Below are positions 1 through 64,000 of a stretch of 64,000 bases of DNA, piece by piece. The stretch's first letter is position 1, and each line of letters opens with the position of its first letter. The notes beneath the pieces are model-generated. The model made no database searches, was not told the origin of the DNA, and saw only the letters and a program-made list of their open reading frames with translations. Source of the DNA: Sulfolobales archaeon (GTDB lineage: Archaea; Thermoproteota; Thermoprotei_A; Sulfolobales; Desulfurococcaceae). The translations under genes were made by a program, and so were the position numbers. Location: positions 1-64,000 of the forward strand of contig JANXDZ010000002.1 of NCBI GenBank assembly GCA_025059075.1, given 5' to 3'.

Positions 1-498
1 GCCTGGGTCTTCTGCTACGAAGATCAGCAGTCCATTAATGATCCTTGGGATGCTCCTGAAGAAATTCTGTACCCACGCCCTTCTCTCAATAGACTTAATT
101 GCTCTAAGGAGGGGATTAATGCTATCTATAACTACTACATTAGGCTTAAAACCAGCTATTAATTCAGAGATCTGTTGAATAAAGTCCTTTACTGCTTCCT
201 CACCTGCTGGAATTGATGTACTCACAAACTTAAATGATTTGCCGCTTAACTCAGTGAAGTCCATGTTAAGTTTCTTCATGTAGTAAGTGAATTCATCCTC
301 AAACTCATTCATTGATATATAGAGGCACTTCACTCCCTTCAATGCATTCTTATAGCATATAGTTGATGCAAGAATAGTCTTGCCACAGCCTGGTTTGCCA
401 ACAATAACTATAGTAGCTCCAAACTTAAGTATATCCCTATATCTTACATCAAGATCTTCTATACCTAGCGTAATTCCATAACAGTTACTGCTTAGCAA
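1..498 (-). CDS. KaiC/RadA-like RecA-fold ATPase, C-terminal part beyond window
   Basis: Reading the complement leftward from a TTG at 498 gives about 166 open residues running off the window edge. Walker A (GKPGCGKT) falls at residues 34-41, a Walker B strand (VVVIDS) at about 121-126, and the N-terminal GITLGIEDLD is the usual KaiC-domain entry (TGI.GLD). KaiC-family proteins are soluble ATPases used in regulation, and FlaH/ArlH of the archaellum is one of them. The pilus cluster next door makes a FlaH-like accessory role conceivable, but that is inference. The frame is open further upstream to a TAG near 559 without ATG or GTG, so the exact start is uncertain. Confidence 0.75.
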   Translation of the reverse strand, partial: MLSSNCYGITLGIEDLDVRYRDILKFGATIVIVGKPGCGKTILASTICYKNALKGVKCLYISMNEFEDEFTYYMKKLNMDFTELSGKSFKFVSTSIPAGEEAVKDFIQQISELIAGFKPNVVVIDSINPLLRAIKSIERRAWVQNFFRSIPRIINGLLIFVAEDPG

Positions 499-559
499 AG
501 CTCTATGAAACCCCCACCTACTTGCTTTAATACCTGCACCTGTAAGTGTAGATTTTTTC

Positions 560-1027
560 TATTTAATCTCATATATAAGCCTACCAGATTGCAAACTAAA
601 TCACCGAAACACATTTCTTATGCCTTAATGTTTTACGATAACGATATACTTCTAAATACTGGGCCCCTTTCTCTGACTTTATGATTAAGCAGCTTTCTTC
701 CGAAGATGATTTACTTCAGTTAATATTAATGAAGAATAGCATCAGGCAATACAATACAGACTTATATAAAAACCAAAGTAGCTTCAAAAGCAATTGTTGA
801 AGTAAAAGAGATATGGCATGATGCGTAATTAATGCGATCAAGCTTCAAGATCTCAAGAAGATAACGGTTGTAGCCAAGCTGGGAATACAGTTTAAAATAG
901 ATGAGCTCCCTGAAGGAACTCACGCTCCTTAGAGGATTAGGCAGATCTATGGATGCAAACTCTATGGGGATAAACTTTTTTTCTTAGTCTTTGTGTTAAT
1001 AGATAGGAGCTTTGCATTAATGCTAAG
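560..1027. other. Intergenic stretch with fragmentary reading frames
   Basis: No convincing gene is present. A 39-codon ATG frame (681-800, +) has no family resemblance. Around 834-918 (+) a frame reads protein-like residues (LKKITVVAKLG) before a stop and continues to about 1030, which may be the residue of a decayed gene. No tRNA, hairpin terminator or repeat was recognised. Confidence 0.3.
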
Positions 1028-1375
1028 GTGATAAACAGAGTGAGAGCTTTTAGTTTAAATGAGTTAGCTAAGTACGTTAAAAACTATATAATGCAGCGCT
1101 CTCCTGGGTTAATGGAGTCACTGGATATGATTGCTGTATTTAGTGATGTTAACGCAACTAGCCTCATAGAACTATTCTTTAAGGATCCTAGTAAAACATT
1201 TCAATTACTTGTGAAGCATTATGGAAGTGTGGATACAGCTATCTTCATATTCATAAACTTCTTAGTGAAACCGCTCCTCATAAGGCTGGATAAACTAGCG
1301 CTTCTCGATCAAGTTGTTGAAGCCGCCATTAGAGATAAGGAGGAGTTCTATAGGTTAATTGAGTTAAGCCCCTAG
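1028..1375 (+). CDS. Conserved-looking 115-aa protein, function unknown
   Basis: The frame starts at GTG 1028; an in-frame TAG lies shortly upstream. The protein looks mostly helical, with a hydrophobic stretch around residues 72-90 (IFIFINFLVKPLLIRL), and has no recognisable motif. It lies 67 nt before the pilin gene on the same strand, but that gene has its own promoter, so a link to the pilus system is only positional. It could be a small regulator or accessory protein. Confidence 0.5.
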   Translation: MINRVRAFSLNELAKYVKNYIMQRSPGLMESLDMIAVFSDVNATSLIELFFKDPSKTFQLLVKHYGSVDTAIFIFINFLVKPLLIRLDKLALLDQVVEAAIRDKEEFYRLIELSP

Positions 1376-1402
1376 TCTTTACACTTCCTTTACTCAAGTA
1401 AT

Positions 1403-1420
1403 GAAACGCTTAAATACATT
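1403..1420 (+). promoter_or_regulatory. TATA/BRE promoter of the pilin gene
   Basis: GAAACGCTTAAATACA fits an archaeal BRE plus TATA box. Its centre lies about 30 nt before the GTG at 1443, so the pilin mRNA should be nearly leaderless. Confidence 0.6.
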
Positions 1421-1442
1421 GTATGTATGAGTATTTTACTAG

Positions 1443-1880
1443 GTGAGCAGTACGAAGGCTGTTTCACCAATAGTAGCAACTGTACTACTGATAGTTATTG
1501 CAATATCTACAGGGATACTTCTTTGGGTATGGGTTTCTGGCTACATATCAAGAGATCACACTCAATCAACTATAGTATTAGAGGAAAGAATTAGGGTTGA
1601 AGCAATACAAGTGAACTCTACAGGTGACTTCTTGAATATAACTATCTACGTTAGGAATATGGGCAGTATTGCTACAGTCATTTCATCAGCTTACGTATTA
1701 GATGCAAATGGCAACTACATTACTGCAAGCATAAATATTAGCGAAGAATTGGAGCCAGGTAAAGTAAAGGGCGTGATAGTAACTAGTTCAAATACATCAC
1801 TGACATCCGGCTACATGTATATAGCTAAGGTAGTTACATTTAGAGGAACTGAGGCATCATATCTATTTGTAGCTCCATGA
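1443..1880 (+). CDS. Archaeal type IV pilin (archaeal-type pilin N-terminal domain)
   Basis: This 145-aa protein begins with a short charged segment (residues 1-5), then SPIVATVLLIVIAIS and a roughly 20-residue hydrophobic helix. That is the hallmark of archaeal pilins processed by a PibD-type class III signal peptidase. The remainder is a beta-rich, Asn/Ser/Thr-rich extracellular domain with several N-x-S/T sequons. It should be the filament subunit assembled by the downstream ATPase and membrane proteins. The GTG start is supported by the TATA box about 30 nt upstream. The exact pilus type cannot be told from sequence. Confidence 0.85.
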   Translation: MSSTKAVSPIVATVLLIVIAISTGILLWVWVSGYISRDHTQSTIVLEERIRVEAIQVNSTGDFLNITIYVRNMGSIATVISSAYVLDANGNYITASINISEELEPGKVKGVIVTSSNTSLTSGYMYIAKVVTFRGTEASYLFVAP

Positions 1881-1885
1881 ACCAA

Positions 1886-1900
1886 GTGTTTATAAAAGCT
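1886..1900 (+). promoter_or_regulatory. TATA box upstream of the pilus ATPase gene
   Basis: GTTTATAAAAGC matches an archaeal TATA element about 55 nt before the TTG start at 1950, just after the pilin stop. The ATPase and membrane genes may therefore be transcribed separately from the abundant pilin. Confidence 0.5.
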
Positions 1901-1949
1901 AATTACCTTCTCAAATGGCATATCATATAGCATCGGGGTATGGGTAGGC

Positions 1950-3515
1950 TTGAGCATTAGGGTAGTGAATAGATACAGTCTATCGCAATATGTGACTATA
2001 ACTATTGTAGAGGGAATAGACGGTAAAATGAGGTATATAGTTGATGAACCGGTGCTCAACGACTTAAGCAAGAGGATCCTTGTGGAATCAATCAATAAAA
2101 TATATAGCGATACTAAGCTCCTCAAGAGTTTTTCAGATGCATCAAAGGCAAACGACTTCAGCTATGCCTTAAGCTTAGCTAAGCTAGCTGTTGAAAACGT
2201 AGTTAAGTCTAAGCATAGTGCTTTTAAAAAACTGGTGAAGACTCCTGTGCATAGTGGTTTAAGCATTGAAAATGAATTAGGCAAAGTGACTTACTATATT
2301 GCCAGGGATCTAGCAGGCTATGGACCAATAGATCCTTTACTAAAGGACCCTAGGATAGAGGATGTGACGTGTAATGGCGTAGGCATACCAATATACGTTT
2401 TTCACAATGAGTACGAGTGGCTTGAAACGAACATAGTTATGCCAGATGAAGAATCCATAGAGAGAGTTATTAGAAAGCTAAGCTATAGAGCTGGCCGCGA
2501 GCCATCTATAGCTCAGCCAATAGTTGAAGGAGTGCTGAGCCCTGAGGGGTATAGAGTCCACATAGCTTTAGACACTGTTTCAAGGAGGGGGCATAGCTTC
2601 ACTATAAGGAAGTTTAGGGAAAAGCCTTTCACAATTATTGAGCTAATCAATAGAGGCACTATTGATCCATGCGTCTCAGCGCTTCTATGGCTTGCAGTAG
2701 ACAATAAGCTGGGCGTAATATTTTATGGACCCACGGGCTCAGGAAAGACGACTCTAATGAATGCTATATCAATGCTCCTACCTTCGGAAATAAAGATAGT
2801 TAGTGTTGAAGACACTCCTGAGGTAAACCTCCCATTCCACGACAATTGGGTTCCAATGACCACTAGGCTTAGTTATGATGCTGCTGTACAGAGCGTGACT
2901 CTACAAGCTCAAGTCGAGAGTGCGCTGAGGCAGAGGCCTGATGTGCTTATACTTGGGGAGATAAGGTCTAGAGAGGCGTATGCTTTCTTTCAAGCTGTTT
3001 CAACAGGGCATGGGGGTCTTACGACAATACATTCTGAAAGCGTTGAGTCATTGATTGAGAGACTTACAGCGCCACCAATGAGTGTACCTAAATCGCTACT
3101 ACCTATTGCAAAGCTCTTAGTTAATATAGTTAGGCTAGCTACTCCAAGAGGTGTCTTAAGGAAGGTCATGTATGTTCATGAGCTAGAGGAATATTCACCA
3201 ATTACAGACTCCTTAACTACAAAGATCTTGGTTAAGTGGTATAGGGAAGTCGATGAGTGGAGGATTAATGTAAAGAATAATAGCTCATTTAAAACTATTG
3301 CTGAACTCAATGCAGTAAGTTATGGAGATGTAGTAGATGAACTTGTTAAGAGAGCAACAATCCTGGCTTATGCAGCTAGAAAAGAGCTTGATATAGCCTC
3401 ATTACATGTATTAATTAGGCGGTATAGGAGGGAGCCGGAGAAAGTATTTGGGGAAGCAGTTGAGTATTTAAAGAAGCCTTATGAGGTTAAAGAACTTGAA
3501 GCATACATTGCTTAA
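1950..3515 (+). CDS. Type II/IV secretion system ATPase (FlaI/TadA/GspE family)
   Basis: This 521-aa hexameric motor ATPase powers pilus assembly at the cytoplasmic face. Visible features are an N-terminal regulatory part, Walker A GPTGSGKT near residue 260, a Walker B region LILGEIRSRE near residue 333 and the His box GHGGLTTIHSES near residue 355. The start is TTG 1950, preceded by GGGTAGG. The C-terminus overlaps the next gene by 35 nt, indicating coupled expression with the TadC-like proteins. Family membership is clear, but whether the machine makes an adhesive pilus, a DNA-exchange pilus or something else is open. Confidence 0.92.
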   Translation: MSIRVVNRYSLSQYVTITIVEGIDGKMRYIVDEPVLNDLSKRILVESINKIYSDTKLLKSFSDASKANDFSYALSLAKLAVENVVKSKHSAFKKLVKTPVHSGLSIENELGKVTYYIARDLAGYGPIDPLLKDPRIEDVTCNGVGIPIYVFHNEYEWLETNIVMPDEESIERVIRKLSYRAGREPSIAQPIVEGVLSPEGYRVHIALDTVSRRGHSFTIRKFREKPFTIIELINRGTIDPCVSALLWLAVDNKLGVIFYGPTGSGKTTLMNAISMLLPSEIKIVSVEDTPEVNLPFHDNWVPMTTRLSYDAAVQSVTLQAQVESALRQRPDVLILGEIRSREAYAFFQAVSTGHGGLTTIHSESVESLIERLTAPPMSVPKSLLPIAKLLVNIVRLATPRGVLRKVMYVHELEEYSPITDSLTTKILVKWYREVDEWRINVKNNSSFKTIAELNAVSYGDVVDELVKRATILAYAARKELDIASLHVLIRRYRREPEKVFGEAVEYLKKPYEVKELEAYIA

Positions 3516-4386
3516 GACTATTAGTAAAGTTATACATGTAGCTTACGACTCGTTCTACAAGCTCTGCTCAAGTATTATCCCAAGCAGTGTTGAGCGCTTA
3601 GTCATAGGCTCTAAACTATCTAGTAGCATTGATAAGTACATTAGAGTAGTGTCTAGCATATCATTAGCAGCTACAGTCGCTGGAGGATTAACCTCTAGCT
3701 ACCTATTAATTGTGTTAACTGGAGACGTCCTCATAAGCTATATGGCTGGTCTAGCTATATCAATAGCAACATTCTTGGCGTCAATAGCTTTCTCAATATG
3801 GATTCCAGCAGCTAAGTACAGCAGTAGAGGGAGCCTGTTGGAGGCAAAGATGCCGATCTTTCTCTCACACCTATCACTGCTCTTAGCCTCTAGAATTGAC
3901 GTAAATAGAGCATTTATAGAACTAGAGGGCCTTTTAAAGGATCTAAGAATTTTTGATGTTGAATTACTATTGATAAATTCACTTACAAGCACTGGAGTGC
4001 CATTAAGTGAAGCTCTAGTTGCCGCTGCGCAAGTAACTCCATCGCCGACTATGAAAGAGCTCTTTCTCGGCCTAACATCGATAGCTAAAGCAGGTGGAGA
4101 TCCTATGCCTCTGCTAAACTCAATGATGGAGAGCTATGTTAGTAGGTATAACATGAGAGTTGAAAGAGCTGTTGGTGATTTAGCCATAATACTCGAGTTC
4201 TATGTAGCTTTCTCAATACTTTTGCCAATAGTGCTTAGCTCGTTAGCTCTATTGTTCACTATTCAGCCTATACATGGCCTTCCATTCGAGCTGTTATTAT
4301 TCATATCTGTATTTGTACTAGCTCCGATAATGCTCCTAAGCACTATGATCATGGCTGACGCCATAGTGTCTAAGCTGAGGCTGTGA
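3481..4386 (+). CDS. TadC/FlaJ-like pilus assembly membrane protein 1
   Basis: This 301-aa type II secretion F-domain protein is the membrane platform paired with the upstream ATPase. It has two hydrophobic helices around residues 60-105, a cytoplasmic helical T2SSF region, and two or three C-terminal helices (about 235-300). The ATG overlaps the ATPase gene by 35 nt, and the stop overlaps the next start (GTGA). Archaeal FlaJ proteins usually carry two T2SSF domains in about 500 residues; here the platform is split between this gene and the next, as in bacterial TadB/TadC. Confidence 0.85.
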   Translation: MRLKNLKHTLLKTISKVIHVAYDSFYKLCSSIIPSSVERLVIGSKLSSSIDKYIRVVSSISLAATVAGGLTSSYLLIVLTGDVLISYMAGLAISIATFLASIAFSIWIPAAKYSSRGSLLEAKMPIFLSHLSLLLASRIDVNRAFIELEGLLKDLRIFDVELLLINSLTSTGVPLSEALVAAAQVTPSPTMKELFLGLTSIAKAGGDPMPLLNSMMESYVSRYNMRVERAVGDLAIILEFYVAFSILLPIVLSSLALLFTIQPIHGLPFELLLFISVFVLAPIMLLSTMIMADAIVSKLRL

Positions 4387-5273
4387 GCATGAAGTTGAGG
4401 AAGGTCCTCCTATCGCTACTGCTCTTTGCTTTAATATCGCTCCTCACACCCATGCTTATACAGCACTTCCTGGGGGAATCGCTTACTACAGCTTTTCTAA
4501 TTAAGTTAGAGAAGTCTCCACTAATGCCTTTCTCGATTCCAGTACTTCCTCAGGGAGCTTACTTAACTATTGGAATGATTATCTCAGGTGCTTCCCTAAG
4601 TCTTTACACATATTATAGTGAGAAATTAGCTGAGGAAAGTGAGTTGAAGAGGCAGGCGTTAGAACTTCTCTCAATAGTTATAGCTTATGTTAAGGCTGGT
4701 TCATCCATGCTTGATGCTTTAGAAAAGTCTACAAGGCACGTTGGTAGACCCTTATTGGATCCTCTCGAGAGATTTATTGAAGCAGTAAAGCTAGGCACCG
4801 CCCCTGATGAAGCGTATAGAAAGGCTTTTAAACGTCCTCCAAGTGAAGTGGGAATGGTGTTTTCTTCAATAACTATAGGAATGAAGAGTGGGGGTCAATA
4901 CGCTAACATACTTATGCAGGGTGAGAATTACTTAATGCAAGTGTTGAGAATGGATGAACTTAGGAGAAGTAGGCTTGCAGATTATAAAGCTATAGTGCTT
5001 TTAGCAGTAATAGCATTCGCCATATCAGCCTTTGCATCCCTTAAATTAGTTGAATATATAGCTACTGCATCAACTATATTCCCTGCGGTAAGTGAAGTCA
5101 ACTTAGAGCTCCTCAAATCCAGCTACTACATCTCAGTACTGATAACAGCCATTACGTCAAGCATAGTCATTGGTAGAGTAGTAGGCTCAGTAATAGCATC
5201 TCTCAAATACATATCATTTTCAACGGCAATAGTAGCCCTCATATTCACTCTATACCCACTAATTCACGCATAG
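4383..5273 (+). CDS. TadC/FlaJ-like pilus assembly membrane protein 2
   Basis: This 296-aa protein has two N-terminal helices (about 8-30 and 58-78), a cytoplasmic T2SSF segment with the typical KAGSSMLDALE and PSEVGMVFSSI stretches, and C-terminal helices. The GTG at 4383 overlaps the previous stop in a GTGA; an ATG two codons later is an alternative start. Together with the preceding protein it should form a heteromeric platform for the pilus ATPase. Confidence 0.85.
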   Translation: MSMKLRKVLLSLLLFALISLLTPMLIQHFLGESLTTAFLIKLEKSPLMPFSIPVLPQGAYLTIGMIISGASLSLYTYYSEKLAEESELKRQALELLSIVIAYVKAGSSMLDALEKSTRHVGRPLLDPLERFIEAVKLGTAPDEAYRKAFKRPPSEVGMVFSSITIGMKSGGQYANILMQGENYLMQVLRMDELRRSRLADYKAIVLLAVIAFAISAFASLKLVEYIATASTIFPAVSEVNLELLKSSYYISVLITAITSSIVIGRVVGSVIASLKYISFSTAIVALIFTLYPLIHA

Positions 5274-5342
5274 CCTACAGCACTTCATCAAGTCTATTAA
5301 GGCATAGTAAATATAAGAAGGCTTGTTAACAACATGGAGTAG

Positions 5343-6263
5343 GTGCATTGCTTGGAGCTAGCTAAGCTATTGAGCGATGTAGTATTCTATAGCTATGTAA
5401 TGCTTAAAGGCGAGCTTGTTGACAGTTTTGCTTCAAGTGGGTTTGAAGAAGCTTTCAGAAGAATTAAAGATGCTTTTAATAAAGGAATCTATTTAGCTAG
5501 CATTAAGTTTGACGAGGTATTAGTCAAAGCCTTAATAGTTGATGGCAACATAGTTGGTTTAGCAGAAGTTCGAGAAGGCAGGCCTATTGAAGTAGGGGAA
5601 TTAAGCAGGCTTTCAGCTTCAAAGACTTTATTCACAAGCCTATATAGAGTCCCTGAAGAAGCTATAGAAACACATAGAGTTCTTAAAGAAGTTGTTAAAA
5701 GTATTAGAGAAAAGGAGGGCGTAGTCCCTGCAATACCTCCTCCTACAAAGGACGTTGGGGGATTCATAAAGGACTTCTTAAACTCCATCAATATATCAGT
5801 GAGGGAAGTGATGTTCAATGAGTCGACTGACTTAATTCAGATCAGTGTAAGAAGCGTAGAACGTGATATTGAACACAAACTCCTGTTATGGCTAATAACA
5901 TATGCTTTAACAGAGCGTAAACTCAACGAGTTGTTTACAAAAAACATTGAGATACACCTTGAATCCCCTAGGGGAAAGACTCATTACTCGCTCTTAAGCG
6001 AGCTTGACAAGGCTTCTGCAATAATTAATGGAGCTATTACTGTAAAATTCGCAAATACAACCATTGATAAGCAAAAGATCTCAATAAATCCAGCCACAGG
6101 TGAAGTGAGGGCTGAATACACATTGAGATCTAGTGAACAAGTGAGTAGAGAGCTCATTGAAAGATCAGCTAAAGAAGTTTCCACAACTATTTCAAAGATC
6201 TTGGGAGCTAAGGTACACTTAAAGATCTCTATAGGAAAGATCTCTGTAGATGTCAGGACTTAA
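5343..6263 (+). CDS. Unknown 306-aa soluble protein downstream of the pilus genes
   Basis: GTG 5343 opens a frame with no signal peptide or membrane helix. The protein alternates helical and strand-like stretches, has a Pro-rich hinge near residues 128-134 and a strand-rich C-terminus. No known family was recognised. It has an AT-rich candidate promoter (AGTAAATATAAG) about 35 nt upstream and lies 69 nt after the pilus operon on the same strand. It may be an independent gene or a pilus accessory factor. Confidence 0.6.
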   Translation: MHCLELAKLLSDVVFYSYVMLKGELVDSFASSGFEEAFRRIKDAFNKGIYLASIKFDEVLVKALIVDGNIVGLAEVREGRPIEVGELSRLSASKTLFTSLYRVPEEAIETHRVLKEVVKSIREKEGVVPAIPPPTKDVGGFIKDFLNSINISVREVMFNESTDLIQISVRSVERDIEHKLLLWLITYALTERKLNELFTKNIEIHLESPRGKTHYSLLSELDKASAIINGAITVKFANTTIDKQKISINPATGEVRAEYTLRSSEQVSRELIERSAKEVSTTISKILGAKVHLKISIGKISVDVRT

Positions 6264-6455
6264 AGTGCTGTAGTCATCTTCCAACAGCTGCCCCATCAAT
6301 GTTGATGTTTAATGGCATTTGTAAATGCTTTTAACTACACACCCATCTTTTGAAAAACCTTAAATGGAGATCTGCTGAGTGGAGAGAGCTTGCATAGGAT
6401 GTGTGAAGTCACAAGTTATTTAAAATGCTTACTTTAGGAACTCTCTTGACTCAAG

Positions 6456-6470
6456 TCTATTTAAATACTT
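6456..6470 (+). promoter_or_regulatory. TATA box for the gene at 6514
   Basis: TCTATTTAAATACTT is a strong archaeal TATA match about 50 nt before the ATG at 6514. The preceding 250 nt hold no gene that I can see. Confidence 0.55.
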
Positions 6471-6513
6471 AGAAGCATTAAAGCTATAGCGGGGAAAAGT
6501 CAAGGGTGATTAT

Positions 6514-6996
6514 ATGTCTCAAAAGCAATCTACGACATCTACGACTAAAAGCAAGGAGTTGAAAATCGTTACTAAATACGTTGCAACACTTGATGATGTA
6601 AAGAGCGATTTGAGGAAGTTAAAAGTGCTTTATATAATTAGCTTCTTTAATGATATATCTGAGAAAGCCTTACAGCATCTTATATATAGCATGAAGGAGG
6701 ATGGCTACCAGCTCTACCAAGACTTTATGATGATTAGCGGTGTTCCATTTAGCAAAGCCCTTAAGAACGATCTAACGATCTTGCTCTACGTAGGCTTGCT
6801 TGAAACTAATGTTAAGAGAAAGCTGTCTCTCACAAGCTTAGGTAAAGAAACTCTTCGGGAATGCATGGAGAAAGTTCCTAGCATAGATAAGGACTCTATA
6901 TCAAAGCTGGTTAACGAATTAAAGCCTAAGATAGCGCTAATAGATGCTGAAGTAGAATTAATGTTTAGAGGGGCTAAGAGGAGGAGGCCTAAGTAA
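6514..6996 (+). CDS. Winged-helix-like DNA-binding protein (predicted), 160 aa
   Basis: An ATG start follows a clear TATA box. After a Ser/Thr/Lys-rich N-terminal tail (about 20 residues) the protein reads as a compact helical domain. It ends in a strand-turn-strand-like segment (LLYVGLLETN then KLSLTSLGKE), typical of winged-helix regulators, followed by a helix and a basic tail (GAKRRRPK). No specific family is recognised. It converges with the gene at 7003. Confidence 0.5.
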   Translation: MSQKQSTTSTTKSKELKIVTKYVATLDDVKSDLRKLKVLYIISFFNDISEKALQHLIYSMKEDGYQLYQDFMMISGVPFSKALKNDLTILLYVGLLETNVKRKLSLTSLGKETLRECMEKVPSIDKDSISKLVNELKPKIALIDAEVELMFRGAKRRRPK

Positions 6997-7002
6997 TAGC
7001 TT

Positions 7003-7422
7003 TTAAATAGTTGTTTGAGGCGTGGGTTTTCGCTCACTCTTACTTACTTGAGCTAATATGGGGTTTAGCCTTCCTTCAACACTAAGCTTTTCAATCAATT
7101 CCTTGAATGCAGATGTATGCTTAATGTCTAATTCAAGGAGCTCGTAAAGTATCTTCCTTGAAGCTTCCCAGACTTCTGCCAGCATTTCCCTAGGCATGTG
7201 GCTAATTATAAATGGATCCTGAAGCCATTGATCGAAAGCACTTAGGGTTCTAGCCATGTGTTGAAACGCAGCTCTAGTTAGAACTATTAGCTCAAGTCTA
7301 TCTGCATCCCTTGTAGATTCCTCAACTTGTTTAAATGCATCTAAAGTAACTCTCTGTCTCTTAACCCATACTTCTAAGTTATGAACAAATGAATCCGACA
7401 CTGCTTCCACCTCTAACAGCAC
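7003..7422 (-). CDS. Conserved archaeal helical protein (DUF2153-like)
   Basis: This 139-aa, all-helical protein has the segments RAAFQHMARTL, FDQWLQDPFI and SHMPREML, which I associate with the uncharacterised archaeal DUF2153 group; that assignment is from memory and moderate. There is no signal peptide or metal motif. It is the only gene in its strand block and ends only 7 nt from the convergent gene at 6514-6996. Confidence 0.65.
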   Translation of the reverse strand: MLLEVEAVSDSFVHNLEVWVKRQRVTLDAFKQVEESTRDADRLELIVLTRAAFQHMARTLSAFDQWLQDPFIISHMPREMLAEVWEASRKILYELLELDIKHTSAFKELIEKLSVEGRLNPILAQVSKSERKPTPQTTI

Positions 7423-7670
7423 ATGCTAGCCTCTTACCCTAAGGACAATTATATACTTTAGTGCTCTATGAATTCACCCGCCTTCAACTATAGAAGCATT
7501 CACTATAGCTATTGTAGGTTTATTGCTCTCCGCATATTGCAATGGCATAAGCCCTCTCTCTATTTATCTAACTTTATTAAGCACTATAATGGAGATCCAA
7601 TAAAGTTGTGTGGGTAAGGTTTAAAAGCATTGTTCATTGATAGTTTCCTAGAGTACATGGGGTTGCGTAA
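7423..7670. other. Divergent intergenic region with a tiny minus-strand frame
   Basis: On the minus strand a 24-codon ATG frame (7548 to 7474) follows a GAGAGAGGG Shine-Dalgarno-like run and ends in Gly-Gly-stop; its status is unknown. On the plus strand, GTTTAAAAGC (7619-7628) is the likely TATA box for the gene at 7671. Confidence 0.3.
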
Positions 7671-8072
7671 GTGAGCTTAGAGGAATTAGTTAGATCAGTG
7701 CTTAGCGAAGCCGACCTCATAGTAAGGACTCAGCGTGGAAAGATATTGGGGATCCATAGAGAACTTCCAGTACTTCTCTCAGTATCACTTAGGAAGAATG
7801 GAGCATTAATAAGAATTGAAGCCATGGAGGACCTTAGGAGTGCTCTCGATGAATTAGTGTCTTTAGGTGAAAATGCTAAGTCTGTAGTTGACGATGTATT
7901 GACTGAGTTGAGGAATATAGCAATAGACTTAAAGAACTCTCTTGAAGCAAGAGGAGTCAACGTATCTCTTGAATTAAGAAGTGGGGAAAGCGATGTGAGG
8001 GAAATATTAGAGGAAATAGTTGAAGAATATGGGGAACTTATTGGAGAAGAGGAATTGTTTGAGGAGGAGTAG
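7671..8072 (+). CDS. Unknown 133-aa acidic protein preceding the phosphohexomutase gene
   Basis: The GTG start lies about 45 nt after a TATA box. The protein is helical with a very acidic C-terminal tail. Its stop at 8072 is immediately followed by the TTG start of the phosphohexomutase, and its last codons form that gene's Shine-Dalgarno (GAGGAGGAG). The two are therefore translationally coupled. No family recognised. Confidence 0.6.
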   Translation: MSLEELVRSVLSEADLIVRTQRGKILGIHRELPVLLSVSLRKNGALIRIEAMEDLRSALDELVSLGENAKSVVDDVLTELRNIAIDLKNSLEARGVNVSLELRSGESDVREILEEIVEEYGELIGEEELFEEE

Positions 8073-8073
8073 T

Positions 8074-9435
8074 TTGAGTCAATTGTTTGGAACAGATGGT
8101 ATAAGGGGGATCATCAATGAAGAGCTATCGCCAATGCTTGCTTTAAAAATAGGGTTAGCAACAGGGACGTTGTTTGGAACTGGAGCTAGAGTACTTATTG
8201 GAAGAGACTCTAGAGCTGGTGGAGAAATGCTGTCTAAAGCAGTAGAGGCAGGCCTCTTAGCTACTGGAGTTAAAGTATATGACGCAGGCCTTGTCCCTAC
8301 TCCAGCCTTACAGTACGTTGTTAAAGAGGATGAATTCGATGGTGGAGTAATGATTACTGCAAGCCACAATCCCCCTGAATATAATGGTATAAAAGTAATT
8401 GACTTCGATGGAGTTGAGTTGTCTAGGGATAAGGAAGCCGTTATTGAAGAACTAGTTTTTACAGATAAGCATAGGATGGCTTCATGGGCTTCGTTAATAC
8501 ATGATGTAAAGCCATATCCACATGTATTGGAGAAGTACGTTAAAGCGGTAGTAAGCCATGTTGACGTGGAACTCATTAGGAAGAAGGGCTTTAGAGTACT
8601 CATAGATCCAGCTAATAGCGTTGGTGCTCTAGCTTCACCTAGAGTTGCTCAAATGCTTGGTGCAAAAGTGTGGACAATAAATGGAGATCTTAACCCCTAC
8701 TTCCCAGCGAGACATCCAGAGCCCACACCTGAGACTCTCGTGGAGACAGCTAGAGTAGCTAAGAGCTTAGGTGTAGATTTAGCGATTGCTCATGACGCTG
8801 ACGCCGATAGAGCTATCGCAATGGATGATCAAGCGAACATTCAGTGGGGAGATAGAACTGCTGCAGTACTAGCTAAGTACCTTGCTGAAAAACACCTGGA
8901 TCTCCCTAGAAGAGTCTTTACAGCTGTTTCATCAAGCAACCTAGTTGAAGAATACCTTAAGCCAATAGGTGTAGAAGTAGTGTGGCTAAAGGTGGGTAGC
9001 ATAGGAATAGCAAGGGCTTTAATGAGTAAAGGAGGTATTTGCGGCTTTGAAGAGAACGGAGGCTTTATGTACCCACTCCACCACCCCGTGAGAGATGGAG
9101 CCATGACTTTAGCTCTGCTCCTAGAACTCATGGCTGTTGAAGGGAGGAAGTTAAGTGAGATCTATGGAGATTTACCCAAGTATTATGCTTTAAAGACTAA
9201 GTTCAGGATGGAGAAAGCGAAAGCCGTTAAAGCCGTTGAAGCAGTGAGAGAGTACTTTAAGAAATATAGGCAGGTCGACATTGATGGCGTTAGAGTAGTT
9301 GGCGACGACTTCTGGCTTCTCGTAAGGCCAAGTGGAACCGAGCCCCTTCTTAGAGTAATGATCGAGGCAAGAAGTGTTGAAAGAGCTAGAGAGCTCTTGA
9401 GGGAAGTAGAGTCAATTGTAGGTGGATTAAGTTGA
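8074..9435 (+). CDS. glmM: Phosphoglucosamine/phosphomannomutase family alpha-D-phosphohexomutase
   Basis: This 453-aa enzyme interconverts hexose-1- and hexose-6-phosphates for nucleotide-sugar synthesis. The phosphoserine loop TASHNPP has the catalytic Ser near residue 97, the Mg-binding DADADR is near residue 241, the sugar-binding FEENGG is near residue 328, and the phosphate-binding RPSGTEP is near residue 418. I chose TTG 8074 because LFGTDGIRG follows at once, as in the family, and GAGGAGGAG sits just upstream; a longer frame opens at 8020 inside the previous gene. Whether glucosamine, mannose or glucose phosphate is the substrate is not decided by these motifs. Confidence 0.88.
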   Translation: MSQLFGTDGIRGIINEELSPMLALKIGLATGTLFGTGARVLIGRDSRAGGEMLSKAVEAGLLATGVKVYDAGLVPTPALQYVVKEDEFDGGVMITASHNPPEYNGIKVIDFDGVELSRDKEAVIEELVFTDKHRMASWASLIHDVKPYPHVLEKYVKAVVSHVDVELIRKKGFRVLIDPANSVGALASPRVAQMLGAKVWTINGDLNPYFPARHPEPTPETLVETARVAKSLGVDLAIAHDADADRAIAMDDQANIQWGDRTAAVLAKYLAEKHLDLPRRVFTAVSSSNLVEEYLKPIGVEVVWLKVGSIGIARALMSKGGICGFEENGGFMYPLHHPVRDGAMTLALLLELMAVEGRKLSEIYGDLPKYYALKTKFRMEKAKAVKAVEAVREYFKKYRQVDIDGVRVVGDDFWLLVRPSGTEPLLRVMIEARSVERARELLREVESIVGGLS

Positions 9436-9836
9436 GGTACTGGGGGCTTGATGTATTAGCCTGCATTTACTGCAAGCAATTTCCCTTAAGGATTCATGTC
9501 TTAAATACTGTTGTTGAAGAAGTGAGAGTAGAGGATGTGCCAATACCTTACTGCAAGGCTTATTGCGGTTACTTAAGCACTCAAGTAGTGGAGGGTAGGG
9601 AGTACCCATGCAGAGAATGCCTTAAGATAGAAGTTAGTGAAGCAGTCCTTTACTGCACTAACTGTAAGCATTGGTATCCAGTGAAGAATGGAATAGTAAT
9701 AATGATGCCTGATAACAGGAGGAAGCCTGAAGCAGACTTAGAGTTTCTAAAGAAGTATTCAGATAAGTTACCTAATGAAATAACTTATGAAGGATTACCA
9801 CACAACTTATCTAGATCACCTGGGAAGAGTGGCTGA
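9432..9836 (+). CDS. Trm112-family zinc-binding protein
   Basis: This 134-aa protein overlaps the mutase stop by TTGA. It has CIYC near the N-terminus, a Cys-rich middle, then CTNCKHWYPVKNGIVIMMP near residue 75. That last stretch is the typical Trm112 C-terminal motif (C..C.r.YPi..GIP.m.P). Trm112 proteins are small activators of SAM methyltransferases in archaea and eukaryotes. Which methyltransferase it serves here is not indicated by the neighbours. Confidence 0.75.
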   Translation: MRYWGLDVLACIYCKQFPLRIHVLNTVVEEVRVEDVPIPYCKAYCGYLSTQVVEGREYPCRECLKIEVSEAVLYCTNCKHWYPVKNGIVIMMPDNRRKPEADLEFLKKYSDKLPNEITYEGLPHNLSRSPGKSG

Positions 9837-9908
9837 GGCCTTATCTAACCCCCTACTATTGATGAACGATAGATGAAGCAGTAAATAAACCCGGAGAACT
9901 TATTAGGG

Positions 9909-9924
9909 ATAGGGTTTTTAAAGG
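9909..9924 (+). promoter_or_regulatory. TATA box of the peptide-transport operon
   Basis: GGGTTTTTAAAGG lies about 25-30 nt before the ATG at 9941 that would start the substrate-binding protein gene. Confidence 0.5.
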
Positions 9925-9940
9925 GGGGTGTAGAGGGAGT

Positions 9941-11570
9941 ATGAGAGGGGGTAGCTCTGAAAACCAAGGCTCTAGTATTAATATCACTGCTAATAATTCT
10001 AATTATAGCACTCATTCTCCTATTGACATATAGGCCTATTCCTAGCGTTAAGAAAGTAATTACTTATGCCTATAGAGATGCCATTACAGGCATAGACCCA
10101 GGAGTAGAATACTATACATGAGTAGTTGTCTTACACATAGTTTATGAACCTCTGTTAAAGTATGATCCTTTGAAAGATGAATTCACTCCCTTGCTAGCTG
10201 TGAGTTGGGAAAAGATAAATGATACTGCATGGCTCTTTGTGTTAAGAGATGGAGTGAAGTTTCAAGACGGTACTCCTCTTAATGCTGAAGCAGTTAAATT
10301 CAGTATCGAGAGAGCAAGGGATATATACAGTGAGACTGGAAGAGGGCCTGGATACGTATGGAGCTGTATTGAAGAAGTTATTGTAGTAAATAAAACTACA
10401 GTACTCTTTAAACTTAGCTATCCAGCTAGAGTAGACTTAATAGCCTCTGGAGCCTATGGAGCATTCATATATAGTCCAAAGGTCGTTGAGTATAGTGGTG
10501 CAACAAGCCCTACAGACCCTAAGCTAGAGGAGTGGTTTAATGAAGGAAATGCTGTTGGAACAGGACCCTATAAGCTGGCTTCATATAGGCCTGAGTCAGA
10601 AGTAAGGTTAGTTAAAAACAATGACTGGTGGGGTTGGAAGGAGATAGATAACCCAAGTCCCCCCGACGAAGTCATAATTAAGATAATTGAAACACCTGAA
10701 GCACAGGAAAGTGGGCTAAGGGCTAAGAGCATAGACGTAGCTACAAACATACCTAGAGCAAGTATTCCAGGGCTAGAGTCCCAGGGATATAGTAAGGTAG
10801 TTATACCTTCATACCACAACTTCATATTAGTATTCAATACGCAGAGGTATCCTACAAACATAGCTGAAGTGAGGAAAGCAATAGCTTACGCCATACCATA
10901 CGATGAATTAATCAACACTGTTCTTAGAGGCTATGGTAGAATTGGAAGCGGTCTTGTCCCATATAGTTTTCCAGGCTATATAGGGAACCTTACATATAAA
11001 CATGATCTTAGTTTAGCTCAAAAACTTCTTGAAGAAGCCGGTCTAGTTGAAAGAATAAGTTTAGAGATCGTGATTACATTAGGCTATGAAGAGGAGGAGA
11101 AGTTCGCAAGCTTACTTAAGAATTCACTAGCTAATCTAGGCATAGAGCTTACAATAACCTCTCTCCCCTGGGAGTTTGTAAAGGAGAGAGGCGCTAGTGT
11201 CTGGGTTAATCCTAATGAAGCTCCACATTTAATAATTAACGATTGGTGGCCTACATATCCCTCACCTTACGAATACTACTACATATTCCACAAGGACAAT
11301 AGGGAGTGGAATTGGGCTGGCTATGAAGATGAGGAGTATTCCCAGATAATAGATGAAGCCTTTGTATTAGAGGGGATAGATTGGGCTAAATCGATGGAGC
11401 TTTACATGGAGGCTGCACAAACGATCTTCAATAACGTCATAGCGATCAATCTATGGGATATGATGCATATATACGTATATGATGGAGGTAGACTAATGCT
11501 TAGGGAAGAGGCCTTTAATCCACTGTACTCCTACGTGATCTTCTTCCAATACGTTGAGGTGAAGACTTAG
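9941..11570 (+). pseudogene. Dipeptide/oligopeptide ABC substrate-binding protein, disrupted
   Basis: This is a family 5 extracellular binding protein (DppA/OppA-like). The frame from 9957 encodes a hydrophobic N-terminal anchor (KTKALVLISLLIILIIALIL) and the mature start, but an in-frame TGA at 10119-10121 interrupts EYYT and VVVLHIVYEPLL. From about 10122 to 11570 the protein is intact (W-D-F ligand-domain features, NPLYSYVIFF end). No ATG, GTG or TTG starts the first frame. The ATG at 9941 is out of frame by one base at the GGGGG run 9947-9951; removing one G would give MRGVALKTKA. So there are two lesions, frameshift and nonsense. A TTG at 10170 could only make a protein without a signal. 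The rest of the operon is intact. Confidence 0.8.
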
Positions 11571-11573
11571 GAA

Positions 11574-12593
11574 ATGGGTATAACTCTTAACTATGTGGTT
11601 AGGAGAATTGTTCTCTCAATAGCTATAATCCTCGGTATTTCAATAATAACCTATGTATTCATATACTTAGCCCCAGGGGATCCAGCCTACGTATGGGCCG
11701 GCAGGCCTAGAGGGCCTCTAGCTAGTGAAGCTATAGCTAGAGCTAGAGTCGAGCTTGGCCTAGATCAACCTATTTACGTGCAATTCTTCCTACACGTACT
11801 CAGGTTCTTTAGCGGCAACTGGGGCTTATCAATTCGGTTTAAGCAAAGCGTTTTTTCATTAGTTATGAGGAACTTCGCTAGTACACTAGAGCTACTGTTA
11901 GTGAGCTTTGCTATATCAATACCCATTGGGCTATTTCTCGGAATACATTCATCCCTCTACAGAGGGAGTAAAATTGATGCAGCCATAAACTCCCTATCCA
12001 TAGTTCTCTCAAATACTCCCCGGTTTTGGATAGGTCTAGCAATGCTCCTAGCATTTACTTCACTTAACATTCCAACTTATGGCAGGATATCTGATAACTT
12101 TAGGGGGGAGTTAGTGGAGCGCGTTGGACTATATTTAGTTGATAGCCTGCTTCAAGGTAGATTAGACATATTCTTAGATGTCTTAATAAGGATCATTCCT
12201 CCAGCACTAGCACTATCTCTCTACCCTATTGGAGCAATAGCTAGAGTAACTAGAATAAGCTTATCAGAAGCTCTTCAAGAGGAGTTTGTTAGAGAAGCTG
12301 TATCTCTTGGACTGCCTAGAAACACCGTGGTCTATGGATATGCATTAAGAGGGCTTATACCAAGCTTAATGCAAGCAATTGGGCTATTCTTTTCATATAG
12401 CCTCATAGACGCTATGGCTGTTGAGTACGTCTTTGGAAGAGAGGGCTTAGGCAATCTACTGGTGAAAGCTATTCCAGCAAGTGACTTTCCACTAGTTACA
12501 GCAGCCCTCATAATAGTCGCAATAGTGTACGTAGTCACTAACACTATAGCAGACATAGTGCAAGCCTTAATAAATCCAAGGGTGACTATGTAA
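11574..12593 (+). CDS. Dipeptide/oligopeptide ABC permease (DppB-like)
   Basis: This 339-aa membrane protein has about six helices. It begins with the family-typical VVRRIVLSIAIILGIS and YLAPGDPA motifs and contains the EAA coupling loop (REAVSLGLPRNTVVYGYALR, near residues 240-260). It is one of the two pore subunits of a peptide importer; its partner is the next gene, which it overlaps by TAATG. The ATG lies 4 nt after the binding-protein stop. Confidence 0.88.
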   Translation: MGITLNYVVRRIVLSIAIILGISIITYVFIYLAPGDPAYVWAGRPRGPLASEAIARARVELGLDQPIYVQFFLHVLRFFSGNWGLSIRFKQSVFSLVMRNFASTLELLLVSFAISIPIGLFLGIHSSLYRGSKIDAAINSLSIVLSNTPRFWIGLAMLLAFTSLNIPTYGRISDNFRGELVERVGLYLVDSLLQGRLDIFLDVLIRIIPPALALSLYPIGAIARVTRISLSEALQEEFVREAVSLGLPRNTVVYGYALRGLIPSLMQAIGLFFSYSLIDAMAVEYVFGREGLGNLLVKAIPASDFPLVTAALIIVAIVYVVTNTIADIVQALINPRVTM

Positions 12594-13489
12594 TGATCAA
12601 GGGGGTCCTTAAGTCAATGGATTCACTAGCGCTTTCAATTAATGCATGGAGGAAGAGAGTTACATTTAGAATAGGCTTGGTAATAACTATCGCTATTTTA
12701 CTAGCAGGAGTCGCCGGAGGCCTGTTTCCATTAATATATGGCTGGGACATAGGCTTTAGAATAGTGAGTGAAAGCTTCCAGCCTCCTTCACTAAAACACT
12801 TATTTGGAACAGACGATCTTGGGAGGGACATGTTTACAAGAGTACTTATGGGAACGTCTAGAGCTTTAGTTCAAACAACTATAGTAATAGTTCTAAGCCT
12901 CTTCATAGGTTTATTCGTTGGAGCAATAACAGCTTACTATAAGGGGTTTATTGAGAAGGCTTTATCGTATATTACTGAACTCTTTTTAGCAATACCAAGT
13001 ATTTTACTAGCTTTAGTTTTCGTCATATTGTTTGGACGCGGCGCCTTAACTGTTTCCCTAGCCCTTGTTGCAAGCTGGTGGTCTTGGTATGGTAGATTCG
13101 CATACCTACAGGCTAGAGCTATAAGGGATTTAGACTTCATAGTTTTAGCTAAACACTATGGACTCCCAGGCGTGTACATTATACTTAGACACATAGTACC
13201 GAATATAATGAGCCCTATATTTATTCAAGCTCTTACAGACGCTGGCTCTGTAGTAATAGAGTTAGCAACAATAAACTTCCTTGTAGGAGTAGGCACTACA
13301 TCTATAGAGGAGCCTGATTGGGGACTTATGCTGGGTTATGGAGTTCGATACGTATTCAACTACTGGTGGATCCCACTCTTACCTGGATTATTCATAGTAC
13401 TCATGGCCTTGGGCTTTGCTTTAATTGGAGACTCAATCTATGAGGAAATGCACCCTCAATTGAAGAGGAGGTGGAGGCTATGGTTTTAG
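12593..13489 (+). CDS. Dipeptide/oligopeptide ABC permease (DppC-like)
   Basis: This 298-aa second pore subunit has an N-terminal helix, the family signature FGTDDLGRDMFTRVLMGTSR near residues 67-86, several membrane helices, and an EAA-type loop (LAKHYGLPGVYIILRHIVPN). It overlaps DppB by one base and the downstream ATPase gene by a few bases, so the operon is tightly coupled. Confidence 0.88.
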   Translation: MIKGVLKSMDSLALSINAWRKRVTFRIGLVITIAILLAGVAGGLFPLIYGWDIGFRIVSESFQPPSLKHLFGTDDLGRDMFTRVLMGTSRALVQTTIVIVLSLFIGLFVGAITAYYKGFIEKALSYITELFLAIPSILLALVFVILFGRGALTVSLALVASWWSWYGRFAYLQARAIRDLDFIVLAKHYGLPGVYIILRHIVPNIMSPIFIQALTDAGSVVIELATINFLVGVGTTSIEEPDWGLMLGYGVRYVFNYWWIPLLPGLFIVLMALGFALIGDSIYEEMHPQLKRRWRLWF

Positions 13490-14430
13490 AAGCATCAATA
13501 AAGTCCACTGACTTAAGCATAGGCTATGAGTATGATTATGGAATATTATGGGTCGTAAATTCAGTAAACATCGTTGTCTGGAGGAATACTACCTACTGTA
13601 TTATAGGTGAAAGCGGGTGTGGAAAGAGCACTTTAGGTAATGCCCTGGCAGGCCTCCTACCCACATATGCTTACACTAATGGATACCTAGAGATTGAGGG
13701 ACGCACTGTAGTTAGAGGGGATGAGACTAACTACAATGGTGTTCGAGGAAGGATAGTGACGAGGATACCTCAAGACCCTTCCAGTGCTTTAAACCCTTAT
13801 GCAACTATAGGTGAGCAATTAGTAAAAGTGATCGAGCACCACTATGGAGTGAGGGAGAATGCATTAGAAAAAGCTAGAGAATTACTAAAGTTAGTTAAAC
13901 TACCGTTAGAAGTTATTGATTACTATCCACATGAGTTAAGCGGTGGAATGAAGCAGAGGGCTGCTATAGCCTTAGCTCTAGCTCCAATGCCTAAAGTCAT
14001 TGTAGCTGATGAACCCACTAGTAATCTTGATGCATACTTAAGGGGGGTTGTAGCTAGCTTATTGAAGAGAGTTCAGAGAGAGCTTAACTTAACGCTAGTA
14101 TTCATAACTCACGACATTGCATTAACTAGCGTTATATGTGACTACATAGCTGTAATGTACGCTGGCACAATAGTTGAAGAAGGCGTTTCTAGCAAAGTAC
14201 TCCACAATCCTTTGCATCCATACACTCAACTACTTTTCAAAGCTATACCTAAGCTCGGCTATCGAGAGACCTTGAGCACGATCCCAGGATCCCCTCCATC
14301 ACCTACATCATATCCAGAGGGCTGTAGATTCAGACCTAGGTGTCCAGTGGGATTTAGCGAATGCTATAAAGCACCTAAGCTCATTGAAGTTAAGCCCCAG
14401 CACAAGGTATCCTGCTGGAGGTATGCTTAG
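13480..14430 (+). CDS. Oligopeptide/dipeptide ABC transporter ATP-binding protein (DppD-like)
   Basis: It has Walker A GESGCGKS, the signature ELSGGMKQR, Walker B VIVADEPTS and switch His in FITHD. The C-terminal oligopeptide-family extension with clustered Cys (CRFRPRCPVGFSEC) is shared with DppD/DppF. I prefer ATG 13480 because GGAGGTG lies six bases upstream; GTG 13471 in the same frame is an alternative. It should form a heterodimer with the next gene product. Confidence 0.88.
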   Translation: MVLEASIKSTDLSIGYEYDYGILWVVNSVNIVVWRNTTYCIIGESGCGKSTLGNALAGLLPTYAYTNGYLEIEGRTVVRGDETNYNGVRGRIVTRIPQDPSSALNPYATIGEQLVKVIEHHYGVRENALEKARELLKLVKLPLEVIDYYPHELSGGMKQRAAIALALAPMPKVIVADEPTSNLDAYLRGVVASLLKRVQRELNLTLVFITHDIALTSVICDYIAVMYAGTIVEEGVSSKVLHNPLHPYTQLLFKAIPKLGYRETLSTIPGSPPSPTSYPEGCRFRPRCPVGFSECYKAPKLIEVKPQHKVSCWRYA

Positions 14431-15365
14431 TGAGTAACAGCACGTTACTTCAAGTAATAGATCTCTATGTAAACTATAGAGTTGTAAGAAAGTTCACTGA
14501 TATAACATCGAGAGTGAGAAGCGCTGTCGCTGGCGTAAACTTTACGCTAAGTGAAGGAGAAACACTTGGAGTAGTCGGCGGCAGCGGTAGTGGGAAAACT
14601 ACTTTACTTAAAACTATAGTGGGCGTTCTCAAGCCCTCTAAAGGCGAAGTAATATATAGAGGAGTGAACGTCCATAATGCAAAGGGCGAGTTGAAAAAGA
14701 AAATTATGGCTGAAATAGGCTACGTACCTCAAGAACCTAGCCAGTCACTAGACCCCCGGATGAAGATCTCTAGTAGTGTGACGGAGCCTTTAAGAGCTCT
14801 AGGAGTGGGTAAGAGCGATAGATATGAGAGGGCTAGATATATTCTAAAGGTAGTTGGGCTCTCTGAAGAAGTTTTAGAACTATATCCAAGGGATTTGAGC
14901 ATAGGCATGCTTCAGAGAGTAGCTATAGCTAGAGCACTTATAACTAAACCGAAGCTAGTGCTACTTGATGAGCCCACTTCATCCCTAGACATATCAACTC
15001 AGGCCCAAATACTCAACTTCCTTAGAGAAATGAAGGAAGTATTCAACTTATCCTACATAATAGTCACTCACGATATAAGTGTTGCAAGTTACTTAAGTGA
15101 AAGGCTTGCAGTAATGTCCCATGGAACTACTATAGAAGAAGGATCCGTGGACGAAGTGCTTAATGAGCCTCTTCACCCATACACTAGGGTACTCATTGAA
15201 GCATCTAAGCTTAAAGAAATTGAGGAATCCCTTGAGGAGGCATCAGCGGGTTGCCCATTCATTAATTTATGTACATTTAAGACTGATGTATGCTTTAAAA
15301 AACCCCCTCCACAAATAGCCATTGGTATGAGGAGAGTGAAGTGCTGGAGGTATAGCAGTAAGTGA
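14430..15365 (+). CDS. Oligopeptide/dipeptide ABC transporter ATP-binding protein (DppF-like)
   Basis: This 311-aa protein has Walker A GGSGSGKT, Q-loop YVPQEPS, Walker B LVLLDEPTS and switch His IIVTHD. The ABC signature reads LSIGMLQR rather than LSGGQ, a mild deviation. A Cys-containing C-terminal segment is present, as in DppF. The GTG start overlaps the previous TAG by one base. It is the last transporter gene before two unrelated genes that continue on the same strand without a gap. Confidence 0.87.
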   Translation: MSNSTLLQVIDLYVNYRVVRKFTDITSRVRSAVAGVNFTLSEGETLGVVGGSGSGKTTLLKTIVGVLKPSKGEVIYRGVNVHNAKGELKKKIMAEIGYVPQEPSQSLDPRMKISSSVTEPLRALGVGKSDRYERARYILKVVGLSEEVLELYPRDLSIGMLQRVAIARALITKPKLVLLDEPTSSLDISTQAQILNFLREMKEVFNLSYIIVTHDISVASYLSERLAVMSHGTTIEEGSVDEVLNEPLHPYTRVLIEASKLKEIEESLEEASAGCPFINLCTFKTDVCFKKPPPQIAIGMRRVKCWRYSSK

Positions 15366-15817
15366 CAACCATCGTACTGATGGTCCTTGGAGTACTCGTA
15401 GAAAACTCTCATTACTTCATAAAACAATTGTTCAGCATTTCTAATGAAACCCTAATCCTCCACCTAGTATTGTCAAGGAAACCTAAGGGGATTGAATTAA
15501 CACGCTTCAAAGACTTCCTTAAACGAGGCTTATTGAAGCTCCACGTGCTTAAAGACGGGGGCATTGAAGAAGCCATGGAGTTATTCGTAGACATAGACCC
15601 CAGTGTACTCATACTATTTCTAGCTAATAGCTATGGAGGCTTATTCACACCCTTAGCTAGATCTAAGAACATACCCATATACTCCTATGCACCCAACTGC
15701 TTTAACTATGTATGTGAAGGCTTTTATTCATCGAATATCGACATATTACTAAGTACGTTGAGGAGGGAGTTTAATTACGCCAAGCGCAGGAATCTCTGTA
15801 TGGTATGGAACTGTTAA
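15362..15817 (+). CDS. Unknown 151-aa protein in the peptide-transport operon
   Basis: The GTG at 15362 overlaps the DppF-like stop (GTGA), so it is very likely cotranslated. The sequence alternates hydrophobic strands and helices (IVLMVLGVLVEN, VLILFLANSYGG), suggesting a small alpha/beta fold. It has Cys residues near the C-terminus but no recognised motif. Its end overlaps the following barrel gene by about 44 nt. Confidence 0.55.
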   Translation: MTTIVLMVLGVLVENSHYFIKQLFSISNETLILHLVLSRKPKGIELTRFKDFLKRGLLKLHVLKDGGIEEAMELFVDIDPSVLILFLANSYGGLFTPLARSKNIPIYSYAPNCFNYVCEGFYSSNIDILLSTLRREFNYAKRRNLCMVWNC

Positions 15818-16670
15818 GGGAGCTGTTGGCAGTGAGCAAAGGATCTCGGACTTCATAAGGACCCTTATTGAACAAGGCTACAACCTGTATGAAGTAAGCC
15901 TCGACTATCCATGGCCATTTAGTGAGCGGGAATCATTTGAAGCACTTCTTAGCACACTTGTAGAAAACGGTGGCTTAATAGCTCTTCACGCTCCATGGAG
16001 GGATCTAGCGCTAGCTTCCCCAATAGAAGATGTTAGGAGGATTTCAGTAGATGTAGTGATTAAGAATCTAGATCTAGTGGTAAGTAGATATGATGTTAAG
16101 TACGTAGTCGTGCATTTACATAGCCAGACTTCAATGGGTAGAATATTAACTAAAGCTAATTGGGACAAAGTAGTTGAGTCAGCTGTAAAATCACTATATG
16201 AACTCAGTGAGTGGAGTAAAAACTGCGGGATCTCTATTTGCATAGAGAATATGCCTAGAGGAGCTTCATCATACTTAGAATTTCTATCTCAACTCTCTAA
16301 CTCTATAAAGTGCCTTGTACTAGATGTAGGGCATTTCTATACATCTTACATAGATCTATATGAAGATCGCTATAGTGACTACTATAACGCCCTTATACAT
16401 GCCTTAAGTACTTTCAATGAAAAAGCTAAGGTAGTGCATTTACACGACGTCATAGTGGTTGATTCAAAGCCGTTTAAAGATGTCATAGATCACGTAGTTC
16501 CAGGACAGGGATTTTTAGACTATAGGAAAGTACTTAAGGCTCTTTCAGTGTTTAAAGTAGAACACGTAATTGTTGAAGCATTCATTACTAATGATGGGAG
16601 ACACGTTAAATTAAGCGATCTACCTAACTACTTGAGGGAGTACACTACTTGGGTGAAAGTATACCTCTAA
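15774..16670 (+). CDS. Xylose-isomerase-like TIM-barrel protein, non-canonical start
   Basis: This is a barrel of the AP-endonuclease/sugar-phosphate isomerase superfamily. Strand motifs are SAGISVWYG, LYEVSLDYPWP, LIALHAPW, KYVVVHLHSQ, ISICIENMPRG, CLVLDVGHFYTS and KVVHLHDV, then a late HVIVEAF strand. His, Glu and Asp residues sit at the usual metal positions. The frame is open from 15759 but has no ATG, GTG or TTG before the first strand. The best site is ATT 15774, seven bases after GGAGG (15762-15766). The first conventional start would be ATG 16056, which would delete three strands. Substrate unknown; it follows the peptide-transport genes. Confidence 0.75.
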   Translation: MTPSAGISVWYGTVKGAVGSEQRISDFIRTLIEQGYNLYEVSLDYPWPFSERESFEALLSTLVENGGLIALHAPWRDLALASPIEDVRRISVDVVIKNLDLVVSRYDVKYVVVHLHSQTSMGRILTKANWDKVVESAVKSLYELSEWSKNCGISICIENMPRGASSYLEFLSQLSNSIKCLVLDVGHFYTSYIDLYEDRYSDYYNALIHALSTFNEKAKVVHLHDVIVVDSKPFKDVIDHVVPGQGFLDYRKVLKALSVFKVEHVIVEAFITNDGRHVKLSDLPNYLREYTTWVKVYL

Positions 16671-17353
16671 CTATAGGAATTGATGAAGCTGGAAGAGGCC
16701 CAGTAATAGGGGAAATGTTCATAGCTTTAGTGGCAATTCCCCTTGATAACTTAAAGTATTTAAAGGATCTTGGAGTAATGGATAGCAAACTCCTAACTCC
16801 TCAAATGCGCTCACAATTAGTTCCAAGCATAATAAAGCAATCCCTCACTACATTAATTATTAGCGCTTCTCCTATTGAAATAGATCTTTTGAACTTAAAT
16901 GTACTAGAGTGGAAGAAGATCTTAGTGGGCATTACAGCATTAGCGATGGCTATTGATTCAAACTCAGTTAAAAGAATCGTCATAGATATGGTTAGAGGCT
17001 TTAGAGAAAACGTTGAGTACATAAAGAGGATCTATCCACATGCTGAAGTAATAGTTGAAGAGAGAGCTGACTACAAGTACATTGAGGTATCTGCAGCGAG
17101 CATTATAGCAAAATACTATAGGGATCTAGCTATATCTGGGCTAAGGAGAGCCTACGGCGACATAGGCAGCGGTTATCCTAGAGATCCAAAGACTATTAAA
17201 TGGTTAAGGGAAGCGTATAAAACTTACGAAAACCCTCCTCAAATCATTAGGAGAAGCTGGAGCTCTCTAAAAGATATAGCTCCAAAGTGGTATTTAGCTA
17301 AAAAAGTCAGAGTCCGCGGTAAGCAGAGAAGTCTGTTGGAATTCATTCATTAA
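16649..17353 (+). CDS. rnhB: Ribonuclease HII
   Basis: This 234-aa enzyme removes ribonucleotides and RNA from RNA-DNA hybrids. The first motif, GIDEAGRGPVIG (residues about 10-21), supplies the Asp-Glu pair. MDSKLL (near 44), the ERADYKYIEVSAASIIAKYYRD block and GYPRDPKT (near 174) follow, all diagnostic of type 2 RNase H. The TTG start overlaps the barrel gene by 22 nt. The length is normal for archaeal RNase HII. Confidence 0.93.
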   Translation: MGESIPLTIGIDEAGRGPVIGEMFIALVAIPLDNLKYLKDLGVMDSKLLTPQMRSQLVPSIIKQSLTTLIISASPIEIDLLNLNVLEWKKILVGITALAMAIDSNSVKRIVIDMVRGFRENVEYIKRIYPHAEVIVEERADYKYIEVSAASIIAKYYRDLAISGLRRAYGDIGSGYPRDPKTIKWLREAYKTYENPPQIIRRSWSSLKDIAPKWYLAKKVRVRGKQRSLLEFIH

Positions 17354-17414
17354 CAATAAGTATTTAACTCAGCGAAAATTCATTAATGTACGTTAGGCTA
17401 AGTAGTTGGTCAGC

Positions 17415-18440
17415 TTAAGGCCTTGGTCTTAGCAGCTTCATTGAAGGCTTAGGAGAATTCATTATTAAACATTTAATAGTATCTATTGAGTCCACGCACT
17501 CCCTATATAAATTCATTGATGTTGCTTCCCCCTCAAGAACTTTATTAGCTATGGATGTTTTAAGAGCCATTAGTGCTTCAAATCTATCGTCTTGGTATAC
17601 GTATTTCGTTAATAGAAGGAGTTCTCTAACTTCATTCAATATATTCTTAGTTAAACCACTTGAAGAAAGCCTAACTCTTACTCCATGCCTTACAGCTAGT
17701 TCATATACTGGGGCAAAGCCCCCTGCTTTAGACGCCATGGTCTTCGATGGAGATACCAATACTTCAATATTACTTGAATACCTTGAGATAATCTCCATCT
17801 CTCTAGAAGTTATGTAATTTGCGTATACTAACTTAAAAGGTCTTCCATTGAGTAGGCCTTTCTCATTTAAGAACTCTAGGGGCCACTGCCCAGTTTTTCT
17901 CCTAAAGAGTATTGGAGTGCTCTTAGTCAACGACAGCTTTAAGTACACTTCTCCTGCATTACTTATTAATTCAATTAACTCACTTGGTTCCACGAGGTCT
18001 AAGTCGATTGCTCTAGCTTTTGTCGACTTACTTGAGATGAGCTTTATGTAAATACGCCTACACTCTTTCGGTAAATCAATTAAGCTCCAATTAGCTGCAT
18101 GCTCTAGTTCAACGGTAGCTTCAGTTACTCCATATGCAAATTCTTCGAGGCACACTATCTTAAGGAGCTTGACGTAATCATTGTTAGATAAGTTATCTGT
18201 AGTTAAGCCAAGTCTATTAGCTACATCACTTAAAGATATGTAGCTATCAGATAAGGATGGAGTTGCTACGAGCTTTTTATCAATTGCTCTGCCCTTGCTA
18301 ATGCACTGTAGTCCAATGCACTCAATTACTCCACTGCTTATTACTATTCTTACTCCTCTAACAATGTTCTCTCCATTGAAAAGCGCAGCTACGTTAGTTA
18401 AAGTAGCTGTAATCGACTTCACATTATTCCACCACTTCAA
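17415..18440 (-). CDS. Degenerate amidohydrolase-fold protein lacking metal ligands
   Basis: This 341-aa protein is recognisable by the chlorohydrolase/SAH-deaminase-like stretch VSPSKTMASKAGGFAPVYEL followed by AVRHGVRVRLSSSG, matching the family pattern NPSSNMKLASGIAPVPEL with GVNVALGTDG. The N-terminal beta domain (residues 10-55) also fits. The catalytic residues are missing: the HxH after strand 1 is replaced by SDSYIS (about 64-69), the later His in L-x-H-A by Tyr (LVYANYITSREMEII), and the metal Asp of GTDG by Ser. It is likely a non-catalytic relative. Start is TTG 18440, divergent from the next gene. Confidence 0.65.
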   Translation of the reverse strand: MKWWNNVKSITATLTNVAALFNGENIVRGVRIVISSGVIECIGLQCISKGRAIDKKLVATPSLSDSYISLSDVANRLGLTTDNLSNNDYVKLLKIVCLEEFAYGVTEATVELEHAANWSLIDLPKECRRIYIKLISSKSTKARAIDLDLVEPSELIELISNAGEVYLKLSLTKSTPILFRRKTGQWPLEFLNEKGLLNGRPFKLVYANYITSREMEIISRYSSNIEVLVSPSKTMASKAGGFAPVYELAVRHGVRVRLSSSGLTKNILNEVRELLLLTKYVYQDDRFEALMALKTSIANKVLEGEATSMNLYRECVDSIDTIKCLIMNSPKPSMKLLRPRP

Positions 18441-18513
18441 TACTATAGCTATAGAGTGCTTTGGAGATAACTTTTTACTCTTCTAATCTAATGCTAACTC
18501 TAGGTGGACTTGA

Positions 18514-19368
18514 TTGAAACTAAAGTCTGCTGAAAGGCCTGAAAGCGAAGAGGGTCTTCAGTACCATTTGAGAGTTAAGCCAGGCGATGTATCTAAGTAC
18601 GTTCTTCTTCCAGGGGATCCTGAGAGAGTTAAGAGAATAGCTAGCTTTTGGGATGATGCATGGCATGTTTCATCTCACAGAGAATTCACTACTTACACTG
18701 GGAAGTATAGAGGTGTCTTAATTAGCTCCACTAGCACTGGCATAGGGGCTCCTTCAACAGCTATAGCCATCGAGGAGTTGCTTAGAGTAGGAGCTGATAC
18801 ATTCATAAGAGTTGGTACAACAGGCTCTCTCCACAAGTGGATAGAGGTTGGGGACATAATTATATCCACTGGTGCAGTAAGGCTTGAAGGCACAAGCAAG
18901 CTCTATGTAATGCTTGAATACCCAGCTCTAGCTAGTTATGAAGTAGTCTTAGCCCTTATAGAGGCTGCTGAAAGCATTGGAGTGAAATACCATGTAGGGC
19001 TATCTGCATCAAGCGATTCATTTTACGTAGGGCAGGAGAGACCTGGCTTTGGAGGCTACATCCCCCCAGCATCGAGAGGGCTTATTGAGCATTTGAAGAG
19101 AGTTAATGTACTAAACTTTGAAATGGAGGCATCCCTAATATTCACTCTATCCAACTTATATGGCTTTAGATCTGGAATGGTCTGTGCAACAATAGCTAAT
19201 AGGGATACAGGAGAAATCATTCCTGATGCAGGAGTTGATGAAGCCATAAGAGTAGCTAATGAAGCAGTAAAAATAATTAGTGAATGGGACTTAGTTAAAG
19301 AGAGGAAGAACAGAAAGCATGTTTACCCATCGCTACTCAAGGAGTGGCTTGTGGGAGGAGGCAAGTGA
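18514..19368 (+). CDS. udp: Uridine phosphorylase (nucleoside phosphorylase family I)
   Basis: This 284-aa enzyme cleaves uridine (or related nucleosides) with phosphate to base plus ribose-1-phosphate. Motifs are LLPGDPERVKRIA near residue 31, STSTGIGAPSTAIAIEEL near 72, IRVGTTGSL near 94 and NFEMEASLIFTL near 203. The last contains the nucleoside-binding Met-Glu pair. TTG 18514 is preceded by TAGGTGG at good spacing. Its GTGA overlap with the following PfkB kinase gene suggests a joint nucleoside-ribose salvage step. Confidence 0.88.
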   Translation: MKLKSAERPESEEGLQYHLRVKPGDVSKYVLLPGDPERVKRIASFWDDAWHVSSHREFTTYTGKYRGVLISSTSTGIGAPSTAIAIEELLRVGADTFIRVGTTGSLHKWIEVGDIIISTGAVRLEGTSKLYVMLEYPALASYEVVLALIEAAESIGVKYHVGLSASSDSFYVGQERPGFGGYIPPASRGLIEHLKRVNVLNFEMEASLIFTLSNLYGFRSGMVCATIANRDTGEIIPDAGVDEAIRVANEAVKIISEWDLVKERKNRKHVYPSLLKEWLVGGGK

Positions 19369-20312
19369 AGGAAGTTAAATATGCTCAAGTAGCTGTAGGC
19401 AATATAAATGTAGACATATACCTGTATTTAAGTAAGTATCCAAGTAGTGGTGACTCAACTATAGCTAATGAAGCCATACTGAGCCCAGGGGGCTCTGCAT
19501 TAAACTATGCTACAGCTGTAGCAATCTATGGACATGTCTCTCATTTAGTTGGAGTAACTTCAGCTAGTCCATTCATGGACTACGTACTATCTGAAGTCGT
19601 AGATAAAGGAGTTGACGTAACCTACGTTAGGAGAATCGATGGATTGCCAGGCTTAGTTATAGCATTAGTTGTAGATGGTAAAGCTGAAAATACGCTGATT
19701 AGATATAGGGGAGTCAACACTTTTCTTACGCCTAACGATGTTCCAAAGGATCTATTGAGTAGCGTTAGCCTAATACACATAGCTGGAGCTGATCCAAATG
19801 TATCCCTAGAGATCCTTAGGAGATCTCTGAGCCTCGGAGTGCTTTCAACATACGATCCTGGAGTTGGATTAATGATTAACAGAGAGAAAGTCGTAGAGGC
19901 AGTTAAGTCATCTAACATAGTCTTCTTGAATAGAAGAGAGGCATTAGATTTAACTAAGGGGGATCCACAGAAGCTCATAGACATGGGTATTGAAGTAGTT
20001 GTTATAAAGAAGGGGGCAGCTGGAGCATATGCAATAACTAGCAGCGAAGTGTTTTACGCTATAGCTAAGCCTATTCATAGAGTAATTAATACTACTGGTG
20101 CTGGAGACGCTCTTGCAGCATTCTTCAACTCAGTTTTTCTAGAGAGTAAGGATGTTGGAAAAGCACTGCAGTATGGAGTTGCAGCTGCTTCACTAAAGAC
20201 GTCGTGTACTTGGAGCATCATATGCTTTAACAAGAGCGCGCTCAATAGACAGTTAAGGGAGTCAATGGTTGAACACCTCCATGAACCGCCGAGCTGGGTA
20301 TTGGAGGACTAG
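19365..20312 (+). CDS. PfkB-family sugar/nucleoside kinase
   Basis: This 315-aa protein has the ribokinase-fold N-terminal motif SPGGSALNYATAVAIYG and the C-terminal catalytic motif NTTGAGDALAAFF, whose Asp is the base. I place the start at GTG 19365, which follows GGGAGGAGG and overlaps the phosphorylase stop; the frame extends 21 nt further upstream inside that gene. Pairing with a nucleoside phosphorylase points to ribose-1-phosphate, ribose or a nucleoside as substrate. Archaeal ribose-1-phosphate kinases of the PfkB family are known in the pentose bis-phosphate pathway, but the substrate here is inferred. Confidence 0.85.
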   Translation: MKEVKYAQVAVGNINVDIYLYLSKYPSSGDSTIANEAILSPGGSALNYATAVAIYGHVSHLVGVTSASPFMDYVLSEVVDKGVDVTYVRRIDGLPGLVIALVVDGKAENTLIRYRGVNTFLTPNDVPKDLLSSVSLIHIAGADPNVSLEILRRSLSLGVLSTYDPGVGLMINREKVVEAVKSSNIVFLNRREALDLTKGDPQKLIDMGIEVVVIKKGAAGAYAITSSEVFYAIAKPIHRVINTTGAGDALAAFFNSVFLESKDVGKALQYGVAAASLKTSCTWSIICFNKSALNRQLRESMVEHLHEPPSWVLED

Positions 20313-20321
20313 GTGATGTAA

Positions 20322-22298
20322 TTGAATCCGTTGAATCCATATAGTTCAATAGTAGAAGAGCTTTCATTAAGAATTCATAGATCCTTATCCCTAAGAGGCT
20401 TAACTATAGAACTAAGTGAACTAATGAGTGAAGTAGTTGAGCCTCCAAGCAGAGAGATGGGCGATCTAGGGATAGCTCTACATAAGTATGCTAAAAGACT
20501 TAGTCTTGAGCCTGCTCAACTAGCTGAAGAGACTAAGGGCTTTTTAAATGACTTGCCTGGTTTATTAGGCGTTAAAGCTATTTCAGGCTATTTAAACGTA
20601 ACTTATAGCCCAGAGTATATTGCTAAGGTAACTATAAGTTCCGTGAGAAGCGTTAAAAACTACGGCTACGTTCCAAGTGAGAAAACTCTTAAAGTAATTA
20701 TTGAACATACCAGCGCCAATCCTATACATCCACTTCACATAGGACACGGCAGAAACGCCCTTCTTGGAGACACTCTGTATAGATTGCTATCAAATAGAGG
20801 GCACTTAGTTCAAAGAAGGTTCTACATAAATGATACTGGAAGACAAGTAGCGCTTCTAACCTTTGGGTATAAGTTAATAAATAGAAGACCCTCTGAAAAT
20901 GTTAAGCCTGATGAGTGGCTAGGCAGGCTTTACGCACTTGTAAACCTACTCATTGAGTTAAGAGACATCAGGAATGAGCTAAATAAGTTAAGGAGCAGGC
21001 TTGAATCACGTGAGCTTAGTGAATTAGAGGAAGAGAAACATAGAGAGCTATTGAAGAAAGTTGATGAAGTTACAGCAAGCCTAGGTAAGTTATGGGAGGC
21101 TGATAAAGAACTCTTTGATGAAGTGAGCAGGGCTTTAATGGAGTATGAAGGTGATCCTGAGGAAGAGATCCTGAGAATAATGTCATCCTATGAGAGAGGA
21201 GAGGAGTGGGCTAAGAGCCTCGTTAGGGAAGTAGTTGATAGAGCTTTAGCCGGGATTCGCGAGACTTTAAGTAAGCTTGGAGTAGAATTCGATAAGTGGG
21301 ATTATGAAAGCGATCTAGTTTGGAGTAGCTTAGTTAATGAAGTGGTCTCTAAGGCACTTAGCTCACCTCTCTACATTAGGCATAAGGGCGTCGATGCCCT
21401 TGATGTCCAAAGAATTGCTTCACAACAAGTCTTGAAGAAGCTCAACATAGATATAGGAGGCGAGATCCCTCCATTAATCATTAGGAGAAGCGATGGAACC
21501 ATTCTGTATACGACTAAGGATATAGCATATAGCATCTATAAGTTTGCAGACTCAAATGCTGACTTAGTGATTAATGTTATTGGTGCTGAGCAAAAGCTTC
21601 CACAAGCACAGTTAAGGCTAGCTCTTCTAGCATTAGGTTATGTAAGAGAGGCTGAGAACCTGGTTACCTACATATATGAAATGGTTACGATACCTGGCTT
21701 AAAGATGAGCAGTAGGAGGTATCAAATAGTAACTCTAGACTGGCTCTTAGAAGAGCTCTACAGGAGGGCTAGGGATGAAGTTGACAGAAGGAGGCAAGAC
21801 TTAAGTGAAAGCGATAGAGCTAAGATAGCCTGGACTATTGCTATTGCAGCAGCCAGATTCTCCATGGCTAGCTATGATCCCCTTAAACCACTGAACTTCA
21901 ATCTCAATAAAGTTCTTGACTTAAGCGGTAATAGCGCTCCATATATATTGTACACTCATGCCCGTGCATCAAATATACTTAAGAAGGCTGGCGATATTGA
22001 ATGGGATCTAATAGATTACAGCTATGCAAGGAATGAAGTAATTAAAGAACTCATCTGGCTAGTAATGAAGTATCCACAAGTAGTAGCAGAAGCAGCTGAT
22101 AAGCTAAGCCCAGAAGTTCTCGGTAACTACATCGTAAGGATGGCTGATTGTTTTAATAAGTGGTATGAAAGTGAGCGCATAATAGATGAAGAAGATAAGC
22201 CATATAGGGCTCTTAAACTAGCAATAGTCTTCGGGGTAAAGAAATCTATAGCGCACGGCCTCACAATGTTTGGAGTAACGCCTCTAGATACTATTTAA
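20322..22298 (+). CDS. argS: Arginyl-tRNA synthetase
   Basis: This 658-aa class I synthetase attaches arginine to tRNA-Arg. It has an N-terminal Arg-S additional domain (residues 1-110), the HIGH motif in HPLHIGHGRNALLGDTL near residue 140, a charged coiled insertion (about 205-290), LKMSSRRYQIVTLDWLL as the KMSKS-like loop near residue 465, and a C-terminal helical anticodon-binding domain. The TTG start follows GGTGATG about 5 nt upstream, 9 nt after the kinase gene, so it is probably part of that operon. Confidence 0.95.
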   Translation: MNPLNPYSSIVEELSLRIHRSLSLRGLTIELSELMSEVVEPPSREMGDLGIALHKYAKRLSLEPAQLAEETKGFLNDLPGLLGVKAISGYLNVTYSPEYIAKVTISSVRSVKNYGYVPSEKTLKVIIEHTSANPIHPLHIGHGRNALLGDTLYRLLSNRGHLVQRRFYINDTGRQVALLTFGYKLINRRPSENVKPDEWLGRLYALVNLLIELRDIRNELNKLRSRLESRELSELEEEKHRELLKKVDEVTASLGKLWEADKELFDEVSRALMEYEGDPEEEILRIMSSYERGEEWAKSLVREVVDRALAGIRETLSKLGVEFDKWDYESDLVWSSLVNEVVSKALSSPLYIRHKGVDALDVQRIASQQVLKKLNIDIGGEIPPLIIRRSDGTILYTTKDIAYSIYKFADSNADLVINVIGAEQKLPQAQLRLALLALGYVREAENLVTYIYEMVTIPGLKMSSRRYQIVTLDWLLEELYRRARDEVDRRRQDLSESDRAKIAWTIAIAAARFSMASYDPLKPLNFNLNKVLDLSGNSAPYILYTHARASNILKKAGDIEWDLIDYSYARNEVIKELIWLVMKYPQVVAEAADKLSPEVLGNYIVRMADCFNKWYESERIIDEEDKPYRALKLAIVFGVKKSIAHGLTMFGVTPLDTI

Positions 22299-22703
22299 CC
22301 ATTAAGGATCGATAACGTACGGCAGTATATATAAGTTCAGCATTCAGCAAAGGAGGATTATGCAGCAGAGTCGAGAGATGCTTTAAGAAGTTAAAGAAAA
22401 TGCATTGACATATCGATTACCTTACCGTTGAGCCTAGTGCACTAATAGTGGGTTTTTTACGTCATACCTTGGTATGGATAGGAATTGTGAGCAACTCTTA
22501 GCCCCCGTTTTTATAAGAAAGGTTTAAACCAGTGGTAGGCTGAGCAATTTATAAGAGGTCGTTTCACTTACTTTACTGTAGTTTAAGTACAGTGCAAAAC
22601 GCATAAGAACTTGGTGAACTATTACATAAGGAATCAATTAAAACTCTAAATGGCTTAGCTGCTAAATCACGGTGGCTTTACAGGTTTTAATGCATTTGCT
22701 TAA
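22299..22703. other. Intergenic region with orphan promoter, ribosome site and mini-frame
   Basis: A TATA box (TATATATAAG, 22326-22335) is followed 17 nt later by AAAGGAGG (22349-22356) and ATG 22360. The frame stops after eight codons (MQQSREML) at 22386. Further downstream is a small hairpin, ACTGTA at 22575 pairing with TACAGT at 22588. No other coding or RNA feature was identified. It may be a decapitated gene, a leader peptide or an RNA gene. Confidence 0.35.
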
Positions 22704-23207
22704 CTAAAGCTTCTTAAACTCCTCCTTAAGCAACTCATACATTTCGACTAGAGCCATTGGAAGAGATTTATAGCCTGAAGTCACTGGCATAAAGTTGCTA
22801 TCTCCAATCCATCGTGGAACTACGTGTACATGTATATGTCCTTCAACTCCAGCTCCAGCCGCTTTACCAATGTTTACCCCAATATTTACTCCATCTGGTT
22901 TTAAAGCCTTCTTTAATATACTGACGCAGAGCTTCACTAGCTTAGCTACTTCAATTAACTCTTCATCATCTAATTCATCTACGCTTGCTACATGCCTATA
23001 TGGAGCTATCATTAAATGTCCGCAGTTATATGGATAAGCGTTTAGCACAGCATAAGCTCTACTACCTCTATAGAGTACGTAAGCAGCATCATCGCTTAAT
23101 TGAGTTAATCTACAGAATAAGCACTCATGAATTATTCCTTCAGAGAACGATTTAATGTACTCGTGTCTCCATGGACTCCATAGTACTTTGTTCAACAGAG
23201 CGTTCAA
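22704..23207 (-). CDS. HIT-family nucleotide hydrolase/phosphorylase
   Basis: This 167-aa protein has the histidine triad HIHVHVVPRW near residues 123-132 preceded by GAGVEG, and CLFCRL near residue 30. This arrangement, with GDSNFMPV after the triad, is typical of the AP4A-phosphorylase-like branch of the HIT superfamily, which acts on dinucleoside polyphosphates or adenylylated nucleotides. The TTG start at 23207 is followed by VLWSPWRHEYI, conserved in that branch. It lies downstream of the ubiquitin-like gene on the same strand. Confidence 0.88.
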   Translation of the reverse strand: MNALLNKVLWSPWRHEYIKSFSEGIIHECLFCRLTQLSDDAAYVLYRGSRAYAVLNAYPYNCGHLMIAPYRHVASVDELDDEELIEVAKLVKLCVSILKKALKPDGVNIGVNIGKAAGAGVEGHIHVHVVPRWIGDSNFMPVTSGYKSLPMALVEMYELLKEEFKKL

Positions 23208-23271
23208 CTGAGCTCACCTTTCTTTAAATGAGTTGAAACTCCTCTTTAAGTACTAGTGTTTCACTAACTAT

Positions 23272-23541
23272 TCATCCACCCATTTCAGGAGTTAAGAAGA
23301 CTATCCTCGAGTTATCAGCCAACTTATAGTTCCAATCAATTACTGGAACTCCATTAACTAATATACTTAGGACTATCCTAGAGCTCAGCAAGCCCTCTCC
23401 CAACCTCTTATTAACATTATCCCTAATGTATATAACTAAGTCCTTTAGAGTAGCTTCATTATCTAAATCTATTGATAGAACTCTTTTATTTTCACCAACG
23501 ATTTCTCCAGACCTATGTAGAAATACTACAGTTACTTTCAA
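23272..23541 (-). CDS. Ubiquitin-like beta-grasp protein ending in Gly-Gly (MoaD/ThiS/SAMP/Urm1-like)
   Basis: This 89-aa protein has the beta-grasp layout: VTVVFLHRSGE strands, helix TLKDLVIYIRDNVNKRL, strand VLSILVNGVPV, then DNSRIVFLTPEMGG. The C-terminal Gly-Gly directly before the stop is the reactive tail used for adenylation, thiocarboxylation or protein conjugation by E1-like enzymes. It could serve as a small archaeal modifier (SAMP), in tRNA thiolation (Urm1-like) or in molybdopterin synthesis. No E1-like gene lies in the window. TTG 23541 lies about 27 nt after a TATAAATAA element, suggesting a near-leaderless mRNA. Confidence 0.8.
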   Translation of the reverse strand: MKVTVVFLHRSGEIVGENKRVLSIDLDNEATLKDLVIYIRDNVNKRLGEGLLSSRIVLSILVNGVPVIDWNYKLADNSRIVFLTPEMGG

Positions 23542-23606
23542 TCACTATACACCAAACTAATTATTTATAATATATAGAGTGCTCTCTGGTGTTAATAAGT
23601 AAATAG

Positions 23607-25463
23607 TTAGCTGGAGTAATTAAAGCTAGGTCTCTGGCTTACTAACATTGGGAGAGTTTGGAGTACTTGTGGATAACCTTCAATTTCTTTACTTATTGAT
23701 TCATACAATTCACTTACTCTCATTACTCTTTGGTCATTAGTTCTTCTCTCTCTAACATTTACAGTCTTTGTTTCAAGCTCTCTCCTACCTATTACAGCTA
23801 TGTATGGTATCCACTCTCGCCCTGCATCACGGATCTTTCTTCCAAGGGATTCATCTCTATCGTCTACATCCACCCTCAGTCCTCTTCCAGCTAGTTCCTG
23901 GGCTACGTCAATTGCATAGCTTAATACTTCCTTTGATACAGGAATCACTCTAACTTGTATTGGAGACATCCAGGTGGGTATGTATGGAGTCTCTCCACTT
24001 TTCTCAGCTTTAGCAGCAGTGTCGAGGACCATGTATATATATCTCTCAATAGATCCTATTAGTGCAGTATGTATTATTACTGGATGCCTCCTCCTCCCTA
24101 CTTCATCGACATAAGTTATTCCAAACCTCTCTCCATTTCCAACGTCTATTTGAAATGTGGCTATCTCCCTAGGTCTACTAATGTTGTCTATTATGTGGTA
24201 CTCCACGTTTAAGACCCAATAATATATGCCCTCAGGTATTAAACATAGCAGTACTGGTCTTTCCTCTCTCTCCACGAACTTAACTAAGCAATCAAAGTGT
24301 TCTTTAAAGAAGTCCTTAGTGACGTTATATAGCGCTACATACCTCCTACTCATTTTAGCGGCTTCTTCACGTATTTTACTCTGCACCTTAAGGGATTCTT
24401 CAACTGCTTGCTCAAGGTCCTTAGTCAATATATGGAGGTCAGGCATGTAAAACTTCCTAGTTCTAAAGCATAGATTTAACTCGCCGCGTTGCTCAAGTCT
24501 ATAGCTATCGGCTACTTCAAATACTCCTAAAGGTAGGTTTCTATAACTAATGACCCAGTCCTTTATCATTGAAAACTGCTGATGGCAGGCTGCATAGCGG
24601 AGCACGTACTTCCTCCCATCTACATCAAGGCTGTAGAGCCTGTCGCCAAATAGCTTAGCGTGTTCATAGACTGGTTTAAGTGATAAGTCAAATGTATTAG
24701 TGCCCTTAACTCTTAGTATAGGTATTCCAAGGCTTCTCGCTACGATCCATGAATACTCCTCAACAGCCTCCATGATTGCTGCTGCATGGGGTCCATACCT
24801 CATGTGGCCATAGTCACTAAAGGACTCCCATTCAAAGCCATACTTCTTACAGTAGTCATTTACTCTATTCTCTCCACCTTCAAGCTCTCTTCCATAAACT
24901 TCCTTTTCAACCAACACTCTTAACTCGCCGTCTTTAGAGTAGTCGAATTCCTCTGGGCTAAATACTTCTCCAGTTGGAGTAAGTACTAAGTACTCCTTCC
25001 TTACTTCAGGCCTACGGACTTCTCCTACTTCAGAACTAATGGTTTTTGACAACTCGCTAAGCGGATGTCCATAGCACTCAAGTTGAAATGCCTTATACCA
25101 GCCGAATGGAGCTCTATGTACTCCTATTGATAGAGCTGATGAAAGCTCCTTGCTCATCAATTCAAGTACTTCAAGTGCTTTAAGAGGGGGAGCTAAGTTG
25201 CTCGATAAGTGAGCATATGGATAAACAACTACTTCAGTTGGCTTAACAATGTTTGCAACATCAGTTACTTCACTTACTGCTCTCTTAACTACACTTAAGT
25301 CATCTCCATCCTCAACTGTAGTAAAGACTACTAGAGCATTATTGAACTCTCCACTATCTACACTGGCCTCCTCAGCTTCTCTAAATGCTTTCTCAACGAC
25401 TTTGTATGAAAACCTTCTTGCATGAATAAGCAGCAATCTCAATTCTGCAACCACCTGCTTCAA
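23607..25463 (-). CDS. thrS: Threonyl-tRNA synthetase, archaeal type with N-terminal editing domain
   Basis: This 618-aa class II synthetase has an N-terminal domain (about 1-140: LLLIHARRFSYKV, VVYPYAHLSSNLAPP) of the archaeal D-Tyr-deacylase-like type that edits Ser-tRNA-Thr. The catalytic domain follows, with RYAACHQQFSMIKDW, LCFRTRKFYMPDLH and IPTWMSPIQVRVIPV at the start of the anticodon-binding domain. Some crenarchaea split editing and catalysis into two genes; here they are fused. It follows the gene at 25467 by 3 nt. Confidence 0.93.
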   Translation of the reverse strand: MKQVVAELRLLLIHARRFSYKVVEKAFREAEEASVDSGEFNNALVVFTTVEDGDDLSVVKRAVSEVTDVANIVKPTEVVVYPYAHLSSNLAPPLKALEVLELMSKELSSALSIGVHRAPFGWYKAFQLECYGHPLSELSKTISSEVGEVRRPEVRKEYLVLTPTGEVFSPEEFDYSKDGELRVLVEKEVYGRELEGGENRVNDYCKKYGFEWESFSDYGHMRYGPHAAAIMEAVEEYSWIVARSLGIPILRVKGTNTFDLSLKPVYEHAKLFGDRLYSLDVDGRKYVLRYAACHQQFSMIKDWVISYRNLPLGVFEVADSYRLEQRGELNLCFRTRKFYMPDLHILTKDLEQAVEESLKVQSKIREEAAKMSRRYVALYNVTKDFFKEHFDCLVKFVEREERPVLLCLIPEGIYYWVLNVEYHIIDNISRPREIATFQIDVGNGERFGITYVDEVGRRRHPVIIHTALIGSIERYIYMVLDTAAKAEKSGETPYIPTWMSPIQVRVIPVSKEVLSYAIDVAQELAGRGLRVDVDDRDESLGRKIRDAGREWIPYIAVIGRRELETKTVNVRERRTNDQRVMRVSELYESISKEIEGYPQVLQTLPMLVSQRPSFNYSS

Positions 25464-25466
25464 GCA

Positions 25467-25901
25467 CTACTGTATTGGTGAGTATCTTTGCTCCTTCTCG
25501 CCTGCAAACTGTTGTATAGATTGTTGAAATAGCGGTGGAAGCGGTGGAGGTACGCCAAGGGTTTTACTAATAATTACTACGTCAGCTAGCACATTCATAA
25601 AGGCTGTTTGAATGAATTGCGCTGGAACTTTCTTTTCACTAATTACTTGGTTACACAACTTCCTGCCTTCATCACTCCTCGGGATGATCATTGTCTGCCC
25701 CTTCAAGCTTATGTGGACAACTGGTGGAGTAGTTGATATAGTTAGCGCAAAAGGAATTACAACTGCTTCATCCCTTCTATAGGGCTGTGAAGAAGGCATA
25801 TGTAAGTTCACTTGGAACTGTATTTGTGGAGGCAGTGCTTCAGTCAACCTCTCTGCAGTAATGCTTAAAATGCTTGATAAAATTGTATACACATAGCGCA
25901 C
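25467..25901 (-). CDS. Unknown 144-aa protein in the thrS operon
   Basis: The protein starts with a helical segment, continues with strand-like stretches (FQVNLHMPSS, VVIPFALTIS, PVVHISLKGQTMIIP), a helix, and a Pro-rich then Gln-rich C-terminal tail (PPPLPPLFQQSIQQF). No known family is recognised and there is no signal or metal motif. Only 3 nt separate it from thrS, so cotranscription is almost certain. It is a candidate for a crenarchaeal family of unknown function. Confidence 0.6.
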   Translation of the reverse strand: MRYVYTILSSILSITAERLTEALPPQIQFQVNLHMPSSQPYRRDEAVVIPFALTISTTPPVVHISLKGQTMIIPRSDEGRKLCNQVISEKKVPAQFIQTAFMNVLADVVIISKTLGVPPPLPPLFQQSIQQFAGEKEQRYSPIQ

Positions 25902-26026
25902 CTCTATTCAACACTCACTCTTAGAATCTCACTATTGTTAATATATTGTTTTGCGCCTCCTCATTGCTCGTAGCTCGACAACAATTAATTAAGTGAGCTG
26001 TAAGTAAATCTATTGAGGTAATTGAA

Positions 26027-26776
26027 TTGAACATATTAGTTATATCAGACATACATGGGAATTCAACTGCATTGAAAACTATTCTTGAAAACTCTAGGGG
26101 GTGGAGTGATGTATGGGTTTTAGGCGACTTAGTGGACTATGGTCCTGAGCCCCACTTAGTTGTGGATTTAGTTAAGGATTTAAAGCCAAGCATTATAGTT
26201 ATGGGAAACCACGACTATGCAGTAGCACACAACGTTGATTGCAGATGTGGAGAGGAAATACATGACCTCAGCGTTTACACTAGGCTAAACATATCCCTTA
26301 AGCTTATATCAAGGGAGCAGATTGATTGGTTGAAGAAATTGAGGATATCTGCTGAAGCTAATGTAGCTGGCAGAAGGACTTACATAGTGCATGGAAGTCC
26401 AAGAGATCCATTGTATGGCTATATGAAGCCTGATCTACCTCACGACGTCTTACTCAACATGCTTTCATTAAAGCAATCTAAATATAGTTTAAGCAGCAAG
26501 ATCATAGATGCAGATGTAATTGTAGTTGGGCATACACATATACCTACTAAAATGATAGTACACAACACTGCTGTCTTAAACCCCGGGAGCGTTGGCCAGC
26601 CTAGAGACGGAGACCCTAGGGCATCCTATGGATTACTAGACCCTGATAGCTTTGAGTTTAAAGTTATTCGAGTTAAATATGACGTAGACAACGTTGTAAA
26701 TAAGCTTAAGCGCCTTAACTTAGAATGGAAGTACATGACATGGCTTGAGAGAATACTTAGGCAAGGAAGTACGTAG
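26027..26776 (+). CDS. Calcineurin-like metallophosphoesterase (MJ0912/YfcE type)
   Basis: This 249-aa protein has all five metal motifs: DIHGN (residue 8 on), GDLVDYGP, GNHD, VHGSPRDP and GHTHIP, followed by NPGSVGQPRDGDPRAS. This matches a small bacterial/archaeal phosphodiesterase family. The TTG start agrees with NILVISDIHGN beginning at once. The physiological substrate is unknown. It is divergent from the thrS operon. Confidence 0.9.
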   Translation: MNILVISDIHGNSTALKTILENSRGWSDVWVLGDLVDYGPEPHLVVDLVKDLKPSIIVMGNHDYAVAHNVDCRCGEEIHDLSVYTRLNISLKLISREQIDWLKKLRISAEANVAGRRTYIVHGSPRDPLYGYMKPDLPHDVLLNMLSLKQSKYSLSSKIIDADVIVVGHTHIPTKMIVHNTAVLNPGSVGQPRDGDPRASYGLLDPDSFEFKVIRVKYDVDNVVNKLKRLNLEWKYMTWLERILRQGST

Positions 26777-26921
26777 ATAGGCTAATAAATCCTCTGCATT
26801 TCCTATAACATTAAAAGTGTAGTGCATGCTCCTACTGCATTAGGAAGCAGGGGAGCTCTGTTCATTAGCGCTTTTTAGTTTAATAAAATTACAGTAACCT
26901 GTAGAAGAGATTATACAGTAG

Positions 26922-27536
26922 ATGGTATTTATGAGTGGCGATAGCGGAGTCGGCATTGAAGAAGGGCACTTAGCCTATAAAACCAAGATCTATAATTACG
27001 ATGTCACTGTTATTCATGCTAAATGCCCTGTTTCCAAGTATTTTATAAGTATTGAAGCTAAGTCTCAAGAAGTGCTTGGAGACGCTATTAAGGGTCTTAC
27101 GTATATAGTGCCTATACAAAATATAGCATTTAATGAAGAAATGAATTGTGCAACGCTTAGGTTATTCAATAGATTAATAGGCATCTATAGTGATGGAAGG
27201 ATATCCTTCTGCGCAGAGAACCTTAATGATGCTGCAGAAGTCCTTAGAGGAATTGATGAAGTGCTGCGTGAAGCTAGAGAATATGTAAAGCTCTATGGCA
27301 TTCCAAGCAGTGATGACATAAAGAGACTCCTCAAGCTTAACGCTATAGAGCTATACAAACATCTCCCAAAGACCAACTGTAGAAATTGTGGTGAAGCAAC
27401 ATGTCTTGCTTTCGCAGTCAAAGTGCTTTCAGGCAATAGGAAGCTTAAGGAATGCCCGTTATTATTAAGAAAAGATTTTGAGGAAATAGAAAGGACTTAC
27501 GGGACTATAGCATTAATAGCCCTTGGAATAGCTTAA
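26922..27536 (+). CDS. Protein with C-terminal 4Fe-4S domain (CdhD/AcsD-type putative Fe-S cluster)
   Basis: This 204-aa protein has an N-terminal domain of strands and helices (1-130) with no family match, followed by LPKTNCRNCGEATCLAFAVK and a distal Cys (KECPLL). That is the four-Cys Fe-S domain found in corrinoid Fe-S proteins and in some electron-transfer subunits. ATG 26922 or ATG 26931 may start it. No carbon monoxide dehydrogenase or methyltransferase gene is in the window, so it is a stand-alone protein of unknown role. Confidence 0.75.
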   Translation: MVFMSGDSGVGIEEGHLAYKTKIYNYDVTVIHAKCPVSKYFISIEAKSQEVLGDAIKGLTYIVPIQNIAFNEEMNCATLRLFNRLIGIYSDGRISFCAENLNDAAEVLRGIDEVLREAREYVKLYGIPSSDDIKRLLKLNAIELYKHLPKTNCRNCGEATCLAFAVKVLSGNRKLKECPLLLRKDFEEIERTYGTIALIALGIA

Positions 27537-27850
27537 CTCCATCCTAACCACAAAGCAGTCCCCCTAGGAGTCGCTCATAGGTTCTAACAGCTATAGTCAT
27601 ATTTTAAGGGAACATATACTCTAATAACACACGAGTATTAATGTAAATCACTGAGGAGAGGCAGATAGAATCACTATAATGAGCTAAGTGAAGGGCGTTG
27701 GGAGAATCAATGGATATTCTAAAAAGCTTTAAGCGCTAACAGCTCTTTATAAGGAGCCCATTGAGTTGAGGCATAGGTAGGCTCGTTGCCGCATGCTCTA
27801 GGCTCAGAAAGAGGGCTGTAGAGAGTAAATTCTCTAAGTTGTCTATAGCA
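27537..27850. other. Intergenic region with two hairpins near the phoU end
   Basis: A TATA-like CTTTATAAGG (27745-27754, +) has no gene behind it. Two inverted repeats follow: TAGAGA 27819-27824 with TCTCTA 27831-27836, and CTATAGC 27843-27849 with GCTATAG 27857-27863. The second straddles the stop codon of the phoU gene on the minus strand and could mark the 3' end of the phosphate operon transcript. No coding frame was found. Confidence 0.4.
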
Positions 27851-28465
27851 TTAATCGCTATAGGAAGCTATGTTTACGGCATGATCCACTATCCTCTCGA
27901 TATGTCTTAAAACCAATACTCTAGCTACTGCAAAGCTCGGCAAAACATCTTCTTTCCCCATCTCCTTGAGGCAACTTAAATACAAGTCATCTACTACTTC
28001 GTCTATTTCTTGGACTTGTTTAAGACACTGTCTGCATTCTTCAAATAATGCATGATAAGCGCTTTCGCATGCCTTATTAGCTAGTTCTAGTGGTTTTCTT
28101 AAATCTTTTAAGGACTCGTCGCTAAGCCTCTTCACGTATCTATCAACAAGTACTATTTCCCTACAATACCTGCCTATTCTGTATACATCATAGAGTACGT
28201 CGAGGAATGCTTGAACTTTCCTGAAGTCCCTGCCTAATGGTTGATACCTGATTATGTAGATCAGTATGGCCTCGGCGATCTCCCTCTTCAATATGTCCAG
28301 CAGCACAACATTTTCCTCTATTTCAACGTTGAGCCTTTCGCGAGGCTCGCTACTTTCTACTTCGGTTAATTCCCTCGTTTTACTGAGGATTCTAAGAGTT
28401 ATTAAGTATGCCTCCTTCAGCTTATCCTCTATTCTTTGAAGCGTTTCTAGACTCGAGGCACTCAT
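27851..28465 (-). CDS. phoU: PhoU-domain phosphate-uptake regulator (operon copy)
   Basis: This 204-aa, all-helical protein has two PhoU-like three-helix repeats containing conserved E/D clusters (VQEIDEVVDDLYLSCLKEMG, RHIERIVDHAVNIASYSD). PhoU proteins tune PstSCAB activity or phosphate signalling. It lies 1 nt after the pstB stop as the last gene of the operon. No DNA-binding domain is present, in contrast to the PhoU-type protein at 32321. Confidence 0.8.
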   Translation of the reverse strand: MSASSLETLQRIEDKLKEAYLITLRILSKTRELTEVESSEPRERLNVEIEENVVLLDILKREIAEAILIYIIRYQPLGRDFRKVQAFLDVLYDVYRIGRYCREIVLVDRYVKRLSDESLKDLRKPLELANKACESAYHALFEECRQCLKQVQEIDEVVDDLYLSCLKEMGKEDVLPSFAVARVLVLRHIERIVDHAVNIASYSD

Positions 28466-28466
28466 A

Positions 28467-29222
28467 TCAAATAGCGCCCCTTAAGAACTTGTTAGTTATA
28501 TCGTTCTTAGGATTCATGAAAACTTCTTTAGCAGGACCTTCTTCAACTATAATACCGTCGTAGAGTAGAGCCACGTGATCGGCTACTCTCACTGCTTGAT
28601 GAGGCATGTGCGTCACCATGACTATGGTTAGTTCTTCCCTCAACTCCCTTAGTGATTCCTCTATCTTAAATGTATTCGACGGATCTATATTAGCCGTTGG
28701 TTCGTCAAGTAGCAGTATCTCAGGTTTAGCAGCCAAAGCTCTGGCTAGACAGAGTCTCTGTCTTTGACCTCCACTTAGGGAGTGTGGATAGTCTCTAAGT
28801 CTATTTTTAACTTCATCCCATAGCATAACCTTCTCTAAAGCCCATTTAACGACTTCATAGAGTTCCTGCTTATTCCTTGCAATGCCGTTGAGTTTAGCTG
28901 GGAGAGCAACATTATCGAAGATAGTCATGTGTGGAAAGGGATTAGGTTCCTGAGAAACCAATACAACCTTCCTCCTGAGTTCACATGGATCGATCGTAAA
29001 TACATCGCGTCCCAATACTACTACGGAACCCTCCACGTTGATGCCGTCGATGAAGTCAGTTAATCTATTTAGCGTTCTAAGGAGAGTTGACTTCCCTGAG
29101 CCGCTGGGCCCCATGATGACTAGAATTGTATTTCTGCGCACCTTGAGGTCTACGCCGCGTAGTACATCGAGTCCTCTAACCCTAACTCTAAGGTTACTCA
29201 CTTCTATAGCATACGCACTCAT
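28467..29222 (-). CDS. pstB: Phosphate ABC transporter ATP-binding protein
   Basis: This 251-aa ATPase has Walker A GPSGSGKST, signature LSGGQRQRLCLARAL, Walker B ILLLDEPTANIDP and switch VMVTHMPHQAVRVAD, the last being characteristic of PstB. It energises phosphate import by the PstA/PstC pore. The ATG overlaps the pstA stop by ATGA-type overlap, consistent with cotranslation. Confidence 0.93.
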   Translation of the reverse strand: MSAYAIEVSNLRVRVRGLDVLRGVDLKVRRNTILVIMGPSGSGKSTLLRTLNRLTDFIDGINVEGSVVVLGRDVFTIDPCELRRKVVLVSQEPNPFPHMTIFDNVALPAKLNGIARNKQELYEVVKWALEKVMLWDEVKNRLRDYPHSLSGGQRQRLCLARALAAKPEILLLDEPTANIDPSNTFKIEESLRELREELTIVMVTHMPHQAVRVADHVALLYDGIIVEEGPAKEVFMNPKNDITNKFLRGAI

Positions 29223-30073
29223 AACTTAACACCTTTAAGCAGGCTTCTTGCAAGCGAAAAGAGGACTAGGTAAATGATTATGAGGAGAAGTGTTGCCCCC
29301 CAGGCAACTTTGTGGAAGACTTCGTAAGGTGAAAGAGCGTAGATGAATACTAGAATGGGTAAGGCGTTACTTGGCTGTAGGAATCCTGCGAATACGGAGT
29401 TCATTAAGAAGCCCATTGTGAACAGCAATGGTGCTGTTTCGCCAAAGGCTTTTATGTACGACATCAAGATCCCTGTAAGGATGTACTTCTTGGAGACACC
29501 TACGTAAACGTACCTCAAAGCCTTGAATCTACTCATACCTAAAGACATGGCTGCTTCACGCAGAGACTCAGGTATAGATTTCATGGCTGACGTAAAGTAT
29601 ACGTAGGCATACGGCAAAGCGACTATGGCTAGTGAAAGTGAGCCTGCGAAAAGGGATTGAGTACCCATCCTCATGACGACTGTAGAGTAGACAAACATGG
29701 AGACTATGATGGATGGTATTCCAGAAAAAGACCTCACGACTACCTCAGAGATCTTGCTGAAAGAACTATTCTTGAACTCAGTTACGAAAAAAGCTACTAA
29801 GAAAGCTATAGGGCCTGAGATTGCTATTGCTAAAGTTGATGCAAGCACAGAGCCCAAAAGAGCAGGTGCTACTCCACCAATGCTAGAACTCAAGGGTGTA
29901 GGAGGCAACTCAGTGATGAAGCTTAACCCAGCATCAAGCAGTACTTTACCTCCTTCAACTATCACCATATAAAGCATCGAGAACAGTGGGATCACTGCTA
30001 ACACTGAAACAAAGATCGCTAGGGATAACATCAAATAATTCTTAAGTTTCCTTATAAAGTAGCTTCTAAACAC
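29219..30073 (-). CDS. pstA: Phosphate ABC transporter permease PstA
   Basis: This membrane subunit has six predicted helices; typical motifs include SGIPSIIVSMFVYS and REAAMSLGMSRFKALRYVYV (EAA loop), then AFGETAPLLFTMGF. The frame is open to 30115, but I favour GTG 30073, which is preceded by GGAGGGAGAGGG and begins with VFRSYFIRKLKNY. This start overlaps the end of pstC by a few bases and gives 284 residues. Confidence 0.88.
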   Translation of the reverse strand: MFRSYFIRKLKNYLMLSLAIFVSVLAVIPLFSMLYMVIVEGGKVLLDAGLSFITELPPTPLSSSIGGVAPALLGSVLASTLAIAISGPIAFLVAFFVTEFKNSSFSKISEVVVRSFSGIPSIIVSMFVYSTVVMRMGTQSLFAGSLSLAIVALPYAYVYFTSAMKSIPESLREAAMSLGMSRFKALRYVYVGVSKKYILTGILMSYIKAFGETAPLLFTMGFLMNSVFAGFLQPSNALPILVFIYALSPYEVFHKVAWGATLLLIIIYLVLFSLARSLLKGVKL

Positions 30074-30998
30074 GTACCCTCTCCCTCCATGCGTAAAGCA
30101 TCTTAATTCCAACATAGCTAATTACTGAACTCGCTATGAGTAGTAAGAAACCACCGGCGAATAAAGTTGGTAAGGCGTACATATAGAGTCCAGCGCTCTC
30201 AAATTGACTGGCTATTAATGAGGGAATAGTATGTGTTGGATTGAAGACGCATAAAGTGAACCTCATGGTATTCCCTATTGTTAAAGCAACTATAGTTGTC
30301 TCACCAAGTGCTCTACTAAAACCCAGTAGGGATGATGCAATTACGTATGGTTTAAGTAATCCAAACAACAACTTGAATGCTTCGTACTTAGTAGCCCCTA
30401 AGCAAAGTATTCCCTCCTTGTACTTACTCGGTATCATGTTATACCCCTCTATGAGAAGGGCAGTAACATATGGAGTTGTTGCAACAGCTAAAACTAAGCT
30501 AGCTGTTAGCACGGAATAGCCAGTTATAGGTCTACAGGAGAAAATAGGTATAAACCCTAAGTACTGATGCAGTGGCTTCATTACATAGTCCCTTAGGTAA
30601 GGAGCTAGTACAACAGCACCCCACAGGCCGTAGACCACTGTAGGCAGACCTCCCATGATCTCTATAATGACACGCAGAAACCCCCCAATGCGTCTAGGCA
30701 GTATTTCAGTAATACTGAATGTAAGCGCTACTGAGAGCGGGAGTATGATCAGCGTTGCTAAAGTAGATGCATAAAGGGAGCCAATAAAGGGGGCGGCTAA
30801 CCCATATGCTTCCAAGTGGGGATCATCGGCAGGCCTCCAAATACTTGTGATAAGTAAATCGCTGCCAAACTGCATGAAGGAGGGTAGTGCTTGATAAGCA
30901 GTGAAGAGCCCTATCGTTAAGAAAAAACCAAGGATTCCCACCACTAACGGTAGGATAGAATAGAAGGTTACTTTATCTGACTTAGAGAAAAAAATCAC
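30066..30998 (-). CDS. pstC: Phosphate ABC transporter permease PstC
   Basis: This 310-aa permease has the family motifs GGLPTVVYGLWGAVVLAP, KEGILCLGATKYEAFKLLF (EAA loop) and SRALGETTIVALTIG. It pairs with PstA to form the phosphate channel. The start is 14 nt downstream of pstS on the same strand. Transport activity is predicted with high confidence from family and operon context. Confidence 0.92.
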   Translation of the reverse strand: MIFFSKSDKVTFYSILPLVVGILGFFLTIGLFTAYQALPSFMQFGSDLLITSIWRPADDPHLEAYGLAAPFIGSLYASTLATLIILPLSVALTFSITEILPRRIGGFLRVIIEIMGGLPTVVYGLWGAVVLAPYLRDYVMKPLHQYLGFIPIFSCRPITGYSVLTASLVLAVATTPYVTALLIEGYNMIPSKYKEGILCLGATKYEAFKLLFGLLKPYVIASSLLGFSRALGETTIVALTIGNTMRFTLCVFNPTHTIPSLIASQFESAGLYMYALPTLFAGGFLLLIASSVISYVGIKMLYAWRERVRV

Positions 30999-31012
30999 CT
31001 TGCTGCACCCGA

Positions 31013-32206
31013 TTATGATTCCCCTACTTCAAGGAGATCCACTGCTTTTAGATTTATCTCCCTAACTTCCTTAGGTATTGGTAGATACCCAGGCACCATG
31101 CGTTCTTGACCCTCTGTATTAATCCACTTAATGAATTCCCTTAATGCCTCCACAACGTTTTTATCTGGATATGCCCTATAAATGAAGATGTAGGAGAAGG
31201 ACACTATAGGGTATGAATCCTTCCCAGGTGGATTGAGCATTCGTGCCAAGACATCACTCCAGTCATCTAATGGTGACTGAGGCAGGAGTAAGGCAGAGTT
31301 TCTAACAGCATTGAGGATTGTTTGGTTCGTTGGCTTAACGCACATACCTTCCGAATTCCTTATAGCTGCTGTAGGTAGTCCTTGTGTTATTGCGTAACTC
31401 AACTCAACATAACCCAGTGAGTAAGGCGTTGTTTTAACTGCTTGAGTTACGCCCTCGTTTCCTTTCCCACCAATACCTCTGCCAGTTGCATCAACAGGCC
31501 AATCAATAGTAAACCCCACTAGGTTGCTAGTCCATATCCCAGGCGATGCTTTATTCAGATATGTAGTGAATACCGCTGTAGTGCCACTTGAATCAGATCT
31601 ATGGACAGCTACTATTTCTCGGTGGGGCAGTATTCCACTTAAACCTGGATTAAGATCCAATATTCGCTGATCATCCCAATAAGTAACTTCACCTTTATAA
31701 ATTAAGGCTATGAGATCGCTGCTTAAGCAAATACTTCTATCACTCGGTAATTCTGGGACGTTGTATATTATTGCAATGGAGCCAACGACTATGGGCAGCT
31801 GCATGACTTTACCTACATACCGCATGTACTGCTCTTTAGTTAAGGGCGGGTCACTTCCAGCAAAGTGGACGACTTTATTGAAGAACATGTCTCTACCAGC
31901 GCCACTGCCTACACTTTGATACTCCACCTTAAGTCCCTTACTTTCAGCGAGAATTCGAGACCACTCAATCATCTGAGGAGCTAGGAAAGAAGCGCCAGCG
32001 CCAGATAGAGTAACATCACTCCAAGGTGGTGTTATTGTAGGCGTAACAGTAGGAGTAGTTGTGTAAGTTTCCGTAGGCTGCATTAAGTTAAGTGCTTGGA
32101 AGTAAATGAGGACTGAGGAAGTCGTAATTATTAAGGCCAGTATCAGTAAGACGAAGGCTTTACTCACTCTCCAATTTTTACCATACATATTATACATATC
32201 ATGCAC
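31013..32206 (-). CDS. pstS: Phosphate-binding protein PstS
   Basis: This 397-aa extracellular binding protein has an N-terminal membrane anchor (about 14-38), a Thr/Pro-rich linker (residues 47-62), and the phosphate-binding domain starting at LSGAGASFLAPQMIEW. SVGSGAGRD, VHRSDSSGTTAVFT and the GKGNEGVTQAV block carry the ligand residues. The protein appears membrane-tethered rather than lipid-anchored, as no lipobox Cys is seen. It is the first gene of the operon, divergent from the AbrB-PhoU regulator. Confidence 0.92.
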   Translation of the reverse strand: MHDMYNMYGKNWRVSKAFVLLILALIITTSSVLIYFQALNLMQPTETYTTTPTVTPTITPPWSDVTLSGAGASFLAPQMIEWSRILAESKGLKVEYQSVGSGAGRDMFFNKVVHFAGSDPPLTKEQYMRYVGKVMQLPIVVGSIAIIYNVPELPSDRSICLSSDLIALIYKGEVTYWDDQRILDLNPGLSGILPHREIVAVHRSDSSGTTAVFTTYLNKASPGIWTSNLVGFTIDWPVDATGRGIGGKGNEGVTQAVKTTPYSLGYVELSYAITQGLPTAAIRNSEGMCVKPTNQTILNAVRNSALLLPQSPLDDWSDVLARMLNPPGKDSYPIVSFSYIFIYRAYPDKNVVEALREFIKWINTEGQERMVPGYLPIPKEVREINLKAVDLLEVGES

Positions 32207-32320
32207 CAGTTCTTAAATAAACTCCTCTCTTTATATTCCTTAGATATAGAAACTATATTAAACATAGGGAGTGTGTAGAAATATATAGTACTTTAGTAAT
32301 ATATATAGCTGTGATCTCGA
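32207..32320. promoter_or_regulatory. Divergent promoter region between pstS and the AbrB-PhoU gene
   Basis: A TATA element for pstS (TTCTTAAATAAA read on the plus strand, about 32211-32222) sits next to its start. On the regulator side an AT-rich imperfect inverted repeat, ATATATAGTACTTTAG then TAATATATATAG (about 32281-32309), includes a TATA-like core close to the ATG at 32321. The overlap of a dyad with a promoter suggests autoregulation by the AbrB-type protein; this is inference. Confidence 0.45.
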
Positions 32321-33322
32321 ATGAAATATAGGAGAAAGATACAGATCGTTGGTGGTTCCACTTACACAGTCTCACTGCCTAAAGAATGGGTAAAGAGTCT
32401 GAATCTACGTCATGGATCTGAGGTATTGCTTGAAATAATGCCTGACTTATCGCTCAAGTTATATGTAGGAGATGAGAGGCGTCTTGAACTCCAGCTGGAG
32501 GAGGAACTCATAGTTAATAGAGATATCGTTGAGATATCGTCCATTAAGTTAATAGCGTCTTACGTGGCAGGATACGATAGGATAATAATTACCTGTAGTG
32601 ATTGCTCTACCGTTGATCTAGAGGAATTTGTTAAATTAGCTATTGAGAAGACAATAGGTCTAGAGGTTGTGGAGAAAGATAGAAACATAGTAGTATTTCA
32701 GTGCTTAGCTAATATCTCTACTCTCTCATTCCCAGAAGTACTAAAGATGATTACTAAGCTCATTTCAAAATCATTCGAGGACATTGAGAAGTTCTTAAAT
32801 GGAGATAAAACTGTTGAAATTCGCGAAGTCCTGAATAGGGACAACTTAATAGACAAGTTCTACTTATATGGCTTAAGGCAGTTGAATCAAGTTCTTCTCG
32901 GTAAGATTAATTACACTTCAATAGGATTAAAGTCTATGGCTCATGTAATGTACTTAGCTATGATGCTTAAACTCCTAGAGAGAACAGCTGATCACTTATC
33001 CGACTTAGGTGAAGACTTAGCGAAATTCAACATAAATGCGCCAGAGATACGTCGCAAATTAATTAATTACGTAACACTACTGCGAAATGCATATACTAAA
33101 ATAATTAACTACTTATTATTTAGGCAAAAATTAGATGAGCTGGACTCGCTGAACTACTTAGTGAATGAACTAAAAGAGCTTGAGTCAGGAGTAATTAAAG
33201 ACTTAGTGTTATTAGAGCGTGAAATTAAAGTACACTTAATAAGAATTGTTGCCTACTTGAGAGATCTCATAGAGTTGTTAATAGACACCTACGAGCTAGA
33301 TAAACTGATCATGGAGTCCTAG
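32321..33322 (+). CDS. PhoU-domain regulator with N-terminal AbrB/SpoVT-like DNA-binding domain
   Basis: This 333-aa protein begins with KIQIVGGSTYTVSLPKEWVK (residues 5-24) and GSEVLLEIMPDLSLKLYV, a swapped-hairpin AbrB-type DNA-binding domain. A region with two PhoU-like helical repeats follows (about 110-333, including LKLLERTADHLSDLGEDLAK). Such fusions are archaeal phosphate regulators. Its divergent position from pstSCAB-phoU suggests it binds the shared intergenic DNA and senses transporter or phosphate status. Confidence 0.85.
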   Translation: MKYRRKIQIVGGSTYTVSLPKEWVKSLNLRHGSEVLLEIMPDLSLKLYVGDERRLELQLEEELIVNRDIVEISSIKLIASYVAGYDRIIITCSDCSTVDLEEFVKLAIEKTIGLEVVEKDRNIVVFQCLANISTLSFPEVLKMITKLISKSFEDIEKFLNGDKTVEIREVLNRDNLIDKFYLYGLRQLNQVLLGKINYTSIGLKSMAHVMYLAMMLKLLERTADHLSDLGEDLAKFNINAPEIRRKLINYVTLLRNAYTKIINYLLFRQKLDELDSLNYLVNELKELESGVIKDLVLLEREIKVHLIRIVAYLRDLIELLIDTYELDKLIMES

Positions 33323-33697
33323 TGCTTAAATAACTAAGAACACTGCTTGTTCACAGCATTCATTATTGAGATCGTACTATGAATCCCCCTCAATACCCTG
33401 GGAACCGAGTCTTCAGCAGTGAAGCCATCGATGGAATTTAAACTCACACCTACTGGCTCTATCAATGGGCCTAAAATTGTAGGGAAATAAGGAATCCCTA
33501 AGAGTGGTACATAATGAGCGACCGAGGATTTATGGAGTGGACTATTATAATGTCTCCCACAGCATATCTCTAGGTTATCGCGCACTGGATATACCTTATT
33601 GTAGTAATATTATCCTATTAGGGAAAGAACAGGGGTTCACGTAGATACCGCATGGCAATGCCTCACCGATTTTTCAGCAAAGTGTTTTAAAGAAGAG
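33323..33697. other. Intergenic region, no supported gene
   Basis: An 83-codon minus-strand frame (33585-33334) exists but has no family resemblance and no clear start signals; it may be spurious or a relic. No hairpin or repeat of note was seen before the tRNA-Gly gene. Confidence 0.35.
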
Positions 33698-33773
33698 TGC
33701 GGCGGCCGGGATTTGAACCCGGGATCTCCGGCGTGGCAGGCCGGCGTCCTAGTCCAGGCTAGACGACCGCCGC
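33698..33773 (-). tRNA. tRNA-Gly (GCC)
   Basis: The 76-nt complement folds as a cloverleaf. The acceptor GCGGCGG pairs with CCGCCGC, the anticodon stem CCGGC/GCCGG carries loop CTGCCAC with anticodon GCC, and the T arm is CCGGG-TTCAAAT-CCCGG. No intron. CCA is not encoded. Confidence 0.95.
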
Positions 33774-33872
33774 TCAATTATTTTAACTGCGTTGATTGGA
33801 TTAAAATACTTTAATTAAGACTTCTGTAAGTAAATTATTTTTAGGTGTAGTTAAGTGTGGCTTTAGTAGTGA

Positions 33873-33947
33873 GCCGCCGTAGTATAGCCCGGTCAAGTAT
33901 GCGGGCCTTTCGAGCCCGTGACCCGGGTTCAAATCCCGGCGGCGGCA
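33873..33947 (+). tRNA. tRNA-Glu (TTC)
   Basis: The 75-nt cloverleaf has acceptor GCCGCCG pairing with CGGCGGC, anticodon stem CGGGC/GCCCG with loop CTTTCGA (anticodon TTC), and T arm CCGGG-TTCAAAT-CCCGG. No intron and no encoded CCA. The gene at 33982 starts 34 nt downstream. Confidence 0.95.
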
Positions 33948-33981
33948 GATTCTCTCTACTGCTTGAATGGGGTAGAAGTGT

Positions 33982-35262
33982 TTGGAGCTAGCTAAGTTAA
34001 TTGATGAATTGCTCGCCTCACTAAGGAGTAAAGTCTTAGTAATTAATGGTAGAGTTAGGTTCATTGAGGAAGCTCACGAAGACTTACTTGAGGAATTGAA
34101 GAAGGCTACAGTTAGTGCCTTCATTAGTTCAGAGAGTCTTAGGGAGGCACAGGTGTGGATTAAAGTACTACAGGAGTCTCTTAACAAAGCCTGTGAATCC
34201 ATTAACGCTCTAGGGTGGACTATCTCTAAGGAGCTTAAGAGCTTCATAAAAGATCCTCAGATGCATTTAGAGAAGAAGCTATTCCTATATTCATTCAACT
34301 TACTTAGAGACAGAATTACAGTTAATGAATACTTAGAGAAATCAAGGGCTGCATTAACTACAAGCCTTAAGACAAATATGAGGAGCATATATCAGACCTG
34401 GGTATTTGCAACAATACTAGACTACGTAGGACGTCTTGAGGGAAGACTCGTTTACCCAGAGCATGGATACATACCCCTTGAGAGAAGCGGTAAGCAGAGA
34501 GCTGGATCAATACCTCCAAATGCAGTAGTTAGAATACCTGGAAGAGGGGAAGTAAGCTTCTTCATAGAGGCTCCAAGGCCCATAGGGTGGGAGGATACAA
34601 GAGATCTCAGGAGCGTCTGGAAGCTATACATAAGCTTAAGGCCTGATATAATGGCATACTCAGGCAGAGTACTAAACATAGTTAAATTAGACAATCCAGA
34701 TGCACCTATACTGAGGCCAAACATGATAATTGAATGCAAGGAGCTAAGCGACTGGTTTAACAAGGCAAGGGAACTTAAGGGCCCTGTAGCAAAGCCATTG
34801 ACTGCAGAGGAATGGATGTCTAAGTGGATCAACGGTCTCTGGACAGGTTTAGCAGACGCCTTAGGAGTAGGTGAAAAAGCTATCAGCGAGTTCATTGAAG
34901 GCAGAAGGAGAGGACTTAGAGTAACTGAACCTAGACTAATAGCTCTGTATAAACAAGTGTATAAACCAAATGGATTCACACTAGTATCACTGCCAAGAAT
35001 TCCAGAGCACTTAAATAAAGACCTTGAGTCGTGGGGCGTAAAGGTAATTGACGGAGTCTCAATGGGGTGCAACAGCTGTCTAGAGGAATTAGTAAAAGAG
35101 TTAATTGCTCTAGCTAAGTACAGTGGCTCAATGGATGTAGTTGAAGAGTTAAGATCTGTATTAAAGTCGAGGGGAGTTGAAGTAAGTAGAACTAGGCTTG
35201 AGGAAGCACTGCTATCTCTAGCTATTGATAGAATAGAGGATCTAGTTTCAAGAATCGCTTAA
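33982..35262 (+). CDS. Uncharacterised protein with PD-(D/E)XK nuclease-like motif
   Basis: This 426-aa protein has a mostly helical N-terminal half (1-155). Residues 219-253 read LRPDIMAY, a strand-rich gap, then NMIIECKEL, that is PD at 221-222 and E-C-K at 251-253. This is the catalytic arrangement of PD-(D/E)XK nucleases. A helical tail follows, with CNSC near 369. No named nuclease family was recognised. TTG 33982 is the likely start, soon after tRNA-Glu. The gene converges with a 161-aa gene (4-nt overlap) and a C5-methyltransferase, so a restriction or repair role is possible but unproven. Confidence 0.6.
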   Translation: MELAKLIDELLASLRSKVLVINGRVRFIEEAHEDLLEELKKATVSAFISSESLREAQVWIKVLQESLNKACESINALGWTISKELKSFIKDPQMHLEKKLFLYSFNLLRDRITVNEYLEKSRAALTTSLKTNMRSIYQTWVFATILDYVGRLEGRLVYPEHGYIPLERSGKQRAGSIPPNAVVRIPGRGEVSFFIEAPRPIGWEDTRDLRSVWKLYISLRPDIMAYSGRVLNIVKLDNPDAPILRPNMIIECKELSDWFNKARELKGPVAKPLTAEEWMSKWINGLWTGLADALGVGEKAISEFIEGRRRGLRVTEPRLIALYKQVYKPNGFTLVSLPRIPEHLNKDLESWGVKVIDGVSMGCNSCLEELVKELIALAKYSGSMDVVEELRSVLKSRGVEVSRTRLEEALLSLAIDRIEDLVSRIA

Positions 35263-35744
35263 TGAAACACCGATCCTGAGGTTAGCGATAGATGCTGTAA
35301 CAGTACTGCAGCTTGAGCTACTGGAGGAAGCTTAGGTGGAATTTCCCTAAACCACACAGGCTTACCATATTGTGCTTCACTTCTAGTGAAGTCCTCGTCC
35401 CCTCCATGGAATACTACTGCTATAGCATGCTCTAGATGTAGGTTTCTAACCTCTAGTAGCAAACCCTTCTCACTTACTAAGAATACTTCATTTAAGCCAA
35501 TGACTTCAGCTAAATCCTTTATATCTGGAAGCACTAGGAGGGGTTTACTGTTCTTATACGCTATCTTATGGGCTTCAGGAACACCTACTTGAGCAGCTGC
35601 TCCAACAGGCTTAATTACTACGGGAACTCCAATTCCATATGCATAGACAGTCTTAATGAAGTCAAGGAGCCTTTGGACACTGCTCACGCTATATATAGCT
35701 AGCACTAGCTTAGTCAACTTCGCCTCCCCTAAGCTTTTCAGCAA
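35259..35744 (-). CDS. Unknown 161-aa alpha/beta protein overlapping the C5-methyltransferase gene
   Basis: The sequence shows alternating strands and helices (KLVLAIYSVSSVQRLLDFI, PVVIKPVGAAAQVG, KPLLVLPDIKDLAEVIG, HAIAVVFHGGDEDF), suggesting a Rossmann-like or SPOUT-like fold, but no catalytic motif is recognised. It starts 35 nt inside the methyltransferase gene and is probably the last gene of the MBF1-HflX-Trm56-TFE string. It may be an unrelated conserved crenarchaeal gene rather than a methylation partner. Confidence 0.6.
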   Translation of the reverse strand: MLKSLGEAKLTKLVLAIYSVSSVQRLLDFIKTVYAYGIGVPVVIKPVGAAAQVGVPEAHKIAYKNSKPLLVLPDIKDLAEVIGLNEVFLVSEKGLLLEVRNLHLEHAIAVVFHGGDEDFTRSEAQYGKPVWFREIPPKLPPVAQAAVLLQHLSLTSGSVFH

Positions 35745-36684
35745 TGCACTCAGCTATAGCTTTAGCTAGAGGTGGAGGGACGGCTTCCCCAACCATATCG
35801 TACTCCACTTCCCTTCCACCAATGAATATGAATGAATCGGGGAACCCCATTAACCTAGCTTGCTCTCTCACTGTAAGCAATCTATTTTCAAAGGGGTGAA
35901 TAAACCTCGAAGAGCCTTGAACTGTTGGAGCAATTTTATTTGGATGAAGTCTGACGTAGTTTGGGTACTTAGTTGAAGAGCCATCATAGTAGATCAGCGC
36001 TTTTCCCCAACGGAGGAGAGCTACTTTCTTCAACCTCTCCTCTGATAGAGGTGAGTGCTCGTGGTTTGGTGGATAGCTAGCACCTGGTTCAGGTAGGTCA
36101 CTTAGTGCTTCAGCTACTGTAACTCTTCTATTGATCTTCTTAGGCTTTATTTCAACGTTTGATATGAAGACCCTCAGCCTATGGCTTGGCACACCATAGT
36201 CTTCTGCAAGCAATAAATTAAAGAATATTCTTGAGTAACCAGCTCTATAGAACTCCTTTATTAAGGCCTTCTTTAACTCACCATCCATGATGGCTGGCAC
36301 ATTCTCCATAACGAAGACCCTGGGCCTTATTTCAGCAACATACTTTATGAAGTATAGAGTGAGCAGTCCTAAGGGGTCTTTATATAATCTATCAAGAGGC
36401 TCCCTCTCTCTCCTAGGATTCGAGCCAGTGAAAGCTTCACATGGAGGCCCCCCTATAACTACATCTATCTCTCCACCAACTAAGTCGAGCAGCGCTCTTG
36501 GTCTTAAGTCCTTTATATCTTCTGTTATCACTATTGCCTCAGGGAAGTTGGCCTTATAGGTCTTTGCAACGCTAGGCATATTGTCAAGACCTACTTCTAC
36601 CTTATATAAGCCACCCTGGCTAAAGCCTAAGGAGAATCCTCCTGCTCCACAGAATAGATCTACCACTCTATATATAGGCTTCAA
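35710..36684 (-). CDS. C5-cytosine-specific DNA methyltransferase
   Basis: This 324-aa protein has motif I DLFCGAGGFSLGF (residues 9-21), motif IV GGPPCEAFTG with the catalytic Cys near residue 81, motif VI VFMENVPA, motif VIII-like GVPSHRLRVFIS, a short target-recognition region, and motifs IX/X (LTVREQARLMGFPDSF and GEAVPPPLAKAIAE). Its product is 5-methylcytosine in DNA. No adjacent named endonuclease is seen, only the PD-(D/E)XK-like protein at 33982. It directly follows TFE (1 nt gap). Confidence 0.92.
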   Translation of the reverse strand: MKPIYRVVDLFCGAGGFSLGFSQGGLYKVEVGLDNMPSVAKTYKANFPEAIVITEDIKDLRPRALLDLVGGEIDVVIGGPPCEAFTGSNPRREREPLDRLYKDPLGLLTLYFIKYVAEIRPRVFVMENVPAIMDGELKKALIKEFYRAGYSRIFFNLLLAEDYGVPSHRLRVFISNVEIKPKKINRRVTVAEALSDLPEPGASYPPNHEHSPLSEERLKKVALLRWGKALIYYDGSSTKYPNYVRLHPNKIAPTVQGSSRFIHPFENRLLTVREQARLMGFPDSFIFIGGREVEYDMVGEAVPPPLAKAIAECIAEKLRGGEVD

Positions 36685-36685
36685 C

Positions 36686-37222
36686 TCATTCTCCTTTCAA
36701 GAAGGCTTCAACATTTTCAATGTTTTTCTTCAAGAACTCAACTGCTTTAACTCCATTATACTCCTCTAACACCATTCCACACCTAGGGCATGTGAACTCG
36801 TACTCTATTGCTTCATCGATAGTATACTTACTTCCATCGTGTTGACAGTAATAGAATTGTACATTAGATTCAGCCTCCATTTTTGCCTTAAGCTTTTCAA
36901 GTACTTTCTCGAGCCTAACCTTAATTACGTGCTCTAAGTTCTCTACATCTATATACCATCCCTGCCTTTCCCTATCTCTATTAGCTACTCTTCTAAATGA
37001 AATTAATCCATGCTCTGATAGTACTTGAAGTACTTTCCTAACGTCATTTGATCTAGCGTTTAAGCTCCTACTTATCACCTCCTCTGGGACGAGGGGGCCG
37101 TTGTCGACTAAGTAGTCTATTACTTGGCTAGCTATTTCTCCAAAGCCTTGGTGGTACATGTCTAGCATTTTAACAGCAAACATCTTTAGTTTTCTAGCTC
37201 CATCAATTGTTCTCTTTGGCAA
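36686..37222 (-). CDS. tfe: Transcription factor E, alpha subunit (TFE/TFIIE-alpha)
   Basis: This 178-aa protein assists promoter opening with TBP, TFB and RNA polymerase. An N-terminal winged helix (about 18-90: EEVISRSLNARSNDVRKVLQ) is followed by a helical linker and a C-terminal zinc ribbon. The second knuckle is CPRC, but the first reads CQHD rather than CxxC, so one zinc ligand may be His or missing. Start ATG/GTG at 37222 overlaps the Trm56 gene by 20 nt. Confidence 0.9.
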   Translation of the reverse strand: MPKRTIDGARKLKMFAVKMLDMYHQGFGEIASQVIDYLVDNGPLVPEEVISRSLNARSNDVRKVLQVLSEHGLISFRRVANRDRERQGWYIDVENLEHVIKVRLEKVLEKLKAKMEAESNVQFYYCQHDGSKYTIDEAIEYEFTCPRCGMVLEEYNGVKAVEFLKKNIENVEAFLKGE

Positions 37223-37775
37223 CTCTAACCACCTTTTTACCCCTATGTGAAGGCTCTATTACTAGCTCCGCTCCCTTAAAAGTACTATATAGCTCAGAGC
37301 CCATATAATATCTATCGAGGAATATTGCTAGAGCTGCTACTTCAGAGTGAGGTTGATTGCCTATGGCGACATTGTAGTCAGACTCTGTGTAGAAGAATGG
37401 AGGGACTTTTTCAGCGCCCACTATTATTAAGATGTCTTTACTTAAGGACCTCAGTTCGCTAATGATTTCATCTATGTGGACACCATACATAGTTAAATGA
37501 ACTACTACTCCACCCCTCTTCCTCCATTCAATAACATACTTCCTTGAATCAACCCCCTGCTCTACGTGCATCACTCCACCCCAAGTCTTAAGCACCTTGC
37601 TCAACGACTCTACGACCCTTTGATCAACTACATCGCCTAATACGAATCCATGGGCTCCAAAAGCTCTTGCAACAAGAGCTACGTGAGTAGTAATTCTCCT
37701 ATCCCTGCCGGGCCTATGGCCTATTCTTAGAACATAGATTTTAGATGCATGTCCACGGAGCTCCACGATGTTCAC
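37203..37775 (-). CDS. tRNA (cytidine-56-2'-O)-methyltransferase Trm56
   Basis: This 190-aa archaeal SPOUT enzyme methylates C56 of the T-loop. Diagnostic segments are LRIGHRPGRDRRITTHVALVARAFGA near residue 16, LIIVGAEKVPPFFY near 115, and IGNQPHSEVAALAIFLDRYY near 135, the knotted SAM-binding region. GTG 37775 is the start. It lies in the MBF1-HflX-Trm56-TFE string seen in other crenarchaea. Confidence 0.9.
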   Translation of the reverse strand: MNIVELRGHASKIYVLRIGHRPGRDRRITTHVALVARAFGAHGFVLGDVVDQRVVESLSKVLKTWGGVMHVEQGVDSRKYVIEWRKRGGVVVHLTMYGVHIDEIISELRSLSKDILIIVGAEKVPPFFYTESDYNVAIGNQPHSEVAALAIFLDRYYMGSELYSTFKGAELVIEPSHRGKKVVRVAKENN

Positions 37776-37808
37776 TTCCTCTTAAAATAAACGTTCTCGA
37801 TGTACACA

Positions 37809-38870
37809 CTACTTTGGAAGAACTTCAATGACTTTCTCCACTAGTCTCCCAATGTTTAATCCCTTTGCTGCCGATATGGGAACTACATTGTTTAAATCTA
37901 GCTTAAGCTTACTGCCTAAGAATTCCAGTATTTCATTAACTCTATTGCTAGTAACTAGATCTATCTTATTTAGGGCTATGACTGCTCGCTTTCCATGAGC
38001 TCCTATAGACTCAAGGAGGTTGTTCGTTGAAGTTATTGAGGCTTCTACTTCACTCAACCTCTTGGATGCATCAACAGTCACTATTATTGCATCAGAGTAA
38101 ACTATTTCCTCTAAAGTAGCATAGAATGCTTCTATAAGTTGCGGAGGAAGATCTCTGATAAATCCCACTGTATCTATGAAAACTAGTTTAACTCCATTGT
38201 AGCAAGCTGAAGAGGCTTTTGGATTAAGAGTTGTAAACGGCTCAGGACCCACTGGCTTATAGTTCTTAGTTATGTAATTAAATAACGTTGTCTTACCTGC
38301 ACAAGTATATCCAACTATGGCTACATGTGGATACCCAAGCTTCTCCCTATTCCTCCTCCTGATTTCACGCAGCTTCCTTAAATGCTCTATTTCCCTCCTA
38401 AGCCTTGCAACCCTCCTTACAGCCATAGTGTAGTACTTCTCGTAGCCATACTCCCCGCCCCCTAGATATCCATGGAGCTCCCCCATCTTGGCTCTTCTCA
38501 CAGCCTCTTTAATTATCGATAGTTCATAGCGGAGTTTAGCTAACTCTATCTGTATCTGTGCCTCCCTACTGCCGGCGTGTTGAACGAATATTTCAAGTAT
38601 TATGTGCATTCTATCTAATACATTTGCTCTAAGTTCCTTAAGCAAGTTGAAGTACTGCCTAGGCTTTAGTAAATCCATTACTACTAGTTCTCTCGCCCCG
38701 CTCTCCTTAAGCTTCTTAACAACATCCCTAGACAAGTAGGTCTTCGAGTTCCCTCCCTTTACGACAATTACATCTATATCGCTGTGATTATATATGGCTT
38801 TAACTAAGCTCACTTCTTCATCCATGAAGTTACTGTACTTCTTTGGAATAGCTACAACTACTTTGCTCAA
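37809..38870 (-). CDS. hflX: GTPase HflX
   Basis: This 353-aa ribosome-associated GTPase has an HflX N-terminal domain (about 1-175, with the coiled RRVARLRREIEHLRKLREIR helix), G1 GYTCAGKTTLF near residue 186, G3 DTVGFIRD near 230, G4 NKID near 307, and the usual short C-terminus. It is thought to act on ribosomes under stress. It lies 33 nt before trm56 and 21 nt after the MBF1 gene. Confidence 0.93.
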   Translation of the reverse strand: MSKVVVAIPKKYSNFMDEEVSLVKAIYNHSDIDVIVVKGGNSKTYLSRDVVKKLKESGARELVVMDLLKPRQYFNLLKELRANVLDRMHIILEIFVQHAGSREAQIQIELAKLRYELSIIKEAVRRAKMGELHGYLGGGEYGYEKYYTMAVRRVARLRREIEHLRKLREIRRRNREKLGYPHVAIVGYTCAGKTTLFNYITKNYKPVGPEPFTTLNPKASSACYNGVKLVFIDTVGFIRDLPPQLIEAFYATLEEIVYSDAIIVTVDASKRLSEVEASITSTNNLLESIGAHGKRAVIALNKIDLVTSNRVNEILEFLGSKLKLDLNNVVPISAAKGLNIGRLVEKVIEVLPK

Positions 38871-38891
38871 CGCATGATCCTCCGTAAGTAT

Positions 38892-39410
38892 TTACTTCTT
38901 GTCTTTCACCTTTATTAGGTCTCCTATAGTGAAATAGTTATCCCCTCCTTCACTATAACCAGCCGGCTTTAGTTCATCAACTATGGGCTGTAGCAGAGTT
39001 ATCTTGAGAACTCTCTCGAGTCTTTGAGCTAGACTTATTGATGGAACGAGTTTACCTGACTCAATTCTCTTAATCACTGACTCACTCTCCCTGACTTTCT
39101 CTGCTAGAGCTTTAATGCTCCACCCAAACTTCTCTCTAGCCTCCTTTACCCTCTTAGCGTAATCTGGAACTACTTCATAGTCTTCTTCAATTACTCTCCT
39201 GGCAATACCTCTCTTAGGCTCTCTCTTCACTGCTTCTTGAAGCACAGGTTGCTTTAAATGTTTAGTAAATACATTAGCTCTCCTACCTCTAACTACAACC
39301 TTGATGTAGCACTCAGGGCATAGCATTAGCTCAACTCCTTCAACAAATGCCTTCCTACAGTCCCTATCATTCTCCACTCTCTTTCCACAGACTTCGCAAT
39401 AGCATGGCAA
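38892..39410 (-). CDS. Archaeal multiprotein bridging factor 1 (MBF1)
   Basis: This 172-aa protein has an N-terminal zinc-binding segment (CEVCGKRV then LCPECYIKV), a basic linker, and a Cro/C1-type helix-turn-helix (EKFGWSIKALAEKVRESESVIKRIE, about residues 92-116). This matches archaeal MBF1, which associates with ribosomes and transcription factors. It is first in the hflX-trm56-tfe string and divergent from the PAN gene. Confidence 0.9.
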   Translation of the reverse strand: MPCYCEVCGKRVENDRDCRKAFVEGVELMLCPECYIKVVVRGRRANVFTKHLKQPVLQEAVKREPKRGIARRVIEEDYEVVPDYAKRVKEAREKFGWSIKALAEKVRESESVIKRIESGKLVPSISLAQRLERVLKITLLQPIVDELKPAGYSEGGDNYFTIGDLIKVKDKK

Positions 39411-39473
39411 GCCTACCGCCTGAGTAGATATATTGTGGTAGAGCTATTTTAGGCCTAATTTAATTCAATACTT

Positions 39474-40724
39474 ATGCTAGGTGCATGTGCTTTGAGCGTT
39501 GAACCCAGCGAAAAAGTTGAAGCAAAGTTAAGCCTAGAAGATTACGTTAAAGTCCTTGAGGCTAAGCTAGAACAACTCGTCTTCGAAAATAAATCTCTTG
39601 AGTATAAGTACAACAAGTTGCTTATGGATGTTGAGAAGCTTCAAAGACAAGTAGAGTACTATAAGAGCCAGATTGAGAAATTAATTACTCCACCACTCAT
39701 AGAGGCTACAGTAATAGATGTACTTAAAGATGGAAGAGTTGTTGTAAGGAGTTCCACTGGCCCCAATCTCGTTGTACAAGCGCTGGACTCAATAGATCTA
39801 TCGCTCCTAAGGCCTGGAGCTAGAGTAGCGTTAAATCAAAGAGGATCAGCAATAGTTGAAGCACTGCCTGAATCAGAGGATCCACTAGTTAAAAGCATGG
39901 AGGTTATAGAGAGGCCTAGTGTTAAGTATAGTGATGTAGGTGGTTTAAGTGAGCAAATAATGGAGCTAAGAGAGGTAATTGAGCTACCATTGAAGAAACC
40001 AGACTTATTTAAAGAGATCGGGGTGGAACCTCCTAAAGGCATACTACTTTACGGACCCCCAGGCTGTGGAAAGACTCTCTTAGCAAAGGCTGTTGCCAGT
40101 GAAGCTGAAGCAGCATTCATAAGCATTGTTGGAAGCGAACTTGTTCAAAAGTTCATTGGGGAAGGAGCTAGGATCGTTAGAGAGCTATTTCAATTAGCTA
40201 GAAGAAAAGCCCCAGCAATAGTCTTCATAGATGAAGTGGATTCAATAGCTTCAAGGAGAATAGACATAGGGACTAGTGGTGAAAGAGAAGTGCAAAGGAC
40301 CCTAATGCAATTACTGGCTGAAATAGATGGCTTCAAGCCCCTTGATGGAGTTAAAATAATTGCAGCGACTAATAGAGTTGACATACTTGATCCAGCGATA
40401 TTAAGGCCCGGAAGGCTTGATAGGTTAATAGAAATACCTCCCCCAAACCCCAGTGGAAGAGTAGAAATATTCAAGATACACACTAAGAGAATGAAGCTTG
40501 CAGACGACGTAGATTTAGGAGAACTAGCTAAAGTCACTGAAGGGTTATGTGGAGCTGAAATAAAGGCTATATGTACTGAGGCAGGGTACTTTGCAATAAG
40601 GAGTGGAAGAAGCGTTGTCTCAATGAGTGATTTCATTAATGCAGTGAAAAAGACCTTGGCTAAGAGAGATGTAAGGGGGAGGCCTAAGGAGATAGAACAA
40701 AGCTTGTTAAACGTTTACCAATAG
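39474..40724 (+). CDS. pan: Proteasome-activating nucleotidase (PAN)
   Basis: This 416-aa AAA+ unfoldase feeds the 20S proteasome. It has an N-terminal coiled coil (about 18-68), an OB domain (about 75-125), Walker A GPPGCGKT near residue 195, Walker [10 protein letters not shown] near 249 and sensor ATNR. The C-terminus ends in VYQ, a HbYX motif for opening the proteasome gate. ATG 39474 is followed by about ten extra residues before the coiled coil, so an internal TTG 39492 is a possible start. Confidence 0.93.
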
Positions 40725-40946
40725 TCAAGCAATTAGAGCTATTTTACCTCCTCACTTAAAGGACTGGGCCCCCATGTCTATTGATATATCGATACTGAGG
40801 CTTCCAGTTGCCCAGCCCTCAGTAGATCCCCCAGTTTAACTGAAAAGCCTACTAACAGTCATTTAATGGAATTGCAATGAATATTCGTAGATCCCACTAA
40901 TGCCCAACTCTTTCCATAGATCTCTATTGCCAGTTTATTAAAAGAG

Positions 40947-41234
40947 CTAGTCTGCACTAGACTCAGATTCTTCCTCAGCTAATTCTTCAAGAAGTATTTC
41001 ATAGTATTCTTGAAGCATTTCTCGTTCCTCAGGAGTTATTCCTCCACGAGCTGCTTGAGAGGCTTTAGCAGTTACAACTTTTTTCTCACTGCTGACTTCA
41101 TAGCTTAACTTATACTTGTTTTTATCCTCCACTTCTAACCTCATTTTATAGCCGCACTTCATGCAGACTAAGTACTTCTTTTCATCTTCTTCTCTTGGAA
41201 GCATTATTCCCCCGCACTTAGGGCAAAACTTCAC
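40947..41234 (-). CDS. TFS/RPB9-like N-terminal zinc-ribbon protein, truncated form
   Basis: This 95-aa protein begins MKFCPKCGGIMLPREE and carries LVCMKCGY, two Cys pairs that form the RpoM/TFS N-terminal zinc ribbon. Full-length TFS (about 110 aa) has a second zinc ribbon with the catalytic Asp-Glu that stimulates transcript cleavage. Here the C-terminal half is helical and acidic and has no Cys. It may be a dominant or regulatory TFS paralogue, or an unrelated zinc-ribbon protein. Confidence 0.75.
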   Translation of the reverse strand: MKFCPKCGGIMLPREEDEKKYLVCMKCGYKMRLEVEDKNKYKLSYEVSSEKKVVTAKASQAARGGITPEEREMLQEYYEILLEELAEEESESSAD

Positions 41235-41312
41235 TTCTACTTACCTCCTTAAGCTAGTGTTCTGGAGTGATATGTACTCCCTAATAATGTTTTCCCTCGG
41301 CATATAGAGAGT

Positions 41313-41366
41313 AATTATTTTTAAACCCAGGAGATTCAGAGATGTAGTGAATGACTATAGGTGAGT
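41313..41366 (+). promoter_or_regulatory. TATA box and ribosome-binding site for the Glu/Trp miniprotein
   Basis: TTTTTAAAC (about 41318-41326) is a TATA element 45 nt before the ATG at 41371. GGTGA (41360-41364), the archaeal Shine-Dalgarno core, lies six bases before that ATG. Confidence 0.5.
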
Positions 41367-41370
41367 AAAC

Positions 41371-41451
41371 ATGGTATTACGATATGAGGAAGAAGAGTGG
41401 TGGGAGGAAGAGGAGGAAGAGGAGTGGTGGGAAGAAGAGGAAGAATGGTAG
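41371..41451 (+). CDS. 26-residue Glu/Trp repeat miniprotein
   Basis: ATG 41371 to TAG 41451 encodes 26 residues, of which 16 are Glu and 5 are Trp. After MVLRY come Glu runs of four, seven and five, separated by two Trp-Trp pairs and closed by a final Trp. A TATA box lies 45 nt upstream and a GGTGA ribosome site six bases upstream. The stop is 2 nt from the convergent gene at 41454. The coding strand is almost purely G and A apart from the T of TGG, so a chance low-complexity tract is the main alternative. Function unknown; it could be an amphipathic, strongly acidic peptide. Confidence 0.5.
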   Translation: MVLRYEEEEWWEEEEEEEWWEEEEEW

Positions 41452-41453
41452 TA

Positions 41454-41999
41454 CTATAGCTCCTGTAGGTACACCTTATTGATAGCTGTCAGAAGGTTTT
41501 TTATAAGAACAGCGCGTTCCTCCAGAGACAGTTCTTCACGCTTCCTATATTGGCAGACTGCATACTTTGAGCATATATCGAGAACTCTACTGCTTACTTC
41601 AGCGTAAGAGTCTTGGCTCGTGATTATAATTAAGCTAACTTCACTGCTTAAGTGAGAAGTTAAAAGATCTATGACTTCATTTATTTGCTTTTTTGCGTAA
41701 AGTATTTTGAGGAGGAGTAATGCTGGATTACGTATCTTCTTTACATGCTTCCGCCTCCTTAATGCATAGAGACTAGCTACAATAACTGCCTCTAATGGTG
41801 GCGTAAGGCTTTGCGGAACTAATGCCACTATAGTTGAGTCAGTAACCAAGCTATTTACTTCATTGAGTAACTCACTGAATACAGCATTGGGGAATAGTTT
41901 GCACGACATTATTGAAACAACTATTCTTTCTTCATTTAAGTTAATGAGTGCAGTGCCTGCATTTAGTGAAGAGGAAGCAAGTTTAGGTAAGCTATGCAT
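41454..41999 (-). CDS. Cgi121-like KEOPS subunit (probable)
   Basis: This 181-aa protein shows the Cgi121 pattern: a central PQSLTPPLEAVIVASLYALRR helix, then KKIRNPALLLLKILYAKKQI and NEVIDLL, resembling the family's ALR..I.nP..LLL.lag.rQI.eai segment. Cgi121 binds the tRNA in the KEOPS complex that makes t6A37. The N-terminal strands (ALINLNEERIVVSIM) also fit. Assignment is by pattern recognition and should be confirmed by profile search. It lies 18 nt after eS17 on the same strand. Confidence 0.6.
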   Translation of the reverse strand: MHSLPKLASSSLNAGTALINLNEERIVVSIMSCKLFPNAVFSELLNEVNSLVTDSTIVALVPQSLTPPLEAVIVASLYALRRRKHVKKIRNPALLLLKILYAKKQINEVIDLLTSHLSSEVSLIIITSQDSYAEVSSRVLDICSKYAVCQYRKREELSLEERAVLIKNLLTAINKVYLQEL

Positions 42000-42017
42000 T
42001 AGAGTTCGCCAAAATGC

Positions 42018-42233
42018 TTACTCCTCTACTTGCATAACTACAGATCTCTTAGATAATTTAGCTAGCCTAGCTATATAGCCAGCCACCTTATTTCTAACTC
42101 TCTTTGAGTATGAATCCATTATTTCCTTTAGTACTTCTTTATTATGTTGAAAGTCTTCACTAAATACTTCAGGGTGCTTTGCAAATAAATCCTTCGCAGT
42201 TTTCTTAATTAGCTTTGTCCTAACTTTACCCAT
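42018..42233 (-). CDS. rps17e: Small ribosomal subunit protein eS17
   Basis: This 71-aa protein begins MGKVRTKLIKKTAKDLFAKH and contains FSEDFQHNK and SKRVRNKVAGYIARL, which identify the archaeal/eukaryotic S17e family at its normal length for an archaeon. ATG 42233. The upstream region shares the divergent space with the thermosome gene. Confidence 0.95.
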   Translation of the reverse strand: MGKVRTKLIKKTAKDLFAKHPEVFSEDFQHNKEVLKEIMDSYSKRVRNKVAGYIARLAKLSKRSVVMQVEE

Positions 42234-42310
42234 TTAGACACCCTCAATGCTTTAACAGTGCTTAATGTGTATTACATCATTGGCCTCCTTTAAAGCTTTA
42301 TGTTCTAAAG

Positions 42311-42366
42311 CAATTTATATGAGGGATCGTCGTTAAGATGCTTTATTTTAATGAAAATTTATATAG
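42311..42366 (+). promoter_or_regulatory. Two tandem TATA boxes upstream of the thermosome gene
   Basis: CAATTTATATGAGG (42311-42324) and AAAATTTATATAGAA (42354-42368) are near-repeats, each a TATA candidate about 44 nt apart. The second lies about 55 nt before ATG 42419. Two start sites may allow basal and heat-induced expression. Confidence 0.5.
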
Positions 42367-42418
42367 AACCCCTTCTATGGAGAGTTATGTGGTGAAGTAT
42401 TTACACAGGGTGTTCCAT

Positions 42419-44086
42419 ATGGCGGCCGCTGTTGGAGCTACAGGAGCTACAACTGAGCCTACAGGCATACCTGTATTGATATTAAAGGAGGGTACTCAGA
42501 GAACTGCTGGTAGAGATGCATTAAGGAATAACATAATGGCTGTAAAAGCTATTGCAGAGACTCTTAGGACTACTTATGGCCCTAAAGGTATGGATAAAAT
42601 GCTCGTAGACGCTCTTGGCGACGTGACTATAACTAATGATGGAGCAACAATTCTCGACAAAATGGATGTACAGCACCCAGCTGCAAAAATGCTTGTTCAA
42701 ATAGCTAAGGGCCAGGATGAAGAGGTAGGCGATGGAACTAAGACAGCTGTAATATTTGCTGGAGAACTACTGAGAAATGCTGAGGAACTCTTAGCTAAAG
42801 AAGTTCACCCAACAGTTATTGTAAGTGGCTTCAGGAAGGCCCTTGAGGAAGCCATTAGAGTCATACAAGATCTTTCTGAACAAATAGACATAAGTGATGA
42901 AGAAACACTAAAGAAGGTTGCTGTAACTGCACTTACAAGCAAGGCTGTTCATGGAGCTAGAGAGCACTTTGCAGAAATAGCTGTAAAAGCTATAAGGCAA
43001 GTAGCTGAAGAAAGAGCCGGCAAGTACTATGTAGATCTAGACAATGTCCAGATAATAAAGAAACACGGCGGAAGCCTTCTAGACACTCAGTTAGTTTATG
43101 GCATTGTTCTTGATAAGGAAGTAGTTCATCCAGGTATGCCTAGGAGAGTTGAGAAAGCAAAAATAGCACTACTAGATGCACCACTAGAAGTAGAAAAACC
43201 AGAGATAGATGCCGAGATCAGGATATCTAGCCCTGAGCAAATGAGGGGATTCCTACAGGAAGAAGAGGAAATACTTAAAGGAATGGTTGATAGAATTGCT
43301 AGTGTTGGTGCTAATGTAGTTATATGCCAGAAGGGTATTGATGAAGTAGCACAACACTTCTTAGCTAAAAAAGGAATACTAGCTGTAAGAAGAGTAAAGA
43401 GAAGCGATATGGAGAAACTAGAAAGAGCAACAGGAGGAAGAATAGTTAGCAATATAGATGACTTAAAGCCTGAAGATCTAGGCTATGCTGAACTAGTTGA
43501 AGAAAGAAAGATTGGAGAGGATAAAATGGTATTTGTAGAAGGATGCAGGAACCCAAGGGCAGTGAGCATAGTCATAAGAGGAGGGCTTGAGAGGTTAGTT
43601 GATGAAGCTGAAAGAGCATTTAGGGATGCTCTCTCAGCAGTGGCAGATTCATTAAAGGATGGAAAAGTTGTAATTGGCGGTGGAGCAGTTGAAGTAGAGT
43701 TAGCGAAATACCTTAGAAAGCATGCTAAAACTATTGGTGGAAAGGAGCAGCTTGCAATAGAGTCATTCGCTAAATCACTTGAAGGCTTATCCATAACGCT
43801 TGCTGAAAACGCCGGTCTAGACCCCGTTGAAATACTCATGAAGCTAAGAGCAGCGCATGAAACTGATGTAGGAAAGACTGTTGGTATAAATGTATTCAAC
43901 GGCCAAGTTGAGGATATGAAAGCTCTTGGAGTAATAGAGCCATTGAGCGTGAAAGCTAATGCTATAAAGGCTGGAACTGAAGCAGCAACACTTGTACTAA
44001 GGATAGATGACGTAATAGCTGCCTCAAAGACTGCTAGAGAAGAGAAGGAGAAGGGCGGTAAGAAGGAAGAGAAGGAGGAAGAGTAA
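42419..44086 (+). CDS. Thermosome subunit (group II chaperonin)
   Basis: This 555-aa protein has [11 protein letters not shown] (near residue 48), the nucleotide motif [15 protein letters not shown] (near 97), [10 protein letters not shown], and the [16 protein letters not shown] and [13 protein letters not shown] blocks. It ends in a Lys/Glu-rich tail ([10 protein letters not shown]) rather than a Gly/Met tail. I place the start at ATG 42419 ([16 protein letters not shown]...). The frame is open to an ATG at 42338, but the second TATA box lies downstream of that point. It folds client proteins in a double-ring ATP-driven cage. Confidence 0.93.
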
Positions 44087-44093
44087 GGGTAAT

Positions 44094-44477
44094 TTATTTT
44101 TTCTCCTTCAAACTTAATCCAACGTAGTATTTCTCCATGAGTTTTAGCTCTTCGTGAAGCTTCGATGCTTCAGGCTCATAGATTACTATTAAGAGTCCGT
44201 GTATTGATAGAATCATTCTCCATTTATTGCTAACGTTGCTTATTGAAAGTAAATATCCATGTCCACAGAAGTCTGCTTCAAGGCATCTATCTTTACTGCT
44301 AGTTATTAATAGAGCTGCCTCAACGCCTTGCTTGAGTTTGTAGACATCCTCGTGGAGTTCTATGACAACGTTGAGTTTATTGCAGTCAGCGTAATACCTT
44401 CTAACCCTAGGCATCTTTAATCTTTCTTCACTCTCCACTGTGCACTCAAGGCTTATATCGCTCAAATCTACCCCCAT
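44094..44477 (-). CDS. RNA polymerase subunit Rpo8-like (Rpb8/RpoG)
   Basis: This 127-aa protein reads as strands throughout. Features fitting archaeal Rpo8 are the early DISLECTVESEERLKMPRVR strand pair, CNKLNVVIELHEDVYKLKQG, DFCGHGYLLSI and the late ILSIHGLLIVIYE. Rpo8 is a crenarchaeal homologue of eukaryotic Rpb8 and is a marker of that phylum. The match is from memory of the family and not from a search. It ends 7 nt from the thermosome stop (convergent). Confidence 0.65.
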   Translation of the reverse strand: MGVDLSDISLECTVESEERLKMPRVRRYYADCNKLNVVIELHEDVYKLKQGVEAALLITSSKDRCLEADFCGHGYLLSISNVSNKWRMILSIHGLLIVIYEPEASKLHEELKLMEKYYVGLSLKEKK

Positions 44478-44611
44478 TTGTCAGTTAAAATAGAGATAGG
44501 TTATAAGGGTTTAGTATCTTGAAGTTCAATACTGCTTACAATACATGGGCGGTAGGAGTTGTAATAAGGCAGGCTAAAGCTCAATGCATTAATTATAGAA
44601 TGTTGCTGAAA

Positions 44612-44657
44612 TTAATTATTTAAATTGCTTTCTAAATAAAACCACCTGGGTGATTAA
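44612..44657 (+). promoter_or_regulatory. TATA box and GGTGAT ribosome site of the Sm-like gene
   Basis: TTAATTATTTAAATTG (about 44612-44627) is a TATA element, and GGTGAT (44649-44654) is a near-perfect Shine-Dalgarno four bases before ATG 44658. Confidence 0.55.
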
Positions 44658-45101
44658 ATGAGCGTACTTGATGCAACGAGGAGGTTTATATCAACTCTAC
44701 AATCTATGCTTGATAAGAAAGTCTCAGTAATTCTAGTTGATGGAAAGGCCTATAAGGGAACTCTTCATGCATTTGAGCAATCCAGTTTATCAATAGTTTT
44801 ATCACCAGCTACAGACATTCAAGGGAGGAGTTTTCAGAAAATTGTTATAAGAGGAGATAGGGTGTCTGAAATAATGCTTGAAGAAGAGAGTATTTTTAAT
44901 CCAGAGGAATTTGCAGAGTACATAAAGAAGAGACTCAATTTACGTGATGATGCAGTAAAAGTCATTCCTGAAGCCAATGCTGTTCAAATACTCAACAGAA
45001 TATTAATTAGGGAGACGGGAGTTGAGGGAACGGGTCCTTTAGCAGAAACAACGTTTGAAGTATTCCAAGAATATATGGAGAAAAAGAGAAAGCGTGAATA
45101 A
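44658..45101 (+). CDS. Archaeal Sm-like protein with C-terminal extension (SmAP3 type)
   Basis: This 147-aa protein has Sm motif 1 at residues 18-55 (VSVILVDGKAYKGTLHAFEQ and SLSIVLSPATD) and Sm2-like IVIRGDRVSEIMLEE near 67-81. An alpha/beta extension (about 85-147) then occurs, which resembles the extended crenarchaeal SmAP3. It should form ring oligomers binding RNA, but its partners are unknown. It lies 15 nt before the archaeosine transglycosylase gene, so it may share its transcript. Confidence 0.88.
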   Translation: MSVLDATRRFISTLQSMLDKKVSVILVDGKAYKGTLHAFEQSSLSIVLSPATDIQGRSFQKIVIRGDRVSEIMLEEESIFNPEEFAEYIKKRLNLRDDAVKVIPEANAVQILNRILIRETGVEGTGPLAETTFEVFQEYMEKKRKRE

Positions 45102-45116
45102 GTCAAGGGAGAAATA

Positions 45117-46670
45117 TTGTCATACTATGAAGTGAGGGGAGTAGACCTAGCTGCTAGAATAGCTAAGTTGAGGACGAAGAGTGGGGTAGTTGAAACGCCG
45201 TATTTATTTCCCGTAGTAGATCCTGCTAGACAGGAAGTAGACTTAGGCACTATAGAGTCTCTGGGATTCATTGGAGTTATAACTAATGCATACCTCTTCT
45301 ATAGAAGGAAACGTGGAGAAGTAATAGATATACATAGGGCCATAAACTGGGATAAGGTTTTAATGACTGATTCAGGAGGCTACCAAATATTAACTTATGG
45401 AGATATAGAAGTAGACAATAGGGACATAGTTCTTTATCAAAAAAATGTGGGAAGCGATATAGGAGTAATACTAGATGTTCCAACAGGCTCTCATATGGAT
45501 GTAGATCAGGCTCTTGCAGCAGTTGAAGAAACATTTAAAAGAGCCCTTGAGGTTCTTCCAATAATTCAGGACTCTAATACACTGTGGGTTTTACCTCTAC
45601 AAGGAGCTCCACATAAAGAGCTAGTGGCTTACTCAAGCATAAGGTCATGGAGGTATCCATATCATATAAATGCTTTGGGAAGCCCCACCGTTCTCTTGGA
45701 GAAATATAAGTACAGTATTATGATCGAAATAGTTGCTCTTACAAGGCTCTACATGCCTCCGAACAAGCCTCTACACGTATTTGGCGTAGGGCATCCAATG
45801 ATAATACCGTTTTTAGTAGCTTTAGGAGCAGATCTATTTGATTCAGCATCCTATATACTTTACGCTAGAGATGGAAGATACATGACTAGCAATGGCACTA
45901 AGAGAATTGATGAGCTAAGCTATCTCCCATGCGCATGCTCCACATGCTCTAAGTACTCGCCAAGAGAATTGCTGGAGCTACCTAAGGATCAATTCGTTAA
46001 GGAGCTGGCACTACATAATTTACATAAGATATCTGAAGAATTAAGGAGGGTGAAGCAAGCAATAGTGGAAGGAAGATTGTGGGAATACATTGAGGAGAAG
46101 AAGAACTCTCATCCAAGCCTTAGAGAAGCATTTGAAGTATTAAAGAAGTACATTAATTTATTGATGAAGTATACACCTAGGTCTAAGACTCCAGTCCACT
46201 CACTACTCATAAGTGATTATGAATCTAGAAATAACCCTAAAGTCATCCGCTTTAAGCACGATGCTGAAGAGTTTCTGTGGAAGCCTATCGATAAGGTGAT
46301 ATTGCTTCCAGCAATAGAGAAGCCTTATGGCGAGTCAGCAATTATTAAGAGCATTCCAGCAGAGATCGCTTCTGGAGTAGACGTTGATAATCTCTACTTC
46401 TATCACCCAATACTTGGGGTATTTCCAGCACTAGTCTCCAATACTTACCCATTGTTTCAACACGAGGAGCCTGATATAATGCAGTATCCCCAATCAATGT
46501 GCATTGAATTACTCCATGAAGTTATGAGATTCATTGATAGAGCTAAACCTAAAGAAGCAATTCTATTGGCTTTAGAGGAAATTGAGTGGAGCAAGTGTTT
46601 AGGAGAACTGCTTAGCTATAGGGGATTACATGTACATTGGGTAAGGGGGTTTAGAGCCGCTCTCCAGTGA
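45117..46670 (+). CDS. tgtA: Archaeosine tRNA-guanine transglycosylase, catalytic subunit
   Basis: This 517-aa enzyme exchanges G15 of tRNA for preQ0 in archaeosine synthesis. MTDSGGYQILTYGDI (near residue 83) has the nucleophile-region Asp, DVPTGSHM and DLFDSASYILYARDG are typical, and CACSTCS (near 280) is the Zn site. TTG 45117 starts 15 nt after the Sm-like gene. The C-terminal PUA module common in euryarchaeal enzymes is not visible; a gene at 47402 encodes such a module. It overlaps the PAC2 gene by 45 nt. Confidence 0.93.
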   Translation: MSYYEVRGVDLAARIAKLRTKSGVVETPYLFPVVDPARQEVDLGTIESLGFIGVITNAYLFYRRKRGEVIDIHRAINWDKVLMTDSGGYQILTYGDIEVDNRDIVLYQKNVGSDIGVILDVPTGSHMDVDQALAAVEETFKRALEVLPIIQDSNTLWVLPLQGAPHKELVAYSSIRSWRYPYHINALGSPTVLLEKYKYSIMIEIVALTRLYMPPNKPLHVFGVGHPMIIPFLVALGADLFDSASYILYARDGRYMTSNGTKRIDELSYLPCACSTCSKYSPRELLELPKDQFVKELALHNLHKISEELRRVKQAIVEGRLWEYIEEKKNSHPSLREAFEVLKKYINLLMKYTPRSKTPVHSLLISDYESRNNPKVIRFKHDAEEFLWKPIDKVILLPAIEKPYGESAIIKSIPAEIASGVDVDNLYFYHPILGVFPALVSNTYPLFQHEEPDIMQYPQSMCIELLHEVMRFIDRAKPKEAILLALEEIEWSKCLGELLSYRGLHVHWVRGFRAALQ

Positions 46671-47363
46671 TTTTTGTATGCTCTTCTCTATTTCCTCAAT
46701 TATTTCAGCTTCTCTGCTCAGTTGAGAGACATCTACGCTTACATCTAGAGCATCTGATAAAGCTGTGATAGCTGTAGCCGAAGCTCTTGGATCGGGTCTA
46801 TAGGGTTCAGCATACGAAAGTATAGTTACTCCAGGGACTTCAAATATATCTAAGTACATCATTAATAGAGCCAGCGGGCCTACTACGTATCTTTCCTCAA
46901 GTATAGGGGCATTCATCTTTCTTCTAGTTCCTCCGAAGGGTATCCATCTATAAACTTCTCCACTGCTTTCCCTTATGGATGGATCAAGTCCTCCAAGTAA
47001 AAATGTCTCACTAACTCTTAATTCCTTTACCCACTGTGCAATTGCTCTAGCGAACTTTGCTCTCTCACGGACTTCAGGCACGGTATGATTCACTAGGACA
47101 AGTAGCTTCACGTCATTTATTGACCCATAGTATAGTTCAAATGGGTACACTATTCCCACATTGTTTATATAAAACGTTGACTCAGGCACATATAGTGTTT
47201 CAATGAAGCCAGCTCTCTTGAGATTTAATGCGTAAGCTAGATGCTTAGACGCTAAATAGCCTACAAGGCCGAATCCTGGGAATCCCGTTATGAATGTTGA
47301 ACTATGTAGCTCCTCTTTATTAACTTTATTTAAAATTATATTTATTCTACTCACAACTTCCAC
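46626..47363 (-). CDS. PAC2-family proteasome assembly chaperone homologue
   Basis: This 245-aa protein has the family signature FITGFPGFGLVGYLASKHL near residue 24, LGGLDPSIRESSGEVYRW and the SYAEPYRPDPRASATAITAL block. Archaeal PAC2 homologues assist proteasome assembly or act as related chaperones. ATG/GTG at 47363. The gene overlaps tgtA tail to tail by 45 nt. The PAN gene is about 6 kb away, so there is no direct operon link. Confidence 0.88.
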   Translation of the reverse strand: MEVVSRINIILNKVNKEELHSSTFITGFPGFGLVGYLASKHLAYALNLKRAGFIETLYVPESTFYINNVGIVYPFELYYGSINDVKLLVLVNHTVPEVRERAKFARAIAQWVKELRVSETFLLGGLDPSIRESSGEVYRWIPFGGTRRKMNAPILEERYVVGPLALLMMYLDIFEVPGVTILSYAEPYRPDPRASATAITALSDALDVSVDVSQLSREAEIIEEIEKSIQKSLESGSKPPYPMYM

Positions 47364-47401
47364 CTATCTATGTGTTGCTAAAGCAATAGAAATATATTAA
47401 G

Positions 47402-47983
47402 CTACATAGTCTTCAGCTTTACTATATCTCTAATGGATTCTCTTACTCTAACTGTCCCCCCTCTCCTGAAGTAAGTCATTAGCCATCCGGGCATCAAGGC
47501 TTTGCCTACTGCTATAACTTTTAAGTCTTCACACAACGCCACTACTTCATCATAAGGCCTTATGTCTGGATCAGCGAAGACTACGTGAGAGGCAAATATA
47601 CTTCCCTTACTTACTTCCACTGCTTCACAATAATCTCTTCCAACAATTACTCTAAGGTAGGGCATAGGCAATAGATCGTTTAATCTCAATCCGCCGTGTA
47701 TAGTTAGAGCAAACTTATAGTCTTCAGCTCTTAGAAATGCCAAAGGCACGTCGTTTAAGTAAACAGCCCTAATTTTCCGTGTTTTACGCGATTTAGCAAC
47801 CATAACCTCACTTGGGATAAATTCTTCTCCTACTCCCTTGAACTGTAGTGAAGCTATTAAGCGAAGTTCTTTAAGCTCTCTTAAGGTAGGCTTTACTATT
47901 GGTAGACTCGTGCTAAATTGATACACCTCCCTCACAGACTTTAGGTATATGGGTAATAAATATATGACTAACATAAAGCTCAA
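47402..47983 (-). CDS. PUA-domain protein, archaeosine transglycosylase C-terminal module
   Basis: This 193-aa protein matches the C2-C3/PUA part of archaeosine transglycosylase: MVAKSRKTRKIRAVYLN, VPLAFLRAEDYKFALTIHGG, then SIFASHVVFADPDIRPYDEV and GTVRVRESIRD. The PUA domain is expected to grip the tRNA 3' end for the catalytic subunit at 45117. The start is unsure: TTG 47983 and ATG 47974 precede a hydrophobic segment, while a later GTG near 47930 (after KS VREVYQ) would lie about 25 nt after a TATTTATTA element. It is separated from tgtA by the PAC2 gene. Confidence 0.75.
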   Translation of the reverse strand: MSFMLVIYLLPIYLKSVREVYQFSTSLPIVKPTLRELKELRLIASLQFKGVGEEFIPSEVMVAKSRKTRKIRAVYLNDVPLAFLRAEDYKFALTIHGGLRLNDLLPMPYLRVIVGRDYCEAVEVSKGSIFASHVVFADPDIRPYDEVVALCEDLKVIAVGKALMPGWLMTYFRRGGTVRVRESIRDIVKLKTM

Positions 47984-48051
47984 GATGTGTTGCTTTAGTT
48001 ATTCACTAAGTATTTATTCTCAGAGAGCCTCATAACCCTCAGGGGTGGGAA

Positions 48052-49359
48052 GTGGATATAGTAGTTAAGGCAATTATTGGAGTAACGTACTTAGGCTTAG
48101 TTGCTGCAATAGCTCTAGGAGTCGATAGACTTAAAGCAGCACTAGCTGCTGTTGCTATAGCTGTTTCAGTAAGTATTTTTTCCACAGCTATAAGCCCTCT
48201 TGATGCATTACATTACATAGATCTAGATGTACTTGGCTTAATAGTATTTGCATCAGCGATCTCGTGGTTCATGGAGGACTGCGGGCTAGTGAACATCATT
48301 GCCCTAAAGATCGTGAGGTCAAGTAAAGGAAGTGTCCTCCGCTTAACACTGCTGACAAGCATCATTGGAGGGCTTTTAAGTACATTTATGGAAAATGTGT
48401 CAGTTGTACTCATACTATCCCCTATAGTAATTACTACATGTAGAATGGCTGGTGTGAACTCTGTCCCAATAGTAGTAATGATGGCTCTTTCAGTAAATAT
48501 AGCTGGCTCAGCCCTACTTGTAGGAGACCCCCAGGCAGCTATAATTGCCTCAAGGTATAACCTGGGGTTTTTCGACTTCATATACTACTTAGGTAAGCCC
48601 TCAATGCTTGTAATAGTACTGATAAGTATGCTTACTGCAATAACTCTCTCACCTACTTACGCTAAACTTAGTAGAAAGTTGTTTAACCACAGCTTTACTG
48701 AGATTAAGTTACCTAGAGTCAATAGAAAGTATGTTGTGGCCGTAGTACTAGCTCTCACAGCTAAAATAGCTCTACTCAGTTTAAGAAAGGAGCTAGGCCT
48801 CAGTTTAACAGCATCAGCTGCTGCCCCAACTATAGTTCTAATAGCTTTCTATGGCTTAAGGAAGTGGAGGGAGTTACTTAAAGCTGCCCTTGACTACAGG
48901 CTGCTGCTCTTCATAGCCTCAATGTTTTACCTAGTTGGATTCATGGATAAAAGCAGTTTAACTACAGACATTGCTAACATAATCTTACTGTATAGTGGCA
49001 GCGCAATTGAGACATCAGCTCTACTAATATTGTTCTCAGCTTTAGCGTCATCAGTTATCGACAACATACCTATTATAACTGCAATGATCCCTGTAGTAAA
49101 TGCTATCGCTAACTACAGGAATGTAGAACCAGTAGTAATTGCTTGGGGGCTCTTGATTGGTGCAACCATAGGTGGCAACGCTACATACATAGGTGCTTCA
49201 GCAAACTACACTGCTGTACGAATACTTGAAAAACACGGAGAGAATGTGAGCTTCATGGACTTCCTTAAAATAGGGGGTATATACGCTCTAGTCTCACTTA
49301 TTGCTTCAACTACTTTATACTACTTATTCTACTATGAACTGCTGAATCCTCCGCCTTAG
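48052..49359 (+). CDS. ArsB/NhaD-type membrane transporter
   Basis: This 435-aa integral membrane protein has about 11-12 helices. Conserved segments include FMENVSVVLILSPIVI near residue 105, SALLVGDPQAAII near 148, SSVIDNIPIITAMIPVV near 325 and GGNATYIGASANYTAVRIL near 373; the two inverted halves are typical of the ArsB/NhaD/SLC13 superfamily. The transported ion (arsenite, sodium or organic anion) cannot be told. GTG 48052 starts the gene, following GGGGTGGGAA. It ends four bases from the convergent gene. Confidence 0.85.
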   Translation: MDIVVKAIIGVTYLGLVAAIALGVDRLKAALAAVAIAVSVSIFSTAISPLDALHYIDLDVLGLIVFASAISWFMEDCGLVNIIALKIVRSSKGSVLRLTLLTSIIGGLLSTFMENVSVVLILSPIVITTCRMAGVNSVPIVVMMALSVNIAGSALLVGDPQAAIIASRYNLGFFDFIYYLGKPSMLVIVLISMLTAITLSPTYAKLSRKLFNHSFTEIKLPRVNRKYVVAVVLALTAKIALLSLRKELGLSLTASAAAPTIVLIAFYGLRKWRELLKAALDYRLLLFIASMFYLVGFMDKSSLTTDIANIILLYSGSAIETSALLILFSALASSVIDNIPIITAMIPVVNAIANYRNVEPVVIAWGLLIGATIGGNATYIGASANYTAVRILEKHGENVSFMDFLKIGGIYALVSLIASTTLYYLFYYELLNPPP

Positions 49360-49727
49360 TCAAGATCTGGAATTATCGGAGGCTTTATACGTAATTCAAC
49401 TAATGGAATAGATACCCCCGGCTTAGCTACCTTACTGAACTCCAGTCTTTCATCACTGCTTGATACAATGATATAGTTTGCTTGAACTATCTTTTCCTCC
49501 TCTACACTATTGCATACGTGGTAATATAGCACTGGTAGACCATACAACTTATAGTAGTCTCTAAATAAGCCAAGCATCCCTACAATCAATCTCTCTCTAT
49601 CCCTAAACTTAAGTAAGAAGACTGACTGCGCTACTGGAGTCATGTATGTAACAGCTATTCTAACTAAGTCATTAAGTGAGGAAACTCTTATTGGAAGCAC
49701 CTTTCTAAGCTCACTGACTTCATCCAC
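49356..49727 (-). CDS. Unknown 123-aa protein
   Basis: The sequence has an alpha/beta look (VAQSVFLLKFRDRERLIVGMLGLF, LPVLYYHVCNS, NYIIVSSSDE) and a Pro-rich C-terminus (IKPPIIPDLD). No motif is recognised. It lies 12 nt downstream of the pseudo-nitrilase gene and overlaps the transporter stop by four bases, so it may share a transcript with the nitrilase-fold gene. Confidence 0.55.
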   Translation of the reverse strand: MDEVSELRKVLPIRVSSLNDLVRIAVTYMTPVAQSVFLLKFRDRERLIVGMLGLFRDYYKLYGLPVLYYHVCNSVEEEKIVQANYIIVSSSDERLEFSKVAKPGVSIPLVELRIKPPIIPDLD

Positions 49728-49739
49728 TTATACCACCAC

Positions 49740-50666
49740 TTAAACATCTCTATTTTCAGCTGTAAACGCCACTTTCCCCAAGTCCTTTAGGACCTTGAAG
49801 TATATTCTGCCTACATGAGTTAAGCTTTCAAAATCGTTATTGCTTTTTATATCACCAATGATATTCTCTAGAGGCACTAATATCAGTTTCTGCTCTAAGC
49901 CTCCATATTCATAGATCTTTGATCCATCGCAGCGGTAAATCATTGAGGAAACAAGGCCTTTAAACGAGTTACTGACGTAGAGAACGCTGCCTGGCACTAT
50001 TAAAGGCATGGAGTTCTCCTCTGCTCTAGTCTTAAGTATGTGGCTTAACGTTAAGTGGTTTACATATAGTGGATTTATTGAAGCAACCACAGCGCTTGCT
50101 CCAAGAACTCTATAAACTCTAGCTATCTCTGGATAGTATACTTCATCATCTATTACTACTCCTATAGCCAAGCCCTTAATCTTAAATAAGTCTATGCTTT
50201 TACCAGTCTTAATTCCGTTAGCAATCTCCCTACTTGATACGACTAGCTTCCTCCTTTTAGCTAAGAGCTTCCCTTCATAATTTATAAATAGACTTGATAC
50301 ATAGTGATATGCACCAGCTTTCTCTAAGAATCCAGAGACTATTATGTTAACTCTCTCAAGCCTCGCTAGTGCAGCTATTATTTTAGTAGTCTTATCGGAC
50401 GTTAATTCAAAGAACTTCTTACAAGTTTCTTCAGAAACTCCATCAATGCCTACTACTGGGCCAGTATTAAAGAATGGGGGAAGTATTACGTGTCTCGCCC
50501 CCAGCTTTTTAGCTAACCTAATGTTCTTAATTACGTTTTGCACATTTCTCTTTCTTGCAAAAGCTATTACTTTACAGTGAACTATAGCTATATATCTTCC
50601 AGCATCACTTTTCCCTAAATAATCTACATCCACTTGCCCCCTTCCTTGCAGGCTCTCCTCCGCCAT
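49740..50666 (-). CDS. Nitrilase-fold protein without the catalytic Glu and Cys
   Basis: This 308-aa protein follows the nitrilase superfamily layout: LAKKLGARHVILPPFFNTGP near residue 51, the KRRKLVVSSREIANG region with Lys140, and GLAIGVVIDDEVYYPEIARV near 165. The Glu after LP is Pro64 and the nucleophile in G.xIC.D.xFPE is Asp173, so the Glu-Lys-Cys triad is broken, leaving only Lys. It is probably a non-catalytic binding or scaffolding protein. Its region upstream is gene-poor and holds a decayed KaiC-like gene. Confidence 0.7.
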   Translation of the reverse strand: MAEESLQGRGQVDVDYLGKSDAGRYIAIVHCKVIAFARKRNVQNVIKNIRLAKKLGARHVILPPFFNTGPVVGIDGVSEETCKKFFELTSDKTTKIIAALARLERVNIIVSGFLEKAGAYHYVSSLFINYEGKLLAKRRKLVVSSREIANGIKTGKSIDLFKIKGLAIGVVIDDEVYYPEIARVYRVLGASAVVASINPLYVNHLTLSHILKTRAEENSMPLIVPGSVLYVSNSFKGLVSSMIYRCDGSKIYEYGGLEQKLILVPLENIIGDIKSNNDFESLTHVGRIYFKVLKDLGKVAFTAENRDV

Positions 50667-50990
50667 TTGCTCGAATCAACCCCTAGAACATTTACTTCAA
50701 GTTCTTTATAAATGTTCTCTAGAACATCCCAATAACGTCTGCGGCTTTCCTCAATCATTGCCATCAATTCCTCAAGCCCTCTAGTGGCTTCAACCTTACT
50801 ACTTCTCTAAAGAACTCTCAAAGTCCTTGAGTAGCTCTTCTATTTTCATTAATTTCTCAAGATCTTGGTTAGAGCTTTTTGCTAAGTGGAAGTAGTACTC
50901 TTTCATTAACTTAGCGTAACTACTTAAGTCAGCTCTACTCACTGTGTTCTTTAAGCTACCTTCCTTTAAGTACTTTAGACACAGTGCTCA
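50667..50990 (-). pseudogene. Fragmentary coiled-coil-like coding relic
   Basis: Two minus-strand pieces are protein-like but in different frames. One is a 47-codon frame starting at GTG 50942 and ending at TAG 50799, with an amphipathic helical sequence (SYAKLMKEYYFHLAKSS, DLEKLMKIEELL). A second frame (LEELMAMIEESRRRYWDVLEN) then runs from about 50790 to the nitrilase gene start. A frameshift between them suggests a decayed gene, but each could be a real small gene. Confidence 0.35.
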
Positions 50991-51163
50991 ATAAATTAAT
51001 TCTTCACAGTATTTACTCCTCTACACACTGTGCAGGAATGCCTATAGCATCCTCCTACTTTTACATCTCCAAGGGATTTCACGCTAATCTAGGCTCCCTT
51101 AATTAATGGTTCTTTATCCACCACGTAACTGCTATAGTATTATGTACGCATCGTCTTTTAACA

Positions 51164-51910
51164 TTAATAGCTCCAGCACTCTACGTCTCCAACTACTTTA
51201 TCTGGGTAAACCACTGTGCCTTTATTAGATATTTCAAATAAGTGTCTTTCCATGCTGTGAGAAGTTCCCCTCATTTTCCAAATTATTAAGCTTCTTACAA
51301 GTTCTCCATAAACTTCATCATATTGAGTCTGACTATGCCGTTTGCTGCGTGTTTTACTCCAGGGCCTCCAAAGCCTCTTTCAGTTACAGAGACTTGAGAT
51401 ATGAGCATTGAAGTAGTGTCCATTTCACTTAACAATTTCTTAATTGAAGAACAACAGATCTTGCTATAGGGGGCTTAGTTAAGTAAAGAGTTGAGACTGA
51501 ATCTACTGCAACTCTTTGAGCTCCAGTATCACTTATCGCCTGCTTTACTACGTTAACCGTTAACTATAATTCCTACATCAATTGGATCCTTAACTACATA
51601 CCCCCCTCTCTTAACTGCTTCACTCACTTCAGTAGTGAATGCGTCAACTACAGCAAAGGTTTCCTTAACTTTATGGTTCTTTACGTCTCAATTAAACTGC
51701 TTCACGTTTATCCTTACTTGAACTGAGCATTCCCCTAATGCAACATAAACACCTAGTTCACTTATTTGCAGCCCATTCCACAGGTATTGCATGCCCATAA
51801 TACTCTTTCCTATGCCTAGGCCACCCGCTATTAAGGCGATGCTTCTCTTAGGAATACCTCCACTAAATATTTCATCTATGCCTGGAATACCTGTTTTAAC
51901 TCTCTTTCAA
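51164..51910 (-). pseudogene. Decayed KaiC/RadA-like ATPase gene
   Basis: Reading the complement from about 51910 to 51164 gives successive KaiC-domain pieces. The frame begins [20 protein letters not shown] with Walker A-like GGLGIGKS, then NVKQF-N followed by TGA where KaiC proteins have Trp, and DVKNHKVKETFAVVDAF. Later pieces in other frames read VAVDSVSTLYL (Walker B), [24 protein letters not shown] and [15 protein letters not shown]. At least three frameshifts and one nonsense codon are needed to join them. It is a degenerate relic of an ATPase of the same superfamily as the gene at 1-498. Confidence 0.75.
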
Positions 51911-51999
51911 CCAACCTGCTTCACATAAAGCTATTCATAAGCCTAGCGCAATTAAAGGTTATTTAAGTAGATAAAGTTATTTTCCTACATTTGAATTAA

Positions 52000-54261
52000 A
52001 TGGATTGGGTGAACTTGTTGAGCGATAAGGGGAAGGAGGTAAAGCTAACTGTTGAGCAAGCTTATCCAGGTGATACTGGTAGGAAAATTGCTAGAGTCAG
52101 CCGTAACTTAATGAATAGACTTGGGCTATCTACAGGGGACTTCATTGAAGTAGAGGGGCCTAAGGGAAAGATTCTTGCACAAGCATGGCCCTTACGACCA
52201 GACGACGAATTTAGGGAAATAATTAGGCTAGACAGTAACTTAAGGAGAGCCATAGGTTCTGGAGTAGGTGAAGCAGTTACAGTAAGACCTGTTAGAGTTG
52301 AACCAGCTACTAAAGTAGTGTTGGCTCCAATTGAGGCTAGACTTGTTGGAACCGATTTAAGGGATCTAGAGGAATATGTAAAGCAGACACTTATGAGAAA
52401 GCCTATATCTAAAGGGGAAGTAGTATCAGTTGAGATATATAATTGGAGAGTGCAATTTCTAATCACTTCTACTCAACCTACAAGTAATGTCTACATAACT
52501 GAGTCAACAGAGCTAGTGATTAGAGGAGAGCCAGTTAGCATGGAGGCTGTTGAAAGGCAGAAGGGCATTCCAAAAGTAACGTGGGAGGACATAGGGGATC
52601 TTGAGGAAGCAAAGCAGAAGGTAAGGGAGATGGTTGAATGGCCTCTAAAGCGCCCTGAGCTATTTGAACGCCTAGGCATTGAGCCTCCTAAGGGAATACT
52701 TCTATATGGTCCACCTGGAACAGGTAAAACACTTTTAGCTAAAGCATTGGCAAACGAAATAGGGGCGTACTTCATAGCTATAAATGGCCCAGAGATCATG
52801 AGCAAATACTATGGAGAGAGTGAAGCAAGGCTTAGGGAGATATTTGATGAAGCTGAAAAGAATGCTCCAGCAATAGTCTTCATAGATGAAATAGACAGCA
52901 TAGCTCCAAAGAGAGAGGAAGTTGTCGGAGAAGTTGAAAAGAGAGTAGTATCTCAACTACTTACTCTAATGGATGGATTAAAGGGGAGGGGGAAGATAAT
53001 AGTTATTGGAGCAACTAATAGGCCTGATGCCCTCGATCCAGCTCTTAGAAGACCTGGTAGATTCGATAGGGAAATAGAAATCAGGCCTCCAGATAAGAAT
53101 GCTAGGCGCGAGATACTGCTAGTTCACACAAGGAATGTGCCTTTAGCTGACGATGTAGCTATAGATAAGTTAGCTGACGTAACTCATGGATATACTGGAG
53201 CAGACTTAGCTGCTTTAGTCAGAGAGGCAGCAATGATAGCTCTTAGGAAGTTTATATCTGAAGAGAAAATAGATTTGTCAAAGCCCATACCGCCAAGTGT
53301 TTTACAGAAGCTAAAGGTGACAATGAAGAACTTCGTTGAGGCCATGAAGGGCGTAGGACCTTCATTAATTAGAGAAGTATTTGTAGAAATACCTGAAGTG
53401 CATTGGAGCGATATAGGTGGCCTAAGTGATGTAAAGCAACAGCTTAGAGAAGCAGTTGAGTGGCCTTTAAAGTATCCACGAGTATTTGAGGAAATGGGCA
53501 TTGAGCCTCCTAAGGGAATACTTCTATATGGTCCACCTGGAACAGGTAAAACACTTTTAGCTAAAGCAGTTGCTACTGAAAGTGGAGCTAACTTCATAGC
53601 TGTTAGAGGACCAGAAGTATTAAGCAAGTGGGTTGGAGAAAGCGAAAAAGCAATAAGAGAAATATTTAGGCGCGCAAGACAAGTTGCTCCAGCAGTAATA
53701 TTCTTTGATGAAATAGACAGCATTGTTCCTGTAAGAGGAGGAAGATTTGATAGTGGAGTAACTGATAGAATAGTGAACCAACTCCTTACAGAGATGGATG
53801 GAATAGGTAAGTTAAAGAATGTTGTAGTAATAGCTGCAACTAATAGGCCAGATATACTTGATCCAGCTCTCTTAAGGCCTGGTAGATTCGATAGGCTCAT
53901 TTACGTTCCTCCACCAGACTTTGCTGCAAGAATAGAAATATTCAAAATACATACGAGGAGCATGCCTTTGTCAAAGGATGTAGATTTAAATGAATTAGCT
54001 AAGAAGACTGATGGATATACCGGAGCCGACATAGCTGCAGTATGTAGGGAAGCAGCTATGATTGCTTTAAGAGAGGAGTTTGTAGATAAAGGTCATTTAG
54101 ATATGAAGACGGTTGAAATGAGGCACTTCATTAAAGCAATTGACATAGTGTCCCCAAGCCTTAGTAAGGATCTCGTGGAGATGTATGAAGCTCTCTCTAA
54201 GTACTTAAAGACAGGGATCTTAAAGGAGAGACGCATGCCTGGAACTACATACATAGGGTAG
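52000..54261 (+). CDS. Cdc48/VAT family AAA+ ATPase
   Basis: This 753-aa unfoldase has N-terminal Cdc48 N and 2 domains (about 1-190) and two AAA modules. D1 has Walker A GPPGTGKT (near 235) and Walker [10 protein letters not shown] (near 290). D2 repeats both (GPPGTGKT near 510; VIFFDEIDS near 568) with a following arginine finger region RPGRFDR in each. It extracts and remodels proteins and probably cooperates with PAN and the proteasome. ATG 52000 lies about 30 nt after a TATTTAAGT TATA box (51960-51968), so the mRNA may be nearly leaderless. Confidence 0.95.
52675..52746 (+). repeat. 72-nt identical repeat, first copy (Cdc48 D1)
   Basis: GGCATTGAGCCTCC... to ...AGCTAAAGCA is identical to 53497-53568 in the second AAA module, covering Walker A. 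It suggests gene conversion or very strong constraint. Confidence 0.85.
53497..53568 (+). repeat. 72-nt identical repeat, second copy (Cdc48 D2)
   Basis: Same 72 bases as 52675-52746. Bases flanking on both sides differ between the modules, so identity is limited to this block. Confidence 0.85.
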
Positions 54262-54857
54262 AGACAAGTTCTTATCTTGAGCATCTCAGGAAGAACACTC
54301 TATACCACTACATCCTTTAACGATTCTATGATAAACATCGCAGTTTTACTCCATACACCAGGCTCTAAGATTAATGTAATCCAAGAGTGCTTAACTCAAC
54401 TATATAAAAAGGCCTTCAATTGCTGTAGTTGCCTAAGTTAAGTGTTTTTATTTCTCTTGGCCACTTGGTACTATTGACGTGGTCTTCCTCTAGCAATCTT
54501 AGTGCGATAGGCATAGATATTGAAGTAAACAATAGATCTTTTGGCAAGGGGTTTAAAAGTCATTCTATGAAACATCTTAACAGCGGCTTCAAACCCCATC
54601 GCTGAGATGAAGAGAGTGCTGAATTTAAAGAAGTGTCTTAGCAAACCACGTTATAACCCCTATCCCTGGAGAGTATTGCTTAATTAAGGAGACTACTTAA
54701 GTAAAATACTGAGTGATGATAGGGGACCTCTAGAAGAGGTCTACTGAAAGATGATGTTGGGCCAAAGCGCTGATTACTTGTTTAGGCCGCTGGAACTTCC
54801 AGAGCTCTTTAAAAAGCTCTCTCATCTTTAGATACTAGAAGCCAGTGGGTTAGTATA
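54262..54857. other. Intergenic region, 596 nt, with an RNA candidate
   Basis: No protein gene is supported between cdc48 and priL. A candidate C/D box sRNA lies at 54713-54773. TATA-like AT-rich motifs occur (for example AACTATATAAAAAG near 54398-54411, +) without a following frame. Confidence 0.5.
54713..54773 (+). ncRNA. Candidate C/D box sRNA
   Basis: The boxes fall in order: C GTGATGA (54713-54719), D' CTGA (54744-54747), C' ATGATGT (54751-54757, one mismatch), D CTGA (54770-54773). The C'-D guide is exactly 12 nt (TGGGCCAAAGCG) and the D'-C' spacer 3 nt, which are archaeal norms. The C-D' segment is 24 nt and contains a GACCTC/GAGGTC hairpin, which is unusual. The D guide would pair with a target CGCTTTGGCCCA. 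There is no strong promoter. Confidence 0.5.
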
Positions 54858-56006
54858 GTGAGTGCGATAGCTTTCATAGATTCATCAAAGTACCCATTCT
54901 TGGTCGACATAGATGAATTCATTGAGAAAAAGTGGCCTGGATTAAGCTTAGTAGAGCTATTACTATATAATGCAGCAGGCATTCTAGATAAGGCTATAGA
55001 TAACATAAAAGCCATAGCGCTTGGGAAGACTTCTCTAAAGCACAGTGAAGGCACTGAAAGTGAGGTAATATCATTTTATGCAACCATGCTTCTCATAGCT
55101 TTAACTGGAAACAAGTGGTTACTGGATAGAGCGTGCCTCCACTATGCAAAAAGATCTGCTGGAAGTTTAATTAAAGAACCTCCGGAGAACATAATTTCAA
55201 TAGCTTTAGCACTTGGAGTAAGCATAAGTTACTCACTAAGCGCTTCGCCAAGAATACCTATTAACACAAGGAGAGGATCAGTTGTATACAAAGAGCTTCC
55301 ATACAGTCTTCCAGTAGAACAATATTTGAAGTATGTAGGGAGGATAGCAAGCGATCCAAAGTATTGCTTAGTGAATCAAATTATTAGCAGTGGTAAAGCA
55401 TACATAGATAAAGAAACGTTAGTGAGAGTTCTTGAAGAAAGAATGTTTGAGTACTTAAGAGAGAAGTTTAAGCCCATTGAAGAATGCCCAATTCAGTTAA
55501 GGGATGTACTGGAGAAAGTTAGAGAGGCTCTAGATAAAGCTGGAAACGTGAACGTAGAATACTCTCTAAAAAGTAAGGAAGTGCATTACATTAATGAATT
55601 ATACCTGGGGAGAATTAGTGGAAAGTTTATAGAAACGGCGTTTCCGCCATGCATAATGAAGATACTAGAGTCATTAAAGAAAGGTGAAAACTTAAGCCAC
55701 GGCGCCCGCTTTACACTTGCAGCCTTTCTTATAAAAGCTGGTGCAAGTATTGAGGAAGTTTTAGAGTTATTTAAGCATTCACCCGACTTTAACGAAAAGA
55801 TAGCGCGGTATCAAATAGAGCACACAGCTGGTTTAAGAGGATCGAGGAGATCCTACATGCCCTATAGCTGTAGCAAAATGAAGGCAGCTGGGCTTTGCCC
55901 CATGGAAGCTAGCTGTAATGTAAAGAATCCCATTGTAGCCTATAAAAGGAACCTGTCAAAAATCGTTGGAGAAAAGCCAAGATCTCCTGCTAAGACTTCT
56001 AAGTAG
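54858..56006 (+). CDS. priL: DNA primase large subunit PriL
   Basis: This 382-aa helical protein has an N-terminal domain (1-190) and a C-terminal Fe-S domain with Cys in FPPCIMKIL, YSCSKMKAAGLCPM and ASCNV, the pattern of the 4Fe-4S cluster of archaeal and eukaryotic primases. It supports RNA primer synthesis with PriS, which is not in the window. GTG 54858 follows GTTAGTATA; the preceding bases carry no strong Shine-Dalgarno. Confidence 0.9.
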   Translation: MSAIAFIDSSKYPFLVDIDEFIEKKWPGLSLVELLLYNAAGILDKAIDNIKAIALGKTSLKHSEGTESEVISFYATMLLIALTGNKWLLDRACLHYAKRSAGSLIKEPPENIISIALALGVSISYSLSASPRIPINTRRGSVVYKELPYSLPVEQYLKYVGRIASDPKYCLVNQIISSGKAYIDKETLVRVLEERMFEYLREKFKPIEECPIQLRDVLEKVREALDKAGNVNVEYSLKSKEVHYINELYLGRISGKFIETAFPPCIMKILESLKKGENLSHGARFTLAAFLIKAGASIEEVLELFKHSPDFNEKIARYQIEHTAGLRGSRRSYMPYSCSKMKAAGLCPMEASCNVKNPIVAYKRNLSKIVGEKPRSPAKTSK

Positions 56007-56038
56007 AAGTTGACATTAGCATAAAGCAAAGTCGGGCT

Positions 56039-58519
56039 TCATAACATTACATAACGATTGATACTTTGAATAGAGGATGCTATGCTCACTCCTGGAAAGT
56101 ATTTCTCAGGCTCATTGACCAATAGCTTTAGGGCTTTACACGCTATATCTCTAGCCTCCTCCATAATCTTCCTCTCATTAACTTTAAGTTCGCTTGCCAC
56201 CTCGCTCCACGCTCTTCCCTGAAGAACTTTGCCTATAAGTATTTCCTCCTGCACTCTACTTAACTTAGGTCTGAAAGATGCTTCTAATAGCCAGTAATAC
56301 CTAGCTACTAAGTACATTAAGTCTGCTGATGCTTCAAAAGTCATAGATCCGTTGCAATATGTCCACAGCCTATCTACTTGTATTGGAGTGCAGAAGATTT
56401 GTTTAAAGTCCTTTATTAAGGATGCGCCTTGTTCAAGCATTAGTTTAGCAACAGTGATCTCTAGGTCTCTGTAATTAATTGAAATGCTATTAAGAAGCTT
56501 CAATACGAACTCCCTTGAAGCAATGTTAACTAAGTCTTCAGCAATCATTGAAATGGGCTTAATTACTATTACGGTATATTCCCCGCTCACTGGATTCCTA
56601 GCTGGCGATATATGAATTACTTTAAAACCTAGCTTAAGCCAAAACTTTAGAAGATCTTCATTAACTCCAAAGCCTGCTCCAACCCAATCTAATCCAATGT
56701 TCTTGGCCTCCTCAATGGCTTTAGACAAGGCCCAAGTACCAATCCCCCTTCCCTGTAGACTTGGGTGAGTAGCTATCCTCACGATTCTTAAGCCTTTTGT
56801 ATTAGCGAATTCCACCATCCTTAGATGTTTAAGGAATCTATCTGGAATTATGTTGCCAGGTATCTTCCCTCCCTTTAAAAGCTCTAAAGCTTCTCTTCTT
56901 TCAATAGGGCCTTCTATGGCTGCTTGAATGGCGCAAACCACTTTTCCTGATGGAAGTTTCACTGCCCTGATTATGTGGTGGGGCGCATCAGCGATCATCC
57001 CAAGGTCATCTGGCTCATTCCTATAGTGAGCTAGTACATATATTCCGAAGAGTTGCTTAAGCTCATCTTCACCTTCAGGTGAAAAGAGATACTTAGGGTC
57101 GTATTTCACGTACTCTAGTTTTAAGCTTTCTACAGCTACTTGATCATCATGATCTAACTCGCATGGCTCAGCGTCAAGTAGCAATGTGCTGAACTGCCAC
57201 TTCTCAATAGGATCGTCGTCTGCATACCTTATGGGTTCCTTCATCTCGTACTCATATATTACAGCTCTTGGATCCTTCCTTACCCTGCCTAGAAACCTTA
57301 ATGAGAAGCCTCTGCCTGCTCCCTCATAGCCGTGTATTGTTGTAGAGACCACGACTCTACTGTGAGCTTCCCATATCTTATAGAGTATTGTTACGCTAAG
57401 CCCAGCGGCTTCATCAATTACAACGATGTCCCCCTTTAGCTTGGGTATAGCTACCGGCTCCCAATACTCTATTGAGAACTTGTCTCCGCGAAGCTCAATT
57501 ACATTACTCCCCCTGATTTCTGTAGAGTAGCTTACTCCAAGTTTCTCAAGAGTTTGTCGTGCAAGCATCATTAGCGACTGGATGTTTGATGGCTCTGGTG
57601 CTGTAATTAAAACTCTTACCTTAGGTTTAAGTTTGCTAAGAAAATGCACTAAGCCAACTACTCCTATGCCTACTGCACATGACTTCCCTCTACCACGATC
57701 AGCTACTATTACTGCTAGCTTTTTCTCACCTTTCCTAGGTTTTTCGTAGAAACGTTCAAGGATGTTAATTACACTCACTTGATCTTGTGTCACAGCCTGC
57801 TCATAAACTATTAGTGGAAATATAGTTTCTTTAGGATATTCAATAGAAGACTTTGCACTCTTAGCGCTTACCTTAGAGAACTCGAAGCTCTTTACAATAA
57901 CTTCTTCATCTGCATCATATATAGCTATGTTATTATGCTCTAATAACTTTCTCTTAACCCACTCTATGAATATATGCCTCGGCTCAGGGTATTGTGGAAC
58001 AACTAGGTTTCTCTTAAATATTGATAGAAAGCGATCCCACGAGTTCCACGGAGGTGTTGCCAATAATATTAAACCTCCGCCACGGACTATTCCTATGAGC
58101 CTTCCAAGATCGTTTGGCTTTAAGTCATGCGTCAAGTCCATGATGAGTACATCAAATGTTGTACCTAAGTACTTTTCACTAATTTCGTATGTAGCGTAGG
58201 TAGTGTTTAGTTTACGTAATAATGTGTTAACGATTCTCCTGTAAACCTCCTTCATTTTAATGGCTTCAGGGAATTCATCGTGGTACACATATAAGATCGA
58301 TCTTGTTTGATTGCTTTGTGAATTCTCCAATGTCTTGAGGTGCCTCACTAAGCTACGTTCATAGTATGTTACTGCTCTTCCAAGAAGTTCCCCAAGCCTC
58401 TCTGGATTGCTTCCAGATATAACTAATAAGGCTCTATGCCTTACTCTAATTAAGTTCAACAAGTTTTTGCCAAGCTTCTTAAGTAAGTTATTAAAGTTAG
58501 CCGGAATACTGTTTGTCAT
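56039..58519 (-). CDS. tmcA: tRNA(Met) cytidine acetyltransferase TmcA-like (Kre33/NAT10 family)
   Basis: This 826-aa protein has an N-terminal domain, a helicase-like ATPase with Walker A VADRGRGKSCAVGIGV near residue 270 and DEAAGLSV near residue 365, then a GNAT domain (IVRIATHPSLQGRGIGTWAL near 575), and a C-terminal tRNA-binding region. It acetylates cytidine in tRNA or rRNA (ac4C), a common thermophilic modification. The start is ATG 58519 preceded by a TATA-like ACTTATAAATG about 45 nt upstream. It is the largest gene in the window. Confidence 0.93.
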   Translation of the reverse strand: MTNSIPANFNNLLKKLGKNLLNLIRVRHRALLVISGSNPERLGELLGRAVTYYERSLVRHLKTLENSQSNQTRSILYVYHDEFPEAIKMKEVYRRIVNTLLRKLNTTYATYEISEKYLGTTFDVLIMDLTHDLKPNDLGRLIGIVRGGGLILLATPPWNSWDRFLSIFKRNLVVPQYPEPRHIFIEWVKRKLLEHNNIAIYDADEEVIVKSFEFSKVSAKSAKSSIEYPKETIFPLIVYEQAVTQDQVSVINILERFYEKPRKGEKKLAVIVADRGRGKSCAVGIGVVGLVHFLSKLKPKVRVLITAPEPSNIQSLMMLARQTLEKLGVSYSTEIRGSNVIELRGDKFSIEYWEPVAIPKLKGDIVVIDEAAGLSVTILYKIWEAHSRVVVSTTIHGYEGAGRGFSLRFLGRVRKDPRAVIYEYEMKEPIRYADDDPIEKWQFSTLLLDAEPCELDHDDQVAVESLKLEYVKYDPKYLFSPEGEDELKQLFGIYVLAHYRNEPDDLGMIADAPHHIIRAVKLPSGKVVCAIQAAIEGPIERREALELLKGGKIPGNIIPDRFLKHLRMVEFANTKGLRIVRIATHPSLQGRGIGTWALSKAIEEAKNIGLDWVGAGFGVNEDLLKFWLKLGFKVIHISPARNPVSGEYTVIVIKPISMIAEDLVNIASREFVLKLLNSISINYRDLEITVAKLMLEQGASLIKDFKQIFCTPIQVDRLWTYCNGSMTFEASADLMYLVARYYWLLEASFRPKLSRVQEEILIGKVLQGRAWSEVASELKVNERKIMEEARDIACKALKLLVNEPEKYFPGVSIASSIQSINRYVML

Positions 58520-58726
58520 ATACTCTGGACCTCATTAATTGATGACGTCTAAAAACATTTATAAGTATTCAGTTTTGGGAATAAAGCCATGACTCTTGGT
58601 TACAACTGAATGTCTGCGGCAGTGTGCTTAAGGCTAGGTGAAGAGCTAGACTCTTGAGAAGAGGGATATAGCTTAAATCAATGAATTCTCTAGGGGAAGC
58701 TCTCGCTCACTAAGTCAGAGAGGAAG

Positions 58727-60007
58727 TCAGATATCACATACTCCTATTACATCTAATTCTATACATGTGTTTAGAGAATTAAGGAAGCTCGTGAAGCTGG
58801 GGTTGGTTCTTCCACGATCTCCTGATATAAGTTCCTTTACATATAGTCCTCCTTCAGCTTTAATCAGTGCTTCATATATTCTTCCACAAATGAGCTTTGC
58901 CCTCACTTCATATACCTTTCTTCTCCTTAATTGCTCCTTCTTCCTCCCCAAGATCCTGGCTGGTGTTAATTGGTTTACATTAATGTCTGTAAAGAACTCA
59001 CTTAACTCTCTTAATGATTCATCAGTTAATTCTCTATCGCAGAGAACTAGCGCCTTATAAATTTTGCACTTCTTAGCTAAGCCCTCTTTCAATAACTTAA
59101 CTGCTTTCTTAGAAGTCTTCTCATGTAACAATGCTTCTACAATAGTTCCTTTAAGCGCCTCATTTAATTCATTAAGTGAAACACTTCTCTTAAGAGGGTT
59201 CTTAACCTCAATAACTAGAGGTCTACCTGTTCCAAGCATTCTTGCATCTACATCCTCTCTCCCACTTGCATGAATAATTATTTTCTCCGCTGCAAACAAG
59301 TCTTTAAGCCTCTCATTGAAGAATTCCTCAATGGAATATGGATACTTCTTTACTTCACCCTTATACCACGTAGATTGAGATATATTTCTCCCTCTCTTCC
59401 AGTACACGCCATAGATATATATTTGGTTAACAATAGCTACAATATCTCCATTTAAATTCACTATAGCGGTTAAATCGGGGTTAGTGAAGTCTGGAGTAAA
59501 GTTCCCTAGATCTCTAATGAGTTTGCCCACTTCTCTTTTAACTTCATTTCTTATCGATTCACTGTACTTAAAGCTAGCTGCACTTAGTACTTCAATTTCA
59601 GACGCCTTAACCTCAGGATCTAGTAGGACCCCTATGACAAAGCTTTTAGCATCACAGCGCTTAAGTACTTCAATTACTCTCTGAGCAATGGATTTGTATA
59701 GCTCTCTGCTGAGAGTGTTTTTGCAAATGAAGCATCTTTCAACACTTACTTCATCTATGCAGAGTGTTCTATAGAGAGTAGTGAGGGGTTCTCCAGAATT
59801 TTTAGCAAGGATTCTCAACTCACTGCAGTAGTCTTTCTTCATTGTTTGCATCCTTCTGTGATACTCCATGGCTAGGAGCGTCTTTATGCTAAGTCCCCTG
59901 ATTTCATTAAGTATTCCACGGCCAAGTTTAGCGTAAAGCCTGCCTAAGCAGTGGTTGCAAAGAGGGTATTTCTCAAGAATCCTCTCAGCATCATCTAGAA
60001 TATTCAA
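58727..60007 (-). CDS. pus10: tRNA pseudouridine synthase Pus10
   Basis: This 426-aa archaeal Pus10 makes pseudouridine at tRNA positions 54 and 55. CNHCLGR (residue 17 on) and CFICKN (near 92) form its zinc site, a THUMP-like region follows, and the catalytic Asp lies in GREDVDARMLGTGRP (near 245). The enzyme lies 23 nt after SRP54, a pairing seen in other crenarchaea. Confidence 0.93.
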   Translation of the reverse strand: MNILDDAERILEKYPLCNHCLGRLYAKLGRGILNEIRGLSIKTLLAMEYHRRMQTMKKDYCSELRILAKNSGEPLTTLYRTLCIDEVSVERCFICKNTLSRELYKSIAQRVIEVLKRCDAKSFVIGVLLDPEVKASEIEVLSAASFKYSESIRNEVKREVGKLIRDLGNFTPDFTNPDLTAIVNLNGDIVAIVNQIYIYGVYWKRGRNISQSTWYKGEVKKYPYSIEEFFNERLKDLFAAEKIIIHASGREDVDARMLGTGRPLVIEVKNPLKRSVSLNELNEALKGTIVEALLHEKTSKKAVKLLKEGLAKKCKIYKALVLCDRELTDESLRELSEFFTDINVNQLTPARILGRKKEQLRRRKVYEVRAKLICGRIYEALIKAEGGLYVKELISGDRGRTNPSFTSFLNSLNTCIELDVIGVCDI

Positions 60008-60030
60008 CGAATTATTGGACTCTGAAATAC

Positions 60031-61386
60031 CTATGCAGCCTCCCCCTTAATGCTCTTTAAGTCTAGCCCTAGCTTCTTAATGACGTCCTTGTTCTTCCTC
60101 AACTGTCTCATCATCTTCTTCATTGCTTCATACTGTCTTAATAGCTCTCTTACATCAGCTACATCTATTCCTGCACCCATGGCTATTCTCTTAGCCCTCT
60201 GCTTATCTATTATGTTCGGGTCATCTAGCTCTTCGTACGTCATGGAATTTATGGCTGCTATCCACTTCTTAGTTTTTTCCTCAGCTTGCTTAGCTGTAAG
60301 ATCTAGATCTAGGGGCATGTGTAGGCCCACTCCGGGTATCATTTGAAGGATCTTCTTAAATGGCCCCAGCTTTCTTACGCTTACTAACTGCTTGTATATG
60401 AGCCTCATGTTCATCCTCCCAGAGAGCATTTCCTCTAAGTCTTTTTCCGTTAGTTCTAATTGAGCTCTCTTAACTTTCTCAACCAGGCTCTCTACATCAC
60501 CTACACCAAGTATTCTTGCCACAAACTTAGGTGGGTTAAATACCTCTAGATCATCTATTTTCTCTCCAGTACCAATGAACTTTATTTGCGCTCCTGTTGC
60601 TACTACAGCTGATAGAGCTCCTCCTCCTTTCGCTGTTCCATCGAGTTTTGCTAAAATTATTGAACCTATGGGTGTAGCCTCGTGAAACTTTCTTGCTATA
60701 AAGTAGGCTTGTTGGCCTATAGATGCATCTAGAACTAAAGTGACTTCATCAGGCCTTATTTCATTGGCCATCCTCTTCATTTCTTCTAAGAGATCCTCCT
60801 CCTTATGATGCCTCCCAGCAGTATCTATTATTATTATGTCAAGCCCCCTTTCCTTAAGGACTTCGACTCCATGCTTAGCTATAGCTATGGCGTCGTTAGC
60901 TTTAGGTTCTCCAAAAACTGGGACACCGATCTTGTCTCCAAGCTGCTTCAACTGATCGTAGGCAGCAGGCCTAAAGGTATCTGCTGCAATAAGTCCTACT
61001 CTATAACCCTCCACTTTATAGTATAATGCTAACTTAGCAGCAGTAGTAGTCTTACCGCTTCCCTGAAGTCCTACGAGCATTATTACCCACGGCTTCTTAG
61101 ATGGTTTTACTCTTGGAGCTTTCTCACCTCCAAAAATATTCGTAATCTCGCTGTAAACTATTGTTATTAACCAATCCCTTCTAGGGACTCCGAGAGGGGG
61201 TTCTTCATTAAGAGCTCTCTCCTTAATTCTCTTCGTTAAGTCAAACACTATCCTTACGTTAATGTCACTCTTAATGAGCTCCTTCTGAAGATCCTTAATG
61301 AATTCTTCAATAGCCTCCTCATACTCTCCACCGCCCTTAATGAATTTCACTAATGCATTTCTAACTCCTTCCAGCAATATGAGCAC
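60031..61386 (-). CDS. srp54: Signal recognition particle GTPase SRP54
   Basis: This 451-aa protein has an N domain (1-85), G domain with Walker A GLQGSGKTTTAAKLA near residue 108, DTAGRHHKEEDLL near 192 and TAKGGGALS near 252, and an alpha-helical M domain (about 310-451) with the KKMMRQLRKNK C-terminus. It recognises signal peptides on nascent chains with 7S RNA. A TATA element ATTTATTTAAAT (61461-61472) is upstream. Confidence 0.95.
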   Translation of the reverse strand: MLILLEGVRNALVKFIKGGGEYEEAIEEFIKDLQKELIKSDINVRIVFDLTKRIKERALNEEPPLGVPRRDWLITIVYSEITNIFGGEKAPRVKPSKKPWVIMLVGLQGSGKTTTAAKLALYYKVEGYRVGLIAADTFRPAAYDQLKQLGDKIGVPVFGEPKANDAIAIAKHGVEVLKERGLDIIIIDTAGRHHKEEDLLEEMKRMANEIRPDEVTLVLDASIGQQAYFIARKFHEATPIGSIILAKLDGTAKGGGALSAVVATGAQIKFIGTGEKIDDLEVFNPPKFVARILGVGDVESLVEKVKRAQLELTEKDLEEMLSGRMNMRLIYKQLVSVRKLGPFKKILQMIPGVGLHMPLDLDLTAKQAEEKTKKWIAAINSMTYEELDDPNIIDKQRAKRIAMGAGIDVADVRELLRQYEAMKKMMRQLRKNKDVIKKLGLDLKSIKGEAA

Positions 61387-62043
61387 CTGATGACTCTTCC
61401 CAGCTATTCTTATTAGTAGTGCCTATTAATAGTGTTTCTGACCTCCATTCATCCTTGGACATTTATTTAAATCAATTTATGTTTCTCCACGTTTAGAAAT
61501 TTCCTCTTCATCCATAGAGATCTTGGGAAGCTCCATGGATAGCCTTTGAGCTCAATAGAACTAGCCTCAATCTACATGTAGCTGGGAGGCTTAAAGAAAT
61601 GCCTCCATAGTTACCAGAGATCCTTATGAAGTAAGTTGCAACACCTACAACGTTTCCCAAAGAAGTAAAAAGCCCCGCCCTGAATGACTGCTTTCTTTCT
61701 AGATCGTGTTCCTTCTAATGCTCTTCTAAAACTTAAGAGATCTTCCTATAAGTAATTGAAGTAGGAATGAACTTACGGCGAGGACTAATGCGCACTCAAT
61801 TCATCAAAGGGAGTATAATGAATCTCCAAGCGCCTAAAGTGGATGTACTCTCCTACAAGTAGGAGTGAGGGAAAAGAAGTCGTTGAGAGGTAAACTATGT
61901 AGAGGGGTATAAATAGATAAGTAAACATAAAAGCTTATGAAACGCCATCTACTGAGAAACAGTGAGGAAGTTAATTTAAATAATGATGTATAAGCTATTT
62001 ACTTTTCAATATCAAATAATTTTCTAATTTAGAAATAGCTAAA
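61387..62043. other. Gene-poor intergenic region of 657 nt
   Basis: It contains the SRP54 promoter (61461-61472), a possible membrane-protein relic (61508-61810), and a short hairpin CTCCTA 61850-61855 with TAGGAG 61860-61865. No complete gene or RNA was identified. Confidence 0.5.
61508..61810 (-). pseudogene. Possible decayed membrane-protein gene
   Basis: On the minus strand, one frame (61690-61508) reads AGLFTSLGNVVGVATYFIR and NYGGISLSLPA, membrane-transporter-like. Another frame (about 61805-61736) reads LVLAVSSFLLQLLIG before a stop. Different frames with stops between them suggest decay, but the match to any family is weak. Confidence 0.3.
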
Positions 62044-62146
62044 AGCCGGGGGCGGGATTCGAACCCGCGGCTAAACGGGTTCCTGTCGATGGACGGTTTC
62101 TTTAACCACTGCAGCCCGCCGCCTTAGACCGCTCGGCCACCCCGGC
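62044..62146 (-). tRNA. tRNA-Cys (GCA) with a 28-nt intron
   Basis: The complement folds with acceptor GCCGGGG/CCCCGGC and discriminator T73, which is typical of Cys. The anticodon stem GCGGG/CCCGT carries anticodon GCA, and the T arm is GCGGG-TTCGAAT-CCCGC. The loop CTGCAG is interrupted after position 37 by an intron (62108-62081) whose GGTT/AACC hairpin fits a relaxed bulge-helix-bulge. Exon 1 is 62146-62109 and exon 2 is 62080-62044; 75 nt mature. Confidence 0.88.
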
Positions 62147-62211
62147 TTCTAGTTATTAATTGTAAAAATCCTCCTTATAACCTTACTCCTTAGCTTTATT
62201 GCGTAAAAGCT

Positions 62212-62739
62212 TCATAACTCTATGAATTTAGGCTTCATTTCATCTAGGTCTAGTATTGCTACTGTAGCTGAACCTGTAAGGTGTCCGTAAGTCTCTCCAG
62301 GATTTAAGACTACTTTATCATTGATAACTTTACTGTCCTTTTGATGAGTATGTCCGTAGAGTACTGCATTAACATCCATTCCTCTAGCTAGTGAATAAGC
62401 TAATTCTCTACTATATTCTATACTGCCGTGTCCATGCATCATTAATAACTTTTTTCCACTAACTACTTCTAATGCAGGTGAGTCAAGTATTCTCCAACCA
62501 GCAGATGTAAACATCTTATTTAGTAGCACTCTATCGCCATCGTTATTCCCGTAGATGGCTGTGATTGTAAGTCCTTCATACTTTAGCTCAGCCATCCTCC
62601 TAACTATAAATGGAGATATTATGTCGCCTAAGTGTATTACTAATTTAATATCCATTTCTCTAAAGGCTTTAAGTGCTTTCTCAACGTTATGTATGTTGTC
62701 GTGGCTATCGCTCATGACTCCTATAATCAATTTAGGCAC
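62212..62739 (-). CDS. YfcE/MJ0936-like metallophosphoesterase
   Basis: This 175-aa phosphodiesterase-fold protein has MSDSHDN at residue 9 on, HLGDIISP, YGNNDGD, MMHGHG, YGHTHQKD and NPGE, the full metal set of the small MJ0936/YfcE group. The GTG start is at 62739. It lies downstream of the Hsp20 gene by 8 nt, so cotranscription is likely. Its biological substrate is unknown. Confidence 0.9.
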   Translation of the reverse strand: MPKLIIGVMSDSHDNIHNVEKALKAFREMDIKLVIHLGDIISPFIVRRMAELKYEGLTITAIYGNNDGDRVLLNKMFTSAGWRILDSPALEVVSGKKLLMMHGHGSIEYSRELAYSLARGMDVNAVLYGHTHQKDSKVINDKVVLNPGETYGHLTGSATVAILDLDEMKPKFIEL

Positions 62740-62747
62740 CAGTGAAG

Positions 62748-63323
62748 TTACTCAACCTTTAATTGATAGCCTCCCCTCTCTTCACTAGGCATTTTCTTAA
62801 ATTTTACTTCAAGAACTCCATTCTTGTATGTAGCTTTACTACTTCCAGGATCTACTGGAGCAGGTAGATCTACTTCCTTATAGTACTTACGCTCCTCATT
62901 GCTTGCCTTTATTATGAGCTTTTTCTTATCCTCACTTACAATACAACTTATCTTATCTTTATCTACTCCAGGTAGCTCAGCTATGACTACTACTTCATCT
63001 TTCTCCTCAAAGACGTCGACTAGTGGCTCTCTTTCCTCACTAACAATTGGTCTACGTCCAACTCTTCTCACATTTCCAAACTCCTCTATCTTAGGCTTGC
63101 CATCAGGCCCTATAGTTATTCTAAACCCATAGACGTATGGGCCATAGATTCTCGGCTCTCCCTCTAATGCCTTAAACTCCTCATAAAATCCGCGTTTTCT
63201 TAAGCGCTCAAACTCCTTTTCTATGTCCTCGAACATTTCCTTCATGAATTCATCTAGTTCTTCAAAAAATTCATCGAATGGACTATACCTCCTCCTTCTC
63301 CTCTCCACGATGAGTCGCCTCAT
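62748..63323 (-). CDS. Small heat-shock protein, Hsp20/alpha-crystallin family
   Basis: This 191-aa chaperone has a long N-terminal helical, charged region (about 1-95), then the alpha-crystallin domain (about 96-185: EPLVDVFEEKDEVVVIAELPG, DKKKLIIKASNEER, NGVLEVKFKK). The ATG at 63323 follows a strong TATA element by about 27 nt, suggesting a leaderless mRNA. Confidence 0.93.
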   Translation of the reverse strand: MRRLIVERRRRRYSPFDEFFEELDEFMKEMFEDIEKEFERLRKRGFYEEFKALEGEPRIYGPYVYGFRITIGPDGKPKIEEFGNVRRVGRRPIVSEEREPLVDVFEEKDEVVVIAELPGVDKDKISCIVSEDKKKLIIKASNEERKYYKEVDLPAPVDPGSSKATYKNGVLEVKFKKMPSEERGGYQLKVE

Positions 63324-63335
63324 AGATTAATTAAA

Positions 63336-63356
63336 ATGCTCATCCTTAATATATCT
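63336..63356 (-). promoter_or_regulatory. TATA box of the Hsp20 gene
   Basis: AAGATATATTAAGG read on the minus strand (about 63356-63340) lies about 25 nt before ATG 63323. A heat-inducible promoter is plausible but not shown by sequence alone. Confidence 0.5.
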
Positions 63357-63396
63357 TAGATAGCATAGCGAGCGGCGTTGGAGCTTGCCTAAGGGA

Positions 63397-64000
63397 GTGA
63401 ACGTAATTTCATACACTACTTTGAGCTTAGACGGTAGAATAGGTAATTTAGGTAAGAGAACTACGTTAAGTAAGGACTGTGATTTAAGGAGGCTTCACGC
63501 GCTTAGGGCGAGTGTTGATGCAATAATTGTTGGAGCTAACACTGTGTTAAGCGATAACCCCCTCCTCACCGCTAGACTACCTAACTATAGTGGTAAGCAA
63601 CCAATTAGAGTAGTAGTAGACTCCAGGTTGAGGACAAGCCCTCTATATAGAGTCTACGATACTTCAATTGCGCCGAGCATGCTCATAACTTCAATAAACT
63701 CTGATCGATTTATGAAGGATGAATTTGTGAAGAGAGGAGTTGAAGTAGTTGAAATAATGGGGGAAGAATTTTCAGCAGAAGAAATTGTTAATGCAGTTAA
63801 AGAAAGGCACCCTGAAGTCAAAAAAATATTGATAGAGGGAGGGGGAGTACTCCTCTCAACATTCATTAATGATGGGTTTATAGATGAACTAATAGTGGCT
63901 CTAGCTCCAATAATGCTTGGAGAAAGCTGTGTAAGCATATTTCCAAAAAATATAACTGAGCCACTGAAGCTACGCCTCGTTAATGTTAACATATGTATTT
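63397..64000 (+). CDS. Pyrimidine reductase of riboflavin/F420 precursor synthesis (RibD-C type), truncated by window
   Basis: The GTG at 63397 (MNVISYTTLSLDGRIG) leads into VDAIIVGANTVLSDNPLLTAR, PIRVVVDSRLRTS and VKKILIEGGGVLLSTF, the signature of the RibD C-terminal reductase. It acts on diaminohydroxyphosphoribosylaminopyrimidine in the riboflavin pathway. About 201 residues are present before the window ends, and the C-terminus is missing. AAGGGA precedes the GTG. Confidence 0.88.
   Translation, partial: MNVISYTTLSLDGRIGNLGKRTTLSKDCDLRRLHALRASVDAIIVGANTVLSDNPLLTARLPNYSGKQPIRVVVDSRLRTSPLYRVYDTSIAPSMLITSINSDRFMKDEFVKRGVEVVEIMGEEFSAEEIVNAVKERHPEVKKILIEGGGVLLSTFINDGFIDELIVALAPIMLGESCVSIFPKNITEPLKLRLVNVNICI

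What the first reader, a model, noticed from the sequence alone, without database searches (positions are those of the whole stretch)
41371..41451. 26-aa Glu/Trp repeat miniprotein with its own TATA box and ribosome site
The tiny frame has 16 Glu and 5 Trp of 26 residues, with Trp-Trp pairs spaced nine residues apart and a final Trp. A TATA element (41318-41326) and a GGTGA site six bases before ATG 41371 give it the full signals of a translated gene. It sits in the otherwise empty space between the TFS-like gene and the Cgi121-like gene, with its stop 2 nt from the convergent stop at 41454. The composition would make a highly acidic, aromatic amphipathic peptide that could bind basic proteins or membranes. 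I know of no described family of this type, but that is from memory.
Basis: partly seen in the sequence, partly recalled or inferred. Interest (0 to 1): 0.78.

Follow-up and report, generated by a model that had tools for sequence, protein, structure and literature searches.

The report
Conserved Glu/Trp microprotein, ABCE1-linked, in archaea
A tiny archaeal protein built almost entirely from glutamate and tryptophan, missed because it is so short, proves to be a real gene kept across a whole phylum of archaea, usually beside the gene for the ribosome-recycling ATPase ABCE1, which suggests an unrecognised helper of protein synthesis.

Summary
The 26-codon frame at 41371-41451 (+) belongs to a family of microproteins (mostly 21-45 aa, median 29), 67% Glu and 16% Trp, that I recovered from over 140 genomes of the phylum, mostly by E/W-coding patterns. 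In 24 same-group pairs, nucleotide differences fall 2:0:124 on codon positions 1:2:3 (120 synonymous, 4 non-synonymous codons). This excludes a merely purine-rich tract. 112 of 145 members end in Glu-Trp-COOH. GGTG stands before 69 of 122 ATG starts, against 4.7% of background ATGs.

In about 20 families, in several classes, the gene sits directly upstream of ABCE1 (ribosome recycling), often with TFS between. In the window's own family it has flipped in place between Cgi121 and TFS, so there it must act in trans. No Pfam, NCBIfam, PHROG or PDB match and no paper was found.

The proposed amphipathic/membrane reading is not supported: the Trp are evenly spaced with no helical periodicity. Best guess, inferred: a disordered acidic-aromatic partner of ABCE1 or its ribosomal docking site, working like the eIF3j acidic-Trp motif. 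Binding was not shown.

The parts
41371..41451 (+). Glu/Trp microprotein gene, 26 aa, MVLRYEEEEWWEEEEEEEWWEEEEEW
   Evidence: same-genus copy L016 with only synonymous change after codon 2; family across the phylum; codon-position test
41360..41364 (+). GGTGA ribosome-binding site, 6 nt before the ATG
   Evidence: GGTG within 16 nt upstream of 69 of 122 family ATG starts versus 4.7% of background ATGs
41318..41326 (+). TATA-like TTTTTAAAC; identical in the same-genus genome; TTTAAA is palindromic and could also serve TFS on the - strand
   Evidence: AT-rich TATA-like stretches at a similar distance in other f1 loci, judged by eye. Promoter function not tested
41454..41999 (-). Cgi121-like KEOPS subunit, convergent neighbour
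   Evidence: 12-member alignment: 4 members match Pfam PF08617 (the window copy alone does not); profile matches solved Cgi121 structures at E 1e-6 to 2e-5
40947..41234 (-). Transcription factor S (TFS)-like zinc-ribbon protein, divergent neighbour
   Evidence: Pfam PF02150, E 2e-9
42018..42233 (-). Ribosomal protein S17e, part of the conserved locus
   Evidence: Pfam PF00833, E 5e-16; synteny
42338..44086 (+). Thermosome subunit, part of the conserved locus
   Evidence: Pfam PF00118, E 3e-188; synteny
39474..40724 (+). PAN-like proteasomal AAA ATPase; lies where ABCE1 lies in most other members of the family f1 (in this genome ABCE1 is about 213 kb away)

Best explanation
The frame is a real, unannotated microprotein gene and the first recognised member of a family of ultra-acidic, Trp-studded, probably disordered microproteins of Thermoproteota (shown by sequence; the protein itself has not been detected). 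Its ancestral place is immediately upstream of, and often in one operon with, ABCE1, the ATPase that splits ribosomes, frequently with TFS between (gene order shown; co-transcription inferred from short gaps). Most likely it works in trans (inferred): evenly spaced Trp held exposed by glutamates, with the C-terminal Trp, dock on ABCE1 or on the surface of the 30S subunit that ABCE1 uses, and tune ribosome recycling or re-initiation, much as the acidic N-terminal motif of eukaryotic eIF3j is held by one Trp in a pocket of its partner. In the window's family the gene inverted in place beside Cgi121 but kept its own start signals, as expected for a trans-acting product.
For: Coding: 24 same-group pairs, 2:0:124 differences by codon position, 120 synonymous versus 4 non-synonymous codons; GAA 1721 / GAG 1496 but hardly any Lys or Gly codon. 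Product constraint: E 67%, W 16%, D 1.6%; 112/145 end in EW; even Trp spacing. Context: in 67 of 145 loci the same-strand gene downstream is ABCE1 (most gaps 36-505 nt); a further 17 have it divergent, nearly all in f1; same in distant families f17, f21, f22, f26, f31, f38, f41, f46, f55, f56, f62 and f19, f45, f50. Ten f11 genomes (probably Sulfolobaceae) have a D/E-W version shortly before the ABCE1 open frame (18-79 nt; tenth). Analogy: eIF3j acidic motif held by Trp52 (PMC2824034); reported ABCE1 contacts with eIF3j/b/g (PMC5105147).
Against: No binding, expression or phenotype data. AlphaFold2 of an in-frame read-through microprotein-linker-ABCE1 chain left the microprotein at pLDDT about 30 (such a negative is weak). 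Some lineages keep the microprotein away from ABCE1 (window genome, f4, f6, f24, f25, f37, f39), and many genomes with ABCE1 have none upstream of it. Gene neighbourhood alone does not prove function.
Confidence: 0.4

Rival explanations
1. Cis-acting upstream ORF: translation of the Glu run early in the frame destabilises the ribosome (intrinsic ribosome destabilisation) or stalls it, and so couples ABCE1 expression to ribosome stability; the peptide itself is a by-product.
For: Position just upstream of ABCE1 with short gaps in many families; D/E-rich N-termini abort translation in bacteria and eukaryotes (PMC9718836).
Against: In the window's family the frame is inverted relative to ABCE1 and TFS with no same-strand gene following, yet is equally conserved; in several lineages it lies far from ABCE1. 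Glu (not Asp), regular Trp and the terminal EW need a product-level reason.
Confidence: 0.15
2. Adaptor for iron-sulfur cluster insertion into ABCE1: the C-terminal acidic-Trp-COOH acts as a targeting tail, like the C-terminal Trp of eukaryotic Lto1 that brings Rli1/ABCE1 to the CIA targeting complex.
For: 112/145 end in EW-COOH, 6 in EF; the TCR motif is [LIM]-[DES]-[WF]-COO-, conservation limited to the last two positions, and Lto1 uses its C-terminal Trp for Rli1 (PMC10623007, PMC4523923); ABCE1 carries Fe-S clusters; a Cia2-type DUF59 domain protein exists in the window genome.
Against: The antepenultimate residue is Glu, not L/I/M; the paper finds TCR tails lacking in archaeal homologues of clients; DUF59 is near-universal (13 of 14 controls), so its presence says little; it does not explain the internal Trp; 27 of 145 end otherwise.
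Confidence: 0.12
3. KEOPS accessory: a small partner of Cgi121, helping t6A tRNA modification (loosely like the acidic disordered Gon7, from memory).
For: Next to Cgi121 in families f1, f2, f3, f8, f10, f13, f14, in both orientations; the in-place inversion in f1 kept the adjacency.
Against: Outside this group the gene is mostly next to ABCE1 without Cgi121, and f11 keeps Cgi121 without it nearby but has it before ABCE1. Read-through Cgi121-microprotein model: microprotein pLDDT about 30-40.
Confidence: 0.1
4. General polyanion: a sponge, nucleic-acid mimic or chaperone for basic or aromatic-binding proteins (ribosomal proteins, chromatin proteins, OB-folds), with no special tie to ABCE1.
For: Composition, median net charge -19, evenly spaced aromatics, variable spacing; persistence in lineages where it is unlinked to ABCE1.
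Against: Does not predict the recurrent ABCE1 neighbourhood over about 20 families or the terminal EW.
Confidence: 0.18
5. Not a gene: a purine-rich repeat or DNA/RNA element that happens to be open.
For: Sequence is GA-rich and repetitive.
Against: A purine-only constraint would put A/G changes equally on all codon positions; observed 2:0:124, P = 2e-56. No Rfam match. Start, stop and SD are kept.
Confidence: 0.01

Closest known systems
eIF3j / Hcr1 N-terminal acidic motif (NTA)
   Same: Short acidic stretch centred on Trp that is held in a partner's pocket; eIF3j is a reported ABCE1 contact in eukaryotes (PMC2824034, PMC5105147).
   Different: eIF3j is a full protein with further parts; the archaeal protein is mostly 21-45 aa, nearly pure E/W, and no homology is detectable.
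C-terminal TCR tail of the eukaryotic CIA pathway (Lto1 adaptor of Rli1/ABCE1)
   Same: Acidic residue followed by a C-terminal Trp (or Phe); linked to ABCE1 maturation (PMC10623007, PMC4523923).
   Different: No L/I/M at -3; repeated internal Trp; archaeal targeting complex not demonstrated; no Yae1/Lto1 deca-GX3 motif in these sequences (by inspection).
Acid-rich leader/uORF sequences causing intrinsic ribosome destabilisation
   Same: Glu runs at the very N-terminus of a short ORF, often upstream of a translation gene (PMC9718836).
   Different: Gene is inverted or unlinked in whole families yet conserved as protein; Trp pattern and C-terminus conserved.
trp-type leader peptides with tandem Trp codons (from memory)
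   Same: Short ORF with WW pairs.
   Different: No tryptophan-biosynthesis gene was seen to follow; in the window no gene follows on the same strand before the convergent Cgi121.

Membership tests
eIF3j/Hcr1 | Acidic motif centred on a conserved Trp | tested here: met
   Sequence of all members, compared with the motif described in PMC2824034; resemblance of composition only, no alignment score
eIF3j/Hcr1 | Further domain(s) beyond the acidic motif | tested here: not met
   Whole protein is 26 aa in the window, median 29 in the family; no Pfam match
eIF3j/Hcr1 | Binding to ABCE1, eIF3b or the small subunit | tested here: inconclusive
CIA targeting (TCR) tail | C-terminal [DES]-[WF]-COOH | tested here: met
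   112/145 EW, 6/145 EF
CIA targeting (TCR) tail | L/I/M at position -3 | tested here: not met
   Position -3 is Glu in the window and in nearly all listed members
CIA targeting (TCR) tail | CIA targeting complex present (Cia1, Cia2, Mms19) | tested here: inconclusive
   Only a DUF59/Cia2-type domain found in the genome; Cia1 and Mms19 not searched
Cis-acting leader peptide / uORF | Lies upstream of a regulated gene on the same strand | tested here: not met
   Not met in the window and in family f1; met in many other families
KEOPS subunit | Present and linked wherever KEOPS Cgi121 is | tested here: not met
   f11 Cgi121 loci have no such frame nearby; other classes mostly have it by ABCE1 without Cgi121
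Any curated protein family | HMM or sequence match | tested here: not met
   Pfam, NCBIfam, PHROGs, PDB: no match

The most novel reading that the evidence does not exclude
Thermoproteota carry an ancient, overlooked ribosome-recycling cofactor made essentially of two amino acids, encoded with ABCE1; it is the archaeal functional counterpart of the acidic-Trp ABCE1 partners of eukaryotes (eIF3j motif or Lto1 tail) and shows that a conserved function can be carried by an evenly Trp-spaced polyglutamate with almost no other sequence.
Probability: 0.3. Interest if true: 0.92.

Novelty: categorically new. Interest (0 to 1): 0.82.

Why it matters
A protein family spread over a whole archaeal phylum, very strongly conserved at the codon level, matches no curated family I searched, probably because its members are mostly below 30-35 codons and of low complexity, so gene finders and masked searches skip them (inference). 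Its steady association with ABCE1 makes an open question testable: what assists ABCE1 in archaea, where only five initiation factors were counted, eIF3 not among them (PMC5105147), and for which no ABCE1 adaptor is known to me. Its chemistry (evenly spaced Trp in polyglutamate, terminal Trp) is an extreme natural case of the acidic-aromatic disordered binders known from eukaryotic translation and transcription factors.

Tried and rejected
Purine tract or RNA element: rejected by the codon-position test and the empty Rfam scan. Amphipathic helix: no 100-degree periodicity. KEOPS partner as first idea: weakened once other classes showed ABCE1 without Cgi121. Leader peptide: weakened by the inversion in f1. 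AlphaFold2 of read-through fusions (stop codons read as Gln) to ABCE1 and to Cgi121: microprotein at low confidence in both, uninformative. Curated family, PDB and Rfam searches: nothing. Literature searches: nothing describing such a protein; Kratzat 2021 on ABCE1-43S complexes was not held, so any direct eIF3j-ABCE1 contact described there is from memory. WW pattern in bacteria: of seven hits, three lie inside larger unrelated frames and the others showed no such frame; IMG/VR hits lie mostly in large proteins. An apparent PAN neighbour in family f6 was a cross-match to a Vps4-like AAA protein. Archaeal phyla other than Thermoproteota could not be searched with the loose pattern.

Full report
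Observation. The frame, its composition, the TATA-like element, the GGTGA site and the 2-nt distance to the convergent stop are all as stated. The window lies in a 1.34-Mb archaeal genome (G000, 19 contigs). Its only same-genus relative held (G001) has a 151,661-base contig, the length of a record titled 'uncultured Sulfolobales archaeon', so the source is a member of Sulfolobales in the broad GTDB sense (inference).

Is it a gene? The genus-mate has MMLRYEEEEWWEEEEEEEWWEEEEEW at the same place in an alignment of 86% DNA identity; after codon 2 every difference is a synonymous third-position change. A DNA pattern for EEWWEE hit 93 of 214 genomes of the order, mostly as two hits in one frame, while the reversed control pattern hit 5. 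A looser pattern hit 134 of 229 genomes of the class and 137 of 397 sampled genomes of the phylum, 78 of 171 genera, with no control hit seen. From fetched loci I listed 145 members: median 29 aa, Glu 67%, Trp 16%, Asp 1.6%; GAA and GAG almost equally used. In 24 same-group pairs the differences are 2, 0 and 124 at codon positions 1, 2 and 3, with 120 synonymous and 4 non-synonymous codon changes, P = 2e-56 against equal positions. A purine-tract constraint cannot do this. 69 of 122 ATG starts have GGTG within 16 nt upstream, against 4.7% of other ATGs. The strict WW form scanned over 84,980 species gave 82 stretches, all but seven in this archaeal group; three of the seven bacterial hits lie in larger unrelated frames and the rest showed no such frame. 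Caveat: members were gathered mostly by E/W patterns, so family averages for E and W are biased upward; the C-terminal residue and synonymous ratio are less affected.

Anatomy. A short, often hydrophobic start (for example MVVYF, MKWLIL, MFR), then Glu runs broken by W or WW at spacings of mostly 4 to 9, and a terminal Trp: 112 of 145 end in EW, 6 in EF. Aromatic/aliphatic positions show no helical periodicity (100 degrees, z = 0.1) and are more evenly spread than shuffles (20 degrees, z = -9.5). AlphaFold2 gives the segment pLDDT about 30 to 40. The picture is of a disordered chain with regularly spaced aromatic residues, not an amphipathic helix.

Neighbourhood. In the window: PAN-like(+), TFS(-), microprotein(+), Cgi121(-), S17e(-), thermosome(+). 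In other orders of the class and in families f2, f3, f8 and f10 the order is S17e, MoaD-like and/or PRTase, Cgi121, microprotein, (TFS), ABCE1, all on one strand; in f1 the microprotein alone is inverted, giving ABCE1(-) TFS(-) microprotein(+) Cgi121(-) in most members. In other classes Cgi121 is mostly elsewhere but ABCE1 remains directly downstream. Counting all listed members, 67 have ABCE1 next on the same strand, most gaps 36 to 505 nt, and 17 divergent (the homology search adds a few missed there, such as L275, L276 and L289). Searching from the ABCE1 side found forms that the E-only patterns miss: ten genomes of f11 (probably Sulfolobaceae) with, for example, MEEDWEDIEEEDWEDIEEEDWEEDEW ending 26 nt before the ABCE1 open frame, and forms in f17, f19, f45 and f50. 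Exceptions: the window genome itself (ABCE1 about 213 kb away), f4 (HEAT-repeat gene), f6 (near a MiaB-type radical SAM protein and a Vps4-like AAA), f24 (before S-adenosylmethionine decarboxylase), and f25, f37 and f39. Not found upstream of ABCE1 in f18 and several other families. Family names are numbers given by the tool; taxonomic guesses for them are mine.

Mechanism. Shown: reading-frame conservation, composition, terminal EW, linkage to ABCE1 over roughly 20 families, in-place inversion in f1. Inferred: it acts as a product in trans, because it is equally conserved where it is inverted or unlinked; it serves translation, because the linkage is to the recycling ATPase; it binds through Trp exposed by Glu. 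The nearest working analogy is the eIF3j N-terminal acidic motif, held by Trp52 in a pocket of eIF3b (PMC2824034), eIF3j being one of the eIF3 subunits reported to contact ABCE1 (PMC5105147). A second is the C-terminal [DE]-W tail read by the CIA targeting complex, used by Lto1 to mature Rli1/ABCE1 (PMC10623007, PMC4523923). A third, cis-acting, is ribosome destabilisation by N-terminal Glu runs (PMC9718836), which the inversion argues against. None was demonstrated; AlphaFold2 of read-through fusions was uninformative. A Cia2-type DUF59 protein is present, but this family is near-universal.

Known or new. No match in Pfam, NCBIfam, PHROGs or the PDB, no Rfam match, no description in the papers searched. 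UniProt, nr and AlphaFold DB were not available, so scattered 'hypothetical protein' entries may exist. It fails membership of eIF3j (no further domain) and of canonical TCR tails (no L/I/M at -3), while resembling both in how it might work.

Verdict. Confidence that it is a conserved protein-coding gene is about 0.98; that its function concerns ABCE1 or ribosome recycling, about 0.5; that it is a direct binding partner, about 0.35 to 0.4.

Noticed in passing
L270, L271: A small zinc-finger protein (MPICDICGME...CxxC...CDECG) fused to an acidic-Trp tail that does not end in Trp; only weak Pfam hits to HIT/MYND/B-box fingers.
   Followed up: partly
L260-L267: A distinct variant in one family with a basic start, mostly Pro-containing (MSRRKTPPKEEEE...), before the Glu/Trp part; no ABCE1 in the held flanks.
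   Followed up: no
L207-L218: Longer versions (about 44-59 aa) with F, Y, L beside W, in family f6; in the loci read (e.g. L210, L217) convergent with a MiaB-type radical SAM methylthiotransferase and near a Vps4-like AAA protein.
   Followed up: partly
L277-L280: In f24 the microprotein is a well-conserved form (..EEEEWEEEEELWEEFEEEWEEEEEW); in L278 and L279 the next same-strand gene is S-adenosylmethionine decarboxylase.
   Followed up: partly
L358-L374 (IMG/VR contigs): Very large viral proteins (up to 1687 aa) with acidic-Trp repeat stretches such as ALWEEEEESWEEEESWELDTEEEWDEW; probably unrelated but of similar chemistry.
   Followed up: no
L079, L094 and similar loci: A MoaD/ThiS-like protein ending in Gly-Gly is encoded between S17e and Cgi121 in many relatives, and appears fused in frame to Cgi121 in L079.
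   Followed up: no
window 40947-41260: The TFS frame appears to start with GTG at 41234 behind a strong GGAGGT site on the - strand.
   Followed up: no
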